Shown: positions 1 to 64,000 of the stretch, piece after piece
Position numbering within the stretch: the stretch's first letter is position 1
How the letters are laid out: each line of letters opens with the position of its first letter
Assembly: GCF_015169395.1 (NCBI RefSeq)
Contig: NZ_CP063458.1
Span: forward strand, 4,712,001-4,776,000
DNA from: Humisphaera borealis
Lineage (GTDB): Bacteria; Planctomycetota; Phycisphaerae; Tepidisphaerales; Tepidisphaeraceae
DNA length: 64,000 nucleotides
Direction: 5' to 3'
Notes under the pieces: model-generated
The model's input: only the letters and a program-made list of their open reading frames with translations
Told to the model about the DNA's origin: nothing
Database searches by the model: none
Made by a program: the position numbers and the translations under genes

Positions 1-1320
1 GCGAACCAGGTCGCGTCGGCCGAGCAGGGCGTCCGGGAGTCCGAGCAGGCCGTTCGCGCCGCGACGGACTTGAAGTCGCTTGAGGCAGCCGTTGCACAAG
101 CGCAGGCCCAGGTGGATGAGCGGACCAAGCAGATTCGCGACTCCGAAGCCGCTCTGAAAGCCAATGCCAATGACGCCGCCGCCAAGGCGACGCTGGCCGA
201 AGCCCGGGTGAGTGTCACCCGCCGCACCGAGCGGCTGACCGAAGCCAAGAAGGCGCTCGCCGCCGGCCAGGTCAAAGCCAAGGCCGCCAAGCCCGATCCT
301 GCTGTCATCAAGAAGCTGGAGCAGGCCAAGGCCGAGTTGAACAAGGCCAAGGCGGATCTGGCCCAGGCCGAGAAGGCCGACGGCAAGGCGGCCGCCGAGG
401 CCGACAAGCTCGCCGCCGGTCGAGTGAAGGCCGGCGACACGCTGGCCAAGCTTCGGACCGATCTGTCGGCCGCCGAGGCCCAGGTTCAGGCCAAGGCCGA
501 CGCCGCCAAGGCTGCCGCCGACAAGGTCGAGCCGGCTAAGAAGACCGTTGCCGATGCCACCGTTGGCTGGAACGCCGCCCGTTTCGGTGTCGCCAAGCTC
601 AAGGCCCAGCAGGGTGCCACGACGCTTCACGAAGCACGCAAGCAGCTCACGGCCGCCGAGAAAGCCAAGACCGACGCCGAGCAGGCCGCCAAGGATGCCG
701 CCGCCCTGATCGAAACCGGTAAGGCGAACCTGGCCGCGTTCCAGAAGGCCCGCGCCGAGTCGCCGGCCAAGGTCCAGAAGCTGACGGCGACGATTCCCGA
801 GCTGCGCAAGAAGGTCACTGAAGTGACCGCGCCGTTCGAAGTCGCGACCAGGGATCTTGCCGAGCGTGAAGCGTTGGCGATCGAAACGGCCGACATCGTT
901 CGCCGGATCGGGTCGCTCGCTCAGACGTCGAAGGAGAACAAGAATCTCGTAGACGCCGAGGGTGCCGGCAAGAAGGTGGTCGAACAGCTCGCCGCCGAGA
1001 TCAATGCCGCCAAGGAAAAGGTCAACCGCTGGACCGAAGCCAAGAACAAGGCCGCCGCCGAACTGGCAACGGCCGAGAAGGAGCTCGCCGCCGAACGATC
1101 CGCCACCGCGACCGCCGAACGAGACCAAGCCGCGCTAAAGAAGGCGATCGCCGACGCCCAGGCCGACCTTCCAAAGAAGGAAGCCGCGGCGAAGGAGGCC
1201 GTCAAGCCGATCGAAACCGCCAAGGCGAAGGTCGATCAGGCCAAGGCCGATTACGAGAAGCTGCTGTCGGAGGCCGACAAGCTCGACCCGGCCAAGACGG
1301 CCCAGGCCAAGAACGGCTGA
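1..1320 (+). CDS. Coiled-coil Ala/Lys/Glu-rich protein, 5' end outside the window
   Basis: The frame is open from base 1 to the TGA at 1318-1320, so the gene probably begins upstream; the first usable start inside the window is only a TTG at 70. The roughly 439 visible residues are almost entirely Ala, Lys, Glu, Asp and Gln in heptad-like patterns, with recurring AEKA and AKAK elements, which indicates a long continuous alpha-helical coiled coil. No catalytic motif, membrane segment or Cys pair is visible in this part. Such segments occur as C-terminal tails of large planctomycete envelope proteins, so this may be the tail of a larger multidomain protein (inference). A hairpin terminator follows 30 bases after the stop. 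Function unknown. Confidence 0.7.
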   Translation, partial: ANQVASAEQGVRESEQAVRAATDLKSLEAAVAQAQAQVDERTKQIRDSEAALKANANDAAAKATLAEARVSVTRRTERLTEAKKALAAGQVKAKAAKPDPAVIKKLEQAKAELNKAKADLAQAEKADGKAAAEADKLAAGRVKAGDTLAKLRTDLSAAEAQVQAKADAAKAAADKVEPAKKTVADATVGWNAARFGVAKLKAQQGATTLHEARKQLTAAEKAKTDAEQAAKDAAALIETGKANLAAFQKARAESPAKVQKLTATIPELRKKVTEVTAPFEVATRDLAEREALAIETADIVRRIGSLAQTSKENKNLVDAEGAGKKVVEQLAAEINAAKEKVNRWTEAKNKAAAELATAEKELAAERSATATAERDQAALKKAIADAQADLPKKEAAAKEAVKPIETAKAKVDQAKADYEKLLSEADKLDPAKTAQAKNG

Positions 1321-1349
1321 TCGCTAACAACAGACCTCGGGATGCGAAT

Positions 1350-1388
1350 AGACGTGGTCCGCCCTGCCCGGGCGCACCACGTCTTTTT
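1350..1388 (+). terminator. Rho-independent terminator after the coiled-coil gene
   Basis: A 9-bp perfect stem (1350-1358 with 1376-1384) has an inner GCCC/GGGC pairing and runs into five T residues (1384-1388). Confidence 0.8.
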
Positions 1389-1462
1389 CGTAGCGTCTGT
1401 GCAAACGGTGATCGCCGCGGGGGGGATTTGGCTTCCCGCTTCTGCTAATCCTCTCGCACCCG

Positions 1463-1490
1463 TTGAGTCCAGCCCCTTCCTCCCTATAAT
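1463..1490 (+). promoter_or_regulatory. Putative sigma70-type promoter of lysC
   Basis: TTGAGT at 1463-1468 and a perfect TATAAT at 1485-1490 are separated by 16 bp. The pair lies about 50 bases before the lysC start and after the upstream terminator, so lysC is probably transcribed on its own. Confidence 0.6.
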
Positions 1491-1539
1491 GCCCCCCTTT
1501 TCGACCGCCCCGTCCCTTCATCCGGATGGGTAGAACACT

Positions 1540-2784
1540 ATGGGCCTCATCGTACAGAAATTCGGCGGCACCAGCGTCGCCGACGCCGTCCGCATACACC
1601 GTGCCGCCCGCAAGGCGATCGACGCCAAGGAACGCGGCAACCAGGTCGTGGTCGTGGTCAGCGCCATGGGCGACACCACCGACGACCTCATCGACCTCGC
1701 CAAGCAGGTCTGCACCGTCGGCGATCGAGAGATCGCGCCGCCTAAACGCGAAATGGACCAGCTCCTGGTCACCGGCGAACAGGTCACTATCGCGCTGTTC
1801 GCGATGGCGATCTGCGCCCAGGGCCACCAGGCGATCAGCTTCACCGGCGGGCAGATCGGGCTGCTGACCGATGAATCGTTCTCCAAGGCCCGCATCCAGA
1901 GCATCAACAAGCAGAAGATCTTCAAGGAGCTCGACGCCGGCAAGATTGTCATCGTCGCCGGATTCCAGGGCGTCACGTCCGACGGCGACTACACCACGCT
2001 CGGCCGCGGCGGCAGCAATGCCACGCTCGTCGCCGTCGGTGCCGTGCTGAAGGCCGACGTCTGTGAGAACTACACCGACGTCGATGGCATCTACACCGCC
2101 GACCCGCGTATCGTGAAGAACGCCCGCAAGATCGAGAAGATCAGCTACGACGAGATGCTGGAGCTGTCGGGCCTGGGCGCCAGCGTCCTGCAGACCCGCG
2201 CGGTAGAGTTTGCCAAGAAATACAACGTCCCCCTTCACGTCCGTAACAGCCAGAACGACAACGAAGGCACCTGGATCGTAGCCGAGACACAGAACATGGA
2301 ACACATCGTCGTATCCGGCGCAGCGCTCAAGAAGGATCTCACCCGCGTGACGGTGAAAGCCGTCCCCGATCGGCCCGGCATTGCCGCGCGGATCTTCCAT
2401 TCCATCGCGGCGGCCAACATCTCGGTCGATGACATCATCCAGAACGTGATGGACGACAACACTGCCAACATCTCGTTCACCGTCGAGCACGGCGACCTCC
2501 ACGACATCAAGCCGATCGTCGAAAAGCTCGTCAAGGAGTTCGGCGGAACCACCGCCGCAATCTACCAGGGTGAGCTGGCCAAGGTCAGCGTGGTGGGTGT
2601 CGGCATGCGCGTTCACACCGGCGTCGCGGAGCGGATGTTCGACGCACTCGCCAAGGCGAAGGTGAACATTCAGAACATCACCACGAGCGAGATCAAGATT
2701 TCCTGCATCATCGACAAGGACCACGGCCCGATCGCACTGCAAGCCGTGCACGATGCGTTCGATCTGGGTAAGGCGCGGGCCTAA
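1540..2784 (+). CDS. lysC: Aspartate kinase
   Basis: Cytosolic enzyme that phosphorylates L-aspartate with ATP, the first committed step towards lysine/diaminopimelate, threonine and methionine. The N-terminus carries the family signature KFGGTS (residues 7-12), followed by the amino-acid kinase domain with VVVVVSAMGDTTD and, near residue 160, the TTLGRGGSN nucleotide/aspartate-binding segment. The C-terminal third holds two ACT domains (about 265-340 and 345-410), the usual allosteric site for lysine and/or threonine. The length of 414 aa is typical of the monofunctional lysC type. The ATG at 1540 places KFGGTS at the normal distance; the Shine-Dalgarno is weak. It has its own promoter and no biosynthetic neighbours. 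Confidence 0.96.
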   Translation: MGLIVQKFGGTSVADAVRIHRAARKAIDAKERGNQVVVVVSAMGDTTDDLIDLAKQVCTVGDREIAPPKREMDQLLVTGEQVTIALFAMAICAQGHQAISFTGGQIGLLTDESFSKARIQSINKQKIFKELDAGKIVIVAGFQGVTSDGDYTTLGRGGSNATLVAVGAVLKADVCENYTDVDGIYTADPRIVKNARKIEKISYDEMLELSGLGASVLQTRAVEFAKKYNVPLHVRNSQNDNEGTWIVAETQNMEHIVVSGAALKKDLTRVTVKAVPDRPGIAARIFHSIAAANISVDDIIQNVMDDNTANISFTVEHGDLHDIKPIVEKLVKEFGGTTAAIYQGELAKVSVVGVGMRVHTGVAERMFDALAKAKVNIQNITTSEIKISCIIDKDHGPIALQAVHDAFDLGKARA

Positions 2785-2865
2785 CCAAGGTCCAAAGGGA
2801 CCCTCAGACACCGGCGTCGGGAAGGTGACCGTTCCGCGTCGTCAGCGTCCGGTATACTTGCCTCG

Positions 2866-3567
2866 GTGTCCGCCGATTCAAATCCACCTTCGCCCATCGA
2901 GTCGTCGGCGCCGGTGATTTCTCCCGTCGATCGATTTCTAGCGCGGCGTGCCCGATGGCGCAAAGTCGGGCTGGTTGTCCTCGTCCTGCTCCTGTCGTCC
3001 ATCGTTCTCGGTAATGTCTGGTCGCAGATCCGCGGCGGCGATGACTGGACGCGCTACGATCGCCAGCACTTCGTCGTGCAATCCGTGATGGCAGGCGATC
3101 AGATCGCGATCGAGCCCGCCAGTGGCGGGGCTGTGACGATCGTCAAGCTTCTGGGGGTCGATACCCACTCCGTCAATTCCAACGCCGCGACGCAGCCGCA
3201 CTGGGCGGTCGAGTCGTACCAGGCTTTGCGGGATGTCGCCCAGGGCAGACGGGTGCTGGTCGCGCTGCCCGGCCTTGCCCCGCGGACGCCCGACGGACGG
3301 CTGCACGCGTATATCTATCTCGAAGGCGACCCACCGGCGCTCAGCGTCAACGAGCGTCTCATCGCCGACGGCAACGCCTACGCCGACCGGCGGCGCGAGC
3401 ACCCGTTCCACAAGCAGTTCGATCAGGCCGAGCAGGAAGCCCGCCGAAAGAAGCGCGGCCTCTGGCAGGATGTCAGGGACGACCAGCAACCCACATGGCG
3501 GCAGGAGTGGCTCAAGAAGCTGTCCGCGGCAAGAACCGAGCGGCCGACGACGGTTCGGGTGCCCTGA
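2866..3567 (+). CDS. Membrane-anchored SNase-fold protein with altered active site
   Basis: 233 aa from a GTG start. A short polar N-terminus is followed by one membrane helix (about residues 34-52), then a thermonuclease (TNase/SNase) fold outside the membrane. Family hallmarks visible are the GD-I strand, a strand ending KLLGVD, the GRLHAYIYL strand with its Arg, an NERLIADGNAYAD segment and a C-terminal EARRKKRGLW helix. In active SNases the RLxGIDtPE motif supplies catalytic Arg, Asp and Glu; here it reads KLLGVDTHS, so Arg is Lys94, Asp99 is kept and the Glu position is Ser102. The fold is clear, but nuclease activity is doubtful. It is followed at once by a strong hairpin shared with the convergent antiporter gene. 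Confidence 0.8.
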   Translation: MSADSNPPSPIESSAPVISPVDRFLARRARWRKVGLVVLVLLLSSIVLGNVWSQIRGGDDWTRYDRQHFVVQSVMAGDQIAIEPASGGAVTIVKLLGVDTHSVNSNAATQPHWAVESYQALRDVAQGRRVLVALPGLAPRTPDGRLHAYIYLEGDPPALSVNERLIADGNAYADRRREHPFHKQFDQAEQEARRKKRGLWQDVRDDQQPTWRQEWLKKLSAARTERPTTVRVP

Positions 3568-3568
3568 G

Positions 3569-3611
3569 AAGACGGGGGGAGAACGCGACTTCGCGTTCTC
3601 CCCCCGTCTTT
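3569..3611. terminator. Bidirectional terminator hairpin between convergent genes
   Basis: A perfect 20-bp inverted repeat (3569-3588 with 3591-3610) begins two bases after the SNase stop codon. It ends in TTT on the plus strand and AA-rich sequence on the other side, and lies 29 bases from the end of the convergent Kef-type gene. Confidence 0.8.
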
Positions 3612-3639
3612 GGCTGCGGCCGTGTCACGCTATGGCGCC

Positions 3640-5418
3640 TCACATTCCCGGCAGCGTCGCCGCGAACTCCTGCCGAATACGCGTGGTTTCGCTCTTGACC
3701 GAAGCCTCGTCCGCGCCGCGGTCGAACATGACCATCCGAGCCAGCGACACCGCGGCCTCGGCTTCTTCGTAACAGACGGCATCAGCACCGACTTGTTCCA
3801 ACTCCTCCCGCTCGCTGATGTAGCGGGCGCGGACGAAGATCTTGATCTCCGGGTTGATCAGCTTCGCCGCGGCGATCAGCGGGTTGCGGCCGTCGGCGTG
3901 GTGCGGCAGGGTGATGACCAGGTGTGTCGCCCGCGGCAGTGCCTGGTGCATGACCTCAATGTTAAACGCGTCGCCGTAGATCGCCGTGCGGCCCGCCCGC
4001 TTGATCGCCTGCACCGTTTCCATGTTCATATCGACGACGACAGTTTCATGCCCGCGCTCGCGGAGCAGACTGTCCACCGTCTTGCCAACCGGGCCATAGC
4101 CCACGATGACGGCAACCGGTGAGGTTCCCGCTTCCAGTGCCTTTCCCGTGTCGGCGTTCATCGCCGTCTCACGCGCCAGCGCCCGGCGGTTCAGGAACTT
4201 CCACAGCGCCGGCCAACGCTTCAGAAACGCTTCGATCTGCCCGATCCGCTGGAATAGCAGGGGGTTGAGCGTGATCGAGACGATCGCACACGCCACCAAC
4301 AGGTTATGACCCGACTTGTCGATCAGCTTCGCCTTCTGGCCAAGCTCCGACAGGATGAAGGAAAACTCGCCAATCTGCGCGAGGCCAAGCGCCACGACCA
4401 GCGCCGTCCGAGCCGGATAACCGATGACCGCCACAACAGCCAGCGCCGCCAGTGGCTTGCCGATCATGACGATCGCTAGTCCCCCGGCCAGCAGCCATGG
4501 CTGCTGCACGACGAACGCGGGCTCAAAGAGCATGCCGACCGAAGTAAAGAAGATCACGGCGAACGCATCGCGCATCGGCAGGGCGTCGGCGGCGGCCTGC
4601 TGCGAGACCGGCGACTGCCCGACGACCATACCGGCCAGAAACGCCCCCAGAGCCATCGACGCACCGAACACATACGCCGACCCCGCCGCGATCGCGATCG
4701 CCATCACCATGACGGTCAACGTGAAGAGCTCCCGCGACCGCAGCTTGGCGACCCGCACCATGATCCAGGGGATGATCTTTGACCCCGCGAACAGCAGCAC
4801 GACGATCATCGCCGCCAGTTTCAGCAGCGCGATCAGCAGCGTCATCCAGATGGAGGTTGACGCGCCATGGCTGGCGTCGGCGGGTGCCGTTCCGCCGGCC
4901 TGGCCCATCGCCGGGATCAGCACCAGCACGATAACGGTCAGGATGTCTTCGACGATCAGCCAGCCGACGGCGACGTGGCCGTGGGTGGTATCGAGCATGC
5001 GGTTGTCGGTCAGCACGCGGATCAGTACGACGGTGCTGGCGACCGCCATCGCCATGCCGATGACCAGGCCGGAATTCACCGTCCATCCGTACGCAACCGC
5101 GACGGCCACGCCCAGGCCCGTCGCGATCAGGCTTTGAAAGATCGCGCCCGGCACCGCGACGTTTCGCACCGCCAGCAGGTCGCCCAGGTGAAAGTGCAGC
5201 CCGACGCCGAACATCAGCAGGATGACGCCCAGCTCGGACAACTGGTGGGCGATCGTGGGGTCGCCGACAAAGCCCGGCGTATAGGGCCCGATCACGATCC
5301 CTGCCAGCAGATAGCCGACGATGGGCGACAGCTTCAGCCTTTGCGTGATGATTCCCAGAACCCATGCCGCCGTGAAAGCGGCGGCCAGCATCGTGATGAG
5401 TGGTGGTAAGTCGTGCAC
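3640..5418 (-). CDS. Kef-type monovalent cation/proton antiporter with TrkA-N domain
   Basis: 592 aa inner-membrane protein of the CPA2 family (YbaL/KefB/C type). The first about 390 residues form the Na+/H+ exchanger domain, with roughly a dozen hydrophobic helices and conserved segments LSPIVGYLLAGIVIGP and FGASMALGAFLAGMVVG. After a cytosolic linker, residues from about 435 form a TrkA-N/RCK nucleotide-binding domain: VIVGYGPVGKTVDSLL is the GxGxxG motif and an acidic residue ends the second strand (VVVDMN). It probably exports K+ or Na+ in exchange for H+ under redox or pH control (family knowledge). The start is GTG at 5418; an internal ATG nine codons later is possible. It converges on the SNase gene. 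Confidence 0.93.
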   Translation of the reverse strand: MHDLPPLITMLAAAFTAAWVLGIITQRLKLSPIVGYLLAGIVIGPYTPGFVGDPTIAHQLSELGVILLMFGVGLHFHLGDLLAVRNVAVPGAIFQSLIATGLGVAVAVAYGWTVNSGLVIGMAMAVASTVVLIRVLTDNRMLDTTHGHVAVGWLIVEDILTVIVLVLIPAMGQAGGTAPADASHGASTSIWMTLLIALLKLAAMIVVLLFAGSKIIPWIMVRVAKLRSRELFTLTVMVMAIAIAAGSAYVFGASMALGAFLAGMVVGQSPVSQQAAADALPMRDAFAVIFFTSVGMLFEPAFVVQQPWLLAGGLAIVMIGKPLAALAVVAVIGYPARTALVVALGLAQIGEFSFILSELGQKAKLIDKSGHNLLVACAIVSITLNPLLFQRIGQIEAFLKRWPALWKFLNRRALARETAMNADTGKALEAGTSPVAVIVGYGPVGKTVDSLLRERGHETVVVDMNMETVQAIKRAGRTAIYGDAFNIEVMHQALPRATHLVITLPHHADGRNPLIAAAKLINPEIKIFVRARYISEREELEQVGADAVCYEEAEAAVSLARMVMFDRGADEASVKSETTRIRQEFAATLPGM

Positions 5419-5801
5419 ACCTTGCGAATAGCACGATCCAAAAATTCAGGCAACCTGCATTCGGTGTTCAGGACGGAATTTGGAAAAGAAATTTGCAGAT
5501 CCGAACCACGAGGGCGCACGAAGACGATTTGTGGCCACGAGTATAGAGGCGTCCGTGACAGGGCTTTCCAAGCCGCGCGGGCGATGTCACGACGCGTTGG
5601 AATTCAAATCCTCAGCAGACATATCTGGCCGTTCCATGCAACAGAAATGCTGGCCCGTCCGAAGATTGGGATCTACCTGCGTCGTGACCTCGCTCGCACG
5701 GCTTGGAAAGCCGTGTCACGGACAGCCGCTGCACGGACAGTCCTTCTTCGTGGTCCTTCGTGATTCTTCGTGGCGAAAACTCTTCGCTCCGACTTCGGGG
5801 T
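5419..5801. other. Gene-free stretch upstream of the Kef gene with an inverted repeat
   Basis: No credible ORF. It holds the 23-bp inverted repeat listed separately and, near 5750-5785, several copies of a CTTCGTG phrase that resemble degenerate repeats. The Kef promoter should lie in the left part, reading leftward. Confidence 0.5.
5553..5721. repeat. Inverted repeat, arms 5553-5575 and 5699-5721
   Basis: Two 23-base arms are reverse complements with one mismatch and are separated by 123 bp. Each contains GGCTTTCCAAGCC-like sequence, itself nearly palindromic. It may be a remnant of a small mobile or dispersed repeat. Confidence 0.75.
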
Positions 5802-8800
5802 TCACTTGACCGTCTTCAGTTCAAACTTCGGATCGATCTCCAGCTCGAACTCCTTCCACCGCACCTCCGTCGGCCCGCCGGAATGGACCTGCAAGCCGAT
5901 CAGGCCTTCCTTCGCGATCGTGTCGTCGTCCAGCACCGTGCAGGGTTTGCCGTTAATGGCGGTGCGGATCTTCCCGCCGACGGCCAGGACCTCGTACGTG
6001 TTCCAGTCTTCGAGCTTCAGGAACGGTGTCGCGTCGAACTCCTCCCCCTTCTTCGGGAAAAGCAGGCCGCGGGCGCTTTCTTCGTACAGCTTGCCCCACC
6101 ACCCCTTGCCGGCGTCGCACTGGCAGCCACGCATCTCATGGCTGCCGGGGATGCGCACGCTGCGGATCTGGATGCCGCTGTTGGCGGCGTCGGGGACGAG
6201 CTTCATCTTCACGATCAGCCGAAAATCCTTGAACGTCTGCCGGGTGGTGATGAACTGGTTCTTCTTTAGGCCGGTCTCGGTCTTGCCGACGATTTCACCA
6301 TTCTGCACCGACCAGAGCCCGTCCATCTGCCATTCCCAGCCTGTAAGGTCCTTGCCGTTGAAGATCTGGCCCGCGGGCAAGTCGCCGCCGCCCAGCAGTG
6401 GAATCGCTGGCAGATCCGCCGGGGTTTTGCCCTTTGCGCCGGCATCCGGAGCCGCCTGCAGCGGCACTTGCTTCGGCGATCGCAGGTACGCGATCAGGTT
6501 CCGGACATCGGTCTCGCTCAGCGCATCGAGCGCGCCTTCCGGCATCATCGACAGCGGCGATGGTTTGAGCTTCGCCACGTCGGCCTGGTTGACGGTCACG
6601 ATCTCCGTCGCCGTCTGCAGGGTGACGGTCTGGGCGTCCTTCTGCTTCAGGATGCCGATGATGGTTCGGTCGTCCTTGGTATCGAGCTGCCAGGCCTGGT
6701 AATCGACCGGGATGACGGCGTTGGGATCGACAACGTTGTGCAGCAGGTAGTCGATGTTGGCGCGGTCGGAGCCGGTGATGTCCGGGCCGACTTTGCCCCC
6801 TTCGCCGAAGAGCGTGTGGCAGCCGGCGCAGGTGGTGACGAAAAGCTGCCGCCCGCGCGAAGGATCCACGCGGTCGCTTGCGGCTTCGCCGATGAGCTTC
6901 TTGTACTTGGCGATCTTCGCGAGCTTGTCCTTGTCGGTCTCGTTGACCCTCGCCCAGTACCTGTTGAGCAGGTCGGCGACTTCATTGCCCTTGCCCTTAT
7001 TACCACTCATCGTGCGCAGCTGCCGTAGCAGGTCGGCGGTGAAATCGCCCCGCGGCACCTGCTTGTCGACCGCCTCCAGCAGCAGGACGGCATACGACGG
7101 CCGTGAAGCGAGCGTAGCAAGCGCGTCCTTCTTCTCGGCCGGCGGAAGCTCGGCGTATTTGCCGAGGATGGCGGCGGGGGTCTTGGCGTCGTCGTAGTTC
7201 GCCAGTGCCCGAATCGCCGCGGCACGGACGGCCGGGTCGTCGAGCAGCAGGAACAGGTTCGGCGCCAGGTCGGCGTCCTTCGCCGTCACCAGCGCATCCA
7301 GCGCGGCAAGTCGGTCGGCGGGCTTGGCAGCGCGGTCCAACATCACCTTCCGCATGTCGGCCATCGCCGTCTTGGAGCCGAAGATGACCGACAGCGCCCG
7401 CACCTGTTCTGCGATGTCGGCGCTGGTCGCGCCGCCGGCGGGCACACCGCCGTGTGCCCCTACCAGGCTCGCGGCGACCTTGTCCCAGTCCTTCGGGGCG
7501 GCGATGCCTCGGCGGCCCTTCAGACCGGTCGTCATGCCGCGGAGGATGTCCAGCCGCCCGCCGGCGAGCTTGTCGTCGGCCAGCCGAGCGGCGAGCAGGT
7601 CGAGGTTCTTCTCCCCGCCGATCATCGCCAGCTTGCGGGCGGAGAAGTTGAGGATGTTGGGGATCTTGGTCGAAGCGGCGAGGTCAAGGGCGCGACTGGC
7701 GTCGTTATCGAGCAGGGGCTCGAGGGCGTACCAGTACATCAGGGGGAGGTTGTGGTCGGTGGCGTCTTCGGAGTGGGAAAGCAATTCGCCCACAATCTGC
7801 CAGCGAACCTCAATTGGAAGTCGACCTACAGTAGAACTCAAAGAAAGGCGGACAAGGGGAGAGTCAGTACGCTTTGCGATTTCAGCCAGCTGATTTAGTG
7901 AATGCTCGCCCAACTTCAGGCGATCCCCCCAGAGTCGAACATTCGTCGCGACGAACACGGCATCATCTTTTGGATTTGCCATGACCCGCGGTTCCGGCAG
8001 AATTGCATACAAAGTCCAAAGATATCGGAGCACCAGCGACTCGCGGCCTTTCGAAGCGCCCCCTTCGAAGAGATCGATCAAATGATCCTGCAACGCTTTC
8101 CAATCTGTAGCAGTTAGCTTCGTCGCGCGCTCATGTAACACGCGCCTCGCCGTCCGCACATACCACTCATTCTTGTGCTCCTGGAGCTTCACCAGCTCAA
8201 GATCGCTCAACTTCTCCAAATCCACCTTCACCGGTTTCACATCCCCATAGCTCACCTTGTAAATCCGCCCCGTCGTCCGGTCGTGGTCCTTGGGGTTCCG
8301 CGTGTGGCACTGCTGCAGATCGTACCAATCGGCGAAATAGACTGAGCCGTCCGGCCCATAGCGCATCGCGATGATCTGGCTCGCCCGGTCGTTGGCGAGC
8401 AGGAAATCCTTCCCGTGGCGGCCGACGTAGCCGCTGCCCTTGGGCTCGGGGATGTCCATGTTGATCCGCGCGCCGTGGATGTTGTTCATGAAGATCTTGC
8501 CGCGGTACTCGTCCGGCCAGTTGTCGCCGAGGTAGACCATCAGGCCGCTGTGGGCGTGGCCGCCGCCGGCGGAGTCGCTCTTGCCGTTGCCGCTGTGCGG
8601 CGTCGCGCCCAGGTAGTGGACGTGGTCGCCGATCTGCTTGATGTCGTCGAACGTGTAGGGGTTGTCATGCTGGCCGGCCTGGCGCTGGTAGCGCGCGCCC
8701 TGGATGACGTGCCACAGGTGCGGGATGACGCAGGCTTCGATAAAAATCTGGCCGTGCTCGTCGAAGTCCAGGCCCCAGGGGTTGCTGGTGCCCTCGGCGA

Positions 8801-15550: not shown

Positions 15551-16285
15551 CTAGTTAAGTCCCGGTCGCTTGAACATTCGCACCGACGGCGACACGGTCG
15601 ATTTGCCCGCCGTCGTCCCAAGTGACAGCAACAGTTCGGTCATCCGTCTCGAAACATCGGGTTCGGCGAGCAGTTTCTGCTTCAACGCGATGTCGTCCAC
15701 AAAATTGTACGCAACCAAGTCCGCCAGATCGGATGTCGACAGGGCTGACTGGGTCAACTCGGCGAACTTTCGTCCGATGGGTGTCTCCCCGAGCGATGTC
15801 TCTGAAAACAGCTGGTGGAGTGCCTCGCGACCTCCTTCGAGCGCACTTTCGTCGCTGATCCGCTGTTCGATCGGCAGCAGAGCTGCCGTTCTGTAGGGCG
15901 TGTGGTGTTCGCTGTCGTCGCCGGGGCCGGACAGTTCTTTAGTCACCCTGGCTCGCAGCACGCCCTGCAGAAGAAAGTTGAATCGGCCGTCGGGGAGTTC
16001 TTCATGGGAAACGATTCGACCGATGCAGACCACCGGCTCGATCGCCGGTCGGCTGTAGTAGCTCTTCTCCCATCCCGGCCGAAGCAACGCCATCGCGATC
16101 AGACGATTGCCGGCCAGGGCCTGCCGTGTCATCACCTTGTACCGCTCTTCAAAGATGTGCAGCGGGAGTACCGCTTTGGGGAACAGCACCACGTTGGGCA
16201 AGGGGAATAGCGGCGCAACCAGGCCATGGCCGCTGTCGCCGGGAGAATTGTATCCGCCTGTCGGCAGACCCGAGTCGTGACTCAT
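15551..16285 (-). CDS. LON substrate-binding domain protein
   Basis: 244 aa from the ATG at 16285, chosen because AAGGAA precedes it and the upstream in-frame stretch to 16393 is Arg-rich and unlike the family. It is a stand-alone LON N-terminal (LAN/PUA-like) domain. LFPLPNVVLFPKAVLPLHIFEERYK (about residues 26-50) is the defining signature, followed by RIVSHEELPDGRFNFLLQG (about 100-118). No AAA+ or Ser-Lys protease domain is present, so it is not the Lon protease. Stand-alone members are thought to recognise proteins or peptides; the exact role is unknown. It is divergent from the RTX-calpain gene. Confidence 0.88.
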   Translation of the reverse strand: MSHDSGLPTGGYNSPGDSGHGLVAPLFPLPNVVLFPKAVLPLHIFEERYKVMTRQALAGNRLIAMALLRPGWEKSYYSRPAIEPVVCIGRIVSHEELPDGRFNFLLQGVLRARVTKELSGPGDDSEHHTPYRTAALLPIEQRISDESALEGGREALHQLFSETSLGETPIGRKFAELTQSALSTSDLADLVAYNFVDDIALKQKLLAEPDVSRRMTELLLSLGTTAGKSTVSPSVRMFKRPGLN

Positions 16286-16632
16286 TTCCTTCAATCTTAG
16301 GCGACTTCGCCTGCAATGACGCGGTCGGTACGGAAATGAAAGCCGGGCCGGCAGCTGTCGGCAATCAGTTGCTGCGCTCAGAACCAACCGCATTCTCTTC
16401 GATTCTTGCCCGCCGCGCGTCCCAACGACACCGCTGGCCGATCATTACAGCCACCCCCTGTTCAGGTCAGTCCGTCCCATTCCGTAGCTCCCTGTCTCTC
16501 ACCATGTTGCCTTTTCGCAGGGGCGACAAGGGGCCCCGAAAGTGGCCCGCAATTCACGTAAGTCACGCCCCCACAAGTGTGGAACAGGCGTTTAACGATC
16601 GAAAACCAATTTCGTCCATGGGAGCTTCTGCC
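16286..16632. other. Divergent intergenic region, LON / RTX-calpain genes
   Basis: It should hold both promoters. I see no consensus box I would defend, and the open frame that crosses it into the RTX gene lacks coding character. Confidence 0.4.
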
Positions 16633-18558
16633 ATGTCGTTCGAGACTCTTGAAAAGCGTCAGTTGATGAGCGTCAGCCTGATCGGCAACTCGCTCGAGAT
16701 TCGAGGCACCGAGGCGGCCGATACCTACACCATTTCGAACTCGGCCTTTTCGCTGAAGGTCGTCGAGAACGGCACGACCTACAACTTCGCCCTCGGCAGC
16801 GTCGCGAAAATCAATGCGTTACTGAACGGTGGTAACGATCAGTTCAATACGCTCGGCGCCGGGCCGGTAACGCTTGCCGCCAACGCCGCCGCAGGCTCCC
16901 TGACGACCACCGCACTGCTCAAGACCAGCGTCGTTAACACCAAGATCATCACCACCGACTCGCTTGTCCTGAGGAATCTCCTGGTCACGGTTCCCATGGT
17001 CGTCGATGGCGGGATGGGCGACGACCGCATCGTCACCGGCGAAGGCAACGACACCATCCAGGGCAACGGCGGAACGGACAACCTCAAGGGCATGGGCGGC
17101 AGCGACTGGATCGATGGCGGTGTCGGCGGTGTTGCCGTCTACGCCCAGAACACCGGCAACGACTACATCGACGGCGGCGAAGGCAACGATACGCTCCACG
17201 CCTCCGACTACGGCAACAACACCATCCTCGGCGGTGATGGCAACGACTCCCTCTATGGCTACCAGGGCAATGACAGCCTCTTCGGCCAGGCCGGCAACGA
17301 TTATGCCAGCGCCTATCGCGGCAACGACCTGGTCATGGGCGGCGCGGGCAACGACCAGCTGCAGGGCGGCGGCGGCAACGACAAGGTCTACGGCGAAGAC
17401 GGCGACGACCTCGCCGACGGTGGCACCTTCGGTGCCGGCGCCGTTCTCGACAACAACGGCTTCGATATCGTCCGCGGCAACGCCGGCAACGATACTCTTC
17501 ATGCCGCCGACTTCTCCTCCAACAAGCTCATCGGCGACGACGGCAACGACGCCCTCTTCGGCTATGCCGGCGACGACTACCTCAACGGCGGCGCGGGCAC
17601 CGACACCATGAGCGGCGGCGACGGCAACGACACGCTCATCGCGATCGATGGCGGCATCAACGACACCCTGACCGGCGGCGCAGGCACCGACGTCATGTGG
17701 GGCGACCGCCAGAGCTTCTTGTTCTTCTCGCTCAATGACACCGTGACCGACGCCTCGGCGTTCGAGAACACCCGCACCGTCAAGATGGTCACCAGTTTCC
17801 GCAACGGCGCCGACAAGTCGCTGAACGGCGACAACATTGCCGACCCCACCGACGGCACCAACTACAAGAATTTCTCCAGCAACCCCCTGTTCGGCAGCAG
17901 CGGCCCCAGCGCCAACGATATCGACCAGGAAGCCGTCGGCGACTGCTGGATTCTCGCCCCACTCGGAGCCGTCGCCCAGGACAGCCCCTGGCGGATCCGC
18001 GGAATGGTCGTCGATTTCGGCGACGGGACCTACGGCGTATCGCTCGGTAACAGCTTCTACCGCGTGGACGCCGACCTCCCGACTCAGAGCGCGTTGAGCA
18101 ACGACCAGACCTACCAGGGCCTCGGACAGGGCAACAGCCTCTGGGCTGCCCTTGTCGAGAAGGCGTACACGCATCACCGGACCGGCGCGAACACCTACGC
18201 TTCGCTCGCTGGCGGTGACCCGGCCGACTCCATGCGGCAGTTCAACGTCCAGTCGGTCGGTCAGTCCTACTTCGCCCCCGGCGGCAGCTCGGCTGCGGTC
18301 GCCAACTCGATTTACACCCACTGGAACAGCTGGCAGTCGACCGACATCTGCACCGGCAGCGTGGCCGCGGGTTCACCGCTGGTCGGTGGTCACTGCTACA
18401 CGGTGACCAGCGTTACGCGAAACAGCTCCGGCGTGGTGACCAACGTTCGCGTTCGTAATCCGTGGGGCCCGGACAACACCGGCGGCAACCCGTTCGTTGA
18501 CCTCACCCCCGCCCAGCTCGCGGCCTGTGAGATCTGGGTCACTTGGGGCAACGCCTAA
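16633..18558 (+). CDS. RTX-repeat calpain-like cysteine protease with LEPR-like N-terminus
   Basis: 641 aa from the ATG at 16633 (GGAG at 16621-16624); an ATG at 16618 is an alternative. Residues 2-13 read SFETLEKRQLMS, a LEPR-xLL-like motif also found in the FN3 giant. Residues about 120-360 contain calcium-binding RTX nonapeptides (GGxGxDxxxG), including GEGNDTIQG, GGDGNDSLYG and GGAGNDQLQG. The C-terminal 250 residues are a calpain (C2) protease domain: QEAVGDCWILAPLGAVA with Cys438, GGHCYTVTSV with His587 and VRNPWG with Asn609, so the triad is complete. It is probably secreted or surface-bound and calcium-dependent (inference). A GC-rich hairpin terminator follows. Confidence 0.9.
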   Translation: MSFETLEKRQLMSVSLIGNSLEIRGTEAADTYTISNSAFSLKVVENGTTYNFALGSVAKINALLNGGNDQFNTLGAGPVTLAANAAAGSLTTTALLKTSVVNTKIITTDSLVLRNLLVTVPMVVDGGMGDDRIVTGEGNDTIQGNGGTDNLKGMGGSDWIDGGVGGVAVYAQNTGNDYIDGGEGNDTLHASDYGNNTILGGDGNDSLYGYQGNDSLFGQAGNDYASAYRGNDLVMGGAGNDQLQGGGGNDKVYGEDGDDLADGGTFGAGAVLDNNGFDIVRGNAGNDTLHAADFSSNKLIGDDGNDALFGYAGDDYLNGGAGTDTMSGGDGNDTLIAIDGGINDTLTGGAGTDVMWGDRQSFLFFSLNDTVTDASAFENTRTVKMVTSFRNGADKSLNGDNIADPTDGTNYKNFSSNPLFGSSGPSANDIDQEAVGDCWILAPLGAVAQDSPWRIRGMVVDFGDGTYGVSLGNSFYRVDADLPTQSALSNDQTYQGLGQGNSLWAALVEKAYTHHRTGANTYASLAGGDPADSMRQFNVQSVGQSYFAPGGSSAAVANSIYTHWNSWQSTDICTGSVAAGSPLVGGHCYTVTSVTRNSSGVVTNVRVRNPWGPDNTGGNPFVDLTPAQLAACEIWVTWGNA

Positions 18559-18664
18559 CCAAGGCTTGCTCAAGGGGAAACCATTGCTCACGACAGCCCA
18601 TGCCGACTGTCATGACACGTGAGCCCCCAGCCGTGAGGGCGGACGGGCTCATGAATGCGGAAGA

Positions 18665-18693
18665 GGCCGCCGGGACACGTCCCGGCGGCCTTT
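18665..18693. terminator. Terminator hairpin between RTX-calpain and hybrid kinase genes
   Basis: A perfect 11-bp GC stem (18665-18675 with 18680-18690), loop CACG, then TTT. It lies between convergent genes. Confidence 0.8.
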
Positions 18694-18700
18694 ACCGTTC

Positions 18701-21700
18701 CTATTGAACTGTTTCGGCTGGCGACGTCGGCAGCGCCCCGGGGATGAACATCCGGCATCGTTCGATCTCCGTGGCGATCTGTTGCACCATCGCTTCGAGC
18801 GATGGAATCTCTGCCGCGGCCGCCAGCTCCTCCAGCCGGCGAGCCAAGTCGGTCAGCCGGGTCGCGGCAAGACTCGCGGCAGCGCCCTTCAGCGCGTGGG
18901 CCGAAGCAGCAATCGCGTCTCGGTCGCCCGTCGATATGCTTCTGGCGATGCCGTCGACGTACGTCCCCGACTGCCGTTCAAATGCGTTGAGGATGCGTCG
19001 GGCGAATGCCGACTGCCCGAGGCAGCGGTCGAGCAATTGGGGTACATCGATCGCCGACGAGTCACTGCTGGCGGCCTGCCCGGTCGCCTCCGCCACCTCG
19101 ACCGTTGGCAGAGCCGGGCTGGGGTCCGACACGTCGGCGACCTCTGGTAATGGCAGAACAGACTGGATCGCCTCGACAAGACGTACCCGATCCAGCGGCT
19201 TGGACACATAACCGTCCATGCCGGCCGCCAGGCATCGCTCGCGGTCGCCGGTCACAGCGTTGGCGGTCAGCGCGATGATCGGCACCTTCGTCGTACGCCC
19301 GCGGCAGGGCTTGGATGATTCGCGCCGGCGAATTTCGGCCGTGGCGGCAAAGCCGTCCAGTTCCGGCATCTGGCAATCCATCAGCACCAGGTCGTACGTC
19401 GGGCCATCCACGTTGAACAGCGCATCGACCGCCTGCCGTCCGTTGTGAACGATGTCACAGGTGAATCCCAGTAGCGTGAGCAACTGCTCGGCGACCAGCT
19501 GATTCACCTCGTTGTCCTCGGCAACCAGTATTCGCACCCCCGTGGCGGGGGCATTGGCCACCGAATCCGTACGATCGTAAAGGCCGGGATACACGACACC
19601 TGGAATGGTGCTCGCCAGCGCGTCGAACAGCGCCGACTGGCGGACCGGGTGCGTCAGGCATCGGTGGAAGCCTGCGGCATGAAGCGCGCTGACCGACAGG
19701 GGGCTATCCAGATTCGACAGGGCAATCAGTCGCAGGGTTGGCAGGGCCTTGGCTCTTCGCACCGCCTGGGCCAGGGCGGGGCCGTTCGTCGCGCTCGGGT
19801 CAAGATCGACGATCGCAATCCCGAACGCGCGGCCGATTGCGGCATTCTCCTGCAGCAGGTTCATCGCCGCTTCGACCGTTGGTGTGACCGCGTGATCAAC
19901 GCCCCAGGTTTTCAGATAGCCACACACCTGGCGGGTGCTGTGCCCGCTGTCGGACAGCAGGATCACGTGCAGTCGCGCGACCTCGCGAGTCACCACTTCG
20001 ATCGCCGATTGCTCCGGGCATGCCGAAAGGCGTACGGTAAACCAGAAGGTAGATCCCTTGCCGGGTGTGCTGCTGACGCCTATCCGGCCGCCCATCAATT
20101 CGGCAAGCCGTTTGGAGATCGCCAGTCCCAGCCCGGTGCCGCCGTACTGGCGTGTCGTGGAAGCGTCGACCTGCGAAAAGGACTTGAACAGGCGATCGAG
20201 CCTCTCCGGCGGTATCCCGATCCCGGTATCGACGATCTGGAACCGGAGGTGGATCGATTCATCAGCCGGCGTGCCGTTCGTTTGGGCTCGCGGTGCCGGG
20301 AACTCGGGTGGGTGACAGGGCTCGCACTGGATTGTGATTTCACCTTTGTTGGTGAACTTCAACGCGTTGTTAACCAGGTTGGTGACGATCTGTTTGAGCC
20401 TTGCACCATCGCCGATGACCCTTCGGGGCACCTTCGGATCGATCGACACGTTGAGAGCAATGCCCTTCTCGTCTGCCCGGCGCGAAAACAGGTCTGCTAC
20501 GTGCTCCACGATTTCAACCACGTCGAATCCGTAGGCCTCAGCCTCCATCTGGCCCGATTCGATCTTGGAAAAGTCCAGGATGTCGTTGATGACCGACAGC
20601 AGGCTTTGGCAGCTTCGCCGGGTGGTATCGACGAAGCGTCGCTGTCGCTGGTCCAGCGATGTCATCTCGAGCAGTTCCACCATTCCGACAATGCCGTTGA
20701 GGGGCGTCCGCAGTTCGTGGCTCATGTTCGCGACGAACTCGCTTTTGGCGCGGCTCGCTGCGTCGGCGGCGTCGCGCGCGGCTTCCAGATCGCGGTTCGT
20801 CGCGACCAGGCTCGCCTCGCTCCGCCGTAGCGACGCCATCATGCGCTCGGCGATCCCCATCGCCCGACGGCGGCTGTTGTTGAGCGACCAGACGATCGCC
20901 GCGGCCAGAACGCTGAACAGGCAACCGCCCGTGAGCATCGTCGCCCGTTCGCGCTGGGTCGAGGCGATCAGCTGGTTGGCATCAAAGCTGGTGGACGGAA
21001 CGGAACTGGCAAAGACCCACGGGTTCTGATCGACAACGCCCGCAGGTTCGGCGCGATGGTAGGCCATGCCGGGTGGCCGCGAATGGTTCTCGATCGCCAG
21101 CTGATGCGCAGGGTCGATCGGGGTGGTCGCCTGTGACGACCTGATCGTCATTCCGGTCGACTTCTGAAACGCCAGACAGAAGGGGTCGTCTATTGCCCGT
21201 TCGAGGATTCGCGTGCGGATGATCGCGCAGATCATTCCCTTGAAGCGTCCGTCGATGCCGTAGAACGGCACCGAATAGACAATACCCATCCGAGCCGAAT
21301 TGTCGCCCGCCCGTAGCGCCGAAGCGGTGAACTCGCTGTTGTCGCAGGTAATGACCGGCTTGCTGGTCATCGCGGGATACTTCAATCCTTCGATCGATGC
21401 TTCGGTTGGGTAACGTGACGCGAAGACGGCACATTGCCGTTGCATCTCCCGGTACTCATAGATCTCAACCTCTTCCAGCTTCCCTTCGCCTCTGGACCCT
21501 CCAGGCGACTCGTGGGCGTGCCCGCCCGTAGGGTCGCCGGTTCTGCCCACGATGATCTCATCGAAGGAGATGATCGGCTCCTGCATCTTCTCGGTGACAG
21601 GATCGAGTTGATCGGGATTCAGGTCGCCGGGGACAATGTAGATCTCGGAGACCGCCACGTGCGATGCGACATTGTTGTAGAGCTGCTGCACCGTCTCGCG

Positions 21701-22006
21701 CGGATCGCCGTCAAACCCCTCTGCGTGGCGATTGATGTTGCGAACGCCCGGGAGCAGGGCCATGGTTCGAAGTGCGTCGTAGGTCAGAGAGAAGGTTCGG
21801 TCGAAGCTTTCACGAGACGCGAAGTACCTTGCATCACTCTCGCGCGTGAAGGCCTTCTGCGCGTCGGCACTGATTCCGGTGCCCACCACCAGCCAGAGAA
21901 CCCCCGTCGCCGTGAGAGAAAGCATGAACGTACCGACACTCCACGCGTCCAGGCCGAATCGGCCGATCAGCGAGGAGTCCTCCGGGCGTTCGCGGGAGCT
22001 GGTCAT
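18701..22006 (-). CDS. Hybrid sensor histidine kinase with two receivers and HPt
   Basis: 1101 aa from the ATG at 22006 (a GTG 16 codons upstream is possible). Order: membrane helix 1 (about 20-42), large extracytoplasmic sensor region (about 45-350), membrane helix 2 (about 355-377), coiled linker, and HisKA with [10 protein letters not shown] (His430). The HATPase domain has N-box [14 protein letters not shown]1 [12 protein letters not shown] and G2 [12 protein letters not shown] degenerate receiver (about 675-800) is followed by an intact receiver with AEDNEVN and LVLMDCQMP (Asp877) and a C-terminal HPt domain with AHALKGAA (His1037). All steps of a BarA-type phosphorelay sit in one inner-membrane protein. 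The neighbouring divergent response regulator is the likely partner. The ligand is unknown. Confidence 0.93.
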
Positions 22007-22304
22007 AGTTGCTCTGGTAAGAGGAGTAGGGTCGCAAGGGCGGCAAGGTGCCACCAGCTATTCGACGGATGCCAATGCCACGCCGCACGGCGACCCCGCC
22101 ATGGCGCAGTTGATCTCTACGCAATATCGGCCGCCCGTAACGAGGTCAGCAGCAGGAAGTGGAGCGATCCGGTTCGAGCTGTGTGGGGAAATCCCTCGCG
22201 CCGCGAGGCATTCAAGTGCCCCGCGGCTGGGGACGACATTCCTTGCAGGATCGATTGTCGACGCGTTGCCTTTTGGCCCTATCGTCGCCCCGCAAGGTTA
22301 CCCG

Positions 22305-22685
22305 ATGCGAAAGTCCACCACCGTATACATCGTCGATGACGATCCCATCTGCCGGGAACTCGCGGAGTTTGCGATCGAATCCGGCGGTCTCAGGACCCAC
22401 AGCTTCGATTCGGCCGCGTCCTTCTTTGCCGCGTTCAAGCCCGATGAATGCGCCTGCCTCGTGCTGGATATGAACATGCCCGGCATGAACGGTTTTGACG
22501 TGCAACTGAAGCTGCGCGAGCTGTCGGCCGCGACGCCGGTAGTTTTCGCGACCGCTGAGGCTGATGTCGCCACCGCCCGGGTGGTACTCCGCAACGGTGC
22601 CTGTGACATCATCCAGAAGCCCATCGACCCCCGCGAACTGCTTCGACTGGTCCGCCGCGCGATCGAAGGTCCGCTTGCCGCCTGA
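22305..22685 (+). CDS. Single-domain response regulator (receiver only)
   Basis: 126 aa from the ATG at 22305 (AAGG about 8 bases upstream); the longer open frame from 21846 overlaps the kinase gene and is not credible. CheY-like receiver: acidic pocket VDDDP (residues 9-13), phosphoacceptor Asp55 in LVLDMNMPGMNGFD, Thr/Ser position in VVFATAEAD and Lys in IIQKPIDP. No output domain follows, so it would relay phosphate or bind a target protein. It is divergent from the hybrid kinase (298-base gap) and likely receives phosphate from that protein's HPt domain. It ends 5 bases before the convergent dehydrogenase gene. Confidence 0.92.
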   Translation: MRKSTTVYIVDDDPICRELAEFAIESGGLRTHSFDSAASFFAAFKPDECACLVLDMNMPGMNGFDVQLKLRELSAATPVVFATAEADVATARVVLRNGACDIIQKPIDPRELLRLVRRAIEGPLAA

Positions 22686-22690
22686 CTCGA

Positions 22691-25600
22691 TCACTTCGTC
22701 TTAAGCATTTCCGTTGGCTTCGCCTGCCGGATGAATGTCATCAGGTCGGCAAAGTCCTGCGCTGTCAGCCCTGCTTCCAGGCCTTCGGGCATTAGTGACA
22801 GTCCGGTGCCGCGCAGGCTTACGATGTCGGCCCGCAGGACTTCGATTCTCTTTCCATCCGGGGCAATCAGCAGCACGCCCGCGCCGCTTTCGCCGGCGAG
22901 AACGCCGCTCAGCGTGTCACCGGCTTTCGTTTCGATCACATAGCTGACGTACTTCGGTTCGACGGCGCGGTTGGGATCGATGATCGCTGTCAGCAGGCCT
23001 TCGGAAGACTTGTCGCCGATGCCCGACAGATCGGGCCCGACGGCGTTTCCTTTGCCGCCGGCGACGTGGCACGCCGCGCATGCTTTGACAAACACCGCTT
23101 CGCCTCGGACCCCCTCGCCGCGCAAGGATTTGGCTGGCGCGAAGGTGTCGAGCACCTTCTGACGATCGGCGTTTCCGCCGCGCATGAGCACGACGCCGGC
23201 CCTGCCGCGGATCTTCTCATCCTTATGAGCTAGCAGCGCCTGCCGCCGGACCGCGTCAATGTCCTGCGGCTTAACCTCGTCTCGCTCGACGGCCGTTAGC
23301 AACATTGCAGCCCAGGCCGGACGCGACAGCAGCGCATCGAGCATCGCGCTGCGGACGATGGGGGATGCCTGTTTCCACGATGCCAGAAGGGTAGCCGGTG
23401 CGGCGTCTGCCTTGGCCCGGACGATCGCGGCGACTGCAGCGACCTGCACCGCTTCCGGGGTTTGTGGCGTCAGGCACCGCCGTCGCAGCTTGTCGATCGC
23501 CTCGTCGATCTTCGCCGTCGGCCGCCCGAGCATCGCCAGTGCGGCGACGCGGCGGTCGAGGGGCTCGCTGGTGCGGAAGGCTGCCCGCTCGGCGTTGTCG
23601 CGCAGTGCAGACAGGCGGAAGCACGCCGACTGACCGGCCTTGGAATGGGTATCCAGCATCTGCCGCACGAGCTGATCCTCGTGGAGGTTCTCGGCAGTCG
23701 CCGCGTCCAAGGCGGCTGCGACGGCGTTGAATCGCCAGGCCGGCGGCGCGTTGTCTTCCTCACCAGCGAGGTTGGCCAGTAGCACGGCGAGCGTTTCGAA
23801 ATCCTTCTGCGCCGCCGCCATGCGGGTCAGCGGTGTCACGATGCCCGGCGGTGGGGCGATCTCCGGGCCGGTCACCTGCTTGACCAGTTCCGGCAGCCAG
23901 GCAGGGCGAACCGACGTCATCGCCGCAGCGACAATCATCGGCTCGTCCGTGTTCTTGAGAAGAATGTCACCGAGCGCCTTGGCGGCGCGGGGATCGTCCC
24001 ACTCGCCGAGCGAATACGCGACCTGTCGGCGAACCTGCGGGTCGGCATCGCTCGCAGCTTTGACGAGCGAATCGGCAAGCTTCGCGTGGGTTGACGCAAA
24101 TCGCTCGCTCAGCCGAGCGGCGTGCATCCGTACACTTGGATGCACATCGGTCGAAGCCAAGACGAGGGCGTCGGCGAGTGCGGTGGCGGGGTCGGTAAGT
24201 GCGGGGACTTTCGGATCCGGCGGGAGACCTGGGATCTGTCGGAGCACATCGAGCGTGCAGAGCGCGTGCAGCCGAGCCAGGGGATTACCGCTCTCGGCTG
24301 CCATGCGCTTCATCGCCGGAACGGCCGACCGATCGCCGTGCTCCACGAGCAGTTGCTGTGCCATGTCCCGCTGCCAGCCGGACGGAGAATCGAGCGCGGA
24401 AACGAGCTGCTCGGCGGTCATCCTGTCGAGCCGCGGGATCGGCCGTTTTGCCACGCCGACAGGAGCGACGCGGTAGATGCGGCCCTTGTCGGCCCCGGCG
24501 CGCAGGTCGAGCTTCGCCTGCCAATCCTTGGGGATCCACTGCGGGTGCTCGATCACCAGCCGGTACATGTCGGCGATGTAGAGTGCACCATCCGGGCCGA
24601 CGCGGATTGTCGTCGGGCGGAACCAGTTGTCGGTGCTGGCGAGGAACTCCGACTGCTGTTCGTCCGCCGCGCGATCGCTGTGGAACGTCGTCCCCTCCGG
24701 CTTCATGACCTGCCGCGCGACCAGGTTGTGCACCGGCTCGCTGACGAACATGTTCCCGGCGAAGTGCGGGCCGAACAGGTCGTCGCGGTAGACGATCGTC
24801 GAGCAGGCAGACGTGAAGTGGTTCGCCGTGTGGAAGTCGTTGAACCGCTCCAGCGTCCGGCTGATCGGAAAGACCGGCGACGCGCCCGGCACGCGCGGCA
24901 CCTCGATCCGCCCCGTGGCGCCGGCGTAGAACGGGTTGCGGCGGTGGTACTGCTCGTCGGCCCAGAGGTGGAACATCGGGTGCGTATTGTCGTTGCCGAA
25001 CCAGTTGCCCCAGTCGTCGCGCGAGCGGAAGAACTGCGTGACGCCGGCACAGGTTTCGAACTCGCCGGTATCCGGCCGCAGCCGAATGTCGCGGCCGCGG
25101 ATGTCGACCACCTTTCCGGTCTTGATCGACTTGATCTGGCCGTTGGAGTGGCCGTTGGCGCCGTAGAACCAGCCGTCCAGGCCGTAGGTAAGTCCGTTGA
25201 TGCGGTGCTGCTGATTGCCTTCGGAGAAGCCGGTGAAGAGGACTTCCCGTTTGTCGGCGACGCCGTCCCCGTCGGTGTCTTCGGCGTAGAAGATGTCCGG
25301 CGCCGCCGTGACGATTACGCCCTTGCGGTACGGCGTGACACCCGTGGGGAACGGCAGGTTGTCGAGGAAGGTGGTGGCGGTTTCGTAGAACCCGTCGCCG
25401 TCGGCATCGGTCAGGATCTTCACCTTCCCGCCGGCCTTGCCCTTGCCATCGACGCCGAGCGGGTAGTCGCCCATCTCGACAACCCAGAGCTTGCCGTCGG
25501 GGCCGAACGCGAATGCGACAGGGTCTTGCACGACCGGTTCGGCGGCGACAAGTTGGGCTTCGAAACCGGGCCGGGTCTGGATGGACTTGAGCGAGGCCCG

Positions 25601-27532
25601 TGGCGACCGCGGCTCCGGCATCTGGTTGCCGAGCAGTTCCGCGAAAGTGCGCTTGATGACAAGGTCGGGTTCCTTGGCAGTGTCTTCGTTCTGCCACCAG
25701 AGGGCGCGGCTGTGGACGAAGAAGCCGTTGTTGGATTTGTCGTTGCGGAAGAATGGTGGAATAGACTCCGTAGCGGTGTTGTCCTCTGCTCGCTTGCGGT
25801 AGACAAGATGAGGCGCCCAACCTGCCTCGAAAGACTCAAAGCAACGCACGAAGATCTTTTCATCGTCAGAGTACACGGCGTCGAGACGACCGTCCTCGTT
25901 GAGGTCGATAAGCCTTCCATTCCAAATTTCGTTTGCACCTGCTTGGTGCCAGAGTTGATCCGGGCCTGGGATACTCTGCAACCATCCATCGCTCAATCGA
26001 AAGACACCTTTTGCTCCCTTCAAAGCAATGACTTCGCAGATGCCATCGCCATCAATATCGCGGAACCGGATGTCGCGCTGACTTGGGGCTTGGATGAGGT
26101 GCCCGGCAAGGTCGTCGTCTCTCTGCCACCGATCTCCGTTGAACCGCCACATGTCTGCGGCATTGCCAAACTTCGCGTCAATGGCAAGTGCGCAGGCATG
26201 TCCATCTGCAGTCAACACTGCAAAACGGGGGACGACGACCTTCGTTCCGTCAGGCGCAGAGGAAGTGACGGGAAATAGGGTTCCGATAGTCGCCCAGGAA
26301 TCGGCTTCGGGAAGATAGATTCGAGTCGCTCGCTTTCGTGTGTTCCCGATCACGACATCCATGTATCCATCGTTGTTCACATCCAGTAGCCGCACGCCAT
26401 TGTCATCGCCGGGGTTCTTCGGATCGCGTGTGTCACGGATCGGCTCCTCCGCCAGAAGGTTCTTATCCAGCCTCTCCTGGCACTCCCTGAAGTTCAAAAA
26501 CTTCACCCGCTTGCCGTATTTCGCTTGCGCGTAGTCAATCAGCTCGACGATCTGCTCCGGCTTGATCCAGCCGTGCGGGTGGAAGATGAGGTTGAAGACG
26601 CCCTTCTTGATGACGATCGCGTCGAGTGCGGCCTTCCAGTCCTCCACCGTCCGCGGGCTGTTCTTGCCGTTGACGTTCTGCGCCGACCAGTCGCTCGGCG
26701 TGACGCAGGGGAACTCCCAGATCGCGCCGTCGATGACATACGGGTAGGGATAGTCTTCGATCGTGTTGACGAAGTTCTTGAACGGCACATACCGGCGAAA
26801 CCGTTCGGTGCCATCGGGGTTCATCACCAGCTCGCGCGGCAGCTCGGGGTCGTTCGCGGTGATGATGTTCATCACCGAGCTGTCGATGGTCAGGAACTTC
26901 CCGCCAGGCGTGACGGCGTTCATGATCTCAGAGTAGATGCGCGGGCTGGGCGTGTTACGCGAGTCGCAGCAGGGCGTGCGGAATGCGACCGGCTTGTTGT
27001 TGGGGATCGCGGCCATCTGATCGACGGCGTCGTCGTAGGTCTTCTTCGCCGCTGCGAAATCGCCGACCTTCCAGATCGGGCAGGGGTGGTCGGCGGTGTG
27101 GGCCTCGATGCTCAGGCCTTCTTTCAGCCAGGTTTGCAGTTGCGGCGTCGCCGGGTCGATCTTGCACGTCATGATGCTGACGGGTGCTCGGCCGTCGATC
27201 TTCTTCAGCCTGTCGAGAATGGGACGCAGGTACGCTTCGTACTTGGCGGCGTCGCGCATGTCGTCGATGCCGAGGGTGATGACGGCATCGACGCCTTCCT
27301 CGCCCACCCACTGCGGTGTAATGAGTTTCGGGAAATCGCGGTGGACGTAGTACGGGTCGGCGGGCTCATCGAGATAGGCCAGGCGGTTGCCGTTGACGGG
27401 TCGAGTGGCAGGCCCGGCGATCGCGGTCGCTGCGACGAGCAAGGCGACGACGCACGCGACCCAATGCCACGCAGACCCGCTGCGGAACACCGGCCTGTCT
27501 GATCCCTTCGAGGCTGGTTCGAGCAGACCCAT
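22691..27532 (-). CDS. Secreted NodB-deacetylase / FG-GAP / PVC dehydrogenase / HEAT / haem fusion
   Basis: 1613 aa; SD GGAGGG 5 bases before the ATG. An N-terminal hydrophobic segment (about 22-40) acts as signal or anchor. Residues about 75-370 form a NodB-like polysaccharide deacetylase: GIDDMRD with Asp90/Asp91, metal motif HTADH (His145, His149) and FRTPCCDS. Residues about 385-640 resemble FG-GAP/VCBS repeats (LLDVNNDGYMDVVIGN). From about 649 a PVC-type dehydrogenase propeller begins (TRPGFEAQLVAAEP), then HEAT-like helices (about 1060-1440) and a haem-binding domain with CAACH (Cys1485, Cys1488, His1489) and GPDLSGIG. It may deacetylate and oxidise extracellular polysaccharide (inference). 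The second such haem protein in the window. Confidence 0.88.
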   Translation of the reverse strand: MGLLEPASKGSDRPVFRSGSAWHWVACVVALLVAATAIAGPATRPVNGNRLAYLDEPADPYYVHRDFPKLITPQWVGEEGVDAVITLGIDDMRDAAKYEAYLRPILDRLKKIDGRAPVSIMTCKIDPATPQLQTWLKEGLSIEAHTADHPCPIWKVGDFAAAKKTYDDAVDQMAAIPNNKPVAFRTPCCDSRNTPSPRIYSEIMNAVTPGGKFLTIDSSVMNIITANDPELPRELVMNPDGTERFRRYVPFKNFVNTIEDYPYPYVIDGAIWEFPCVTPSDWSAQNVNGKNSPRTVEDWKAALDAIVIKKGVFNLIFHPHGWIKPEQIVELIDYAQAKYGKRVKFLNFRECQERLDKNLLAEEPIRDTRDPKNPGDDNGVRLLDVNNDGYMDVVIGNTRKRATRIYLPEADSWATIGTLFPVTSSAPDGTKVVVPRFAVLTADGHACALAIDAKFGNAADMWRFNGDRWQRDDDLAGHLIQAPSQRDIRFRDIDGDGICEVIALKGAKGVFRLSDGWLQSIPGPDQLWHQAGANEIWNGRLIDLNEDGRLDAVYSDDEKIFVRCFESFEAGWAPHLVYRKRAEDNTATESIPPFFRNDKSNNGFFVHSRALWWQNEDTAKEPDLVIKRTFAELLGNQMPEPRSPRASLKSIQTRPGFEAQLVAAEPVVQDPVAFAFGPDGKLWVVEMGDYPLGVDGKGKAGGKVKILTDADGDGFYETATTFLDNLPFPTGVTPYRKGVIVTAAPDIFYAEDTDGDGVADKREVLFTGFSEGNQQHRINGLTYGLDGWFYGANGHSNGQIKSIKTGKVVDIRGRDIRLRPDTGEFETCAGVTQFFRSRDDWGNWFGNDNTHPMFHLWADEQYHRRNPFYAGATGRIEVPRVPGASPVFPISRTLERFNDFHTANHFTSACSTIVYRDDLFGPHFAGNMFVSEPVHNLVARQVMKPEGTTFHSDRAADEQQSEFLASTDNWFRPTTIRVGPDGALYIADMYRLVIEHPQWIPKDWQAKLDLRAGADKGRIYRVAPVGVAKRPIPRLDRMTAEQLVSALDSPSGWQRDMAQQLLVEHGDRSAVPAMKRMAAESGNPLARLHALCTLDVLRQIPGLPPDPKVPALTDPATALADALVLASTDVHPSVRMHAARLSERFASTHAKLADSLVKAASDADPQVRRQVAYSLGEWDDPRAAKALGDILLKNTDEPMIVAAAMTSVRPAWLPELVKQVTGPEIAPPPGIVTPLTRMAAAQKDFETLAVLLANLAGEEDNAPPAWRFNAVAAALDAATAENLHEDQLVRQMLDTHSKAGQSACFRLSALRDNAERAAFRTSEPLDRRVAALAMLGRPTAKIDEAIDKLRRRCLTPQTPEAVQVAAVAAIVRAKADAAPATLLASWKQASPIVRSAMLDALLSRPAWAAMLLTAVERDEVKPQDIDAVRRQALLAHKDEKIRGRAGVVLMRGGNADRQKVLDTFAPAKSLRGEGVRGEAVFVKACAACHVAGGKGNAVGPDLSGIGDKSSEGLLTAIIDPNRAVEPKYVSYVIETKAGDTLSGVLAGESGAGVLLIAPDGKRIEVLRADIVSLRGTGLSLMPEGLEAGLTAQDFADLMTFIRQAKPTEMLKTK

Positions 27533-27648
27533 ACGACCCTCCGGTGAGTTGCTGTCGAGACTTGATCTGGCCCCGGCATTCTACCGGCCGCGGCAGTAAT
27601 GCGGCAGTCGATTCGACGCCGATCCGCCGCGTTGAGTAGACTGACCGT

Positions 27649-29034
27649 ATGAGCAGCGACACCGGCGGTGCGAGTCTCTTCTGGACCAGCGACGAGCCCG
27701 AGATTGCCGCCGCACGATCTGAAGCGGCCAGCGGCAGGCTGCTCGAGGCCGAGGCCATCCTTCGGCGACTCCCCGGCAGCATCGCCGCTCAGGAGGGGCT
27801 ACAAGTTCTACGCTGGATCCGCCGGGACTATGGCCTGGACGAGGGGCAAATCGTCGCGAAGCTGCGAGAATCGATTCCTGATGTGACCGCCGCCGACCTC
27901 GCCCGATGGCGGACGGAAGGCGTGTTGCAGCACCGCGTGATCGACGGGAGGCAGGCCTACTTTCGAGCAGAGCCGGCGAATCTGTTCCGCTTCTGCGAAG
28001 AAGCGAAACGGCGCAAGGTTCTCCCGGCCGACTCGCCGGGCGGGTGGACGCTCGAGCAGCATCTCGAACGGGTGATCGCACAGGTCGAAGCGACGGGGAA
28101 GGCCAGCGTGGTGCCGATCCGGCAGGAGGTCGATCTGGAACTGACAGTGCCGCCGGGTACGCCGGGCCTGGTCGCCGGTGCGATCGTCCGCGCCTGGCTG
28201 CCGTTTCCGCAGGAATATCGACAGCAGCAGGCGGTTCGACTGGTGTCGAGTTCGCCGGCTGTCGCGTTCGTCGCACCCACCGCAACGCCACAGCGGTCGG
28301 TTTACCTGGAGCATCGCGTGCGGTCGGCGGACGAGCCGGTACGGTTCGCCGCGACGATGGCGTTCACCACGTCTGCGTACTGCCCGTTGCTGGCAAAGAC
28401 ATCAGCTCGCGACGATAGGCCGACCGAGGCCGATCTGACCGAACGCCGGCCACACGTCGTGTTCTCGCAACCGATCCGCGCCGCGACGGCCGACGCCGTC
28501 GGTGCCGAGCGGGAGCCACTGGAGCGCGCCCGCCGCATCTTCCGCTGGGTGTGTGCCAACATCGCCTACAACGCCGAGGAGGACTACGGCATCGTCCCCA
28601 GCCTGGTCGAGCGGGCGATCTCGCGCCGGCGCGGCGATTGCGGCGTGCAGGCACTGCTCTTTATCGCGATGTGCCGTTGCGCCGGCGTTCCCGCCCGCTG
28701 GCAGTCAGGATGGCAAACCCAGCGCGTCCGCTGGAACATGCACGACTGGTGCGAATGCTATGTCGAGCCGTGTGGCTGGATTCCCGTCGATCCTTCCTAC
28801 GGGTTGCGCGCCAGCGACGATCTCCGCATCCGCGAGTTCTTCTTCGGCGGAATGGACGCGTATCGACTGATCGTTAACGTCGACTACGGCCGCCCGCTGG
28901 TGCCGGCCAAACCTTCGCTGCGGAGCGAGCCATTGGACTTCCAGCGGGGTGAGATCGAGATCGATGGGAACAACCTTTACTTCGATCAGTGGAACTCGAA
29001 GTTTCGGCCGCGGTGGTTGGATGAAGAGCCGTGA
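27649..29034 (+). CDS. Transglutaminase-like protein
   Basis: 461 aa from an ATG, no signal peptide, probably cytosolic. The C-terminal half carries the transglutaminase-like (papain-fold) domain: Cys331 in RRGDCGVQALLF, His365 in WNMHDWCECYVEP and Asp381 in PVDPSYG complete the Cys-His-Asp triad. Before it lies a beta-rich region (about 160-270) as found in bacterial transglutaminase-like proteins with an N-terminal Ig-like part. The N-terminal 100 residues, with DYGLDEGQIVAKLRES, are helical and unassigned. Members act as proteases, amidases or crosslinkers; the substrate cannot be predicted. It is divergent from the NodB fusion gene and 100-odd bases upstream of the second sulfatase. Confidence 0.87.
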   Translation: MSSDTGGASLFWTSDEPEIAAARSEAASGRLLEAEAILRRLPGSIAAQEGLQVLRWIRRDYGLDEGQIVAKLRESIPDVTAADLARWRTEGVLQHRVIDGRQAYFRAEPANLFRFCEEAKRRKVLPADSPGGWTLEQHLERVIAQVEATGKASVVPIRQEVDLELTVPPGTPGLVAGAIVRAWLPFPQEYRQQQAVRLVSSSPAVAFVAPTATPQRSVYLEHRVRSADEPVRFAATMAFTTSAYCPLLAKTSARDDRPTEADLTERRPHVVFSQPIRAATADAVGAEREPLERARRIFRWVCANIAYNAEEDYGIVPSLVERAISRRRGDCGVQALLFIAMCRCAGVPARWQSGWQTQRVRWNMHDWCECYVEPCGWIPVDPSYGLRASDDLRIREFFFGGMDAYRLIVNVDYGRPLVPAKPSLRSEPLDFQRGEIEIDGNNLYFDQWNSKFRPRWLDEEP

Positions 29035-29155
29035 CAAAGTCACGAGACGTCATCCGAATCCTTCCGCAAGCGAGGGAATACTCAGAGATTGTGCACGTTC
29101 GTAGGGTGCAAGTCGGAACGACTTTCGCGCAGGATTGGGCCCATCGGAGGAGAAC

Positions 29156-30808
29156 TTGAAGCACTTGATCTCACGTCGTCTTTGGCTGTTCGCAGTCCTC
29201 GGGCTGCTGGCGCTGGCCAATAGTCCGGCTCGCGCCGCTGAGCCCGCGCCGCGGATGAACATACTTTTCCTCTTTGCGGACGACTTCTGCCGCTACGCCG
29301 GCTGTTACGCCGGGCTTGATGGCAGGCCTACGCCGAGCGACATCGTCAAGACGCCGAACATCGATCGGCTGGCACACGACGGTGTCGTGTTCCGCCATGC
29401 GTTTGTGACAGCGCCGTCCTGTACGCCGTGCAGAAGCTCGCTGCTGTCCGGCCAGTACTTCTTTCGGACCGGTCGCGGCGCGATTCTGAATGGCGCGGTC
29501 TGGGACCCGAGCATTCCGTCGTTCCCGCATCTGCTGAGGGATGCCGGGTATCACATCGGCGAAACGTACAAGGTCTGGAGCCCCGGCACGCCGAACGATG
29601 CCCCCTTTGGCGGCGGCAAGAATGCCTACGAGAAGGCCGGCGGGCAGTTCAACAACTTCTCCGAAAACGTCACCTCGATGGCGAAACAGGGCATGCCGAT
29701 CGAGGCCGCGAAGTTGAAGCTGCTCGATCAGGTGAAGGGGAACTTTGGTGCCTTCCTGGCGGACCGAAAGCCCAACCAGCCCTGGCTGTACTGGTTCGGG
29801 CCGACCAACACACATCGCAAATGGGAGAAGGGCTCCGGCAAAGCACTTTGGGGAATAGAGCCGGAGTCGCTCAAGGGCAAGCTGCCGCAGTTCTTCCCCG
29901 ACGTGCCCGAGGTTTGGCAGGACGTCGCCGACTATCTCGGCGAAATCCAGGCGTGGGACGCAGCGATCGGCGTGATCCTGACCTCGCTCGAGGCCGCCGG
30001 CGACTTGGAGCGGACGATCATCGTTGTCAGCGGCGATCATGGCGCTCCCGGATTTCCCGGCGGAAAGTGCAACCTTTACGACTACGGCACGAATGTCGGC
30101 CTGATCGCCCGGGTACCCGGCGTGAAGGGCGGCCGGGTGGTTGACGACTACATCAACCTGATGGACCTGGCGCCGACGTTCTGCGAGATCGGCGGTGTGA
30201 AGCCGCCGGACGTGATGACCGGAAAGAGCGCGCTCAATGTGCTCAAGTCGGATCAGTCGGGGCAGATCGACCCGACCCGGACCTGGGTCGTCACCGGGCG
30301 CGAGCGCCATGTTGCCACCGCCAGGGCCGATAACCTGCCCTACCCGCAAAGGGCTTTGCGGACGCCGGAGTATCTGTACATCCACAACTTCAAGCCCGAC
30401 CGCTGGCCGCTGGGCGATGCCGCCGGGGCCGCCGGCGACAAGACGCCCGCCCAGGACGATCTGGAAAACAACACCTACGCAGCTTTCGCCGACATGGACG
30501 CCAGTCCGACCAAGGCGTTCCTGGTGATGAATCGCAACAGTCCGTCGATCCGTTGGTTCTTCGAATACGCGTTCCTTCCCAGGCCGGAGGAGGAGCTGTT
30601 CGATCTGAAGTCGGACCCGCAGCAGGTGAAGAACGTCGCCGCTGATCCCGCTTACGCCAAGGCAAAACAGGAGATGTCGGCCCGACTGCTCTCAATCCTG
30701 AAGGACGCGAAGGACCCGCGTGTGACCTCGGGCAACGATGTGCCCTTTGAGAAGCCGCCCTTCACAGACGGGCGTGCCCCGGCAGGCAAGCGCAACGCTG
30801 CTCAATGA
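29156..30808 (+). CDS. Secreted sulfatase with C-T-P-C-R modification site
   Basis: 550 aa from TTG at 29156, chosen because GGAGG (29146-29150) sits 5 bases before it and an ideal signal peptide follows (MKHLISRRLWLFAVLGLLALANSPARA). Sulfatase family: NILFLFADDFCRY metal site, TPNIDRLAHDGV, modification site CTPCR with Cys89 followed by SSLLSGQYFFRTG, and VVSGDHGAPGFPGGK as second metal site. The usual Ser of CxPSR is Cys, a permitted variation of CxPxR. The product may act on sulfated polysaccharides in the periplasm or outside. The C-terminal segment EEELFDLKSDPQQVKNVA is typical. A strong terminator follows. Confidence 0.92.
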   Translation: MKHLISRRLWLFAVLGLLALANSPARAAEPAPRMNILFLFADDFCRYAGCYAGLDGRPTPSDIVKTPNIDRLAHDGVVFRHAFVTAPSCTPCRSSLLSGQYFFRTGRGAILNGAVWDPSIPSFPHLLRDAGYHIGETYKVWSPGTPNDAPFGGGKNAYEKAGGQFNNFSENVTSMAKQGMPIEAAKLKLLDQVKGNFGAFLADRKPNQPWLYWFGPTNTHRKWEKGSGKALWGIEPESLKGKLPQFFPDVPEVWQDVADYLGEIQAWDAAIGVILTSLEAAGDLERTIIVVSGDHGAPGFPGGKCNLYDYGTNVGLIARVPGVKGGRVVDDYINLMDLAPTFCEIGGVKPPDVMTGKSALNVLKSDQSGQIDPTRTWVVTGRERHVATARADNLPYPQRALRTPEYLYIHNFKPDRWPLGDAAGAAGDKTPAQDDLENNTYAAFADMDASPTKAFLVMNRNSPSIRWFFEYAFLPRPEEELFDLKSDPQQVKNVAADPAYAKAKQEMSARLLSILKDAKDPRVTSGNDVPFEKPPFTDGRAPAGKRNAAQ

Positions 30809-30849
30809 GAATGTCACCAAAATCGAGGTTCCGATCCTTAGTTTGGTGC

Positions 30850-30883
30850 AAGTCCCGCGGCAGTATTTGCCGCGGGACTTTTT
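30850..30883 (+). terminator. Strong rho-independent terminator after the sulfatase gene
   Basis: A perfect 13-bp stem (30850-30862 with 30868-30880), 5-base loop, T-run at 30879-30883. Confidence 0.88.
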
Positions 30884-30994
30884 CATTCGGACGTCTCCGT
30901 CAATCACTGTGCGCAAGTGGATTCCCGGACCCAGCCTTTCAGTGCTGTCAGGTCACATGGCACGACACTGGCCGATAACTGTCGGTTCGCCGCT

Positions 30995-31008
30995 CTCCAG
31001 TACTGGAG
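30995..31008. promoter_or_regulatory. Perfect 14-bp palindrome in the FN3 gene upstream region
   Basis: CTCCAGTACTGGAG is fully self-complementary with no spacer, a form expected of a dimeric-protein operator. The binding protein is unknown. Confidence 0.35.
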
Positions 31009-31070
31009 TGGGGGTTCTGGTCACATCTCTGCACTTCGGGGTGGGTCCCATACGCTCGACAGGGCCAGTA

Positions 31071-31091
31071 ATCGCGCAGCATCTGCGCGAT
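31071..31091. promoter_or_regulatory. Perfect 9-bp stem hairpin/operator in the FN3 gene leader
   Basis: ATCGCGCAG and CTGCGCGAT (31071-31079, 31083-31091) flank a 3-base centre. It could be an RNA hairpin or an operator about 250 bases before the ATG. Confidence 0.4.
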
Positions 31092-31337
31092 GTTCACGTC
31101 GAAATCGGCGGATCAACTCGCTTGATGGGTCGGGTTGGCTTCGCGTGTACCGCCGCGAGCACTTTTATGGGCGCTAGCAAGAACTCGTTTTGGTAGTGCT
31201 GCAATTCATCAACCACGTATGCCTTCGCTCCGATGCTTGTTCCCGACAGCCTGTGCGGCGTGTGACGGTTGGTTCAGTAGTGCCGATCGGTCCGCTCAGG
31301 CAGTTAGGGATACGGGCCTTTAGTCGGGAGCACGATC

Positions 31338-34300
31338 ATGTCGAATCGCCAACGCGCCGTTCCGTCCATTGTGATGTCGTTGAATTCCGCCGTCAGCCGT
31401 GCCGTCGCGAAGATGGCCGGGAATCACGCGTCGTTCGAGTCGCTCGAGCAACGGACGTTGATGGCGGCGCAGCCAACCAGTTCGATGGCGTACGACGCCG
31501 CGGGCAATCTGCACCTGGCCTACTACGACGAGGCGGCAAAGAGCCTCAAGTACACGAAGCAGTCGCCGGGCGGAGCCTGGACGACAGCAATCACTATCGA
31601 CGCCACCAGCAGCGATGTCGGCAAGATGCCATCGCTGTCGGTCGATAGCGCCGGCCATCCCGGTGTCGCGTACTTCGATGCGACGAACGAAGACCTGCGC
31701 TACGCGTTTTTCAATGGCACGACCTGGAAGAACGTCGCGGTCGATACGAAAGACTCGGTCGGCCAGAACCCGTCGCTCGCCTTCGATGCCGCCGGCACCG
31801 CGATCATCAGCTACTACCGAAAGACGACCGGCGATCTGAGGCTCGCCACACTCAAGAGCTTGGCCAAGAACAAGTGGACGATCACGACGGTCGCCAAGAA
31901 GGGGGACGTCGGGCAGTTCAGCAGCCTGGCGATCGACCCTGCCACCAACAAGCCGACGGTCGCATTCAGCGACAGCGCCGGGCAGGTTCAATTCGTCGCC
32001 AGCGGCAAGAAGCCTGTTGTTGTCGATACCGTTTCGCCAGACGTCGCCAACGTGGACATCGCGTTCGGCAGCAACGGCCGGCCGACGATCAGCTACTTCG
32101 ATCCGGCCAGCGGCGCGATAAAGCTTGCCGAGGCCGGCGATGCAAAGGCCAAGTTCTTCACCAACGAGCCGATCGCCGAGGTTCCCGCCGGCAGCAATGC
32201 CAACCCGACGCTGATCATCGATCCGTCCACCGGCAAGCCGCAGGTCGTCTATTACGACGCCGAAGCGAATGGCGTGTTCCTGGCCAAGAAGGATGCCGGC
32301 GGCCAGGAGGTCGAAAAGGAACAGCTCAAGGCAGGTGGCGGCGAAGGATTCATCGCCACCCCACAGCCGGGCAATGACTCGATCAGCTTCGCCGTCGTCG
32401 ATACCACCGGCGAAGCCGAGGCGCCGGTCGAACTGGCCAACACCGAAACCACCCCGCTGCCGCCGACGAACGTGACGGCGATCGCCCAGAGCGAGAACGA
32501 AGTTCTGATCACCTGGGTCGATAACGCCAACAACGAGACCGGCTTCCTGGTCGAACGTTCGGTCGACGGCACCGTCTGGTCGGAAGTGGCCCAGGTCGCC
32601 TCCGACATCACCGAGTACGTAGACGACACCGCAGAAGAAGCGACGACCTACTACTATCGCGTCAGCGCCACCGGCGGCGCCGGCGAAACGAGCGTCGGCA
32701 CGACCGCGCCGCGTGTGTTCGGATCGGCAATCGTCACGTCGGCCAACAGCACCGTCGCGACGACGACGACACTTCCGAAGGCTCCTGCGGCTCTGGCGGG
32801 AACGCCGGTGTCAGACTCCAGGATCGATCTGACCTGGACGGATCGGTCCAGCGCCGAGACCGGCTACGTCGTCCTGATCTCCACGGACGGAGCCACCTGG
32901 GAGGTGCTGGCGACGCTTGGCGCCGACAGCACGGCCTACAGCGCGACATCGCTTCCCGAAGGGACGACTCGCCTGTTCGCCGTCTACGCAACAAGGGGAA
33001 ACCTTGCGTCCCACTGGTCGCAGGAAGTCGAAGTGACGACCAAGCCGGCCGCTCCCAGCGGCCTGACAGTCACCCAAATCTCCACTTCGCAGCTGAACCT
33101 GTCCTGGACGAACCACGCCGCCGCCGCCGACCACGTGACGATCGAACGGTCCACCAATGGCACCACCTGGACGACCGTCGCCAACCTGACGCCATCCACA
33201 GCCACCTACAACAATACCGGCCTGTCGGAAGGCACGGCGTACTACTTCCGCGTGAAGGCGGTCGGCGTTCACTCCAGTGCCTACTCGAATGTTGGCAACG
33301 GCACGACCAACCCGCTCGCCCCGTCGAATCTGGCGGCCACGGCCGTTTCGCCCACCCGCATCGACCTTTCCTGGACCGACAACACCACCGGCGAGACGTC
33401 CTATCTCGTGCAGCGGGCCTCGGGCGGAGGGGCGTTTGTTACCGTCGCGACGCTCGATGCCAACGTCACAACCTACGCCGACACCGGCCGCACCGAAGGT
33501 GTTTCCTACAGCTACCGCGTCAAGGCGGTGATCGGGTCGGAGGCCCAGAGCAGCTTCTCGGCGGAAGTCAGCAGCGAAGCGCTACCGTCAACCCCCACCA
33601 ATCTCGTCGCCGAGCTGGCCGCCGCCGGCCGTCATGTGGCGCTCACATGGACGGACAACGCCACCGGCGAAACCAGCTACGAGGTGCAGCGGCTGGCGTT
33701 CGGGTCGGAAACCTGGACCACGCTCGCCACGCTTGCCAGCAACGCTGCCTCCTATACCGATACGTCTGCCGCCGAGGCGACGACGTACACCTACCGCATC
33801 CGCGCGATCAATTCCGCCGGCGCGTCGGCATTCAGCGACACGTACGTCGCGACAACCGTCCCGGCTGATCCGACGGGCCTCATCGTCTCCACTCCGGCCA
33901 ATGACACGATCAACCTCTCCTGGACGGACAATTCCGCCGGTGAGACCGGTTTCGTTGTCGAACGTTCGACCGACGGCGTCAACTTCACCACGCTGACGAC
34001 CACCGCCGCCAGCGTCACCACGTACGAGAACGCCGATCTGGCGTCGGCCACGCAGTACACGTATCGCGTCAAGGCGATCAATGGAGCGGGCAGCAGTGGC
34101 TACACCACCACCGTCGCCGGCACCACTCGCACCGATGCCCCGGCCGATCTGGTCGCGACGAGCGTCTCGGACAGCCAGATCGATCTCGCCTGGTCCTCTG
34201 TTACGGGTGCCCAGGAGTATCGCGTCGAGCGATCGGAGGATGGCGGTACCACCTGGACGCCGATCGCATACACGGAGACCGCGGGCTATAGCGACGAACT

Positions 34301-37300
34301 GGTGGACGAGGCGGTCGCCTATAGCTATCGGGTGCTGGCGTCGAATGCCGGCGGCCTGAGCGAAGCAAGCTCCGACGACTCGGTCACGACGCGCCCCGCC
34401 GCCCCGACCGGCCTCTCGGCTGTTTCGAGCGACGGCGAGAGCGTCAGCCTCACCTGGTCGGACAACTCCGGTGGCGAAACCGGGTACGTCGTCGAGCGAA
34501 GCGCCGACGGCGGCACAACCTTCCCCACCAGCTTCAGTGTCGACGCCGACGCCGAGTCCTACACCGACACCACGGTGACCGAAGCGACGGCGTACGTGTA
34601 TCGCGTTCGCGCCACGGGCGTCGGCGGGCCTTCGGCCTACAGCAGCAACGCGAGCGTGACGACCCGACCGGCACTGCCGACAGGCGTGGTCGCCACAAGT
34701 GTCTCGGCCTCGCAGATTTCGATCGCGTGGGAGGACAACTCCGCCGGCGAAACCGGCTACCGCATCGAGCGGTCGGCCAATAGCGGCGCCTCGTGGACGA
34801 CCGTCGCCACGCCCGCCGCCAATGCCGAGCTGTACACCGACAGCGGCCTGAGCGCCGCGACCGCCTACGCCTATCGCGTGGTCGCGACCAGCACCCAGGG
34901 TGATTCGGTCGCCAGTGCCGACAGCACGGCGACGACGCGTACCCTCGCCCCGACCGAGCTCGAAGCGGTGACCAACTCGGAAGACCGGATCGACCTGAGC
35001 TGGTCGGCACCCGCCGGCGCGTCGGGCTTTGTCGTTTACCGCTCACTCGACGGGGTGAACTACACTTCGATCGCCACGCTAGGCAGCTCCGAGCTGACGT
35101 ACTCCGATACCGGCCTGACCGAGGCGACCGACTACTACTTCGAAGTCGTCGCCACTAATGCCGGTGGCGAGTCCGCGGCCGCCGGCACCTTCGGCACCAC
35201 CAAGCCGCTCGCGCCCGATACCGTCAGCGTTCAGGCCAACAGCGCCACCAGCGTTACCGTCACCTGGTCGGACAACTCCGCCGGCGAGGACGGCTATTAC
35301 GTCGAGGTCTCCACCGACGGCGGAAGCACCTTCAGCGACGCCGGCCAGGTACTGGCTGATGTCGAGACGCTGAACGTCACGGTCGCTGAAGGGACCAGCC
35401 CGGTGTTCCGCGTGCGGGCGATCAAGAGCGGCGTCTTCTCCCCTTACTCGGAGACGGCGACCACAGACACCATTCCCGCCGCCCCGTCGGCGGTCGCCGT
35501 GAACAGCGTCAGTGCCGCCAGCTTGAGCGTCACCTGGGCCGACAACTCGGCGAATGAAACCGGCTTCCGGATCGAGCGATCGACGGATGGAATCAACTTT
35601 GTGCAGGTCGGAACGGCCGACGCCGGCGAGACGACCTTCACCGACACGGGCCTTGATGAGGGCACGGAGTACACCTACCGCGTTCGCGCCACGATGGGCG
35701 TGAGCCGCAACAGCGCTTACAGCGACACAGACAGTGCCGTCACACGACCGGCAGCGCCGACCGGCCTGAATGCCGCACTCGTCGTCGGCGGCGTGGACCT
35801 GACCTGGACCAACCTGTCGGTCAACGCAGACTCGTACGTGATCGAGCGATCCAGCAATGACGGCGACACCTGGAGCCAGATCGGCACGGCCAACACCACC
35901 AGCTATAGCGACACGACGACCTCCGCCGGCCTTTCGTACCTTTACCGCGTATTGTCCGTGAACGAAGGCGGCGCTTCCGTGGCCAGCAGCGAGGCCGCTG
36001 CCACGCTCGTGCCGAACGTTCCGCAGAACGTGACGGCAACACTGCAGGCTGGCGGCGACGATGTCACCGTCTCCTGGACCGACACCGCCGGCGAAACCGG
36101 CTACAGCCTGTACCGCAGCGACGATGGGGGCTCCAATTGGTCGCTGATCGCGACCCTGCCTGCCGGCGAAACCAGCCACGATGATGCGGTCTCGGAGAAC
36201 GCCGAGTACCAGTACCGGGTCCGCGCCTTCAACGGCAGCGGCGAGTCCGTCGATAGTGCCGAAGCGATCGTCAACACCACGCTTGTTCCGGCCAGCGGCG
36301 TCGCCGCGACGGCGACGCCGACCTCGGTCACCGTGACGTGGGACGACAACTCCTCCGGCGAGGCCGGCTACAGCGTTCAGCGTTCGAGCAACGGCGGCAA
36401 CAGTTGGACGCAGGTCGGCACCGCCGCTGCCAATGCCGAAACCTACACCGACAGCACCGTCGCGCAGGGCACGAGTTACCGCTATCGCGTGACGGCAACC
36501 AATGGCCTGGTCGTTTCTACACCTTCGTCATCCACCACGATCATTACCCGGCTGGCAGTCCCCACAGGCCTGACGGCTACATCACCTTCGTCGTCACAGA
36601 TTGATCTTAGCTGGACCGACAACGCCACCAACCACTTGGGTGTGCAGATTCTCAAGAGCAGCGACGGCGTGAACTTTACGCAGGTCGACTTCGTAAACGC
36701 CGGCACACATACCTGGTCCGACACCGGCCTGGATGAGGCGAGCACGTATCAGTACAAGGTCCGCGCCGCCAGTGCGATTGCGACGTCGGATCCGACGTCT
36801 GCAGTGGTCGGCCTGGTGCGTCCGTCGGCCCCCTCGCAGCTTGAAGCGACGGTCGAATCGGATACCGCGATCACGCTGACCTGGACGGACACCTCGGCCG
36901 GAGCCACCGGCTTTACGATCGAGATCTCCGACGACGGCGGCAGCAACTGGGCCGTCGCCGGCACCACCAATGGCGCAACGACCTTCGCCGACACCGGTCT
37001 GACGGAAGGCACCACCTATGTCTACCGTGTCGCGGCGACGAATGCTTCGGGCGCATCGACCGTGGTGGGCCTGACCGCCACCACGAACCCGGCTGCCCCG
37101 ACCGGCTTGTCGGTCACGGCCGCCAGCCCGACGCAGGTCGATCTGTCCTGGACGAACGTGTCGGCAAGCGACACCACCGTTCGCATCGAGCGCAGCGAGG
37201 ACAGCGGTCCATTCACCACGCTTGCCAGCGTTGCCGCGAGCGAGAACACCTACAGCGATACCTCGGCCGTCGAAGGAACGGACTACGCCTACCGCGTGGT

Positions 37301-40300
37301 CGCTGTTTACCTGAGCGATTCGGCCGCGAGCAACACCGACACCGTCACCACGCCGCCTTCGGCCGCCACTGCACTGCAGGCCGACGTGCTCGGTGATACG
37401 TCGATCGACGTAACCTGGACCGACACCTCCGCGCACGAGACGGAATTCCGAATCGAGCGGTCCACCGACGGCGTCAACTTCACCTCGATTGCAACGCAGA
37501 TTCCGAACTACAACTTCTACACCGACAATTCCGGCGTCGAGGGTACGAGCTACACCTATCGCATTGTCACCGTGCAGGATTCGCTGGAGACGACCTCCGC
37601 GACGATCACCGCCCAGACCGCACCGGCCGCGCCGAGTGGTCTGTCGGCCGCTTCGCCGGCGGCGGGGACGGTCAACCTCACCTGGAGCGACAACTCGGCC
37701 AACGAGACCGGTTTCATCATCGAACGGTCGGACGACGGCGACGAGTTCGCTCAGATCGGCACCGCCGATGCCGGCGAGACCACGTACAGCGATACGACAG
37801 TCGCCGCGGGTTCCACACACTACTACCGGGTGCTTGCGGTCCAGGGGATCAATAGCGCCCCCACGGGTGAAGTGACGGGCGTAAGCCGTCCGGCCGCGCC
37901 GGCAAACTTTGCCGTCACCGCCCTTAGTCCAACGACATCGACGGTCGCGTGGGATGCGGTCACCGGCGCGACGGGCTACACCATCGAAATCTCCACCGAC
38001 GCCGGCAGCAACTGGACCCAGGCCGGTACGACCACGTTCGCAACGAGCTTCGACGACACCGGTCTGACAGAGTCGGACGACTACGTCTACCGCGTGATCG
38101 CGACCAACGCCGGCGGGGCGAGCGTGGCCTCGGCGACGGTCAACATCCACACCCTGCCTGCGGCGCCGACCGATCTGGTCGCGACGGCTTCGATACCGAC
38201 GCAGGTCAACCTGGCCTGGACGGACAATTCCACCTCCGGCGTCGCCGACATCCTGGTCTACCGGGCCCTGGGCGAGCTGCCGGCCGAGAACGACTTCTCC
38301 CTGCTGACGACACTCAGCCCGGGCAGCGAGAGTTACAGCGACACGACGGTGCAGGGTGGCCTGGCGTACACGTACAAGCTGGTCGCCGACGACGGCGACG
38401 CGGTCAATGGCAACGTGACCGACAGCGTCACCACGCCGCCCGCCGCCGTGACGGCGCTCAATGCCGTCTCCAGCACGCCGACAACCGTTGACATCAGCTG
38501 GACGGCTTCCAACGGCGCGACGACCTACACCGTCGAGCGTTCGACGGATGGCGTCAACTTCGCCGAGCTGGCTGAAGTGCAGACCAACAGCTACAGCGAC
38601 GAGACCGCAGTTGAAGCGACCGAATACACATACCGCGTGACGCCCACCGGCGCCGGCGGAGATGGCCCCACGGCGACCGATGTGGTCACCACACTTCCTG
38701 CGGCGGTGACGACGATCACCGTCAGCGGCTACACCGCGACCAGTGTTGATCTTGCCTGGACCGACCCCTCGGCCGGTGAAACCGGCTTCCGCATCGAGCG
38801 GTCGACCGACGGCGAGAACTGGACCACCCTCACCACCACCGCGGCCGACGCCGAAACCTACACCGATTCCACTGCGGTCGAAGCCACAACCTACGCTTAC
38901 CGTGCCGTGCCCGTCGGCAGTGGCGGCGATGGTTCGGCTGCGGTCGCCGATGTCACCACGCTACCAGCGACACCGACCGGTGCGGTTGCGACGGGTGTCT
39001 CGTCTACGCAGGTCGATCTCGCCTGGAACGACAACTCGGCCGGCGAACAGAGCTACACCATCCTGCGGTCGGTCAGCGGCGGCGGGTATACCGTGCTGGC
39101 CAGCGGCCTGGATGCTGGGACCGAGAGCTACTCGGATACAACGGTGCAGCCCGGCACCGCGTACGCCTACAAGCTGGTCGCCGAGGGTGTCGGCGGTTCG
39201 TCCGCCGAGAGCTCCGCTGCCACCGTCACCACGGTGCCCAGTGAGCCGGCTGATGTGACGGCGACGATGACCAGCATCACTGAAGTTGCGATCGCTTGGA
39301 CGGATGTCTCAGGTAACACCAGCTACCGCATCGAGCGTAAGGCCGGCAATGGCGCGTTCGCCGAGATCGTCAACAGCCTCGGGGCCGATGCCACCAGCTA
39401 CGACGACGAAACCGCGGTCGAAGGCACGAGCTACGTTTACCGCGTGTTCGCGGTGAATGCCGGCGGCGACAGCGCCCCGAGCAGCGAGGCCGCGGTCACC
39501 ACCGCGCCCGCCGGGCCGAGCAATCTCGCCGCCAGCGATACCGACGCCACGACAATTCACCTCACCTGGGACGACAACTCCTCGGGCGAGACGTCGATCA
39601 CCGTGCAGCGGTTCGACGATTCGGCGTGGGTCACCATCGCCACGCTCGACACGGATACCGAGTCGTACGATGACACCGTCGCCACCGGAAGCACGCACAC
39701 CTATCGCGTGTTCGCGAGCAACACCGGCGGCGATAGTGCCCTGAGCGGCACGGCATCGGCGACTACCGTTCCGGCCCAGGTGACGGGTGTCACCGCCGTC
39801 GCCAGCGGTACAACCACCGTGGATGTCGCCTGGAGCCTGGTCAGCGGAGCGACCGGCTACCGCGTCTATCGCAGCGACGATGCCGGGGCGAACTTCAGCC
39901 AGCTCGGCACCGATCTGGACGACGAAACCGCGTCGTTCGAAGACGCGACCGCCACCGAAGCGACCGCGTACGTGTATCGCGTGGAGGCGTTCAACGCGTC
40001 GGGCGCTGGCGCGGTCAGCGGCAATGCCGCCGTCGCTACTCCGCCGATCGCTCCGACCTCCCTCATTCACACAGCCGCCAGCACGTCGGGCATCGATCTG
40101 CAGTGGGTGGACAACTCGGCCCACGAGACCGGCTTCCTGGTGCAGCACTCCACCGACGGCGGCACGACCTGGGAGGACGTCGGCACCGTCGCCGACGTTG
40201 ACGGTACCGGCGACACCACGTCGCTTACCGACAATGACGTCGTCGAAGGTGCGACCTACCAGTACCGCGTTCGCGCACTCTTCGGCGACGCCAGCTCGGC

Positions 40301-43300
40301 GTGGACTTCCGTCCACACTGCCGACACCGAGCCGGAGTACACGACCAATCTCGCGGTTGCCAGCTTCACCAACACCGCTGTCAGCCTCACCTGGACCGAC
40401 AACTCGGCCGGCGAAGCCGGATTCAGCGTGCATCGTTCCGGCGACGGCGGCACAACCTGGACCACGCTCGCGACGCTCGACCCGAACACTACCGCCTACA
40501 CCGACAGCACCGCCGTACAGTCGACGGCGTACCTGTACCGCATCCGCACGTTCCGCGGCGACGCCGAGGGCTACACCTCGAACGTCTCGGTGACTACCCG
40601 CCCGACGGCGGCCACGGGCCTGGCGGCGACCGCGACGAGCCCGACCTCCGTCGATCTTGAATGGACCGACAATGCCACCGCCGAGGACGGCTACAAGATC
40701 GAGCGGTCGGTCGACGGTGGTACCAACTGGTCGCAGATTGCTTCGATCGCGTCGGGCAGCGAGAGCTACACGGACAGCAGTGCGCCGGAGTCGGCGACGA
40801 CCAGCTACCGAGTGATCGCGTACAAGGGCGCAATCGACTCTGCCGCCAGCACGGCCGACACCGTCACCACGCCGGTCGCAACGCCCAGCGGGCTTGCGGT
40901 CACCGCGACGTCGCACGATGCCGTCAGCCTGAGCTGGACCGACAACAGCGGGGCTGAAACCGGACAGCGGATCGAGCGCTCGACCGACGGCGGCAATACA
41001 TGGTCGGCACTGGTAACGGTCGCCGTGGATGCCGTCAGCTACAGCGATACCACCGTCTCTGAAGACACGGCTTACAGCTACCGCATCGTCGCTCTGGTCG
41101 GCGAGGCCGAGAGCAACGGGAGCGCTGCCGATGATGTCACCACGCCACTGGCGATGCCGACGACGCTCGCTGCCACGTCGCCGACGGCCACCAGTGTCGC
41201 GCTGACCTGGACCAACGTTTCAACCGCGGCCGAAGACGTCGTGATCGAGCGTTCCGCCGACGCCGGAAGCAACTGGACGACGGTCGCGACCATCGCCGCG
41301 TCCAATGACGACTACACCGACTCGACCGTCACCGAAGGCACGGCTTACCTCTACCGCATCAGCGCGGTGAAGACGGGCAACGCATCTGCGACGACCGGAT
41401 CGGTCGCCGTCACCACGCTGCCTGCAGCCCCGACGGGCGTATCGACCACGTCCATCACCACCACCGGTCTGACGGTCACCTGGACCGACAACGCCGCGGG
41501 CGAGGACGGCTTCGAGGTCGAAGTTTCGACCGACGGCGGCGACACCTGGAGCACGGCCGGCACCGCGGATGATGTCGCCGGCACCGGCGACACCGGTTCG
41601 CTCGTGCAGACGGGCCTCACCGAGGGATCGACCTACGTCTACCGCGTCCGGGCGACATCCGGCGGGCGGCTTTCTGCCTGGAGCTCAACGCACACCGTCG
41701 ATACGCGCCCGGTCGCACCGAGCGCGCTGGCCGTCACCACCTTCACCGATACCGTCGTCAACCTGGCCTGGACGGACAACTCCGCCGGCGAGACCTCGGT
41801 CGAGGTCGATCGTACTACCGACGGCGGCAACAACTGGACGACCATCGCAACGCTTGCTGCAGATGCCGTCAGCTACAGCGACACCGGCCGTACGCAGTCT
41901 TCGGAGTACGTCTACCGAGTCCGCGCGGTGCGCGGCACGAGCGCCTCGGCGTACACGTCTGATGTCACGGTCACCACCCGGCCGACCGCGGCTTCCGGCC
42001 TGACGGCGACGGCAGCCACGCCGACCTCGATCAACCTCGCCTGGACGGATAACGCATCCGCCGAGGACGGCTACAAGATCGAGCGGTCGGTGGACGGCGG
42101 CGAGAACTGGACGGAGATCGCGCAGGTCGCCGCCGACGCCGAGAGCTACACCGATGCCCTGGCGCCGGAATCGGCGACCGCCAGTTATCGAGTGATCGCC
42201 TACAAAGGCCTGATCGACTCGGCCCTGAGCAACGAAGATTCCGCGACCACACCCGTCGCCATCCCGAACGATCTGGCCGTCTCGGCGACCTCGCACAATG
42301 CCGTCGGCCTGAGCTGGACGGACAACAGCGATGCCAATGATTCGCAGCGAATCGAGCGTTCCACCGACGGCGGCACGAGCTGGTCCACGCTCGCGAGCGT
42401 TGGGGCCAACGAGTCCACCTACAGCGACACCACCGTTGTTGAGGACACCGCCTACGCGTACCGCATCGTCTCGCTGGTGGGCGAAGCCGAAAGCACGCCG
42501 AGCGCCTCTGATGATGTCACCACGCCGCTGGCAATGCCGACGGCACTGGCGGCCGCGTCGCCGACGGCGACCAGCGTCGAACTGACCTGGACGAACGTCT
42601 CGACCGCCGCAGAAGATGTCGTGATCGAACGCTCGGCCGACGCCGGTGCCAACTGGAGCACGCTCGCGACGATTGACGCCGTCAACGACAGCTACACCGA
42701 TTCCACGGTGTCGGAAGGGTCGGCGTATCAGTATCGCATCCACGCGATCAAGACCGGCAACGCGTCGTCCACGACCGCGGCTGCCAGCGTCATCACCTTG
42801 CCGGCCACCCCGACAAGCTTTGACGCCACGGTCTTCTCGCTCAGCCAGATCGACCTGGCCTGGAACGACAACGCCGGCAGCGAGACCGGCTACCGCATTG
42901 AACGTTCCGAGAACGGCGGCGCCTACAGCGAACTGGTCACCGTCGCGGGAGACGTCGAAAGCTACAGCGACACCTCGGTTCATGAGGGCGGCACGTTTGC
43001 CTACCTTGTTTACGCACTCGGTGCCGGTGGAAACTCGGCCACCGCGACCGACACCGCCATCACCGCTCCGGCTGATCCGTCCGGGTTCACCGTGACACCC
43101 GTCACCGCGACACGGATCGACGTCGCCTGGAGCGACAACTCGTCCGGCGAAACCAGCTACGTGCTGCAACGCTCGACCGATGGCGGCAGCACTTGGTCCG
43201 CCTTGGCGACGCTGGACCCCAACACCACCAGCTACAGTGACACGTCCGTCACCGAAGCGACGACTTACGACTACCGAGTCCGCGGCGTGCGAAGCTCGGC

Positions 43301-44984
43301 CGTCTCGGGCTGGGTGGCCGGCGATGCCACCACCGTACCGGCCACGCCGACCGGCCTTGTGGCGACGGTCCCGGCGGGTACGCCCCGTGTGAACCTCGCC
43401 TGGAACGACAACTCCGCCGGCGAGAACGGCGTGCAGGTCGAACGGTCGGAAGACGGCGGCACCAACTGGACGCTCCTTTCCACCGCGGCAGCCAACGCCA
43501 CCAGCTACAGCGACACGACGGTCGTCGAAGGCACGACCTACCAGTACCGCATCCGCGCCACCAGCGCGGCGGGCAACTCCACCTGGGCGACTTCGGTGAC
43601 CGCCAGCACCTTGCCGGCCACACCGACGGGCCTCTCCGCGACCGCGATCAGCTACAACCAGGTGAACCTTGCCTGGACGGATAACTCGGCGAGGGAGAAC
43701 GGGTTCCTGGTCGAGCGTTCGATCGGCGGCGTGACTTGGTCGTCCGTCGCGACGCTTGCCGCTGACACGGTCAGCTACAGCGATACGGCTGTCGGCGAAG
43801 GCTTCACGTATCAGTACCGCGTTCGAGCCACGACGGCTGCGGTCAACGGAAGCCCCAGCGGCACCGCCAGCGCGACGACGCCCGTCGCCGCACCCACCAA
43901 CCTTGCCGCGACCGCCGTCTCCACCACGCAGGTCAACCTGACCTGGACGGACAACTCGGCCGTCGAGAGCAATTACAAGATCGAGCGGTCTACGGACGGC
44001 GGCTCGACGTTCTCGGCCCTGACCACCGTCGTCGCCGGCAGCACCAGCTACAGCGACACGACCGCCACGGCGGGGACGACCTACGTCTACCGTGTCCGGG
44101 CGACCAAGGGTGCGATCCTGTCCACCTATGCCACCAGCAGCGCGGTGACGACCGCGCCGACCGCGCCGAGCAACCTCGCGGCAACCGCCGCTTCGCACTC
44201 GGACGTCAATCTCACCTGGACCGATGCCCAGGGCGAGACGGCGTACACCATCGAGCGGTCGGCCAACGCCGGATCGACCTGGTCCACGCTCACCACGGCC
44301 GTCGCCGCCAACGCGACGACGTACACCGACACCACCGCGACCGAAGAGACGGCCTACCTCTACCGCATCCGGGCGACCAACGCCGCGGGATCTTCGGCGA
44401 ACGTGACGTCGGCCTCGGTGACCACGCTCCCCGCCGCGCCGGCCGATGTCGTCGCGACCAGCGAATCGTCCGACACCATCAGCCTCTCCTGGACGGATGT
44501 CAGCTCGGCCGAGAGCGGCTACAAGATCGAACGCCAGATCGAATCCAGCGGCAACTGGGTGCAGATCGCCACCGTCGGGGGCAACGTCACGTCGTACGTC
44601 GATCCGACCTGCGACGAGAGCGTGGCGTACGAGTACCGCGTGCGGGCCACCAGCGGGCCGCGGAACAGTGCCTACAGCAACACCACTGTGGCGACGACCA
44701 TTCCGTTCCCGCCGGACAGCCTGGTCGTCACGGCAACGTCCGCCAGCAGCATCAGCCTGCAGTGGACCAACCCGTCAAACGCACCGACGATGGTCATCGA
44801 ACGTTCGACCGACGGCGGCGACACGTTCACCGCGATCGGCACGACCGGCCAGGGCGGGACGACGTACACCAACACCGGCCTGTCGGCCGATACGACGTAC
44901 GTCTACCGCATCCGGGCGTACAACGGCGACGGCGGCTTCAGCGACCCGACCAACACGGTCGTCGCGGCCACCGACGCGGAGTAA
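31338..44984 (+). CDS. Giant fibronectin type III repeat surface protein (4548 aa)
   Basis: No classical signal peptide; instead residues 32-43 read SFESLEQRTLMA, a LEPR-xLL-like motif near the N-terminus as in the RTX-calpain protein. Residues about 48-350 carry six propeller-like repeats of roughly 45-50 residues (cores such as PSLSVDSAGHPGVAYFD, PTLIIDPSTGKPQVVYYD). From about residue 375 to the end I count 46 fibronectin type III modules of about 88-93 residues, with the recurring core WTDNSAGETGY-IERS, Y-D, Y-YRV and a TT-P-AP linker. There is no sortase motif, PEP-CTERM or membrane anchor at the C-terminus. It is probably a long extracellular fibre or adhesin; binding partner unknown. 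A hairpin repeat and a terminator follow. Confidence 0.92.
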   Translation: MSNRQRAVPSIVMSLNSAVSRAVAKMAGNHASFESLEQRTLMAAQPTSSMAYDAAGNLHLAYYDEAAKSLKYTKQSPGGAWTTAITIDATSSDVGKMPSLSVDSAGHPGVAYFDATNEDLRYAFFNGTTWKNVAVDTKDSVGQNPSLAFDAAGTAIISYYRKTTGDLRLATLKSLAKNKWTITTVAKKGDVGQFSSLAIDPATNKPTVAFSDSAGQVQFVASGKKPVVVDTVSPDVANVDIAFGSNGRPTISYFDPASGAIKLAEAGDAKAKFFTNEPIAEVPAGSNANPTLIIDPSTGKPQVVYYDAEANGVFLAKKDAGGQEVEKEQLKAGGGEGFIATPQPGNDSISFAVVDTTGEAEAPVELANTETTPLPPTNVTAIAQSENEVLITWVDNANNETGFLVERSVDGTVWSEVAQVASDITEYVDDTAEEATTYYYRVSATGGAGETSVGTTAPRVFGSAIVTSANSTVATTTTLPKAPAALAGTPVSDSRIDLTWTDRSSAETGYVVLISTDGATWEVLATLGADSTAYSATSLPEGTTRLFAVYATRGNLASHWSQEVEVTTKPAAPSGLTVTQISTSQLNLSWTNHAAAADHVTIERSTNGTTWTTVANLTPSTATYNNTGLSEGTAYYFRVKAVGVHSSAYSNVGNGTTNPLAPSNLAATAVSPTRIDLSWTDNTTGETSYLVQRASGGGAFVTVATLDANVTTYADTGRTEGVSYSYRVKAVIGSEAQSSFSAEVSSEALPSTPTNLVAELAAAGRHVALTWTDNATGETSYEVQRLAFGSETWTTLATLASNAASYTDTSAAEATTYTYRIRAINSAGASAFSDTYVATTVPADPTGLIVSTPANDTINLSWTDNSAGETGFVVERSTDGVNFTTLTTTAASVTTYENADLASATQYTYRVKAINGAGSSGYTTTVAGTTRTDAPADLVATSVSDSQIDLAWSSVTGAQEYRVERSEDGGTTWTPIAYTETAGYSDELVDEAVAYSYRVLASNAGGLSEASSDDSVTTRPAAPTGLSAVSSDGESVSLTWSDNSGGETGYVVERSADGGTTFPTSFSVDADAESYTDTTVTEATAYVYRVRATGVGGPSAYSSNASVTTRPALPTGVVATSVSASQISIAWEDNSAGETGYRIERSANSGASWTTVATPAANAELYTDSGLSAATAYAYRVVATSTQGDSVASADSTATTRTLAPTELEAVTNSEDRIDLSWSAPAGASGFVVYRSLDGVNYTSIATLGSSELTYSDTGLTEATDYYFEVVATNAGGESAAAGTFGTTKPLAPDTVSVQANSATSVTVTWSDNSAGEDGYYVEVSTDGGSTFSDAGQVLADVETLNVTVAEGTSPVFRVRAIKSGVFSPYSETATTDTIPAAPSAVAVNSVSAASLSVTWADNSANETGFRIERSTDGINFVQVGTADAGETTFTDTGLDEGTEYTYRVRATMGVSRNSAYSDTDSAVTRPAAPTGLNAALVVGGVDLTWTNLSVNADSYVIERSSNDGDTWSQIGTANTTSYSDTTTSAGLSYLYRVLSVNEGGASVASSEAAATLVPNVPQNVTATLQAGGDDVTVSWTDTAGETGYSLYRSDDGGSNWSLIATLPAGETSHDDAVSENAEYQYRVRAFNGSGESVDSAEAIVNTTLVPASGVAATATPTSVTVTWDDNSSGEAGYSVQRSSNGGNSWTQVGTAAANAETYTDSTVAQGTSYRYRVTATNGLVVSTPSSSTTIITRLAVPTGLTATSPSSSQIDLSWTDNATNHLGVQILKSSDGVNFTQVDFVNAGTHTWSDTGLDEASTYQYKVRAASAIATSDPTSAVVGLVRPSAPSQLEATVESDTAITLTWTDTSAGATGFTIEISDDGGSNWAVAGTTNGATTFADTGLTEGTTYVYRVAATNASGASTVVGLTATTNPAAPTGLSVTAASPTQVDLSWTNVSASDTTVRIERSEDSGPFTTLASVAASENTYSDTSAVEGTDYAYRVVAVYLSDSAASNTDTVTTPPSAATALQADVLGDTSIDVTWTDTSAHETEFRIERSTDGVNFTSIATQIPNYNFYTDNSGVEGTSYTYRIVTVQDSLETTSATITAQTAPAAPSGLSAASPAAGTVNLTWSDNSANETGFIIERSDDGDEFAQIGTADAGETTYSDTTVAAGSTHYYRVLAVQGINSAPTGEVTGVSRPAAPANFAVTALSPTTSTVAWDAVTGATGYTIEISTDAGSNWTQAGTTTFATSFDDTGLTESDDYVYRVIATNAGGASVASATVNIHTLPAAPTDLVATASIPTQVNLAWTDNSTSGVADILVYRALGELPAENDFSLLTTLSPGSESYSDTTVQGGLAYTYKLVADDGDAVNGNVTDSVTTPPAAVTALNAVSSTPTTVDISWTASNGATTYTVERSTDGVNFAELAEVQTNSYSDETAVEATEYTYRVTPTGAGGDGPTATDVVTTLPAAVTTITVSGYTATSVDLAWTDPSAGETGFRIERSTDGENWTTLTTTAADAETYTDSTAVEATTYAYRAVPVGSGGDGSAAVADVTTLPATPTGAVATGVSSTQVDLAWNDNSAGEQSYTILRSVSGGGYTVLASGLDAGTESYSDTTVQPGTAYAYKLVAEGVGGSSAESSAATVTTVPSEPADVTATMTSITEVAIAWTDVSGNTSYRIERKAGNGAFAEIVNSLGADATSYDDETAVEGTSYVYRVFAVNAGGDSAPSSEAAVTTAPAGPSNLAASDTDATTIHLTWDDNSSGETSITVQRFDDSAWVTIATLDTDTESYDDTVATGSTHTYRVFASNTGGDSALSGTASATTVPAQVTGVTAVASGTTTVDVAWSLVSGATGYRVYRSDDAGANFSQLGTDLDDETASFEDATATEATAYVYRVEAFNASGAGAVSGNAAVATPPIAPTSLIHTAASTSGIDLQWVDNSAHETGFLVQHSTDGGTTWEDVGTVADVDGTGDTTSLTDNDVVEGATYQYRVRALFGDASSAWTSVHTADTEPEYTTNLAVASFTNTAVSLTWTDNSAGEAGFSVHRSGDGGTTWTTLATLDPNTTAYTDSTAVQSTAYLYRIRTFRGDAEGYTSNVSVTTRPTAATGLAATATSPTSVDLEWTDNATAEDGYKIERSVDGGTNWSQIASIASGSESYTDSSAPESATTSYRVIAYKGAIDSAASTADTVTTPVATPSGLAVTATSHDAVSLSWTDNSGAETGQRIERSTDGGNTWSALVTVAVDAVSYSDTTVSEDTAYSYRIVALVGEAESNGSAADDVTTPLAMPTTLAATSPTATSVALTWTNVSTAAEDVVIERSADAGSNWTTVATIAASNDDYTDSTVTEGTAYLYRISAVKTGNASATTGSVAVTTLPAAPTGVSTTSITTTGLTVTWTDNAAGEDGFEVEVSTDGGDTWSTAGTADDVAGTGDTGSLVQTGLTEGSTYVYRVRATSGGRLSAWSSTHTVDTRPVAPSALAVTTFTDTVVNLAWTDNSAGETSVEVDRTTDGGNNWTTIATLAADAVSYSDTGRTQSSEYVYRVRAVRGTSASAYTSDVTVTTRPTAASGLTATAATPTSINLAWTDNASAEDGYKIERSVDGGENWTEIAQVAADAESYTDALAPESATASYRVIAYKGLIDSALSNEDSATTPVAIPNDLAVSATSHNAVGLSWTDNSDANDSQRIERSTDGGTSWSTLASVGANESTYSDTTVVEDTAYAYRIVSLVGEAESTPSASDDVTTPLAMPTALAAASPTATSVELTWTNVSTAAEDVVIERSADAGANWSTLATIDAVNDSYTDSTVSEGSAYQYRIHAIKTGNASSTTAAASVITLPATPTSFDATVFSLSQIDLAWNDNAGSETGYRIERSENGGAYSELVTVAGDVESYSDTSVHEGGTFAYLVYALGAGGNSATATDTAITAPADPSGFTVTPVTATRIDVAWSDNSSGETSYVLQRSTDGGSTWSALATLDPNTTSYSDTSVTEATTYDYRVRGVRSSAVSGWVAGDATTVPATPTGLVATVPAGTPRVNLAWNDNSAGENGVQVERSEDGGTNWTLLSTAAANATSYSDTTVVEGTTYQYRIRATSAAGNSTWATSVTASTLPATPTGLSATAISYNQVNLAWTDNSARENGFLVERSIGGVTWSSVATLAADTVSYSDTAVGEGFTYQYRVRATTAAVNGSPSGTASATTPVAAPTNLAATAVSTTQVNLTWTDNSAVESNYKIERSTDGGSTFSALTTVVAGSTSYSDTTATAGTTYVYRVRATKGAILSTYATSSAVTTAPTAPSNLAATAASHSDVNLTWTDAQGETAYTIERSANAGSTWSTLTTAVAANATTYTDTTATEETAYLYRIRATNAAGSSANVTSASVTTLPAAPADVVATSESSDTISLSWTDVSSAESGYKIERQIESSGNWVQIATVGGNVTSYVDPTCDESVAYEYRVRATSGPRNSAYSNTTVATTIPFPPDSLVVTATSASSISLQWTNPSNAPTMVIERSTDGGDTFTAIGTTGQGGTTYTNTGLSADTTYVYRIRAYNGDGGFSDPTNTVVAATDAE
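40053..41429 (+). repeat. FN3 five-module block, copy A (modules 29-33)
   Basis: 1377 bases coding 459 residues; the order and idiosyncrasies of its five modules are repeated in copy B. Shared marks include a GTGDT insertion in the first module, AEDGYKIERSVDGG and SYRVIAYKG in the third, and STAAEDVVIERSADAG in the fifth. Confidence 0.88.
41430..42809 (+). repeat. FN3 five-module block, copy B (modules 34-38)
   Basis: 1380 bases coding 460 residues, directly adjacent to copy A; module by module it is closer to copy A than to its own neighbours. Confidence 0.88.
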
Positions 44985-45003
44985 CCGCAAGGCTCAGGGC
45001 CTT

Positions 45004-45039
45004 GTGGCATGGGGAAGCGAGTACGCTTGCCCATGCCAC
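45004..45039. repeat. Dispersed hairpin repeat, GTGGCATGGGCAAGCG family
   Basis: The arms 45004-45019 and 45024-45039 pair with one mismatch around GTAC-type loop sequence. It starts 20 bases after the FN3 gene stop and is the same family as 46453-46492 and 50484-50573. Confidence 0.82.
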
Positions 45040-45068
45040 CCTGAATCGGTCTTTCTCACATGTACCCC

Positions 45069-45100
45069 AGGGCGAACGGCATCCGCCGTTCGCCCTCTTT
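45069..45100 (+). terminator. Terminator of the FN3 giant gene
   Basis: A perfect 11-bp stem AGGGCGAACGG / CCGTTCGCCCT (45069-45079 with 45086-45096) is followed by CTTT. Confidence 0.75.
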
Positions 45101-45173
45101 CATGGATGCCGGGCGTACCGACGACTTTTCCGTTACACTCCCCGTTTCGACCCGATTCGGAGATACTGCAACG

Positions 45174-46442
45174 ATGAACGTCCTTCTGCTCGGCAACGGC
45201 GCCCGTGAACACGCTCTGGCCTGGAAACTGGCCGACTCGCCTCGCGTGAAGTCGCTTTACGCGCTTCCCGGCAATCCCGGCACCGCCCAGGTCGCCGACA
45301 ACGTGGACATTTCGCTCTCCGATTTCGCGAAGATCGAGCAGTTCGTCCAACAGAACCGGATCGAGCTCGTCGTCGTCGGGCCGGAAGATCCGCTCGCCGC
45401 TGGCATCACCGATCACCTGGCCAAGACCGGGGTGCGCGTGTTCGGCCCGAACAAGGCCGGTGCCCAGCTCGAGGCCGACAAGTGGTTTGCCAAAGAGCTG
45501 ATGCGGCAGCAGTCGATCCCGACCGCCGAGGCCCGCAGCTTTACCAGCGCCGATGCCGCGACCGAGTTCGTCAAGGTCCGCAACGCGCCGTGCGTCGTAA
45601 AGGCGGCGGGGCTGGCCAAGGGCAAAGGCGTCAGCGTCTGCTACCGCGTTGCCGACGCCCTGGAAGCAATCGACCAGGCCATGCGGCAGAAGGTGCACGG
45701 GGCTGCCGGCAATCGCGTCGTCATCGAAGAGCTCATGTCCGGGCCGGAAGTCTCGGTTCTCGCGTTCGTTGATGGCCGCAGCATCTACGTCATGGAGACC
45801 AGCCAGGACCACAAGCCGGTCGACGATGGCGACACCGGCCCGATGACCGGCGGCATGGGCGCGTATTCGCCGACGCCCGTCATCACCGACGCCGTCCTGA
45901 AGCAGGTCGAGCGCGAGGTTCTCGTGCCCACGCTCGACGGCCTGGTCCGCGACGGCATCGACTACAAAGGCGTCCTCTACGCCGGCCTGATGGTCACCGC
46001 GGCGGGGCCGCGCGTGCTGGAGTTCAACTGCCGCTTCGGCGACCCCGAAACCCAGCCGCTGATGATGCGCCTTAAGACCGACATCGTCGACATCATGGTC
46101 GCGGTCTGCGACGGCAAGCTCGACCAGATCACGCTCCAGTGGGACCCGCGGCCGGCGATCTGCGTCGTCGCCTGCAGCAAGGGCTACCCCGGCAAGTACC
46201 CGACCGGCGTTCCCATCACCGGCGTCGCCGACGCCGACGCCATGCCCGACGTCAAAGTCTTCCAGGGCGGTACGAAGATCGTCGACGGCAAGCTCGTCAC
46301 TGACGGCGGCCGCGTGCTCGGCGTTACCGCGATCGGCAACACCATCGCCGAGGCCCGCGAGAAGGCCTACAAGGCGATGGAAAAGATCCACTTCGACGGC
46401 ATGCACTATCGCAGGGACATCGGGCACCAAGCGCTGCGGTAG
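45174..46442 (+). CDS. purD: Phosphoribosylamine-glycine ligase (GARS)
   Basis: 422 aa from the ATG at 45174; the upstream in-frame stretch from 45060 overlaps the terminator and is not coding. Second step of purine synthesis: ATP-dependent joining of glycine to 5-phosphoribosylamine in the cytosol. The N-terminus VLLLGNGAREHALAWKL is the PurD signature, followed by the VVGPEDPLAAGI segment. The ATP-grasp domain has PCVVKAAGLAKGKGVSVC, the GPEVSVLAFVDG strand, GPMTGGMGAYSP and the metal-binding VLEFNCRFGDPETQ. Length and order are standard. No other pur genes are adjacent. It converges on addB with a hairpin repeat between the two. Confidence 0.97.
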   Translation: MNVLLLGNGAREHALAWKLADSPRVKSLYALPGNPGTAQVADNVDISLSDFAKIEQFVQQNRIELVVVGPEDPLAAGITDHLAKTGVRVFGPNKAGAQLEADKWFAKELMRQQSIPTAEARSFTSADAATEFVKVRNAPCVVKAAGLAKGKGVSVCYRVADALEAIDQAMRQKVHGAAGNRVVIEELMSGPEVSVLAFVDGRSIYVMETSQDHKPVDDGDTGPMTGGMGAYSPTPVITDAVLKQVEREVLVPTLDGLVRDGIDYKGVLYAGLMVTAAGPRVLEFNCRFGDPETQPLMMRLKTDIVDIMVAVCDGKLDQITLQWDPRPAICVVACSKGYPGKYPTGVPITGVADADAMPDVKVFQGGTKIVDGKLVTDGGRVLGVTAIGNTIAEAREKAYKAMEKIHFDGMHYRRDIGHQALR

Positions 46443-46452
46443 GGGGCTATCA

Positions 46453-46492
46453 GGGTGGCATGGGCAAACGAATACGTTTGCCCATGCCACCC
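46453..46492. repeat. Dispersed hairpin repeat, perfect 18-bp stem
   Basis: GGGTGGCATGGGCAAACG and its exact complement (46453-46470, 46475-46492) flank loop AATA. It lies between convergent purD and addB, is followed by five A residues, and could terminate both transcripts. Confidence 0.85.
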
Positions 46493-46513
46493 AAAAACCC
46501 TCCAATTCGCGAT

Positions 46514-49500
46514 TCATCCGCGCTTCTTCCTCATCGCTTCCAGCGATTCTTCACGCTTCATTGACTCCAGTTTCCGGTACGAATTCACCGGCCGCTCGAA
46601 GCGGCACACCGCTCTGAAATCACACCTCGGGCAGGGCGATTCGTCTTCGAACCAGTACGGCGCGACGTCGATCTCGCCGGCGGCGATCTTGCCGGTCAGC
46701 TCGGCGACCTTCCCTTCTACGAAATCGAGCAGCAGCCGAAAGTCCTCTTCCTCGGCGATGTCGGTTGTCTCTCGCAGGCCGAACGAGCCGTCCTTCTTGT
46801 AATACATCGCGACGACGGGGGAATTGCCGGCCTCTGTCTCCTTATCGAACGCCTTGGCGTGGGTGTCCTGGATGATGCCGCGCGGCTTGCTCGCCAGCAG
46901 GAACTCCGGCGTTGTCGGGTCCTGGGCTTCGCTGGGGTGGTCAACGTCCTGCAGGTTCCGCCACAGGCGCGACGTCAGGCCGGCAACGGGAAGCATCGGG
47001 CGGCCGCGCATGGTCAGGCCGGCCCGGTCGATTACCATCATCGAAGCCAGCAGCCGCAGCGTCAGCCCGTGAAACACGCTCGCCATCGACAGCCGTTGCT
47101 CGGTCATCCGGTAGTCGTAGACGGCCAGCGCCTGGGTCGGCGTCTTGTCGATGCGGTCGATCTGCCCGCGCAGGCGGGCGGTCGAGCCGTCGGGCATCAT
47201 GATCGGCGGGCTTTTCAGCTTGGAGTCGTCCCGTCCGAACGGCACCGCCGCCCGGATAGGCGTGAACTCGCCGCGCCGCAGTTGCTCGGTCATCGTGGCG
47301 AAGATCATTCCGAGCATGCGCTCGACACGGGTGACGATGTAATGCCCCCGCGCCTCGGCCAGGAAACGTCCGCCGTGCAACTGCCGGGCGATCGGCTGCA
47401 CCCAGTTCCGCACCAGCCAGGCGATCTCGTCGGGCGTGAGCTCGACGAGGTTTCGCTTCGTGTTCAGCACCGCATCGATCACCCGCTGCAGCACGTCGTG
47501 GTAGATTCGGCTCAGCTCCAGGTTCGAAATGTCAGCGGTCGGCCGACGGCTGAGCTTCAGTCCGTACCCCGCAAAGTGCTGGAACGGGCATGACGCAAAG
47601 CTTTCGAGCTGGGCCGCGCTGACCGTCAGCGGCGGCGCGAAGAGCTGCTGGGTGACGGCTTCGGACAGCTTCGGATGATTGCTGTAAGTCAGCGACGGCC
47701 ACGCGAGGTTGACGAGCCGGTCGACGGCGACGCACGACTCCAACTCCGACGTGACGGACATCCTTGGGTGGCATCCGAATGGTATGGCGACCGGGGTGTA
47801 CGGCCTGCTGGCCAGCCAGTCGTAGAGCGGCCGTCGCCAGTCGTTTGCGATCGGCGAGCTGGCGTCGGCATTGGCGTCGTGCAACTGCCGGGCCCAGTCG
47901 AGCATCGTGCCGACGAGTGCCCGCGGCGTCGACAGTTGCTCCATCGGCGACTGGTGGCATTGCTCCATTGGCGCATCGGGGACCAGCGCCCGCAGCCGGT
48001 CCCAGAATTCCGACGAATCCAGCTTCGCGCCGCGTTCGCTCGCCTGGGGTCGCGACACGATCAGCCGGTGCGACGCCCGTGTGAACGCGACATACGCCAA
48101 GAATCGTTCGTCGAGCTGCTTGCGTTCGATATCGGCGTCGATCGCGATGTTTCGCCGGTGCAGTTCGCGGCGTTCGGGTGCGGACAGCAGCGAGCCGTCG
48201 CGGTGGGATCTCGGGAACATCCCCCGGCTCAGGCCCAGGACGAACACCGCCTTGGCGTCGATCGATCGCGTGCGGTCCACCGTGCCGACGAGCACCTGGT
48301 CGAGCGTGGCCGGCGGGATGGCCAGGTCGAAACCGTCGAGACCCGTTTCAAGCACTTCGATGAACTCCGCCGGGTGCATTTCCTCGTCGCCGAGCACTTC
48401 CACCATCTCCTGCAACAACTGCTGAAGCTGGCTCCAGACCTGCTCGTGCTCGCCGGCCTGCTCGGGATTGCGCTCTGCTTCGGCGTCGATCCAGCTGGCG
48501 ACGGTTTGGCGGACGCCGAACGCTTCGATCACCTGTCCGACACCGATCGCCATCGTTCGCAGCGTCGCCGGCCCCGCAGTGCGGCCGAGCAAAGCGATCA
48601 GCGGGTTCAATCGCTCCTGCAGGTGCGAACGGACCGCGTTCAGGTCGCGCCCCGTGGGCGGGAGGGTGGTTTGTACCGCGGTTACATCACCGGCCGCTTC
48701 GGCTTTCGCCAGGGTATCGTCGGTTTCGTCCGGCGGCGGGGCGGCGGGCTCGAACTCTTCGTCGCCGGGCAGGCTCTCCCGGCTGTAGCCGAGCGACGTT
48801 TCGTTCAGCCACGCCGAAGCGGTGATGCCGAACTCGCGTACGCGGTTCTCGAGCCGGTCGGCCTCGGGCTGGGTCAGGCCGGACAGTTCGGTCTTGCCGA
48901 GTGCGATCACCGCTTCCGGCGACCAGCGGTCGCGGGCGATCCACACCGCCGCGCGGACGAACCGGATCAGCGGATGGTGCGACGCCGGCCGACGCCGGTC
49001 GGCAAAGTACGGAATGCCGTGCTCGGCAAACGCCGCATGGATCAGGTGCAGGTAGTCCGACATGCCACGGACGAGCACCAGGATGTCGCGCCGGCGGAAG
49101 CCATCGGTGCGGAGCAGGTCACCGATGCACGCCGCGACGCGCTGAACCTCGGTGCGGGTGTCGGGGGCTTCAATGAAGTCGACGGATGCAGGATCGGGGG
49201 CGACGGATGAAGCGGTGGTGTCCGACGACCAGAGACGGGCTTCAATGTGCTTCAGCGCGTCGGCCTGAAATCGCCGGGGCTCGTGCAACGGCAGGGGGGA
49301 TTCGATTTTCACGCCGGCCTTCTGCATCGTGCGGTAGAGCCGCTGGTAGGCGACCTCGGTGCGATGGAAGGGGCTCAGATCGTCGGGCAGGCGTTTGGGG
49401 TCGCCGAGCACGGCGCTGTCGGGCGGGAGGGTGAGGTTGATCTCCATCCGCTCGGCGACGGCGGCCACTTCGGCGAGGGTCAGCCGTTCGTTCTCGGTGA

Positions 49501-50125
49501 ACTCGTAGAACGCGTCGACGAACACCAGAGCGCTGTTGAGCGATTCGGCGCGGCGCAGCCGGCGGGTAATCTCCTGCCGCCGCTTCTCGGGGTCGAGCCG
49601 ATCCTGGCCGAGGTATTGCTGATAGTGGCCGTACAGCAGTCGGAGGTCGGCGAGCTTGGCGTGCAGCGACGGCGAAGCGCCCGACTTGCCGAATTGATCG
49701 ATGACGTCGCCGAGATCGGTCAGCGGCTGGCCGGACCGCTCGAAGTCGTCGAACATCGCATCCACCGATGCGGCCAGGCCCGGCCGCCGGGCGGACGAAC
49801 CGAAATAGCGAAGTTGGTCATGGTGCCGCCAGAGCAGCCGACCGATGACCATCTGCCGACCTGCCGACGATACCTGGGGCATCGCCATGCCGCCGACTTC
49901 GTCGAGGACGGCCTGTCCGAGCGATTCCATGCCGACGACGCGCACCCGGGCGAACGCGCCGAGACGAGCGACCAACGCCCGTTCGTATTCGAACGTCGCC
50001 TGGCGCGGGACGATCAGCCAGATCGGCCGGCCCAGCGGCTGACTGCGGCAATGCCCGGCGACGAGGTCGAGGGTGCGGTAGGTTTTGCCGGTCCCGGCGC
50101 GGCCGACGACGAATTGAACGGGCAT
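46514..50125 (-). CDS. addB: AddB-type subunit of ATP-dependent nuclease/helicase
   Basis: 1203 aa from the ATG at 50125, which has a perfect SD (AAGGAGG); the longer frame to 50329 runs through an inverted repeat and is not coding. The N-terminus has Walker A GRAGTGKT (residues 8-15) in an AddB/RexB-like inactive helicase core. The C-terminal third has a PD-(D/E)XK nuclease region: GQIDRIDK with Asp990 and VYDYR with Asp1004, where the usual Lys is Arg1006. Cys846 plus CPRCDFRAVC (Cys1165, 1168, 1174) match the 4Fe-4S staple of AddB nucleases. With AddA it would process double-strand breaks for recombination. No addA is in the window. Confidence 0.88.
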   Translation of the reverse strand: MPVQFVVGRAGTGKTYRTLDLVAGHCRSQPLGRPIWLIVPRQATFEYERALVARLGAFARVRVVGMESLGQAVLDEVGGMAMPQVSSAGRQMVIGRLLWRHHDQLRYFGSSARRPGLAASVDAMFDDFERSGQPLTDLGDVIDQFGKSGASPSLHAKLADLRLLYGHYQQYLGQDRLDPEKRRQEITRRLRRAESLNSALVFVDAFYEFTENERLTLAEVAAVAERMEINLTLPPDSAVLGDPKRLPDDLSPFHRTEVAYQRLYRTMQKAGVKIESPLPLHEPRRFQADALKHIEARLWSSDTTASSVAPDPASVDFIEAPDTRTEVQRVAACIGDLLRTDGFRRRDILVLVRGMSDYLHLIHAAFAEHGIPYFADRRRPASHHPLIRFVRAAVWIARDRWSPEAVIALGKTELSGLTQPEADRLENRVREFGITASAWLNETSLGYSRESLPGDEEFEPAAPPPDETDDTLAKAEAAGDVTAVQTTLPPTGRDLNAVRSHLQERLNPLIALLGRTAGPATLRTMAIGVGQVIEAFGVRQTVASWIDAEAERNPEQAGEHEQVWSQLQQLLQEMVEVLGDEEMHPAEFIEVLETGLDGFDLAIPPATLDQVLVGTVDRTRSIDAKAVFVLGLSRGMFPRSHRDGSLLSAPERRELHRRNIAIDADIERKQLDERFLAYVAFTRASHRLIVSRPQASERGAKLDSSEFWDRLRALVPDAPMEQCHQSPMEQLSTPRALVGTMLDWARQLHDANADASSPIANDWRRPLYDWLASRPYTPVAIPFGCHPRMSVTSELESCVAVDRLVNLAWPSLTYSNHPKLSEAVTQQLFAPPLTVSAAQLESFASCPFQHFAGYGLKLSRRPTADISNLELSRIYHDVLQRVIDAVLNTKRNLVELTPDEIAWLVRNWVQPIARQLHGGRFLAEARGHYIVTRVERMLGMIFATMTEQLRRGEFTPIRAAVPFGRDDSKLKSPPIMMPDGSTARLRGQIDRIDKTPTQALAVYDYRMTEQRLSMASVFHGLTLRLLASMMVIDRAGLTMRGRPMLPVAGLTSRLWRNLQDVDHPSEAQDPTTPEFLLASKPRGIIQDTHAKAFDKETEAGNSPVVAMYYKKDGSFGLRETTDIAEEEDFRLLLDFVEGKVAELTGKIAAGEIDVAPYWFEDESPCPRCDFRAVCRFERPVNSYRKLESMKREESLEAMRKKRG

Positions 50126-50221
50126 TCGGCCTCCTTGCCGGGACGGGAAATCGGCTCCCCCGCGGCAACCGCGAACGATACGGGTCAGCACCCGTGCGGG
50201 CAAGAATTCGGGCGGTCGGCG

Positions 50222-50343
50222 CAGGGCAATCGCATGCGCCCATTGTGGTGCAGGCTTTAGCCTGCATCCGAGCATGTGCAGGCTGAAGCCCGCACCACAA
50301 ACGCCACCGCGCACATTCGAGTCAGGCACATGCGATTGCCCTG
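50222..50343. repeat. Nested inverted repeat element, 122 bp
   Basis: Outer arms 50222-50236 and 50329-50343 are perfect 15-base complements. Inner arms 50244-50266 and 50277-50299 are 23 bases each with two mismatches. It lies about 100 bases upstream of addB. Confidence 0.82.
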
Positions 50344-50483
50344 GCGGTCGGCGACTGTGTTGAAAGCCATTGAGTGCGATTTAAAAACAGCGTTATAGCG
50401 AGTGCTCATCGCAGATCTCGGTGGCTTTGTTTTGCCGAATTCGTCGTTTTGGCGCCACGCGACTGTCGGACGATTCCGTTGCT

Positions 50484-50573
50484 GGGTGGCATAGGCAAGC
50501 GTACTCGCTTGCCCGTGTCGAACGGCAATCGGCGTCCACCACGGGCAAGTGAGTACGCTTGCCCATGCCACCC
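50484..50573. repeat. Composite dispersed hairpin repeat, two inverted units
   Basis: Arms 50484-50517 and 50540-50573 (34 bases) are reverse complements with two mismatches. Each arm is itself a hairpin of the GTGGCATGGGCAAGCG family seen at 45004 and 46453. Confidence 0.85.
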
Positions 50574-50749
50574 CAACAGGCTCACAGATTCGGGCGGAAC
50601 GATCGACGCACTGCTCGAGCGGGCGTCGAAAACGGTCGGGGGAAAACCGCGTTAGCATATTGTACGGGTCGCCCGTGTTCTGTCCAATGAAAACTTGTCC
50701 TCCCCAGAAGCCCATCCGGCGGGCAATGCCCGCCCTTCGTGAAGCACGC

Positions 50750-51271
50750 CTACGTGAAGTGAACAGGCAGCGCCATCGCCATCGCCCAGATGAACATCAC
50801 GAAGCCGAAGACCACTTTCAGGATCGTGCCGTAGAGTCGTCCCTTGGTGGCGACGGCGCCGATGACGATCGTGTGATAGACCTTCTTGCCGGCGATCCAT
50901 TCACCGAGCGTTGCGCCCAGGAACGTGCCGGCCAGCACGCCGATGAGCGTGCCGACCACCGGGATGGGGATGAGCCCGGTCAGGAAGATCGCGCCCGCCA
51001 GCCCGCCGACGATCGCGCCGACTGAACCCCATCGGCTGCCGCCGATCTTGGAGGTCGCCCGGCCGGCGGCGAGGAACTCGACCACCTCGCCCACCGTCGC
51101 GAGCACCAGCAGTGCGATCATCGTGTAGAGGCCGACGTAGGCCCATCCCGTAACCCAGCCGTAGAGAAAGGCGCACAGCAGGATGAGCCAGTTGCCGGGC
51201 AGCGTCAGGACATTCAGCACGAGCCCGCAGATCAGCAGCAGGGCGAGGATTGCGTAGTAGAGCCAGTCCAT
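50750..51271 (-). CDS. DUF456-family membrane protein
   Basis: 173 aa from the ATG at 51271, where the first membrane helix begins (MDWLYYAILALLLICGLVLN); the longer frame to 51403 runs across a palindromic repeat. Nearly the whole chain is hydrophobic, with about five membrane helices, and glycine-rich segments such as GAIVGGLAGAIFLTGLIPIP and GTFLGATLGEW are typical of DUF456. Family function is unknown. The next gene upstream on the same strand is the ECF-like factor, separated by a double hairpin. Confidence 0.85.
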   Translation of the reverse strand: MDWLYYAILALLLICGLVLNVLTLPGNWLILLCAFLYGWVTGWAYVGLYTMIALLVLATVGEVVEFLAAGRATSKIGGSRWGSVGAIVGGLAGAIFLTGLIPIPVVGTLIGVLAGTFLGATLGEWIAGKKVYHTIVIGAVATKGRLYGTILKVVFGFVMFIWAMAMALPVHFT

Positions 51272-51327
51272 TGGGGTGCGGTCACTTGAAGACAGTTCCG
51301 AACGAGACGACGCGTTTGCGTACACGC

Positions 51328-51371
51328 CCACGGACAGCAGTCCGTGGGACCCACCGCGGCGCGGTGGGCGT
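51328..51371. repeat. Double palindrome upstream of the DUF456 gene
   Basis: CCCACGGAC-AGCA-GTCCGTGGG is followed directly by a CCCACCGCG/CGCGGTGGG palindrome. It lies between two minus-strand genes and may be a dispersed repeat or terminator for the ECF-like gene. Confidence 0.65.
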
Positions 51372-51410
51372 GGTGCATCGAGCCAAAGACAGATCATCGC
51401 CAAAGACGGA

Positions 51411-52136
51411 TCACTGTAGTCCGATGAGTCTCAGCAAGTCGGCGCGGTAAATCCACGCAAGAGCGAGCAACGAGATGACAACGGTCAGGAATACGAGCCG
51501 GGCAATTCGGACCGCCGACCGACGATCCGCCCAGGCACCGACACGGGCAGTGACGAACTGTTCCGTGACATCGGGGGAGGGACCCAGTGCGACAACGGCC
51601 GTGCGAAGCACACGCGTCAGAGGTTCGAACTGTTCGCCCGCTAGCGCCCGCATCGCATTGTCGGCGGCGCGAAGGTGGTTCTCGGCGGCGGTGGTCGAAC
51701 AGTCCATCGACACCCCCAGCAGCCGGCTGTTCATCCGCTGGCCATGATGCAGGATAAACGCCTCGGCCTGCTGCGGTGGCAGTCGGCGGATCCCGCGGAC
51801 GAACGCGGCCCACGCGGGGGTTTGCTGGTCGGAAGCGACCGCTTTCACGAGCAGGTCATCCGCCGAATCGGGCCGGCCGGGCGACACCCTTCGGACCGTC
51901 TGAAGGGCGTGGTGCGAGAACCAGTGCTCGGGATCGACGTGTTCGTTCCAGCGGGGCAGCACCGTCAGCGCGTGGCGGAAGCTGATGTCGACGATGCGAT
52001 CTGCGAAGTCGGCGTCGCCGCAGAGGGCACGCACCAGCCGACAAACGCCGGGGTGCACTTGTCGGAAGACCGCTTCAATCGCACGGCGGTTCCCGCTTCG
52101 GGCGCGTTCGAGCGTGTCTTCACCAATCTCGGTCAT
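51411..52136 (-). CDS. ECF-like sigma factor with C-terminal membrane helix
   Basis: 241 aa from the ATG at 52136. Residues 5-60 resemble sigma70 region 2 (LERARSGNRRAIEAVFRQVHP, then a DADFADRIVDISF helix). Residues about 115-165 resemble region 4 (RLPPQQAEAFILHHGQ, then an HTH-like LLGVSMDCSTTAAENHLRAA). The order and spacing fit an ECF factor, but the match is loose. A linker leads to one membrane helix near the C-terminus (about 212-230, LVFLTVVISLLALAWIY). Such a tether would keep it at the membrane until released. No separate anti-sigma gene is adjacent. It could instead be a degenerate, non-DNA-binding relative. Confidence 0.65.
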   Translation of the reverse strand: MTEIGEDTLERARSGNRRAIEAVFRQVHPGVCRLVRALCGDADFADRIVDISFRHALTVLPRWNEHVDPEHWFSHHALQTVRRVSPGRPDSADDLLVKAVASDQQTPAWAAFVRGIRRLPPQQAEAFILHHGQRMNSRLLGVSMDCSTTAAENHLRAADNAMRALAGEQFEPLTRVLRTAVVALGPSPDVTEQFVTARVGAWADRRSAVRIARLVFLTVVISLLALAWIYRADLLRLIGLQ

Positions 52137-52161
52137 GGGACGGATGATACCCGCTAAACAG

Positions 52162-52192
52162 ACACGCCCGGAACGAAACGTTCCGGGCGTGT
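52162..52192 (-). terminator. clpC terminator
   Basis: A perfect 14-bp stem (52162-52175 with 52179-52192) with a 3-base loop lies 32 bases past the clpC stop and is followed on the minus strand by CTGTTT. Confidence 0.8.
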
Positions 52193-52223
52193 GGGATTGC
52201 ATGATGACAAGCTTCGCGAACTG

Positions 52224-54767
<2,544 letters not shown>

Positions 54768-55220
54768 ATTGTTCTCCTGCTCGGCACTGATCTTCCCCGG
54801 ATTGTCCGGTGAAGCCATGTGCTTCATCTTTTCAATACATTTCCGTCGCCTGCCTTCGGCCGGCGAGGGTCGTGAGCCGCATCCCTGCGGGGGTTCTCAC
54901 GAATCAACGAGTTCCGCTACGAACACTGTCTTCCGTTCCGTCGCGTACAACAGCCGCGACCATCGACTGCCCGCTGGCCGCTCGCGACCGAACGATTCTA
55001 GGTTGCACCGCCGGGTTATCAAGGAATCGGCGAGTGTTGTGTTACGGAGATTTTTGGCAGTCGCGTTTCGCCGGTTTGCCGATAATGGCAGGCGGTGATG
55101 GTGCGCGCACGTCCGCGGGTTGAGCCGGCGGGCTGCTTCGGCTATCACCGACTGCTGGATCGGCCTCGAGCGGCGTTTGCCCCGGTGGCCGCCAGTTTGG
55201 CATTCGCTTGCGGAGTCCGG
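54768..55220. other. Divergent intergenic region clpC / DedA gene
   Basis: 453 bases with no credible ORF. It contains a stem-loop in the clpC leader (54870-54902) and should hold both promoters. No CIRCE-type heat-shock inverted repeat was seen. Confidence 0.5.
54870..54902 (-). promoter_or_regulatory. Two-tier stem-loop in the clpC leader
   Basis: TCGTGAG/CTCACGA and an inner CCGCA/TGCGG stem (loop TCCC, 3' side bulge GGGTT) lie about 100 bases upstream of the clpC ATG. It could be a leader structure; function not proven. Confidence 0.35.
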
Positions 55221-55964
55221 ATGAAGTTTTTCTCGCTGTTATTCGATCTGCTGCGACACCTCGGAGAGGACGCCAAATGGGAGGCGATGATCACTTATAT
55301 CGGCACCACAAACCTTTACGTGGTGCTGTTTGCGATCGTATTCGCCGAAACCGGCCTGGTCGTAACGCCCTTCCTGCCGGGGGATTCGCTCCTGTTCGCC
55401 TTAGGTGCTATCGGCACGCGGGACGTGGGCATCAACCTCCCGTTGATTACAACCCTGCTGATCATCGCCGCGATCATCGGTGACGCGGTGAATTACTGGA
55501 TCGGCTTCAAGCTGGGTCCGAAAGTGTTCAGTCGCGACGAAGGGCCTGGGGCAAAGAAGGGCGTGATGGACAAACTGCTGAATAAAAAGCACCTGCTTCG
55601 GGCCCAGGAGTTCTACGAGAAGTACGGTGGCAAGACGATCATCCTGGCCCGGTTCGTTCCGGTCGTCCGCACGTTCGCCCCTTTCGTGGCCGGCGTCGGC
55701 AAGATGAATTATCTCAAGTTCGCGATGTACAACGTCGTCGGGGCGATCGCGTGGGTGTCAATTTGCGTTGGTGCCGGCGTCCTGTTCGGCAGCACGCCGT
55801 TCGTGAAGAAGAACTTCGAACTGGTCATCGTCGGCATCGTGGTGATTTCGGTCCTGCCGATGGCGATCGAGTTCATCCGGGCCAAAAGGGCGGCTAAGTC
55901 AGGCGGGTCGGCGGTGGTCGAAGTCGCGACCATTGGCAAGAGCGAGGAGACGGCGATAAAGTGA
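55221..55964 (+). CDS. DedA-family membrane protein
   Basis: 247 aa from the ATG at 55221 (GGAG five bases upstream); the longer open frame from 55095 is Arg-rich and not family-like. Signature elements are FAETGLVVTPFLPGDSLLFALGAIG (about 38-62), the DAVNYWIGFKLG helix, and RFVPVVRTFAPFVAGVGKMNYLKF (about 150-173), with about five membrane segments. DedA/VTT-type proteins are proposed lipid or undecaprenyl-phosphate flippases in the inner membrane. The C-terminus is polar and cytosolic. The next gene begins 82 bases downstream on the same strand. Confidence 0.92.
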   Translation: MKFFSLLFDLLRHLGEDAKWEAMITYIGTTNLYVVLFAIVFAETGLVVTPFLPGDSLLFALGAIGTRDVGINLPLITTLLIIAAIIGDAVNYWIGFKLGPKVFSRDEGPGAKKGVMDKLLNKKHLLRAQEFYEKYGGKTIILARFVPVVRTFAPFVAGVGKMNYLKFAMYNVVGAIAWVSICVGAGVLFGSTPFVKKNFELVIVGIVVISVLPMAIEFIRAKRAAKSGGSAVVEVATIGKSEETAIK

Positions 55965-56046
55965 GCGGGTCGTACGGTCGCCGGTCATAGCCCTTGGCTT
56001 GGCCGGCTTTCACGTCCTGATTCCTGTCTCTTCGGGGGCCTCCCAC

Positions 56047-56613
56047 ATGACCACCTCGACCGAGTTTGTGACCTGCCCGCACTGCGGCGCTCAGAACTAC
56101 CAGACCGCCCAGCTCTGCCATCACTGTCAGATGGCTCTACCGACAGTGGCGACTTCGCCGCGACTGGTGACCGGCGGCGCAGAAGCGACTTCCTCGGCCG
56201 GGGCAAAGCTCCAGAGCGACGAACTTCGCAAACAGTCGAAGAAGGCAACCAATACCCTTCTGGCTGTTGCGATCCTTAACCTGGTCGCAGGGGCGATCTT
56301 TTATGCGATCGGCTCCCAGGCGGGCCGCAACCGAATGGATGAGACCGTCCTGGCAACGATTCTGGCAGTCAGCGGCCTGTTCGGGGCTCTCTACTTCGGG
56401 CTCTGGTTCTGGGCGCGCAAGACTCCGTTCCTGCCTTCGCTCATCGGGATGATCATCTACGTCATCTTCACGGTGGTGACATTCGCGCTGAATGCGTCGT
56501 CCGGGAAAGTGACCATTCCGTGGTTGAACATTGTGATCATCGCCCTGCTCGTGCAGGGGATGAACGCTGCAAAGAAGAGCGACGAGATCAAGCGAAAGTT
56601 CGGATTGCAGTAG
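56047..56613 (+). CDS. Zinc-ribbon membrane protein
   Basis: 188 aa from the ATG at 56047. A zinc ribbon Cys10-x2-Cys13-x10-Cys24-x2-Cys27 (CPHCGAQN...CHHC) begins the protein. A Ser/Thr/Ala linker follows, then four hydrophobic helices (about 75-95, 108-128, 133-153, 160-180), with the basic tail IKRKFGLQ at the end. Such zinc-ribbon plus four-helix proteins are common but uncharacterised. The downstream tail-anchored protein starts within about 40 bases, so they are probably co-transcribed. Confidence 0.8.
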   Translation: MTTSTEFVTCPHCGAQNYQTAQLCHHCQMALPTVATSPRLVTGGAEATSSAGAKLQSDELRKQSKKATNTLLAVAILNLVAGAIFYAIGSQAGRNRMDETVLATILAVSGLFGALYFGLWFWARKTPFLPSLIGMIIYVIFTVVTFALNASSGKVTIPWLNIVIIALLVQGMNAAKKSDEIKRKFGLQ

Positions 56614-56655
56614 TCATTCGGCAGCAATTCTCCCTGCCTGTTGGAGAGGCGACGC

Positions 56656-57216
56656 GTGGTCATCGAGCACACCTTTGTCACCACCATGCCCGTCGGCCAG
56701 GCGCTGACGACGGCGGGGGAGTTTCTTTCAGCCCGCGGATTCCAGGCCCAGGCCGAGACCGCGTTCACCATGGGCGGTGCGTGGCAGGCGATCGAGCTCT
56801 TGCGCGGCAAGGCAGGGGCGGGGTCGGCGAAATCGCTTTCAGAACTGCCGCAGCGGGTTCGACTGGAGTGGGACCGTGGCAGAGTCGTCGTAGCGGCGTC
56901 GATCTATCCGAAGAACGACAAGCACCAGAAGAACCATGTCACGCTGCTGGACCCGACTACCTCGGACATCGCCGCCGTGAAAGTTCCCGAGGCGCTGGGC
57001 TGCCTCTTGTTTACGGTGGTTCGGAGCCTTGAACTGCTCCTGGCCCAACGCAATCCCGAAGAGGCCGCCAATACCTGGCAAGCCATGGAAGCGGGCGTTG
57101 CCCGTCGCGCTGTAGCAGACCGCCAGCGGCTCAAGTCCTACCGCAACCGCCTTCTGGTGATTTTCGGGGTTGGTATCCTGGCGGTCGTTTTGGCGATTCT
57201 GGCCTTCTCACATTGA
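56656..57216 (+). CDS. Tail-anchored protein of unknown function
   Basis: 186 aa from the GTG at 56656, preferred because GGAGAGG (56643-56649) lies 6 bases before it. It begins VIEHTFVTTMPVGQALTTAGEFL, followed by a mixed alpha/beta cytosolic part (strands VRLEWDRGRVVVAASI and helix GCLLFTVVRSLELLLAQ), and ends in a single membrane helix (LLVIFGVGILAVVLAILAF). I do not recognise the family. It follows the zinc-ribbon membrane protein closely and precedes the SpoIIE phosphatase by about 250 bases. No catalytic signature is visible. Confidence 0.7.
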   Translation: MVIEHTFVTTMPVGQALTTAGEFLSARGFQAQAETAFTMGGAWQAIELLRGKAGAGSAKSLSELPQRVRLEWDRGRVVVAASIYPKNDKHQKNHVTLLDPTTSDIAAVKVPEALGCLLFTVVRSLELLLAQRNPEEAANTWQAMEAGVARRAVADRQRLKSYRNRLLVIFGVGILAVVLAILAFSH

Positions 57217-57463
57217 ACTGATCAGGGCACCTGTTGCCGCGCCCGCTCTCAGATAGCTCACACTCCCTGGATACCTGCTGTAACGCAGACCTCATTCCAA
57301 GGCTGTCGCCGAAACACCGCTTGGGACGGATCTCGTATGATACGGGAATGGAACGGTCGGTGAGGGAGACATTGCTTTCTGTTCGGCAAACACCGTGACG
57401 GTCGAACCCTTCCATTTTTGATCGCGTCGCCTACATTCTGCCGCGACCGGAAGCAGTTCATCC

Positions 57464-59188
57464 ATGGCCCTCCCCGACACCGACAATCTAAGCCTTACCG
57501 ATTTCGTGGACCGCGAGACGCTCCAGGAGATTCAGGACTCGTTCGCCGCGGTGGCGCAGGTGAAGGCGACCATCACCGACGCCGAGGGCAACGTGCTGAC
57601 CCAGGCGATGCCGACGCGCGGTTTTCTGCGGCGGCAGCGTGCCCTGGCCGAGGCCGCCGGGCTGGCCGAAGACGGGCAGCCCACCCGGGCCGGTGCCGAA
57701 TACGTCGCTCCGATTGTCGTTGACGACAAGCGCGTGGGCACCATCCGCATGTCGGCCACTTCGTCCCCGGCACCGATCGACGAGGGCAAGCTCCAGCAAC
57801 TGGCTCTGAAGTACGGTCTGGACATCAAGCAACTCAAGACGCTCGCCACCCAGCTCAATCGGGCGCGCGGGGGGCAGGCGGCGTCGATCCAGTTTTTGTT
57901 CCTGCTGGCCAACGCGATCGCACGGCTCTGCTTCCAGGAATACCAGCTCCGCCAGCGGATCAACGAGATCACCGCGGTTTACAGCATCACGATGATGCTC
58001 TCGGAATCGCGCGACCTGAAAAAGGTGCTGAACCGCGCGGCGCGGTTCGTCGCCGAGGTGATGAGCGCCAAGGCCGCCTCCATCCGCCTTGTCGATGAAG
58101 AGCGCGATGAGCTGACGATCCAAGCGGTCTTCAATCTCTCGCCGCAATACCTGAGCAAGGGTCGCATCCAGCTCAGCAAAGCCGAGATCGACCTTGAGGC
58201 GCTCGGGGCCGACGGCTTCGCGTTCGTTGCCAACATGCAGGATGACCCGAGGGTGATCTTTCCGCAGGAGTCTGCCCGCGAAGGCATTGTGTCGATGCTT
58301 TCGGTCGGCATGCGGTACAAAGGGCGGCCGGTCGGCGTGATGCGTGTTTATACGGACCACGAGCAGCGCTTTAGCCCGCTGAAGATCGACCTGCTCAAGG
58401 CGGTGGCGGCGCAGGCGGCGGCGGCGATCGAGAATACGCGACTGCTGGAAGACGCGGCCGTCGCCGACGCGCTGGAGCGCGAAGTCCAGACCGCTGCCGA
58501 CGTCCAGCAGCGGATGATCCCGCAAACCCCGCCAGTCGTTCCGGGTCTCGACCTGGCCAGCGTCTATGTGCCGTGCTACACGCTGGGTGGCGACTTCTTC
58601 GACTTCATTACGCTCCCCGACGACAACCTGGGCCTGGCGATCGCCGACGTCAGCGGCAAAGGCGTGCCCGCGAGCTTGACCATGGCGATGGTGCGGTCAT
58701 TCCTGCGGGCGCAGGTCGATAACGTCTATTACCTGTACGAAGTGGTGAAGCGAATCAACCTACTCGCCTGCCGCGACGTACGGCCGGGAGAGTTCGTCAC
58801 GCTGTTTTATGGCGTGCTCGATGCGCGCAACCGCCGGTTCACGTACTGCAACGCGGGTCATCCGCCGGCGATGCTTTTCCGCAACGGGCAGGTGACGGAG
58901 TTGAACGCCGACAACATGGTGTTGGGGGTCGATCCGGACGAAGACTACAAGCAGTCCTTCATTCACCTGGAGCCGGGCGATGCGCTGCTGCTGTACACCG
59001 ACGGCCTTCCCGACGGCCGTAACTTCCTCGACGAGGCGTTCGGCCGGCAGCGTGTGATCGAGGCGTTCAAAGAGGGTGGCAAAACCGCCGAGGAGATCGC
59101 CCAGAACGTGCTCTGGCGTCAGCGGAAGTTTGTGGGGATGGCCAAGCGAACGGACGACGTGACGATGATCGTGGTGAAGGTTCGCTAA
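57464..59188 (+). CDS. GAF / SpoIIE-type PP2C serine phosphatase
   Basis: 574 aa from the ATG at 57464, cytosolic. An N-terminal sensory part (about 10-110, VKATITDAEGNVLTQ) resembles PocR-like ligand domains. A GAF domain follows (about 175-330, ending VAAQAAAAIENTRLLEDA). From about 340, a coiled EREVQTAADVQQRMIPQ leads into the RsbU/SpoIIE phosphatase with metal-binding LGGDFFDF (Asp377), IADVSGKGVPASL, GHPPAM, YTDGLPDGR and KRTDDVTMIVVKVR. All metal ligands look present, so it should be active. Such enzymes dephosphorylate anti-anti-sigma (STAS) proteins; no STAS or anti-sigma kinase gene is adjacent. Confidence 0.93.
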   Translation: MALPDTDNLSLTDFVDRETLQEIQDSFAAVAQVKATITDAEGNVLTQAMPTRGFLRRQRALAEAAGLAEDGQPTRAGAEYVAPIVVDDKRVGTIRMSATSSPAPIDEGKLQQLALKYGLDIKQLKTLATQLNRARGGQAASIQFLFLLANAIARLCFQEYQLRQRINEITAVYSITMMLSESRDLKKVLNRAARFVAEVMSAKAASIRLVDEERDELTIQAVFNLSPQYLSKGRIQLSKAEIDLEALGADGFAFVANMQDDPRVIFPQESAREGIVSMLSVGMRYKGRPVGVMRVYTDHEQRFSPLKIDLLKAVAAQAAAAIENTRLLEDAAVADALEREVQTAADVQQRMIPQTPPVVPGLDLASVYVPCYTLGGDFFDFITLPDDNLGLAIADVSGKGVPASLTMAMVRSFLRAQVDNVYYLYEVVKRINLLACRDVRPGEFVTLFYGVLDARNRRFTYCNAGHPPAMLFRNGQVTELNADNMVLGVDPDEDYKQSFIHLEPGDALLLYTDGLPDGRNFLDEAFGRQRVIEAFKEGGKTAEEIAQNVLWRQRKFVGMAKRTDDVTMIVVKVR

Positions 59189-59228
59189 GTGACGGGAACG
59201 AACCGACGGCGACGGACGGTTCGCCCGA

Positions 59229-60698
59229 TCAGTGCTTCCGTCCCCGCCACAGATGCCGCACGCCCTGCACCGCGCCGGTCGGCGTGGGGAAGAGCAGATT
59301 CTTCAGCGCCCGCCCGAGCCAGTCTTTCCACCTCAGCACCCGGATGCGGAGTTCCAGCCGTTGCAGCGAGGCATCGCGCGGGTCGAGCCGCAGGCCCTCT
59401 TCCACCCAGTAGGTGGCTTGTTCGTACTTGCGGAGCCGCTCGTACGCCAGCGCGAGGTTGTAGACCGCCATCACGTGCTTGGGATCAACCGCCAGGCAGC
59501 GTCGGCAGCTTTCGATGCCGTCTTCGAAGCGGTCGCAGAGGAATTGCGCGACGGCCAGGTTCTGCCAGCCGTCGGCGTGGTCGGGGTCGAGAGATACAAG
59601 GCGTTTTAGGCAGGCGATCGAGGCGCGGGACAAGCCGGTGTCGATCAGGAGATTCGACAGCTCCAGGAGAATCTGGGGGTTGTGCGGTCGCAGGAGCATC
59701 TCGGCGCGTAGGTGCTTGCGGGCCAGCGTGCGTTCCCCACGCGAATGGTGAATGCCGGCCAGCCTCAGGTGTGCGCCGGCAAAGGTGGGGTCCAGCGCCA
59801 GAACTCGGCGAAAGGCGTCGGCGGCGCGGTCGTGGGCGAAGGCAGTGCGCTCGGAAAACGCGCCGATGCGGAAGCCATTGGCATCCGCCGATGCCGCAGA
59901 CGCCAGGCCCGCGCTGGCAGCGCCGTGTCGCAGGAGCCACTGACCGTAGTGGAAGTAGCCGGCCGGGCGTTCGGGGGCCAGTTCGATGGCGCGATGGAAC
60001 TTTTCCCCCGCCTCATCGACCCGGCCCATCTCGATCAGCAATTCGCCCAGGTCCAGTAACGTGTCGGTATTGCCCGGCTCCTTGCGCAGTGACATCAGGT
60101 AGTGCTGGCGCGCGGCCTCAAGTTCCCCCTTTTGCCAAAGGGACTCGGCGATGCGGAGCTCGATCTGCGGAAAGCTTTCGTCAAGTTCAGCGGCCTTGCG
60201 GAAGCACCAGACGGCTTTGTCGAGATTGCCCCGTTCCAGCAGGCTCAGTCCCAGGTTGTGATAGCAATCGGGACACTGATCCTTGAACAGCCGGGCGGTG
60301 TAGAACATTTCCTCGGCGCGCTGGTGGTCGCCGATCTCGGCGTAAGCGAGGATGCGGTTGCAATAGCTCGGTTCGTAGCTGGGATCGACGGCCTCGATGC
60401 GCTCGAAGGTGGCGATGGATTCGTCGAGTCGGCCGAGCCGTCGAAGGTCGGCGCCGATGTGCGTCATCGCGTGCAGGTCGTTGGGTTCGATCTCCAGGGC
60501 CCGGCGGTAGGCATCAATCGCCTCGTCGAATCGGTCCATTTCGTCGAGCGTCAGGCCGATATTGAAGTACCAGGCGGCGTTGTACGGATTGATGTTCGTG
60601 GCGGCGCGCAGTTCCTCCAGCGCCTCGCTCCAGCGTTGCTGTTCAAAGAGTTCCTGGGCTCTTTCGACCCGTCGCTCGGCATCATCCCAATCGTTCAT
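59229..60698 (-). CDS. Tetratricopeptide-repeat protein
   Basis: 489 aa from an ATG, cytosolic. At least ten TPR units are visible between residues 5 and 450 (cores such as WYFNIGLTLDEMDRFDEAIDAYRRALEIEP, CYHNLGLSLLERGNLDKAVWCFRKA and AVYNLALAYERLRKYEQATYWVEEGL), with the canonical W-L-G-Y-A-A-P pattern. No signal peptide or enzyme domain is present. The C-terminal 40 residues are basic. Its role is probably as a scaffold; the partner is unknown. It converges on the SpoIIE gene and is divergent from the HEAT-repeat gene. Confidence 0.88.
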   Translation of the reverse strand: MNDWDDAERRVERAQELFEQQRWSEALEELRAATNINPYNAAWYFNIGLTLDEMDRFDEAIDAYRRALEIEPNDLHAMTHIGADLRRLGRLDESIATFERIEAVDPSYEPSYCNRILAYAEIGDHQRAEEMFYTARLFKDQCPDCYHNLGLSLLERGNLDKAVWCFRKAAELDESFPQIELRIAESLWQKGELEAARQHYLMSLRKEPGNTDTLLDLGELLIEMGRVDEAGEKFHRAIELAPERPAGYFHYGQWLLRHGAASAGLASAASADANGFRIGAFSERTAFAHDRAADAFRRVLALDPTFAGAHLRLAGIHHSRGERTLARKHLRAEMLLRPHNPQILLELSNLLIDTGLSRASIACLKRLVSLDPDHADGWQNLAVAQFLCDRFEDGIESCRRCLAVDPKHVMAVYNLALAYERLRKYEQATYWVEEGLRLDPRDASLQRLELRIRVLRWKDWLGRALKNLLFPTPTGAVQGVRHLWRGRKH

Positions 60699-61012
60699 CG
60701 GTGTGCAGCGTCGAAAAAGGTCAGACCTGTAGCGTCACGTGACGCGGGAATGTACCCGCCCCATTGAAACGCTGGCAAGCGCCATCGGTTCGACGCGGAT
60801 AGAATTTGCCAGCAAGGGTCCGGCTTTTTCGCGAGACGGAAATGGAGTAATCTTCGGGGGTTGACGCGTTGAAGATCGGCGGTGTCGACGGGCGGTGCGA
60901 GGTTTGGGCGAGCGACGTGCCACGGCAATCGGAGCGGAACGTCCGCCCGGGCCGCGTCTTGCTTCCGCTGCCGGCATTCTTTGGCAGACAGGGGTCGAGG
61001 TATTTGACGGCG
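60699..61012. other. Divergent intergenic region TPR / HEAT-repeat genes
   Basis: About 314 bases. It contains the perfect palindrome at 60732-60745. No supported small gene, although the HEAT frame is open through much of it. Confidence 0.4.
60732..60745. promoter_or_regulatory. Perfect 14-bp palindrome upstream of the TPR gene
   Basis: GCGTCACGTGACGC is fully self-complementary and lies about 34 bases before the TPR gene start, a typical operator position. Confidence 0.45.
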
Positions 61013-63169
61013 GTGGCAAAGTCATGGCAAAGAGTACGAGCCCTGACGCTGGCGGTCGCCGCCACGGTGGGTTTCGCACGTCTTGCATCGGCCCAACCGG
61101 CGGGGGACGCCAACCCCGGCGTAATCAGCGCCGGCAAACTGGCGCAGACCTATCTCCAGCAAGAGGTTACGGCTCTGAACTCGGGCCGCCTGCAGGCCGA
61201 ACGTGACGACGCCGCGCGCCGCCTGGTCGCCCGTCGAACCGATGTTGCACGCCAGGAGATCGCCAAGGCGCTGGCAGCCCGGCCGGAGGCGTCACCGGCG
61301 GCCTCCACCCCGCTCGCCGCCGCTCGCGGCATCGCCGACGATGTCGATCCGGCACCGGAGTTTGTACCGGCGTTGGAAGGGCTGTTGGGGGTCGATCGCA
61401 CCCATTCCGAGTCCGCCGCCGCCGCCCTCATCGCCATACGGACCGATGCCGCGCTGGCCTCGCTGACTCGGTTTGTTTCGAATCCGGCGGCGCGGGGCAG
61501 CCCGCTGGCTGTTATCCGCATCATGGGCTCGTCCACCGACCGGCGAGTGGCCGAGACGCTGGTCAACCTGACGACCAACCCCCGCACCGACCAGGTGATC
61601 GCCAACGCCGCCGCCGACGCGCTGGCGTCGATGACCCTGCTGTCGGAGAACGGGCGCGACCCCATCGCATGGGGACGCTGGTGGCAGTCGGCCCGCGTCA
61701 AGCCGGCCGAAGCATTCCGCGCCGAACTGCTCGACCAGCGTCGCCGACGGCTGCCGGGCGAGGCGTTGAGCGATGTCGATGCCCTGGTCGGTCGGCTTTT
61801 CCAACTAGCCGAGGAGCGCAACCGACCCGAGGCGATGCGCCGGGTTCTCGAGTCGCCGGACGCCCGCTTTCGGTTGGCCGGTGTCCGCCTGGTGTTTCAG
61901 ACATTCATCGCGACCGGGCGCCTGGTGGATGGCACCGCGGTTCGACTGCGCGACATGATTCGCGACCCGTCGCCGGACGTCCGCCAGGAAGTCGCCCGCA
62001 CGCTCCAGGGACTGAACGACGCCCAATCGCTCGAGCCGTTGCTGGCGCAGCTGGCGGTCGAGCCCGACGCCGGTGTTCGCGTGGCGATCATGGCGGCGCT
62101 GGTGCCGATCAATGACCGGCGTGCGGCGGCCGAGATTGTTCCGCTGCTGAACGACCCATCACTGCGCGTGGCGGTGGCGGCGGCAGAGTCGCTGGCAAAG
62201 CTGGGCAACGTCATCCGTGCCGACCCGGCGCTGACGGCCCAGGTCGTCGGATCCCTCAGCCAGACACTGCTCGGACGCGCACGCCAGGACCCGACCGGAG
62301 AATTGAAGGCCGCCTGCATTGAAGCATTCGTTCCGCTCCGCGATCCGCGCCAGCAGACGAACTTCCTCGGGCTCCTAAACCTCAACGAAACCAAGCGAAC
62401 GCGCGTCGCCGCGATCGCCGGGCTGGGGGCGATCGGCGATCGCAACGCCGGCAACGCCGTCGTGAACTGGCTCCGCGGCGAGCCCGAAGCGATTGTGCGG
62501 CTCGCGGCACTCGGTGCTCTGCGCACCGTCGGGACATTCCAACTCGACGAGGCGATCTTCGATTACACCAAGACCCAGGTCGAGCCCGATGCCGGAAACC
62601 GCAAAGCGGCGTGGGATACGTTCGTCGCACTGCTTCCCGATGGCAGCAACCAGCGTCTGACCACCTGGGCCGAGCGATTCTTCCGGGCCGGCGAGTTCGA
62701 CAGGCGCATTCCCGTCCTTCGAGAGATCCTCAAGAAGCAGGAGGCCGCCGTCCCCGCCGAGGCGCAGGCCGCGGCCATCACCCGGGAGCAGATCGGCGAG
62801 TCATACATGAAGCTGCAGCCGCCCCAGCCGCAGGCTGCGATCCCTTTCTATCGCGACGCACTGACCTACTGGCTGGCCAACAACGGCGCCCAGCAGGTGA
62901 TTCTCGGACTGACCAAGTCGCTGCTGGAAGCCCAGATCGCTGCCCGCCAGTATGCCGAAGCGGTCGCGTTCGCCGGCGAATCTATCAAGAACGATCCGAA
63001 GCTGATGCCGGATGTGATGGCGATCCTGACCAGTGCCGCCGACAGGCTGAATGAAGTCGCGCAGCCCCGCGACGCCGAACGGCTGGCGACCGAAGCTCTG
63101 AAGTTGACCAATGTCGACCAGCGGTTCAGGGCACGTCTCGACGCGGCAATTCGTAAGTCCAAGGAATGA
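61013..63169 (+). CDS. Exported HEAT-repeat protein
   Basis: 718 aa if started at the GTG at 61013; the frame is open back to 60869, and TTG at 61004 or 60869 are alternatives, so the start is unsure. The GTG is favoured because a signal peptide follows (VAKSWQRVRALTLAVAATVGFARLASA). The body is helical repeats of the HEAT type (ASTPLAAARGIADD..., DPSPDVRQEVARTLQGL, PDAGVRVAIMAALVPI, DPSLRVAVAAAESLAKLG), with TPR-like helices at the C-terminus (QQVILGLTKSLLEAQIAARQYAEAVAFAGESI). It is probably a periplasmic scaffold. It shares an upstream region with the divergent TPR gene. Confidence 0.8.
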   Translation: MAKSWQRVRALTLAVAATVGFARLASAQPAGDANPGVISAGKLAQTYLQQEVTALNSGRLQAERDDAARRLVARRTDVARQEIAKALAARPEASPAASTPLAAARGIADDVDPAPEFVPALEGLLGVDRTHSESAAAALIAIRTDAALASLTRFVSNPAARGSPLAVIRIMGSSTDRRVAETLVNLTTNPRTDQVIANAAADALASMTLLSENGRDPIAWGRWWQSARVKPAEAFRAELLDQRRRRLPGEALSDVDALVGRLFQLAEERNRPEAMRRVLESPDARFRLAGVRLVFQTFIATGRLVDGTAVRLRDMIRDPSPDVRQEVARTLQGLNDAQSLEPLLAQLAVEPDAGVRVAIMAALVPINDRRAAAEIVPLLNDPSLRVAVAAAESLAKLGNVIRADPALTAQVVGSLSQTLLGRARQDPTGELKAACIEAFVPLRDPRQQTNFLGLLNLNETKRTRVAAIAGLGAIGDRNAGNAVVNWLRGEPEAIVRLAALGALRTVGTFQLDEAIFDYTKTQVEPDAGNRKAAWDTFVALLPDGSNQRLTTWAERFFRAGEFDRRIPVLREILKKQEAAVPAEAQAAAITREQIGESYMKLQPPQPQAAIPFYRDALTYWLANNGAQQVILGLTKSLLEAQIAARQYAEAVAFAGESIKNDPKLMPDVMAILTSAADRLNEVAQPRDAERLATEALKLTNVDQRFRARLDAAIRKSKE

Positions 63170-63245
63170 AAGACCGTTGCCTCGAACGGCAGCCGTGTGG
63201 CTCCTCCCTTGCCTAGCCACCTCAGCCCGCTTAGCTTCCACGTCT

Positions 63246-63962
63246 ATGCCAAGCTGGCCGCGTGCGGTCCTCTTTGATTTCGACGGCGTTCTCGTCAATT
63301 CCGAGCCCCTTCATTACCAGGCTTTTCGAGAAGTCCTGGCAAAAGAGGGCATCGTCCTGACCGAGGAGCAGTATTACCGCGACCTGATCGGACTCGACGA
63401 CCGGGGCGCCTTTCGATTTGCCTATGGCCTCCACAGTAAAGTGCTGACCCCTAGGAAGTTCCTGCAGCTGATGGCCGAGAAAACCCTGGTGATGCGCGAC
63501 CTGGTCTACCGCCGAAAGATGACCACGCTGCCCGGCGTCGGAGAGCTTGTGCGGCAGTTGTGGCGTCGCATCCCGCTGGCGATCGTGTCGGGGGCGATGC
63601 ACGAAGAGATCGAGGTCATGCTCGAAGGCGTCGCCCTTCGCGACTGCTTCGGGACGATCATCGGCTCGGAAGACGTGACCGCCGGTAAGCCCAACCCGCA
63701 GGGCTACCTGATGGCGATGCGGCAGATCTCGGACCGGCTGATGCACGAAGGGAAGATCGAGCACGCGCTCACGCCGGCCGATTGCCTGGTCGTCGAGGAC
63801 GCACCGACCGTCGTCCACAGTGTTGTGAAGGTCGGCTTCCCGACGCTCGCGGTCTGCAACACCTACGGGCCCGAGCAACTCGCCGACGCCAAGTACATCG
63901 TCGATTCGCTACAGCCGGCGGAAGTGCGGGCCAAGGTGCCGGCGCTGGGACTGAAGGAGTAG
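63246..63962 (+). CDS. HAD-superfamily phosphatase/phosphomutase, beta-phosphoglucomutase-like
   Basis: 238 aa from the ATG at 63246 (a longer frame to 63111 overlaps the HEAT gene end and is not supported). Motif I is LFDFDGVLVNSEPLHYQAF with nucleophile Asp11 and Asp13. A helical cap (about 18-90) follows, then motif II IVSGAMHEE, motif III Lys in TAGKPNPQGYL and motif IV VVEDAPT. The arrangement is the beta-phosphoglucomutase/CbbY-like subfamily, acting on phosphorylated sugars or small phosphates. Substrate not predictable. It starts 76 bases after the HEAT-repeat gene on the same strand. Confidence 0.92.
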   Translation: MPSWPRAVLFDFDGVLVNSEPLHYQAFREVLAKEGIVLTEEQYYRDLIGLDDRGAFRFAYGLHSKVLTPRKFLQLMAEKTLVMRDLVYRRKMTTLPGVGELVRQLWRRIPLAIVSGAMHEEIEVMLEGVALRDCFGTIIGSEDVTAGKPNPQGYLMAMRQISDRLMHEGKIEHALTPADCLVVEDAPTVVHSVVKVGFPTLAVCNTYGPEQLADAKYIVDSLQPAEVRAKVPALGLKE

Positions 63963-64000
63963 CCTGCTCAACGTCGTGCCACAAAGGATTGTGACCATGT

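Follow-up and report, generated by a model that had tools for sequence, protein, structure and literature searches.

The window, which is the whole 64,000-nt stretch analysed here, covers positions 4712001-4776000 of a genome, probably of class Phycisphaerae, that consists of a single 7.19-Mb contig. Its hairpins of interest lie beside three genes whose products were identified through Pfam: a protein with fn3 repeats upstream, PurD (GARS domains) and AddB (ADDB_N, PDDEXK). The initial annotation had assigned the hairpins at three places to one repeat family. Their positions are confirmed, and a 16-mer from the hairpin arms (GTGGCATGGGCAAGCG) has nine matches in the whole window at up to three mismatches, against 1.19 expected and with none of 100 shuffles reaching nine. 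The exact 16-mer is confined to right arms (45024-45039; 50556-50571, minus strand), and the other arms differ from it by one base.

The first hairpin (45002-45041, 40 bp, no strand assigned) begins 17 nt past the stop of the fn3 gene and is a family-1 copy with a degenerate left end (TT instead of GG) and one stem mismatch (GGGGAAGC); its core at 45004-45039 has 16-bp arms, and the RNA minimum free energy computed for 45002-45041 is -29.4 kcal/mol. The second, also of family 1 (46453-46492, 40 bp, no strand assigned), lies 10 nt past the purD stop, between the convergent purD and addB genes, and forms a perfect 18-bp stem with a 4-nt loop (tip ACG-AATA-CGT; -36.9 kcal/mol). Both are double-foot REPs, that is, single long palindromes bounded by GTGG and CCAC. 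The third site, upstream of addB, is a complete 90-bp family-1 dimer, or REPIN (50484-50573, no strand assigned). It comprises a left REP unit of 34 nt with a GGGTGG foot/guide and a hairpin (50484-50517, plus strand; tip GCG/CGC, type A, with a single G-to-A stem change), a 22-nt spacer delimited by alignment (50518-50539, no strand assigned) and an inverted right unit of 34 nt (50540-50573, minus strand; type A, its tip altered on one side to GCG/CAC). The unit model R2 scores 57.0 bits for the left unit (contig positions 4762484-4762517) and 57.8 bits for the right one (4762540-4762573), and the 41-nt arms of this A/A homodimer are 88% complementary. The perfect stem at 46453-46492 and the inverted pair at 50484-50573 had thus been described correctly; the three sites do belong to the same family, but they are not equivalents, since one is a 90-bp dimer and two are 40-bp double-foot derivatives. 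Their proximity is only mildly unusual, with five triples of sites within 5.6 kb genome-wide (partly overlapping) against 0.75 expected at random.

The window hairpins are very probably ordinary members of a genome-wide REP/REPIN family in a little-studied phylum. Family-1 heads (GGGTGGCATGGGCAA) occur 129 times in the genome at up to one mismatch and heads of a sister subfamily, family 2 (GGGTGCCATGGGCTG), 91 times, with no match to the reversed-pattern control in either case. The two families, with 220 heads in total, occupy at least 139 sites, recovered from 130 extracted stretches, among which are 83 dimers of 82-95 bp (most commonly 90 bp) and 11 double-foot palindromes of 36-40 bp. A complete family-1 element measures 90 bp and contains two 34-nt units, the second inverted, arranged head-out around a 22-nt spacer. 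Each unit reads GGGTGG followed by CATGGGCAA-xxx-TACT-xxx-TTGCCCGTG, the GTGG foot abutting the base of a 12-bp hairpin whose loop is the 4-nt TACT and whose third stem pair is a conserved T.G wobble. GT[A/G]G-tagged REPs share this layout, having a palindrome of 20-50 nt and a tag 0-2 nt from the stem, and the pairing of two inverted units across a short spacer in all 83 dimers, with a fixed combination of unit types, is that of REPINs, defined as inverted REP dimers (Bertels and Rainey 2011, PMC3116915). We presume that these dimers move as one unit. Two family-1 units, at contig positions 486779 (L006) and 577970 (L007), resemble each other in their flanks, and segmental duplication may therefore have multiplied some of the copies.

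Two kinds of stem tip recur in family 1, GCG/CGC (type A) and CGG/CCG (type B). Family 2 follows the same plan at about 89-95 bp, with inner TG/CT, tips GCG or ACG (type A) and CGG (type B), and a GTGC foot that strictly departs from the GT[AG]G tag. All 36 family-2 dimers combine an A-type with a B-type unit, and family-1 dimers include 21 exact A/B pairs and about ten A/A pairs, the window dimer among the latter; no free B/B (CGG-CGG) dimer was found in either family among the recovered dimers. This strict asymmetry between left and right hairpins and the coexistence of subfamilies are a few unusual details within a known kind of element.

As is typical of REPs, these copies are numerous and mostly extragenic: 80 of 86 dimers lie between genes, where random placement would put only 19%, although such fractions are approximate, the genes having been called with a simple codon-usage script. 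The dimers lie at a median of 55 nt from a 3′ end and 135 nt from a 5′ start, in agreement with the gene-end position initially proposed, and are under-represented between divergent genes. This placement, together with the high stability of the hairpins, would also be expected of terminators or mRNA 3′ stabilisers maintained at each gene end by host selection on the hairpin. We regard that explanation as highly unlikely, given that no T-tract follows the stems, none of the three window sites is called as an intrinsic terminator, no Rfam family is matched and the stem changes private to single copies are mostly uncompensated, as detailed below. The hairpins may affect mRNA ends nonetheless, and a secondary use at some sites is possible.

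The flanks of the dimers bear on how they were inserted. The outer ends are 15-nt near-perfect terminal inverted repeats and element length is uniform, which would suit a MITE derived from a DDE-transposase insertion sequence, with the GGGTGGCATGGGCAA ends serving as the terminal inverted repeats cut by the DDE enzyme. Such an origin is extremely improbable, because both ends fold into hairpins of their own with covarying stems, the gene framed by sister units encodes an HUH/Y1 transposase (RAYT) and not a DDE enzyme, and 67 of 70 dimers lack a target-site duplication, the same rate as with shuffled flanks. A pyrimidine dinucleotide (YY) lies directly outside the head in 81-84% of dimer ends; this flank and the missing duplication fit HUH/Y1 chemistry, and not DDE MITEs. 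Comparison of the purD loci of 23 relatives yielded no clean empty site, as gene order downstream differs among them; the element is absent downstream wherever the end of purD is readable, and in one relative (L390) the place is taken by a REP whose stem differs.

The initial annotation had noted paired changes that preserve the stem and had read them as support for selection on structure or for repair by copying. Stem tips do covary (score 0.277 against 0.122 in shuffled data, with 0 of 500 shuffles as high, for 33 units of which 27 are distinct), and 30 cells in this analysis have both sides changed. These paired changes mainly define subfamilies, with tips GCG/CGC, CGG/CCG and ACG/CGT. Private changes, scored against each subtype consensus in 158 aligned units, follow a different pattern: of 112 changed pairs, 101 are altered on one side only and 11 on both sides, nine of the latter still pairing. 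Stem-preserving change is therefore mainly a property of subfamilies and not of single copies, and uncompensated changes, named in advance as evidence against the reading, predominate among private changes but not at the subfamily level. Pairing was thus required while subfamilies spread, and single copies afterwards decay with little repair. Selection for structure can accordingly be upheld for the period of spread, but not at each site; the predominance of one-sided private changes argues against ongoing selection on structure at individual sites and favours a mobile element for which structure is important during movement. Repair by copying did not hold up as a general force, with 4 of 77 elements sharing private arm changes against 1.4 under the null (p = 0.052, not significant). 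The dimers at contig positions 3148862 and 89846 have private changes common to both arms, and arm-to-arm copying is possible in a few dimers such as these.

We propose with high confidence that the hairpins are GT[A/G]G-tagged REPs, that the mobile unit is the 90-bp REPIN-like dimer, probably spread by a RAYT, and that the 40-bp copies are its double-foot remnants. Under this model, the RAYT would recognise single-stranded DNA by its foot and hairpin and would insert the element beside a pyrimidine dinucleotide, leaving the target unduplicated. E. coli TnpA_REP cleaves single-stranded REPs at CT (PMC8266576), and single-stranded cleavage and strand transfer by the cognate RAYT would be predicted for these units. 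Slippage between the GGGCAAGCG direct repeats of both units would then delete the centre of a dimer and leave a 40-bp double-foot palindrome; the copies at 45002-45041 and 46453-46492 correspond to the outer halves of a dimer joined without its centre. This central-deletion route appears preferable to regarding the 40-bp palindrome as a separate mobile form, which we consider unlikely. A separate form would account for the abundance of double-foot copies in the congener G001, where about seven of 13 sampled sites have forms of approximately 39 bp, as opposed to 11 beside 83 dimers here. In the present genome, however, the arms coincide exactly with the outer halves of family-1 dimers, the loops match either unit and no family-2 double-foot copy was found among the recovered sites; furthermore, central deletion of an inverted dimer is the published explanation for double-foot REPs (PMC6006769).

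Eleven Y1_Tnp matches were found in the genome, and no RAYT lies inside the window. One intact open reading frame, at contig positions 1060208-1060777 on the minus strand, is framed by inverted family-2 units at 1060141-1060174 (plus) and 1060801-1060834 (minus). Its product (P0001) has the HUH motif, catalytic tyrosine and YIxxNP signature of RAYT/TnpA_REP proteins (motifs EHVH, WQ and YIHDNP), passes the curated NCBIfam model NF047646 REP_Tyr_transpos (89.5 bits; cut-off 80) and matches Pfam Y1_Tnp, with a weak match to the solved TnpA_REP chain 4er8. The complete REP-RAYT-REP unit spans 694 bp (L053 1149-1842; contig positions 1060141-1060834) and is located between open reading frames that, judged by eye, are DnaA-like and tRNA-dihydrouridine-synthase-like. 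The two units at its ends are CGG-type, even though all free family-2 dimers are A/B. Scanning the 11 Y1_Tnp loci with the unit model matched only this locus and a weak unit 1.1 kb from another (L051), and revealed no RAYT framed by family 1. The REP-associated transposase that had been anticipated is hence present in the genome, but it is not local, the sole close RAYT being more than 3 Mb away from the window, and it is framed by the sister subfamily instead of family 1. Because of this framing, mobilisation of family 1 by a RAYT is something that we infer. A tentative, and on balance doubtful, extension is that the pairing of unlike hairpins gives the REPIN true left and right ends that the RAYT must tell apart, and that family 1 is a population left over from a time when the same RAYT lineage had another specificity, before it shifted to family 2. 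If true, a transposase would be seen changing its repeat substrate inside one genome.

Genomes rich in the exact head GGGTGSCAYGGGCAA are the present one, that of the congener G001, and G004 and G011; the 57 other genomes searched have it once or not at all. The congener has other stem tips, and G004, a genome of the same taxonomic family, encodes a RAYT that is 55% identical and framed by family-1-type units (GGGTGGCATGGGCAAGTACYCTTGCCCGTG). RAYT homologues in relatives (about 40-55% identity) are often framed by hairpins whose stems differ but whose head, GGGTG[GC]CA[TC], is shared; within this head, the GT[AG]G-type foot known from published REPs takes the form GTGG. Hairpins headed by GGGTG[GC]CAY occur at 10 of 20 RAYT loci in other genomes, nine times as outward pairs; of the 23 purD loci used as controls, two have them. 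Several metagenome genomes of Phycisphaerae contain multiple copies of similar dimers whose tips differ. Exact matches to the motif in Proteobacteria and other groups were dismissed as chance matches, their surrounding sequence having no hairpin. In the metagenome-assembled genome CSMAG_2921 (L079, L103, L107, L113, L114, L131), a head GGGTGGCATGGGCAAGCGG is followed by an insert of about 70 nt ahead of CAGCTTGCCCGTG, and these elements constitute a long-loop variant of the hairpin.

Like published REPINs, the elements described here are inverted REPs with a short spacer, present in many copies per genome, non-autonomous, intergenic and, in family 2, tied to a RAYT. They differ in forming a planctomycete family, in their GTG[G/C] foot, in the lack of a RAYT of its own for family 1 in this genome and in the dissimilarity of the two units, one with a GCG-type and the other with a CGG-type stem tip, which is without exception in family 2. 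The copies at 45002 and 46453 resemble the double-foot REPs of TnpA_REP subclass 2.4 (PMC6006769), whose long palindrome opens (5′) with GT[AG]G and closes (3′) with the complement of that tag, and the RAYT motifs EHVH/WQ/YIHDNP are near, but not equal, to the signature of that subclass, NH[IFV]H/WQ/YIxNNP. E. coli BIMEs (y and z REPs; PMC8266576; 4er8) likewise combine an unlike pair of REPs, each with a foot and an imperfect hairpin, and an HUH transposase gene framed by REPs; a pyrimidine dinucleotide adjoins their cleavage site, where the counterpart here is the flanking YY only. In place of an E. coli-type bulge, the stems analysed here have a conserved T.G wobble at the third stem pair, and those of family 2 a T.T mismatch; they occur as single dimers and not in tandem arrays. 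GTAG/GTGG REPs known in the PVC superphylum include those of Opitutus terrae and Rhodopirellula baltica, for which the main text of PMC3733652 reports dimers, several families per genome, REP-framed RAYT genes and a GTAG tag with GTGG as its degenerate form, as seen here; that main text does not name the GGGTG[GC]CA[TC]GGGC family and contains no GGGTGG.

REPIN/RAYT systems have mainly been investigated in gamma-proteobacteria; these results add a well-defined planctomycete lineage, in which several subfamilies coexist and the RAYT loci of different genera have the GGGTG[GC]CA[TC] head in common. The two subfamilies, the unlike left and right hairpins and the double-foot derivatives provide natural substrates for tests of RAYT recognition and specificity shifts. 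For annotators, they advise caution, as paired stem changes at these gene ends signal mobility rather than regulatory RNA.

Other repeats and RAYT-like genes were observed in the same genome. Two neighbouring RAYT-like genes lie 0.9 kb apart (L044, L045; contig positions 4158951-4160170), with no REP flanks of the present family detected. An unrelated second hairpin family, TTGTGGTGCAGGCTTTAGCCTGCA...TGCAGGCTGAAGCCCGCACCACAA, is present at window positions 50219-50346, where the hairpin itself (50243-50300) is nested within an outer inverted repeat, CAGGGCAATCGCATG / CATGCGATTGCCCTG. Across the genome, the head of this second family has 69 near-matches, against nine for the reversed control, and several copies surround another RAYT-like gene at contig positions 4684131-4684364.

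Follow-up and report, generated by a model that had tools for sequence, protein, structure and literature searches.

A conserved sigma-fold protein with a predicted C-terminal membrane anchor in Humisphaera borealis: a candidate repurposed ECF sigma factor

ECF sigma factors that carry their own membrane part have been described in several groups. IutY (ECF243) is reported to be a membrane-fused ECF factor released by proteolysis, proteolytic release is expected for ECF48, ECF52 and ECF53, and the extensions of ECF48, ECF52 (SCO4117), ECF53 and IutY are described as anti-sigma-like, with a zinc finger, one to two helices and up to 400 residues (PMC8999054). Sigma mimicry is also known: the sigma-like domain of PhyR antagonises an anti-sigma in the alphaproteobacterial general stress response (PMC4814048, PMC5830050).

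The gene described here lies in a window of 64,000 nucleotides from the H. borealis genome (NZ_CP063458.1, positions 4,712,001 to 4,776,000) and encodes a protein that, like IutY, ECF48, ECF52 and ECF53, joins ECF sigma2 and sigma4 to a C-terminal transmembrane sequence in one chain. Unlike these groups, compared here by description, the window protein has an extension that consists of some 40 residues in helical form, a single membrane helix and a brief tail, and its family misses the sigma signature residues. When 17 family members were compared with Pfam at E values up to 10, no anti-sigma or zinc-finger family was matched. The sigma-like domain of PhyR gives a structural match of Z 13.1 to the window model. 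PhyR also has a response-regulator domain, for which the 17 members show no Response_reg match in Pfam, and it is a soluble protein, in contrast to the membrane segment found here. Fold and domain order are those of SigW, CnrH and RpoE, from which the protein differs by its membrane segment and by the missing region 2.2 and recognition-helix residues. A membrane-anchored sigma-like family of this class was not found in the literature searched, whose coverage was partial; the tether and the mimicry have precedents when taken singly, and within that coverage their combination, a membrane-anchored fold without the usual signatures, appears to be new. It should also be mentioned that a genome of the same family (G007) encodes an ordinary ECF (L024) whose open frame continues into an extended C-terminus rich in hydrophobic stretches, which, judged by eye, is another kind of membrane-fused ECF.

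The gene occupies positions 51411-52136 on the minus strand (241 amino acids plus stop). An upstream ATG would give an alternative of 263 amino acids, which was rejected because most orthologs begin at the level of the 241-residue form and because the longer start places a strong hairpin within the gene. Sixteen further relatives from the same family, 31-47% identical, were found among 41 genomes searched, and the alignment of the 17 members was used as a profile in the following comparisons; for one of them (L008), which lacks a common start codon around the position where the alignment begins, another codon in the same frame was taken as the start.

The sigma-fold identity is clear because of these relatives, while the matches of the window protein itself to curated models are only weak. 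It scores 19.3 bits with Pfam Sigma70_r4_2, under the cut-off of 25.7, and has no Pfam match to Sigma70_r2; the best NCBIfam sigma model gives an E value of 2e-05, far under the cut-offs (sigma70-ECF scores 12 against 42.9). The curated ECF models of Pfam and NCBIfam are thus not reached at their cut-offs by this protein on its own. In the family, Sigma70_r4_2 is matched by all 17 members (E up to 10; best 1.9e-07) and Sigma70_r2 by six (Pfam, best E 0.0081). The family profile aligns with that of 18 ordinary ECFs of the same genome at a profile-profile probability of 98.7 over 160 columns, covering both sigma regions, and ECF chains rank first when it is compared with solved structures. The AF2 model (pLDDT 94.3, pTM 0.87) was matched by VIA-align to SigW (Z 16.4, 153 residues at 2.9 A), CnrH (15.3) and PhyR (13.1). 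Profile comparison, model and structural alignment all place sigma2 before sigma4, in the ECF order. The window product is a sigma-fold protein of ECF ancestry, and the region 2-like and region 4-like helices that an earlier note had read from the DNA, with only a loose similarity to ECF factors, are borne out.

The profile matches to the PhyR family are not specific. The NCBIfam PhyR family matches 14/17 members at E<=0.001 and Pfam PhyR_sigma2 matches 5/17 at E<=10; ordinary sigma models match more (two models reach 17/17), PhyR_sigma2 also matches 3/18 ordinary ECFs, and the structural model of an ordinary ECF matches PhyR as well. The model resembles anti-sigma-bound ECFs, but this compactness was discarded as a sign of self-inhibition, since L047, an ECF from this genome modelled as a control, is closest to equally compact structures (5uxx, Z 18.7; SigW, 17.9). 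Linker confidence is 50-65 in the control model versus 83 or more in the window model, a difference that may be an effect of alignment quality.

Concerning the domains, the sigma2-like part spans residues 6-84 (51885-52121, minus strand, as are all the parts that follow), with modelled helices at 6-13, 17-39, 42-62 and 69-84. By column comparison it lacks the acidic residue and the Gln of region 2.2, at residues 47 and 50. The short linker that alignment and model place at residues 85-106 (51819-51884) holds the invariant L96 and leads to the sigma4-like domain, residues 107-170 (51627-51818), whose recognition helix is without the usual Arg residues. Eighteen columns are invariant in the 17 members. 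In the sigma4-like domain these include R117, Q122, E125, R138, the M144-D145-C146-S147 motif (MDCS), A150, H154 and A158, and R33, W72, R82 and L96 are among the others. Six of these residues, R117, Q122, R138, D145, S147 and H154, never change within the family but do so among the control ECFs. The spacing from W72 to L119 is 39-46 residues in the members versus 50-70 in 18 ECFs (50-73 in 24). The short linker was not retained as decisive proof against sigma function, since SigL of Mycobacterium tuberculosis works with a 20-residue connector, with which it spans RNA polymerase (PMC6372665).

The window genome has 53 region-4 matches, 50 of them over the family cut-off. Twenty of the 53, all over the cut-off with 38 bits or more, were hand-picked as controls. 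The exclusion of L048 (uncertain start) and L057 (a different ECF type) left 18; both were restored in a wider control of 24 ECFs, for which the ORF finder lost 13 of 17 extra ECFs and in which xL135 appears misaligned. In other sigma factors, region 2.2 residues bind core RNA polymerase and Arg residues of the recognition helix bind -35 DNA. The acidic residue at position 47 is present in 0/17 members versus 18/18 ECFs of the same genome, and the Gln at position 50 in 0/17 versus 16/18. Regarding sigma4, Arg occurs at 157 in no member and at 159 in one, versus 13/18 controls at each position, and the charge of the recognition helix ranges from -1 to +1 in the family (mean -0.24) versus +1 to +5 in the 18 ECFs (mean +3.28). 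The wider control (Gln in 21/24, acidic residue in 23/24, charge -1 to +5) agrees with the smaller one, the single exception being one ECF with a recognition-helix charge of -1. The sigma2 head is net positive, with a mean of +5.4 in members versus +3.1 in controls, which gives no argument against nucleic-acid binding.

These substitutions do not come from decay of the gene. The dN/dS values of two close pairs are 0.16 and 0.17, and those of separate parts of the protein 0.12-0.22; such low values indicate that the gene is retained, and it is under purifying selection. A pseudogene is ruled out by these values together with the conservation.

After the sigma4-like domain, the recognition helix extends in the model to residue 183 (helix 148-183) and turns, and a second helix, 188-229, holds the hydrophobic segment. 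The stalk corresponds to residues 171-210 (51507-51626), the predicted membrane helix to residues 211-229 (51450-51506) and the short tail to residues 230-241 (51414-51449). The Kyte-Doolittle peak of the window protein, 2.44, falls at residues 211-229. A C-terminal hydrophobic peak is present in 17/17 members, with values of 1.41-2.75 versus 0.34-1.65 in the 18 ordinary ECFs, so that two members (1.41 and 1.53) fall under the highest ordinary-ECF value. The segment recurs in 29/29 members when a sister clade of 12 is added to the 17, and the idea of an ordinary ECF with a stray tail was abandoned because all 29 have the same architecture. So far as hydropathy and a modelled helix can tell, the protein is membrane-anchored, and the single C-terminal membrane helix of the earlier note is upheld. 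The 20 residues before the segment have a net positive charge in 16/17 members, including the window protein, which by the positive-inside rule would put the sigma head in the cytoplasm and the tail outside the inner membrane.

As a separate observation, nine of the 17 members (L007, L009, L011, L012, L013, L016, L017, L018 and L019) end exactly in an [I/L/V]-[E/D]-hydrophobic pattern, found as IEI, IEY, LDL, VEW, IEF, IDW and VEI. These ends resemble a free C-terminal PDZ ligand, which the end of the window protein (LIGLQ) does not, and that a PDZ protease might read them is speculation.

In the family of H. borealis, a profile search gave full-length relatives in 17/26 genomes and in 11/13 of those of best quality, a count that omits the matches of G014 and G015, which are at the level of ordinary ECFs. 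The gene is absent from the other 9/26 (2/13 of the best), so it is not indispensable. In 392 genomes of the phylum, a search with the family profile that scored the best 7 candidates per genome gave matches reaching the C-terminus in three genomes, G000, G046 and G167, which all belong to the same class; in six other genomes the match does not extend beyond profile positions 3-169, and these proteins look like ordinary ECFs. As only the best 7 candidates per genome were scored, absences in this search and in that of 397 genomes mentioned below are weak. A single-protein scan of a wider contig collection gave no relative, and with the closer alignment it gave 8, apparently all within the known set.

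The profile searches of 397 genomes, again with the best 7 candidates per genome, revealed the sister clade, whose 12 more distant members belong to three other families of the class; L126/L132 was judged to be an ordinary ECF and dropped from it. All 12 retain the MD[CS]S motif and the C-terminal hydrophobic segment. The sister profile aligns with the family profile at 99.6 (score 164, 187 columns including the C-terminus), its ordinary-ECF counterpart being 97.8 (score 85, 147 columns). In a tree built on the sigma part, with the membrane part trimmed and only L057 omitted from the controls, the 29 members are split from 23 ECFs with an SH-aLRT of 99. The sister-clade proteins appear to begin at the second helix of sigma2, without the first one, depending on the chosen start codons: several of the genes have longer upstream open frames, while in L091 and L129 the frame ends 11 and 5 codons, respectively, upstream of the start that was used. 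The recognition helix carries a charge of +1 or +2 in 7/12 of these proteins and of +2 in 5/12.

Regarding the neighbourhood, a gene for a DUF456 membrane protein lies downstream on the same strand (50750-51403; Pfam DUF456, 82.2 bits; better start ATG at 51271) and is a possible operon partner. A same-strand DUF456 gene is found within 260 bp in 7/16 other family loci and within 2.2 kb in two more. In Bacillus subtilis the DUF456 protein is YqgC, which has been linked with sodA to manganese homeostasis (PMC10888875); this offers no clear lead for the present locus. An AddB-like nuclease gene also lies downstream, on the strand of the window gene. Upstream is a clpC-like gene (52224-54827, minus strand; homologs by tblastn) whose product we take from its sequence to be ClpC. 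A clpC gene lies on the same strand within 240 bp upstream in 3/16 other loci and further off in two, and the remaining loci have other neighbours, by eye. All these counts are lower bounds because contig ends cut some of the neighbourhoods (for example L027, L028 and L036). Pfam on three window neighbours returned DUF456, AddB and VTT/DedA, and neither among these nor among the others, inspected by eye, was an anti-sigma gene recognised, as the earlier note had stated.

The gap between clpC and the window gene contains a hairpin whose 14-bp stem is perfect, with a loop of 3 bases and no T-run (52162-52192, minus strand). Its folding z is -4.37, none of 200 shuffles folds as well, and a consensus scan gave no terminator there; perhaps the clpC transcript ends at it or is stabilised by it. 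Further away, a TPR-like gene recognised by eye (59229-60698) has a homolog close to the sigma-like gene of L033 and of L035, which points to partial conservation of the wider neighbourhood. The window also holds a 4548-codon ORF at 31338-44984 that carries an LEQRTLMA stretch close to its beginning and resembles the giant secreted proteins of planctomycetes, and two adjacent ORFs at 12742-13784 in which, by eye, a transposase with a helix-turn-helix seems to be split.

In 6/12 loci of the sister clade, the gene is followed by one for a histidine kinase and one for a REC-HTH response regulator (two pairs by Pfam, all six by tblastn). These loci (L090, L094, L095, L127, L128 and L131) come from six genera, the regulator is of the REC-HTH_3 type, the kinases are 53-61% identical to that of L095 and the regulators 67-71%. 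L127 and L131 also show ABC-transporter-like genes (FecCD type, by eye) divergently upstream.

How, then, could this protein act? The earlier note proposed a tethered sigma factor that would need proteolytic release. Its ECF ancestry, anchor and conserved architecture stand, and neither of the two outcomes that the note had named as refuting it, the lack of any match to a sigma family or a C-terminus of non-membrane character, was observed. A sigma factor that still works is not supported, given that the region 2.2 signature is absent from 17/17 members, Arg 157 from 17/17 and Arg 159 from 16/17, and that the sister clade apparently lacks the first sigma2 helix. An ECF factor that is still active, and that its own helix keeps at the membrane until regulated intramembrane proteolysis releases it, is nevertheless the most serious rival, although in our opinion an unlikely one. 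The fold is complete and modelled with high confidence, the hydrophobic segment is found in all 29 members, W72 is invariant and Trp stands there in 14/18 ECFs. Besides, there are precedents, both for release from a fused C-terminal membrane part (PMC8999054) and for a linker of 20 residues in SigL, so that the 22 residues of the model would be long enough (PMC6372665). Ordinary ECFs vary at the signature sites (2/18 without the Gln, 1/24 with a charge of -1), so core and DNA could be bound by other residues. Against it count the near-neutral recognition helix and the lost residues of both sigma regions, together with the lack in the 17 members of the anti-sigma or zinc-finger families (by Pfam) described for ECF48, ECF52 and ECF53 (PMC8999054). 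The signature loss in the 17 members and the apparent truncation in the sister clade make a repurposed fold likelier than a releasable sigma.

Two other alternatives give the protein a different task. If it were a membrane accessory of adjacent signalling genes, namely the kinase and REC-HTH regulator in part of the sister clade and DUF456 in the window family, the six kinase-linked loci and the DUF456 gene within 260 bp in seven other loci and in the window would be explained. However, the six form one clade (SH-aLRT 87), and the regulator was found in 40/397 class genomes, all of one family, and in 0/26 genomes of the window family at E<=1e-25, so the linkage may be one inherited arrangement and was not kept as a general function. 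Nor was a sigma-like gene seen at 16 other kinase loci in a crude ORF screen (20 were fetched, 4 without a kinase match), and this explanation is improbable. Regulators of the ToxR/CadC type are membrane-bound and use a helix-turn-helix, and by analogy the sigma4 helix-turn-helix alone might serve as a membrane-bound DNA-binding regulator. It carries most of the invariant residues, its region-4 model is matched by all members at E up to 10, and 7/12 sister-clade recognition helices are positive, whereas those of the window clade lie between -1 and +1 without the usual Arg residues. Moreover, the modelled stalk leaves the recognition helix straight toward the membrane, and the retention of sigma2 would have no reason. 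We consider this the least probable of the explanations.

The explanation to which we lean, tentatively, is an ECF sigma factor repurposed as a membrane-anchored interaction module, a sigma mimic. The cytoplasmic head would keep the sigma2-sigma4 fold with its core-binding and -35-binding residues replaced and family-specific ones fixed instead, and the recognition helix would run through the stalk into the single membrane helix. On the inner side of the membrane, the head would most likely bind another protein; this partner could be an anti-sigma or another sigma ligand, and the mimic could thereby set the free level of another ECF system. The loss of sigma activity and the mimic role are what we infer. 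No anti-sigma gene, as a candidate partner, was recognised among the neighbours, and the charge of +2 in five sister-clade recognition helices counts against the mimic.

In our judgement, it is poorly understood how large sets of ECF factors are kept separate, and this genome has 53 region-4 matches. A conserved, anchored sigma fold without the usual core-binding and -35-binding residues would be either a tethered sigma factor with unusual contacts or a sigma fold reused as a regulator. It is possible, if still rather doubtful, that this class has its own family of sigma-fold proteins that are anchored in the membrane, have given up the initiation of transcription, and titrate anti-sigmas or couple the envelope to regulators, which would make them a membrane-bound counterpart of PhyR.
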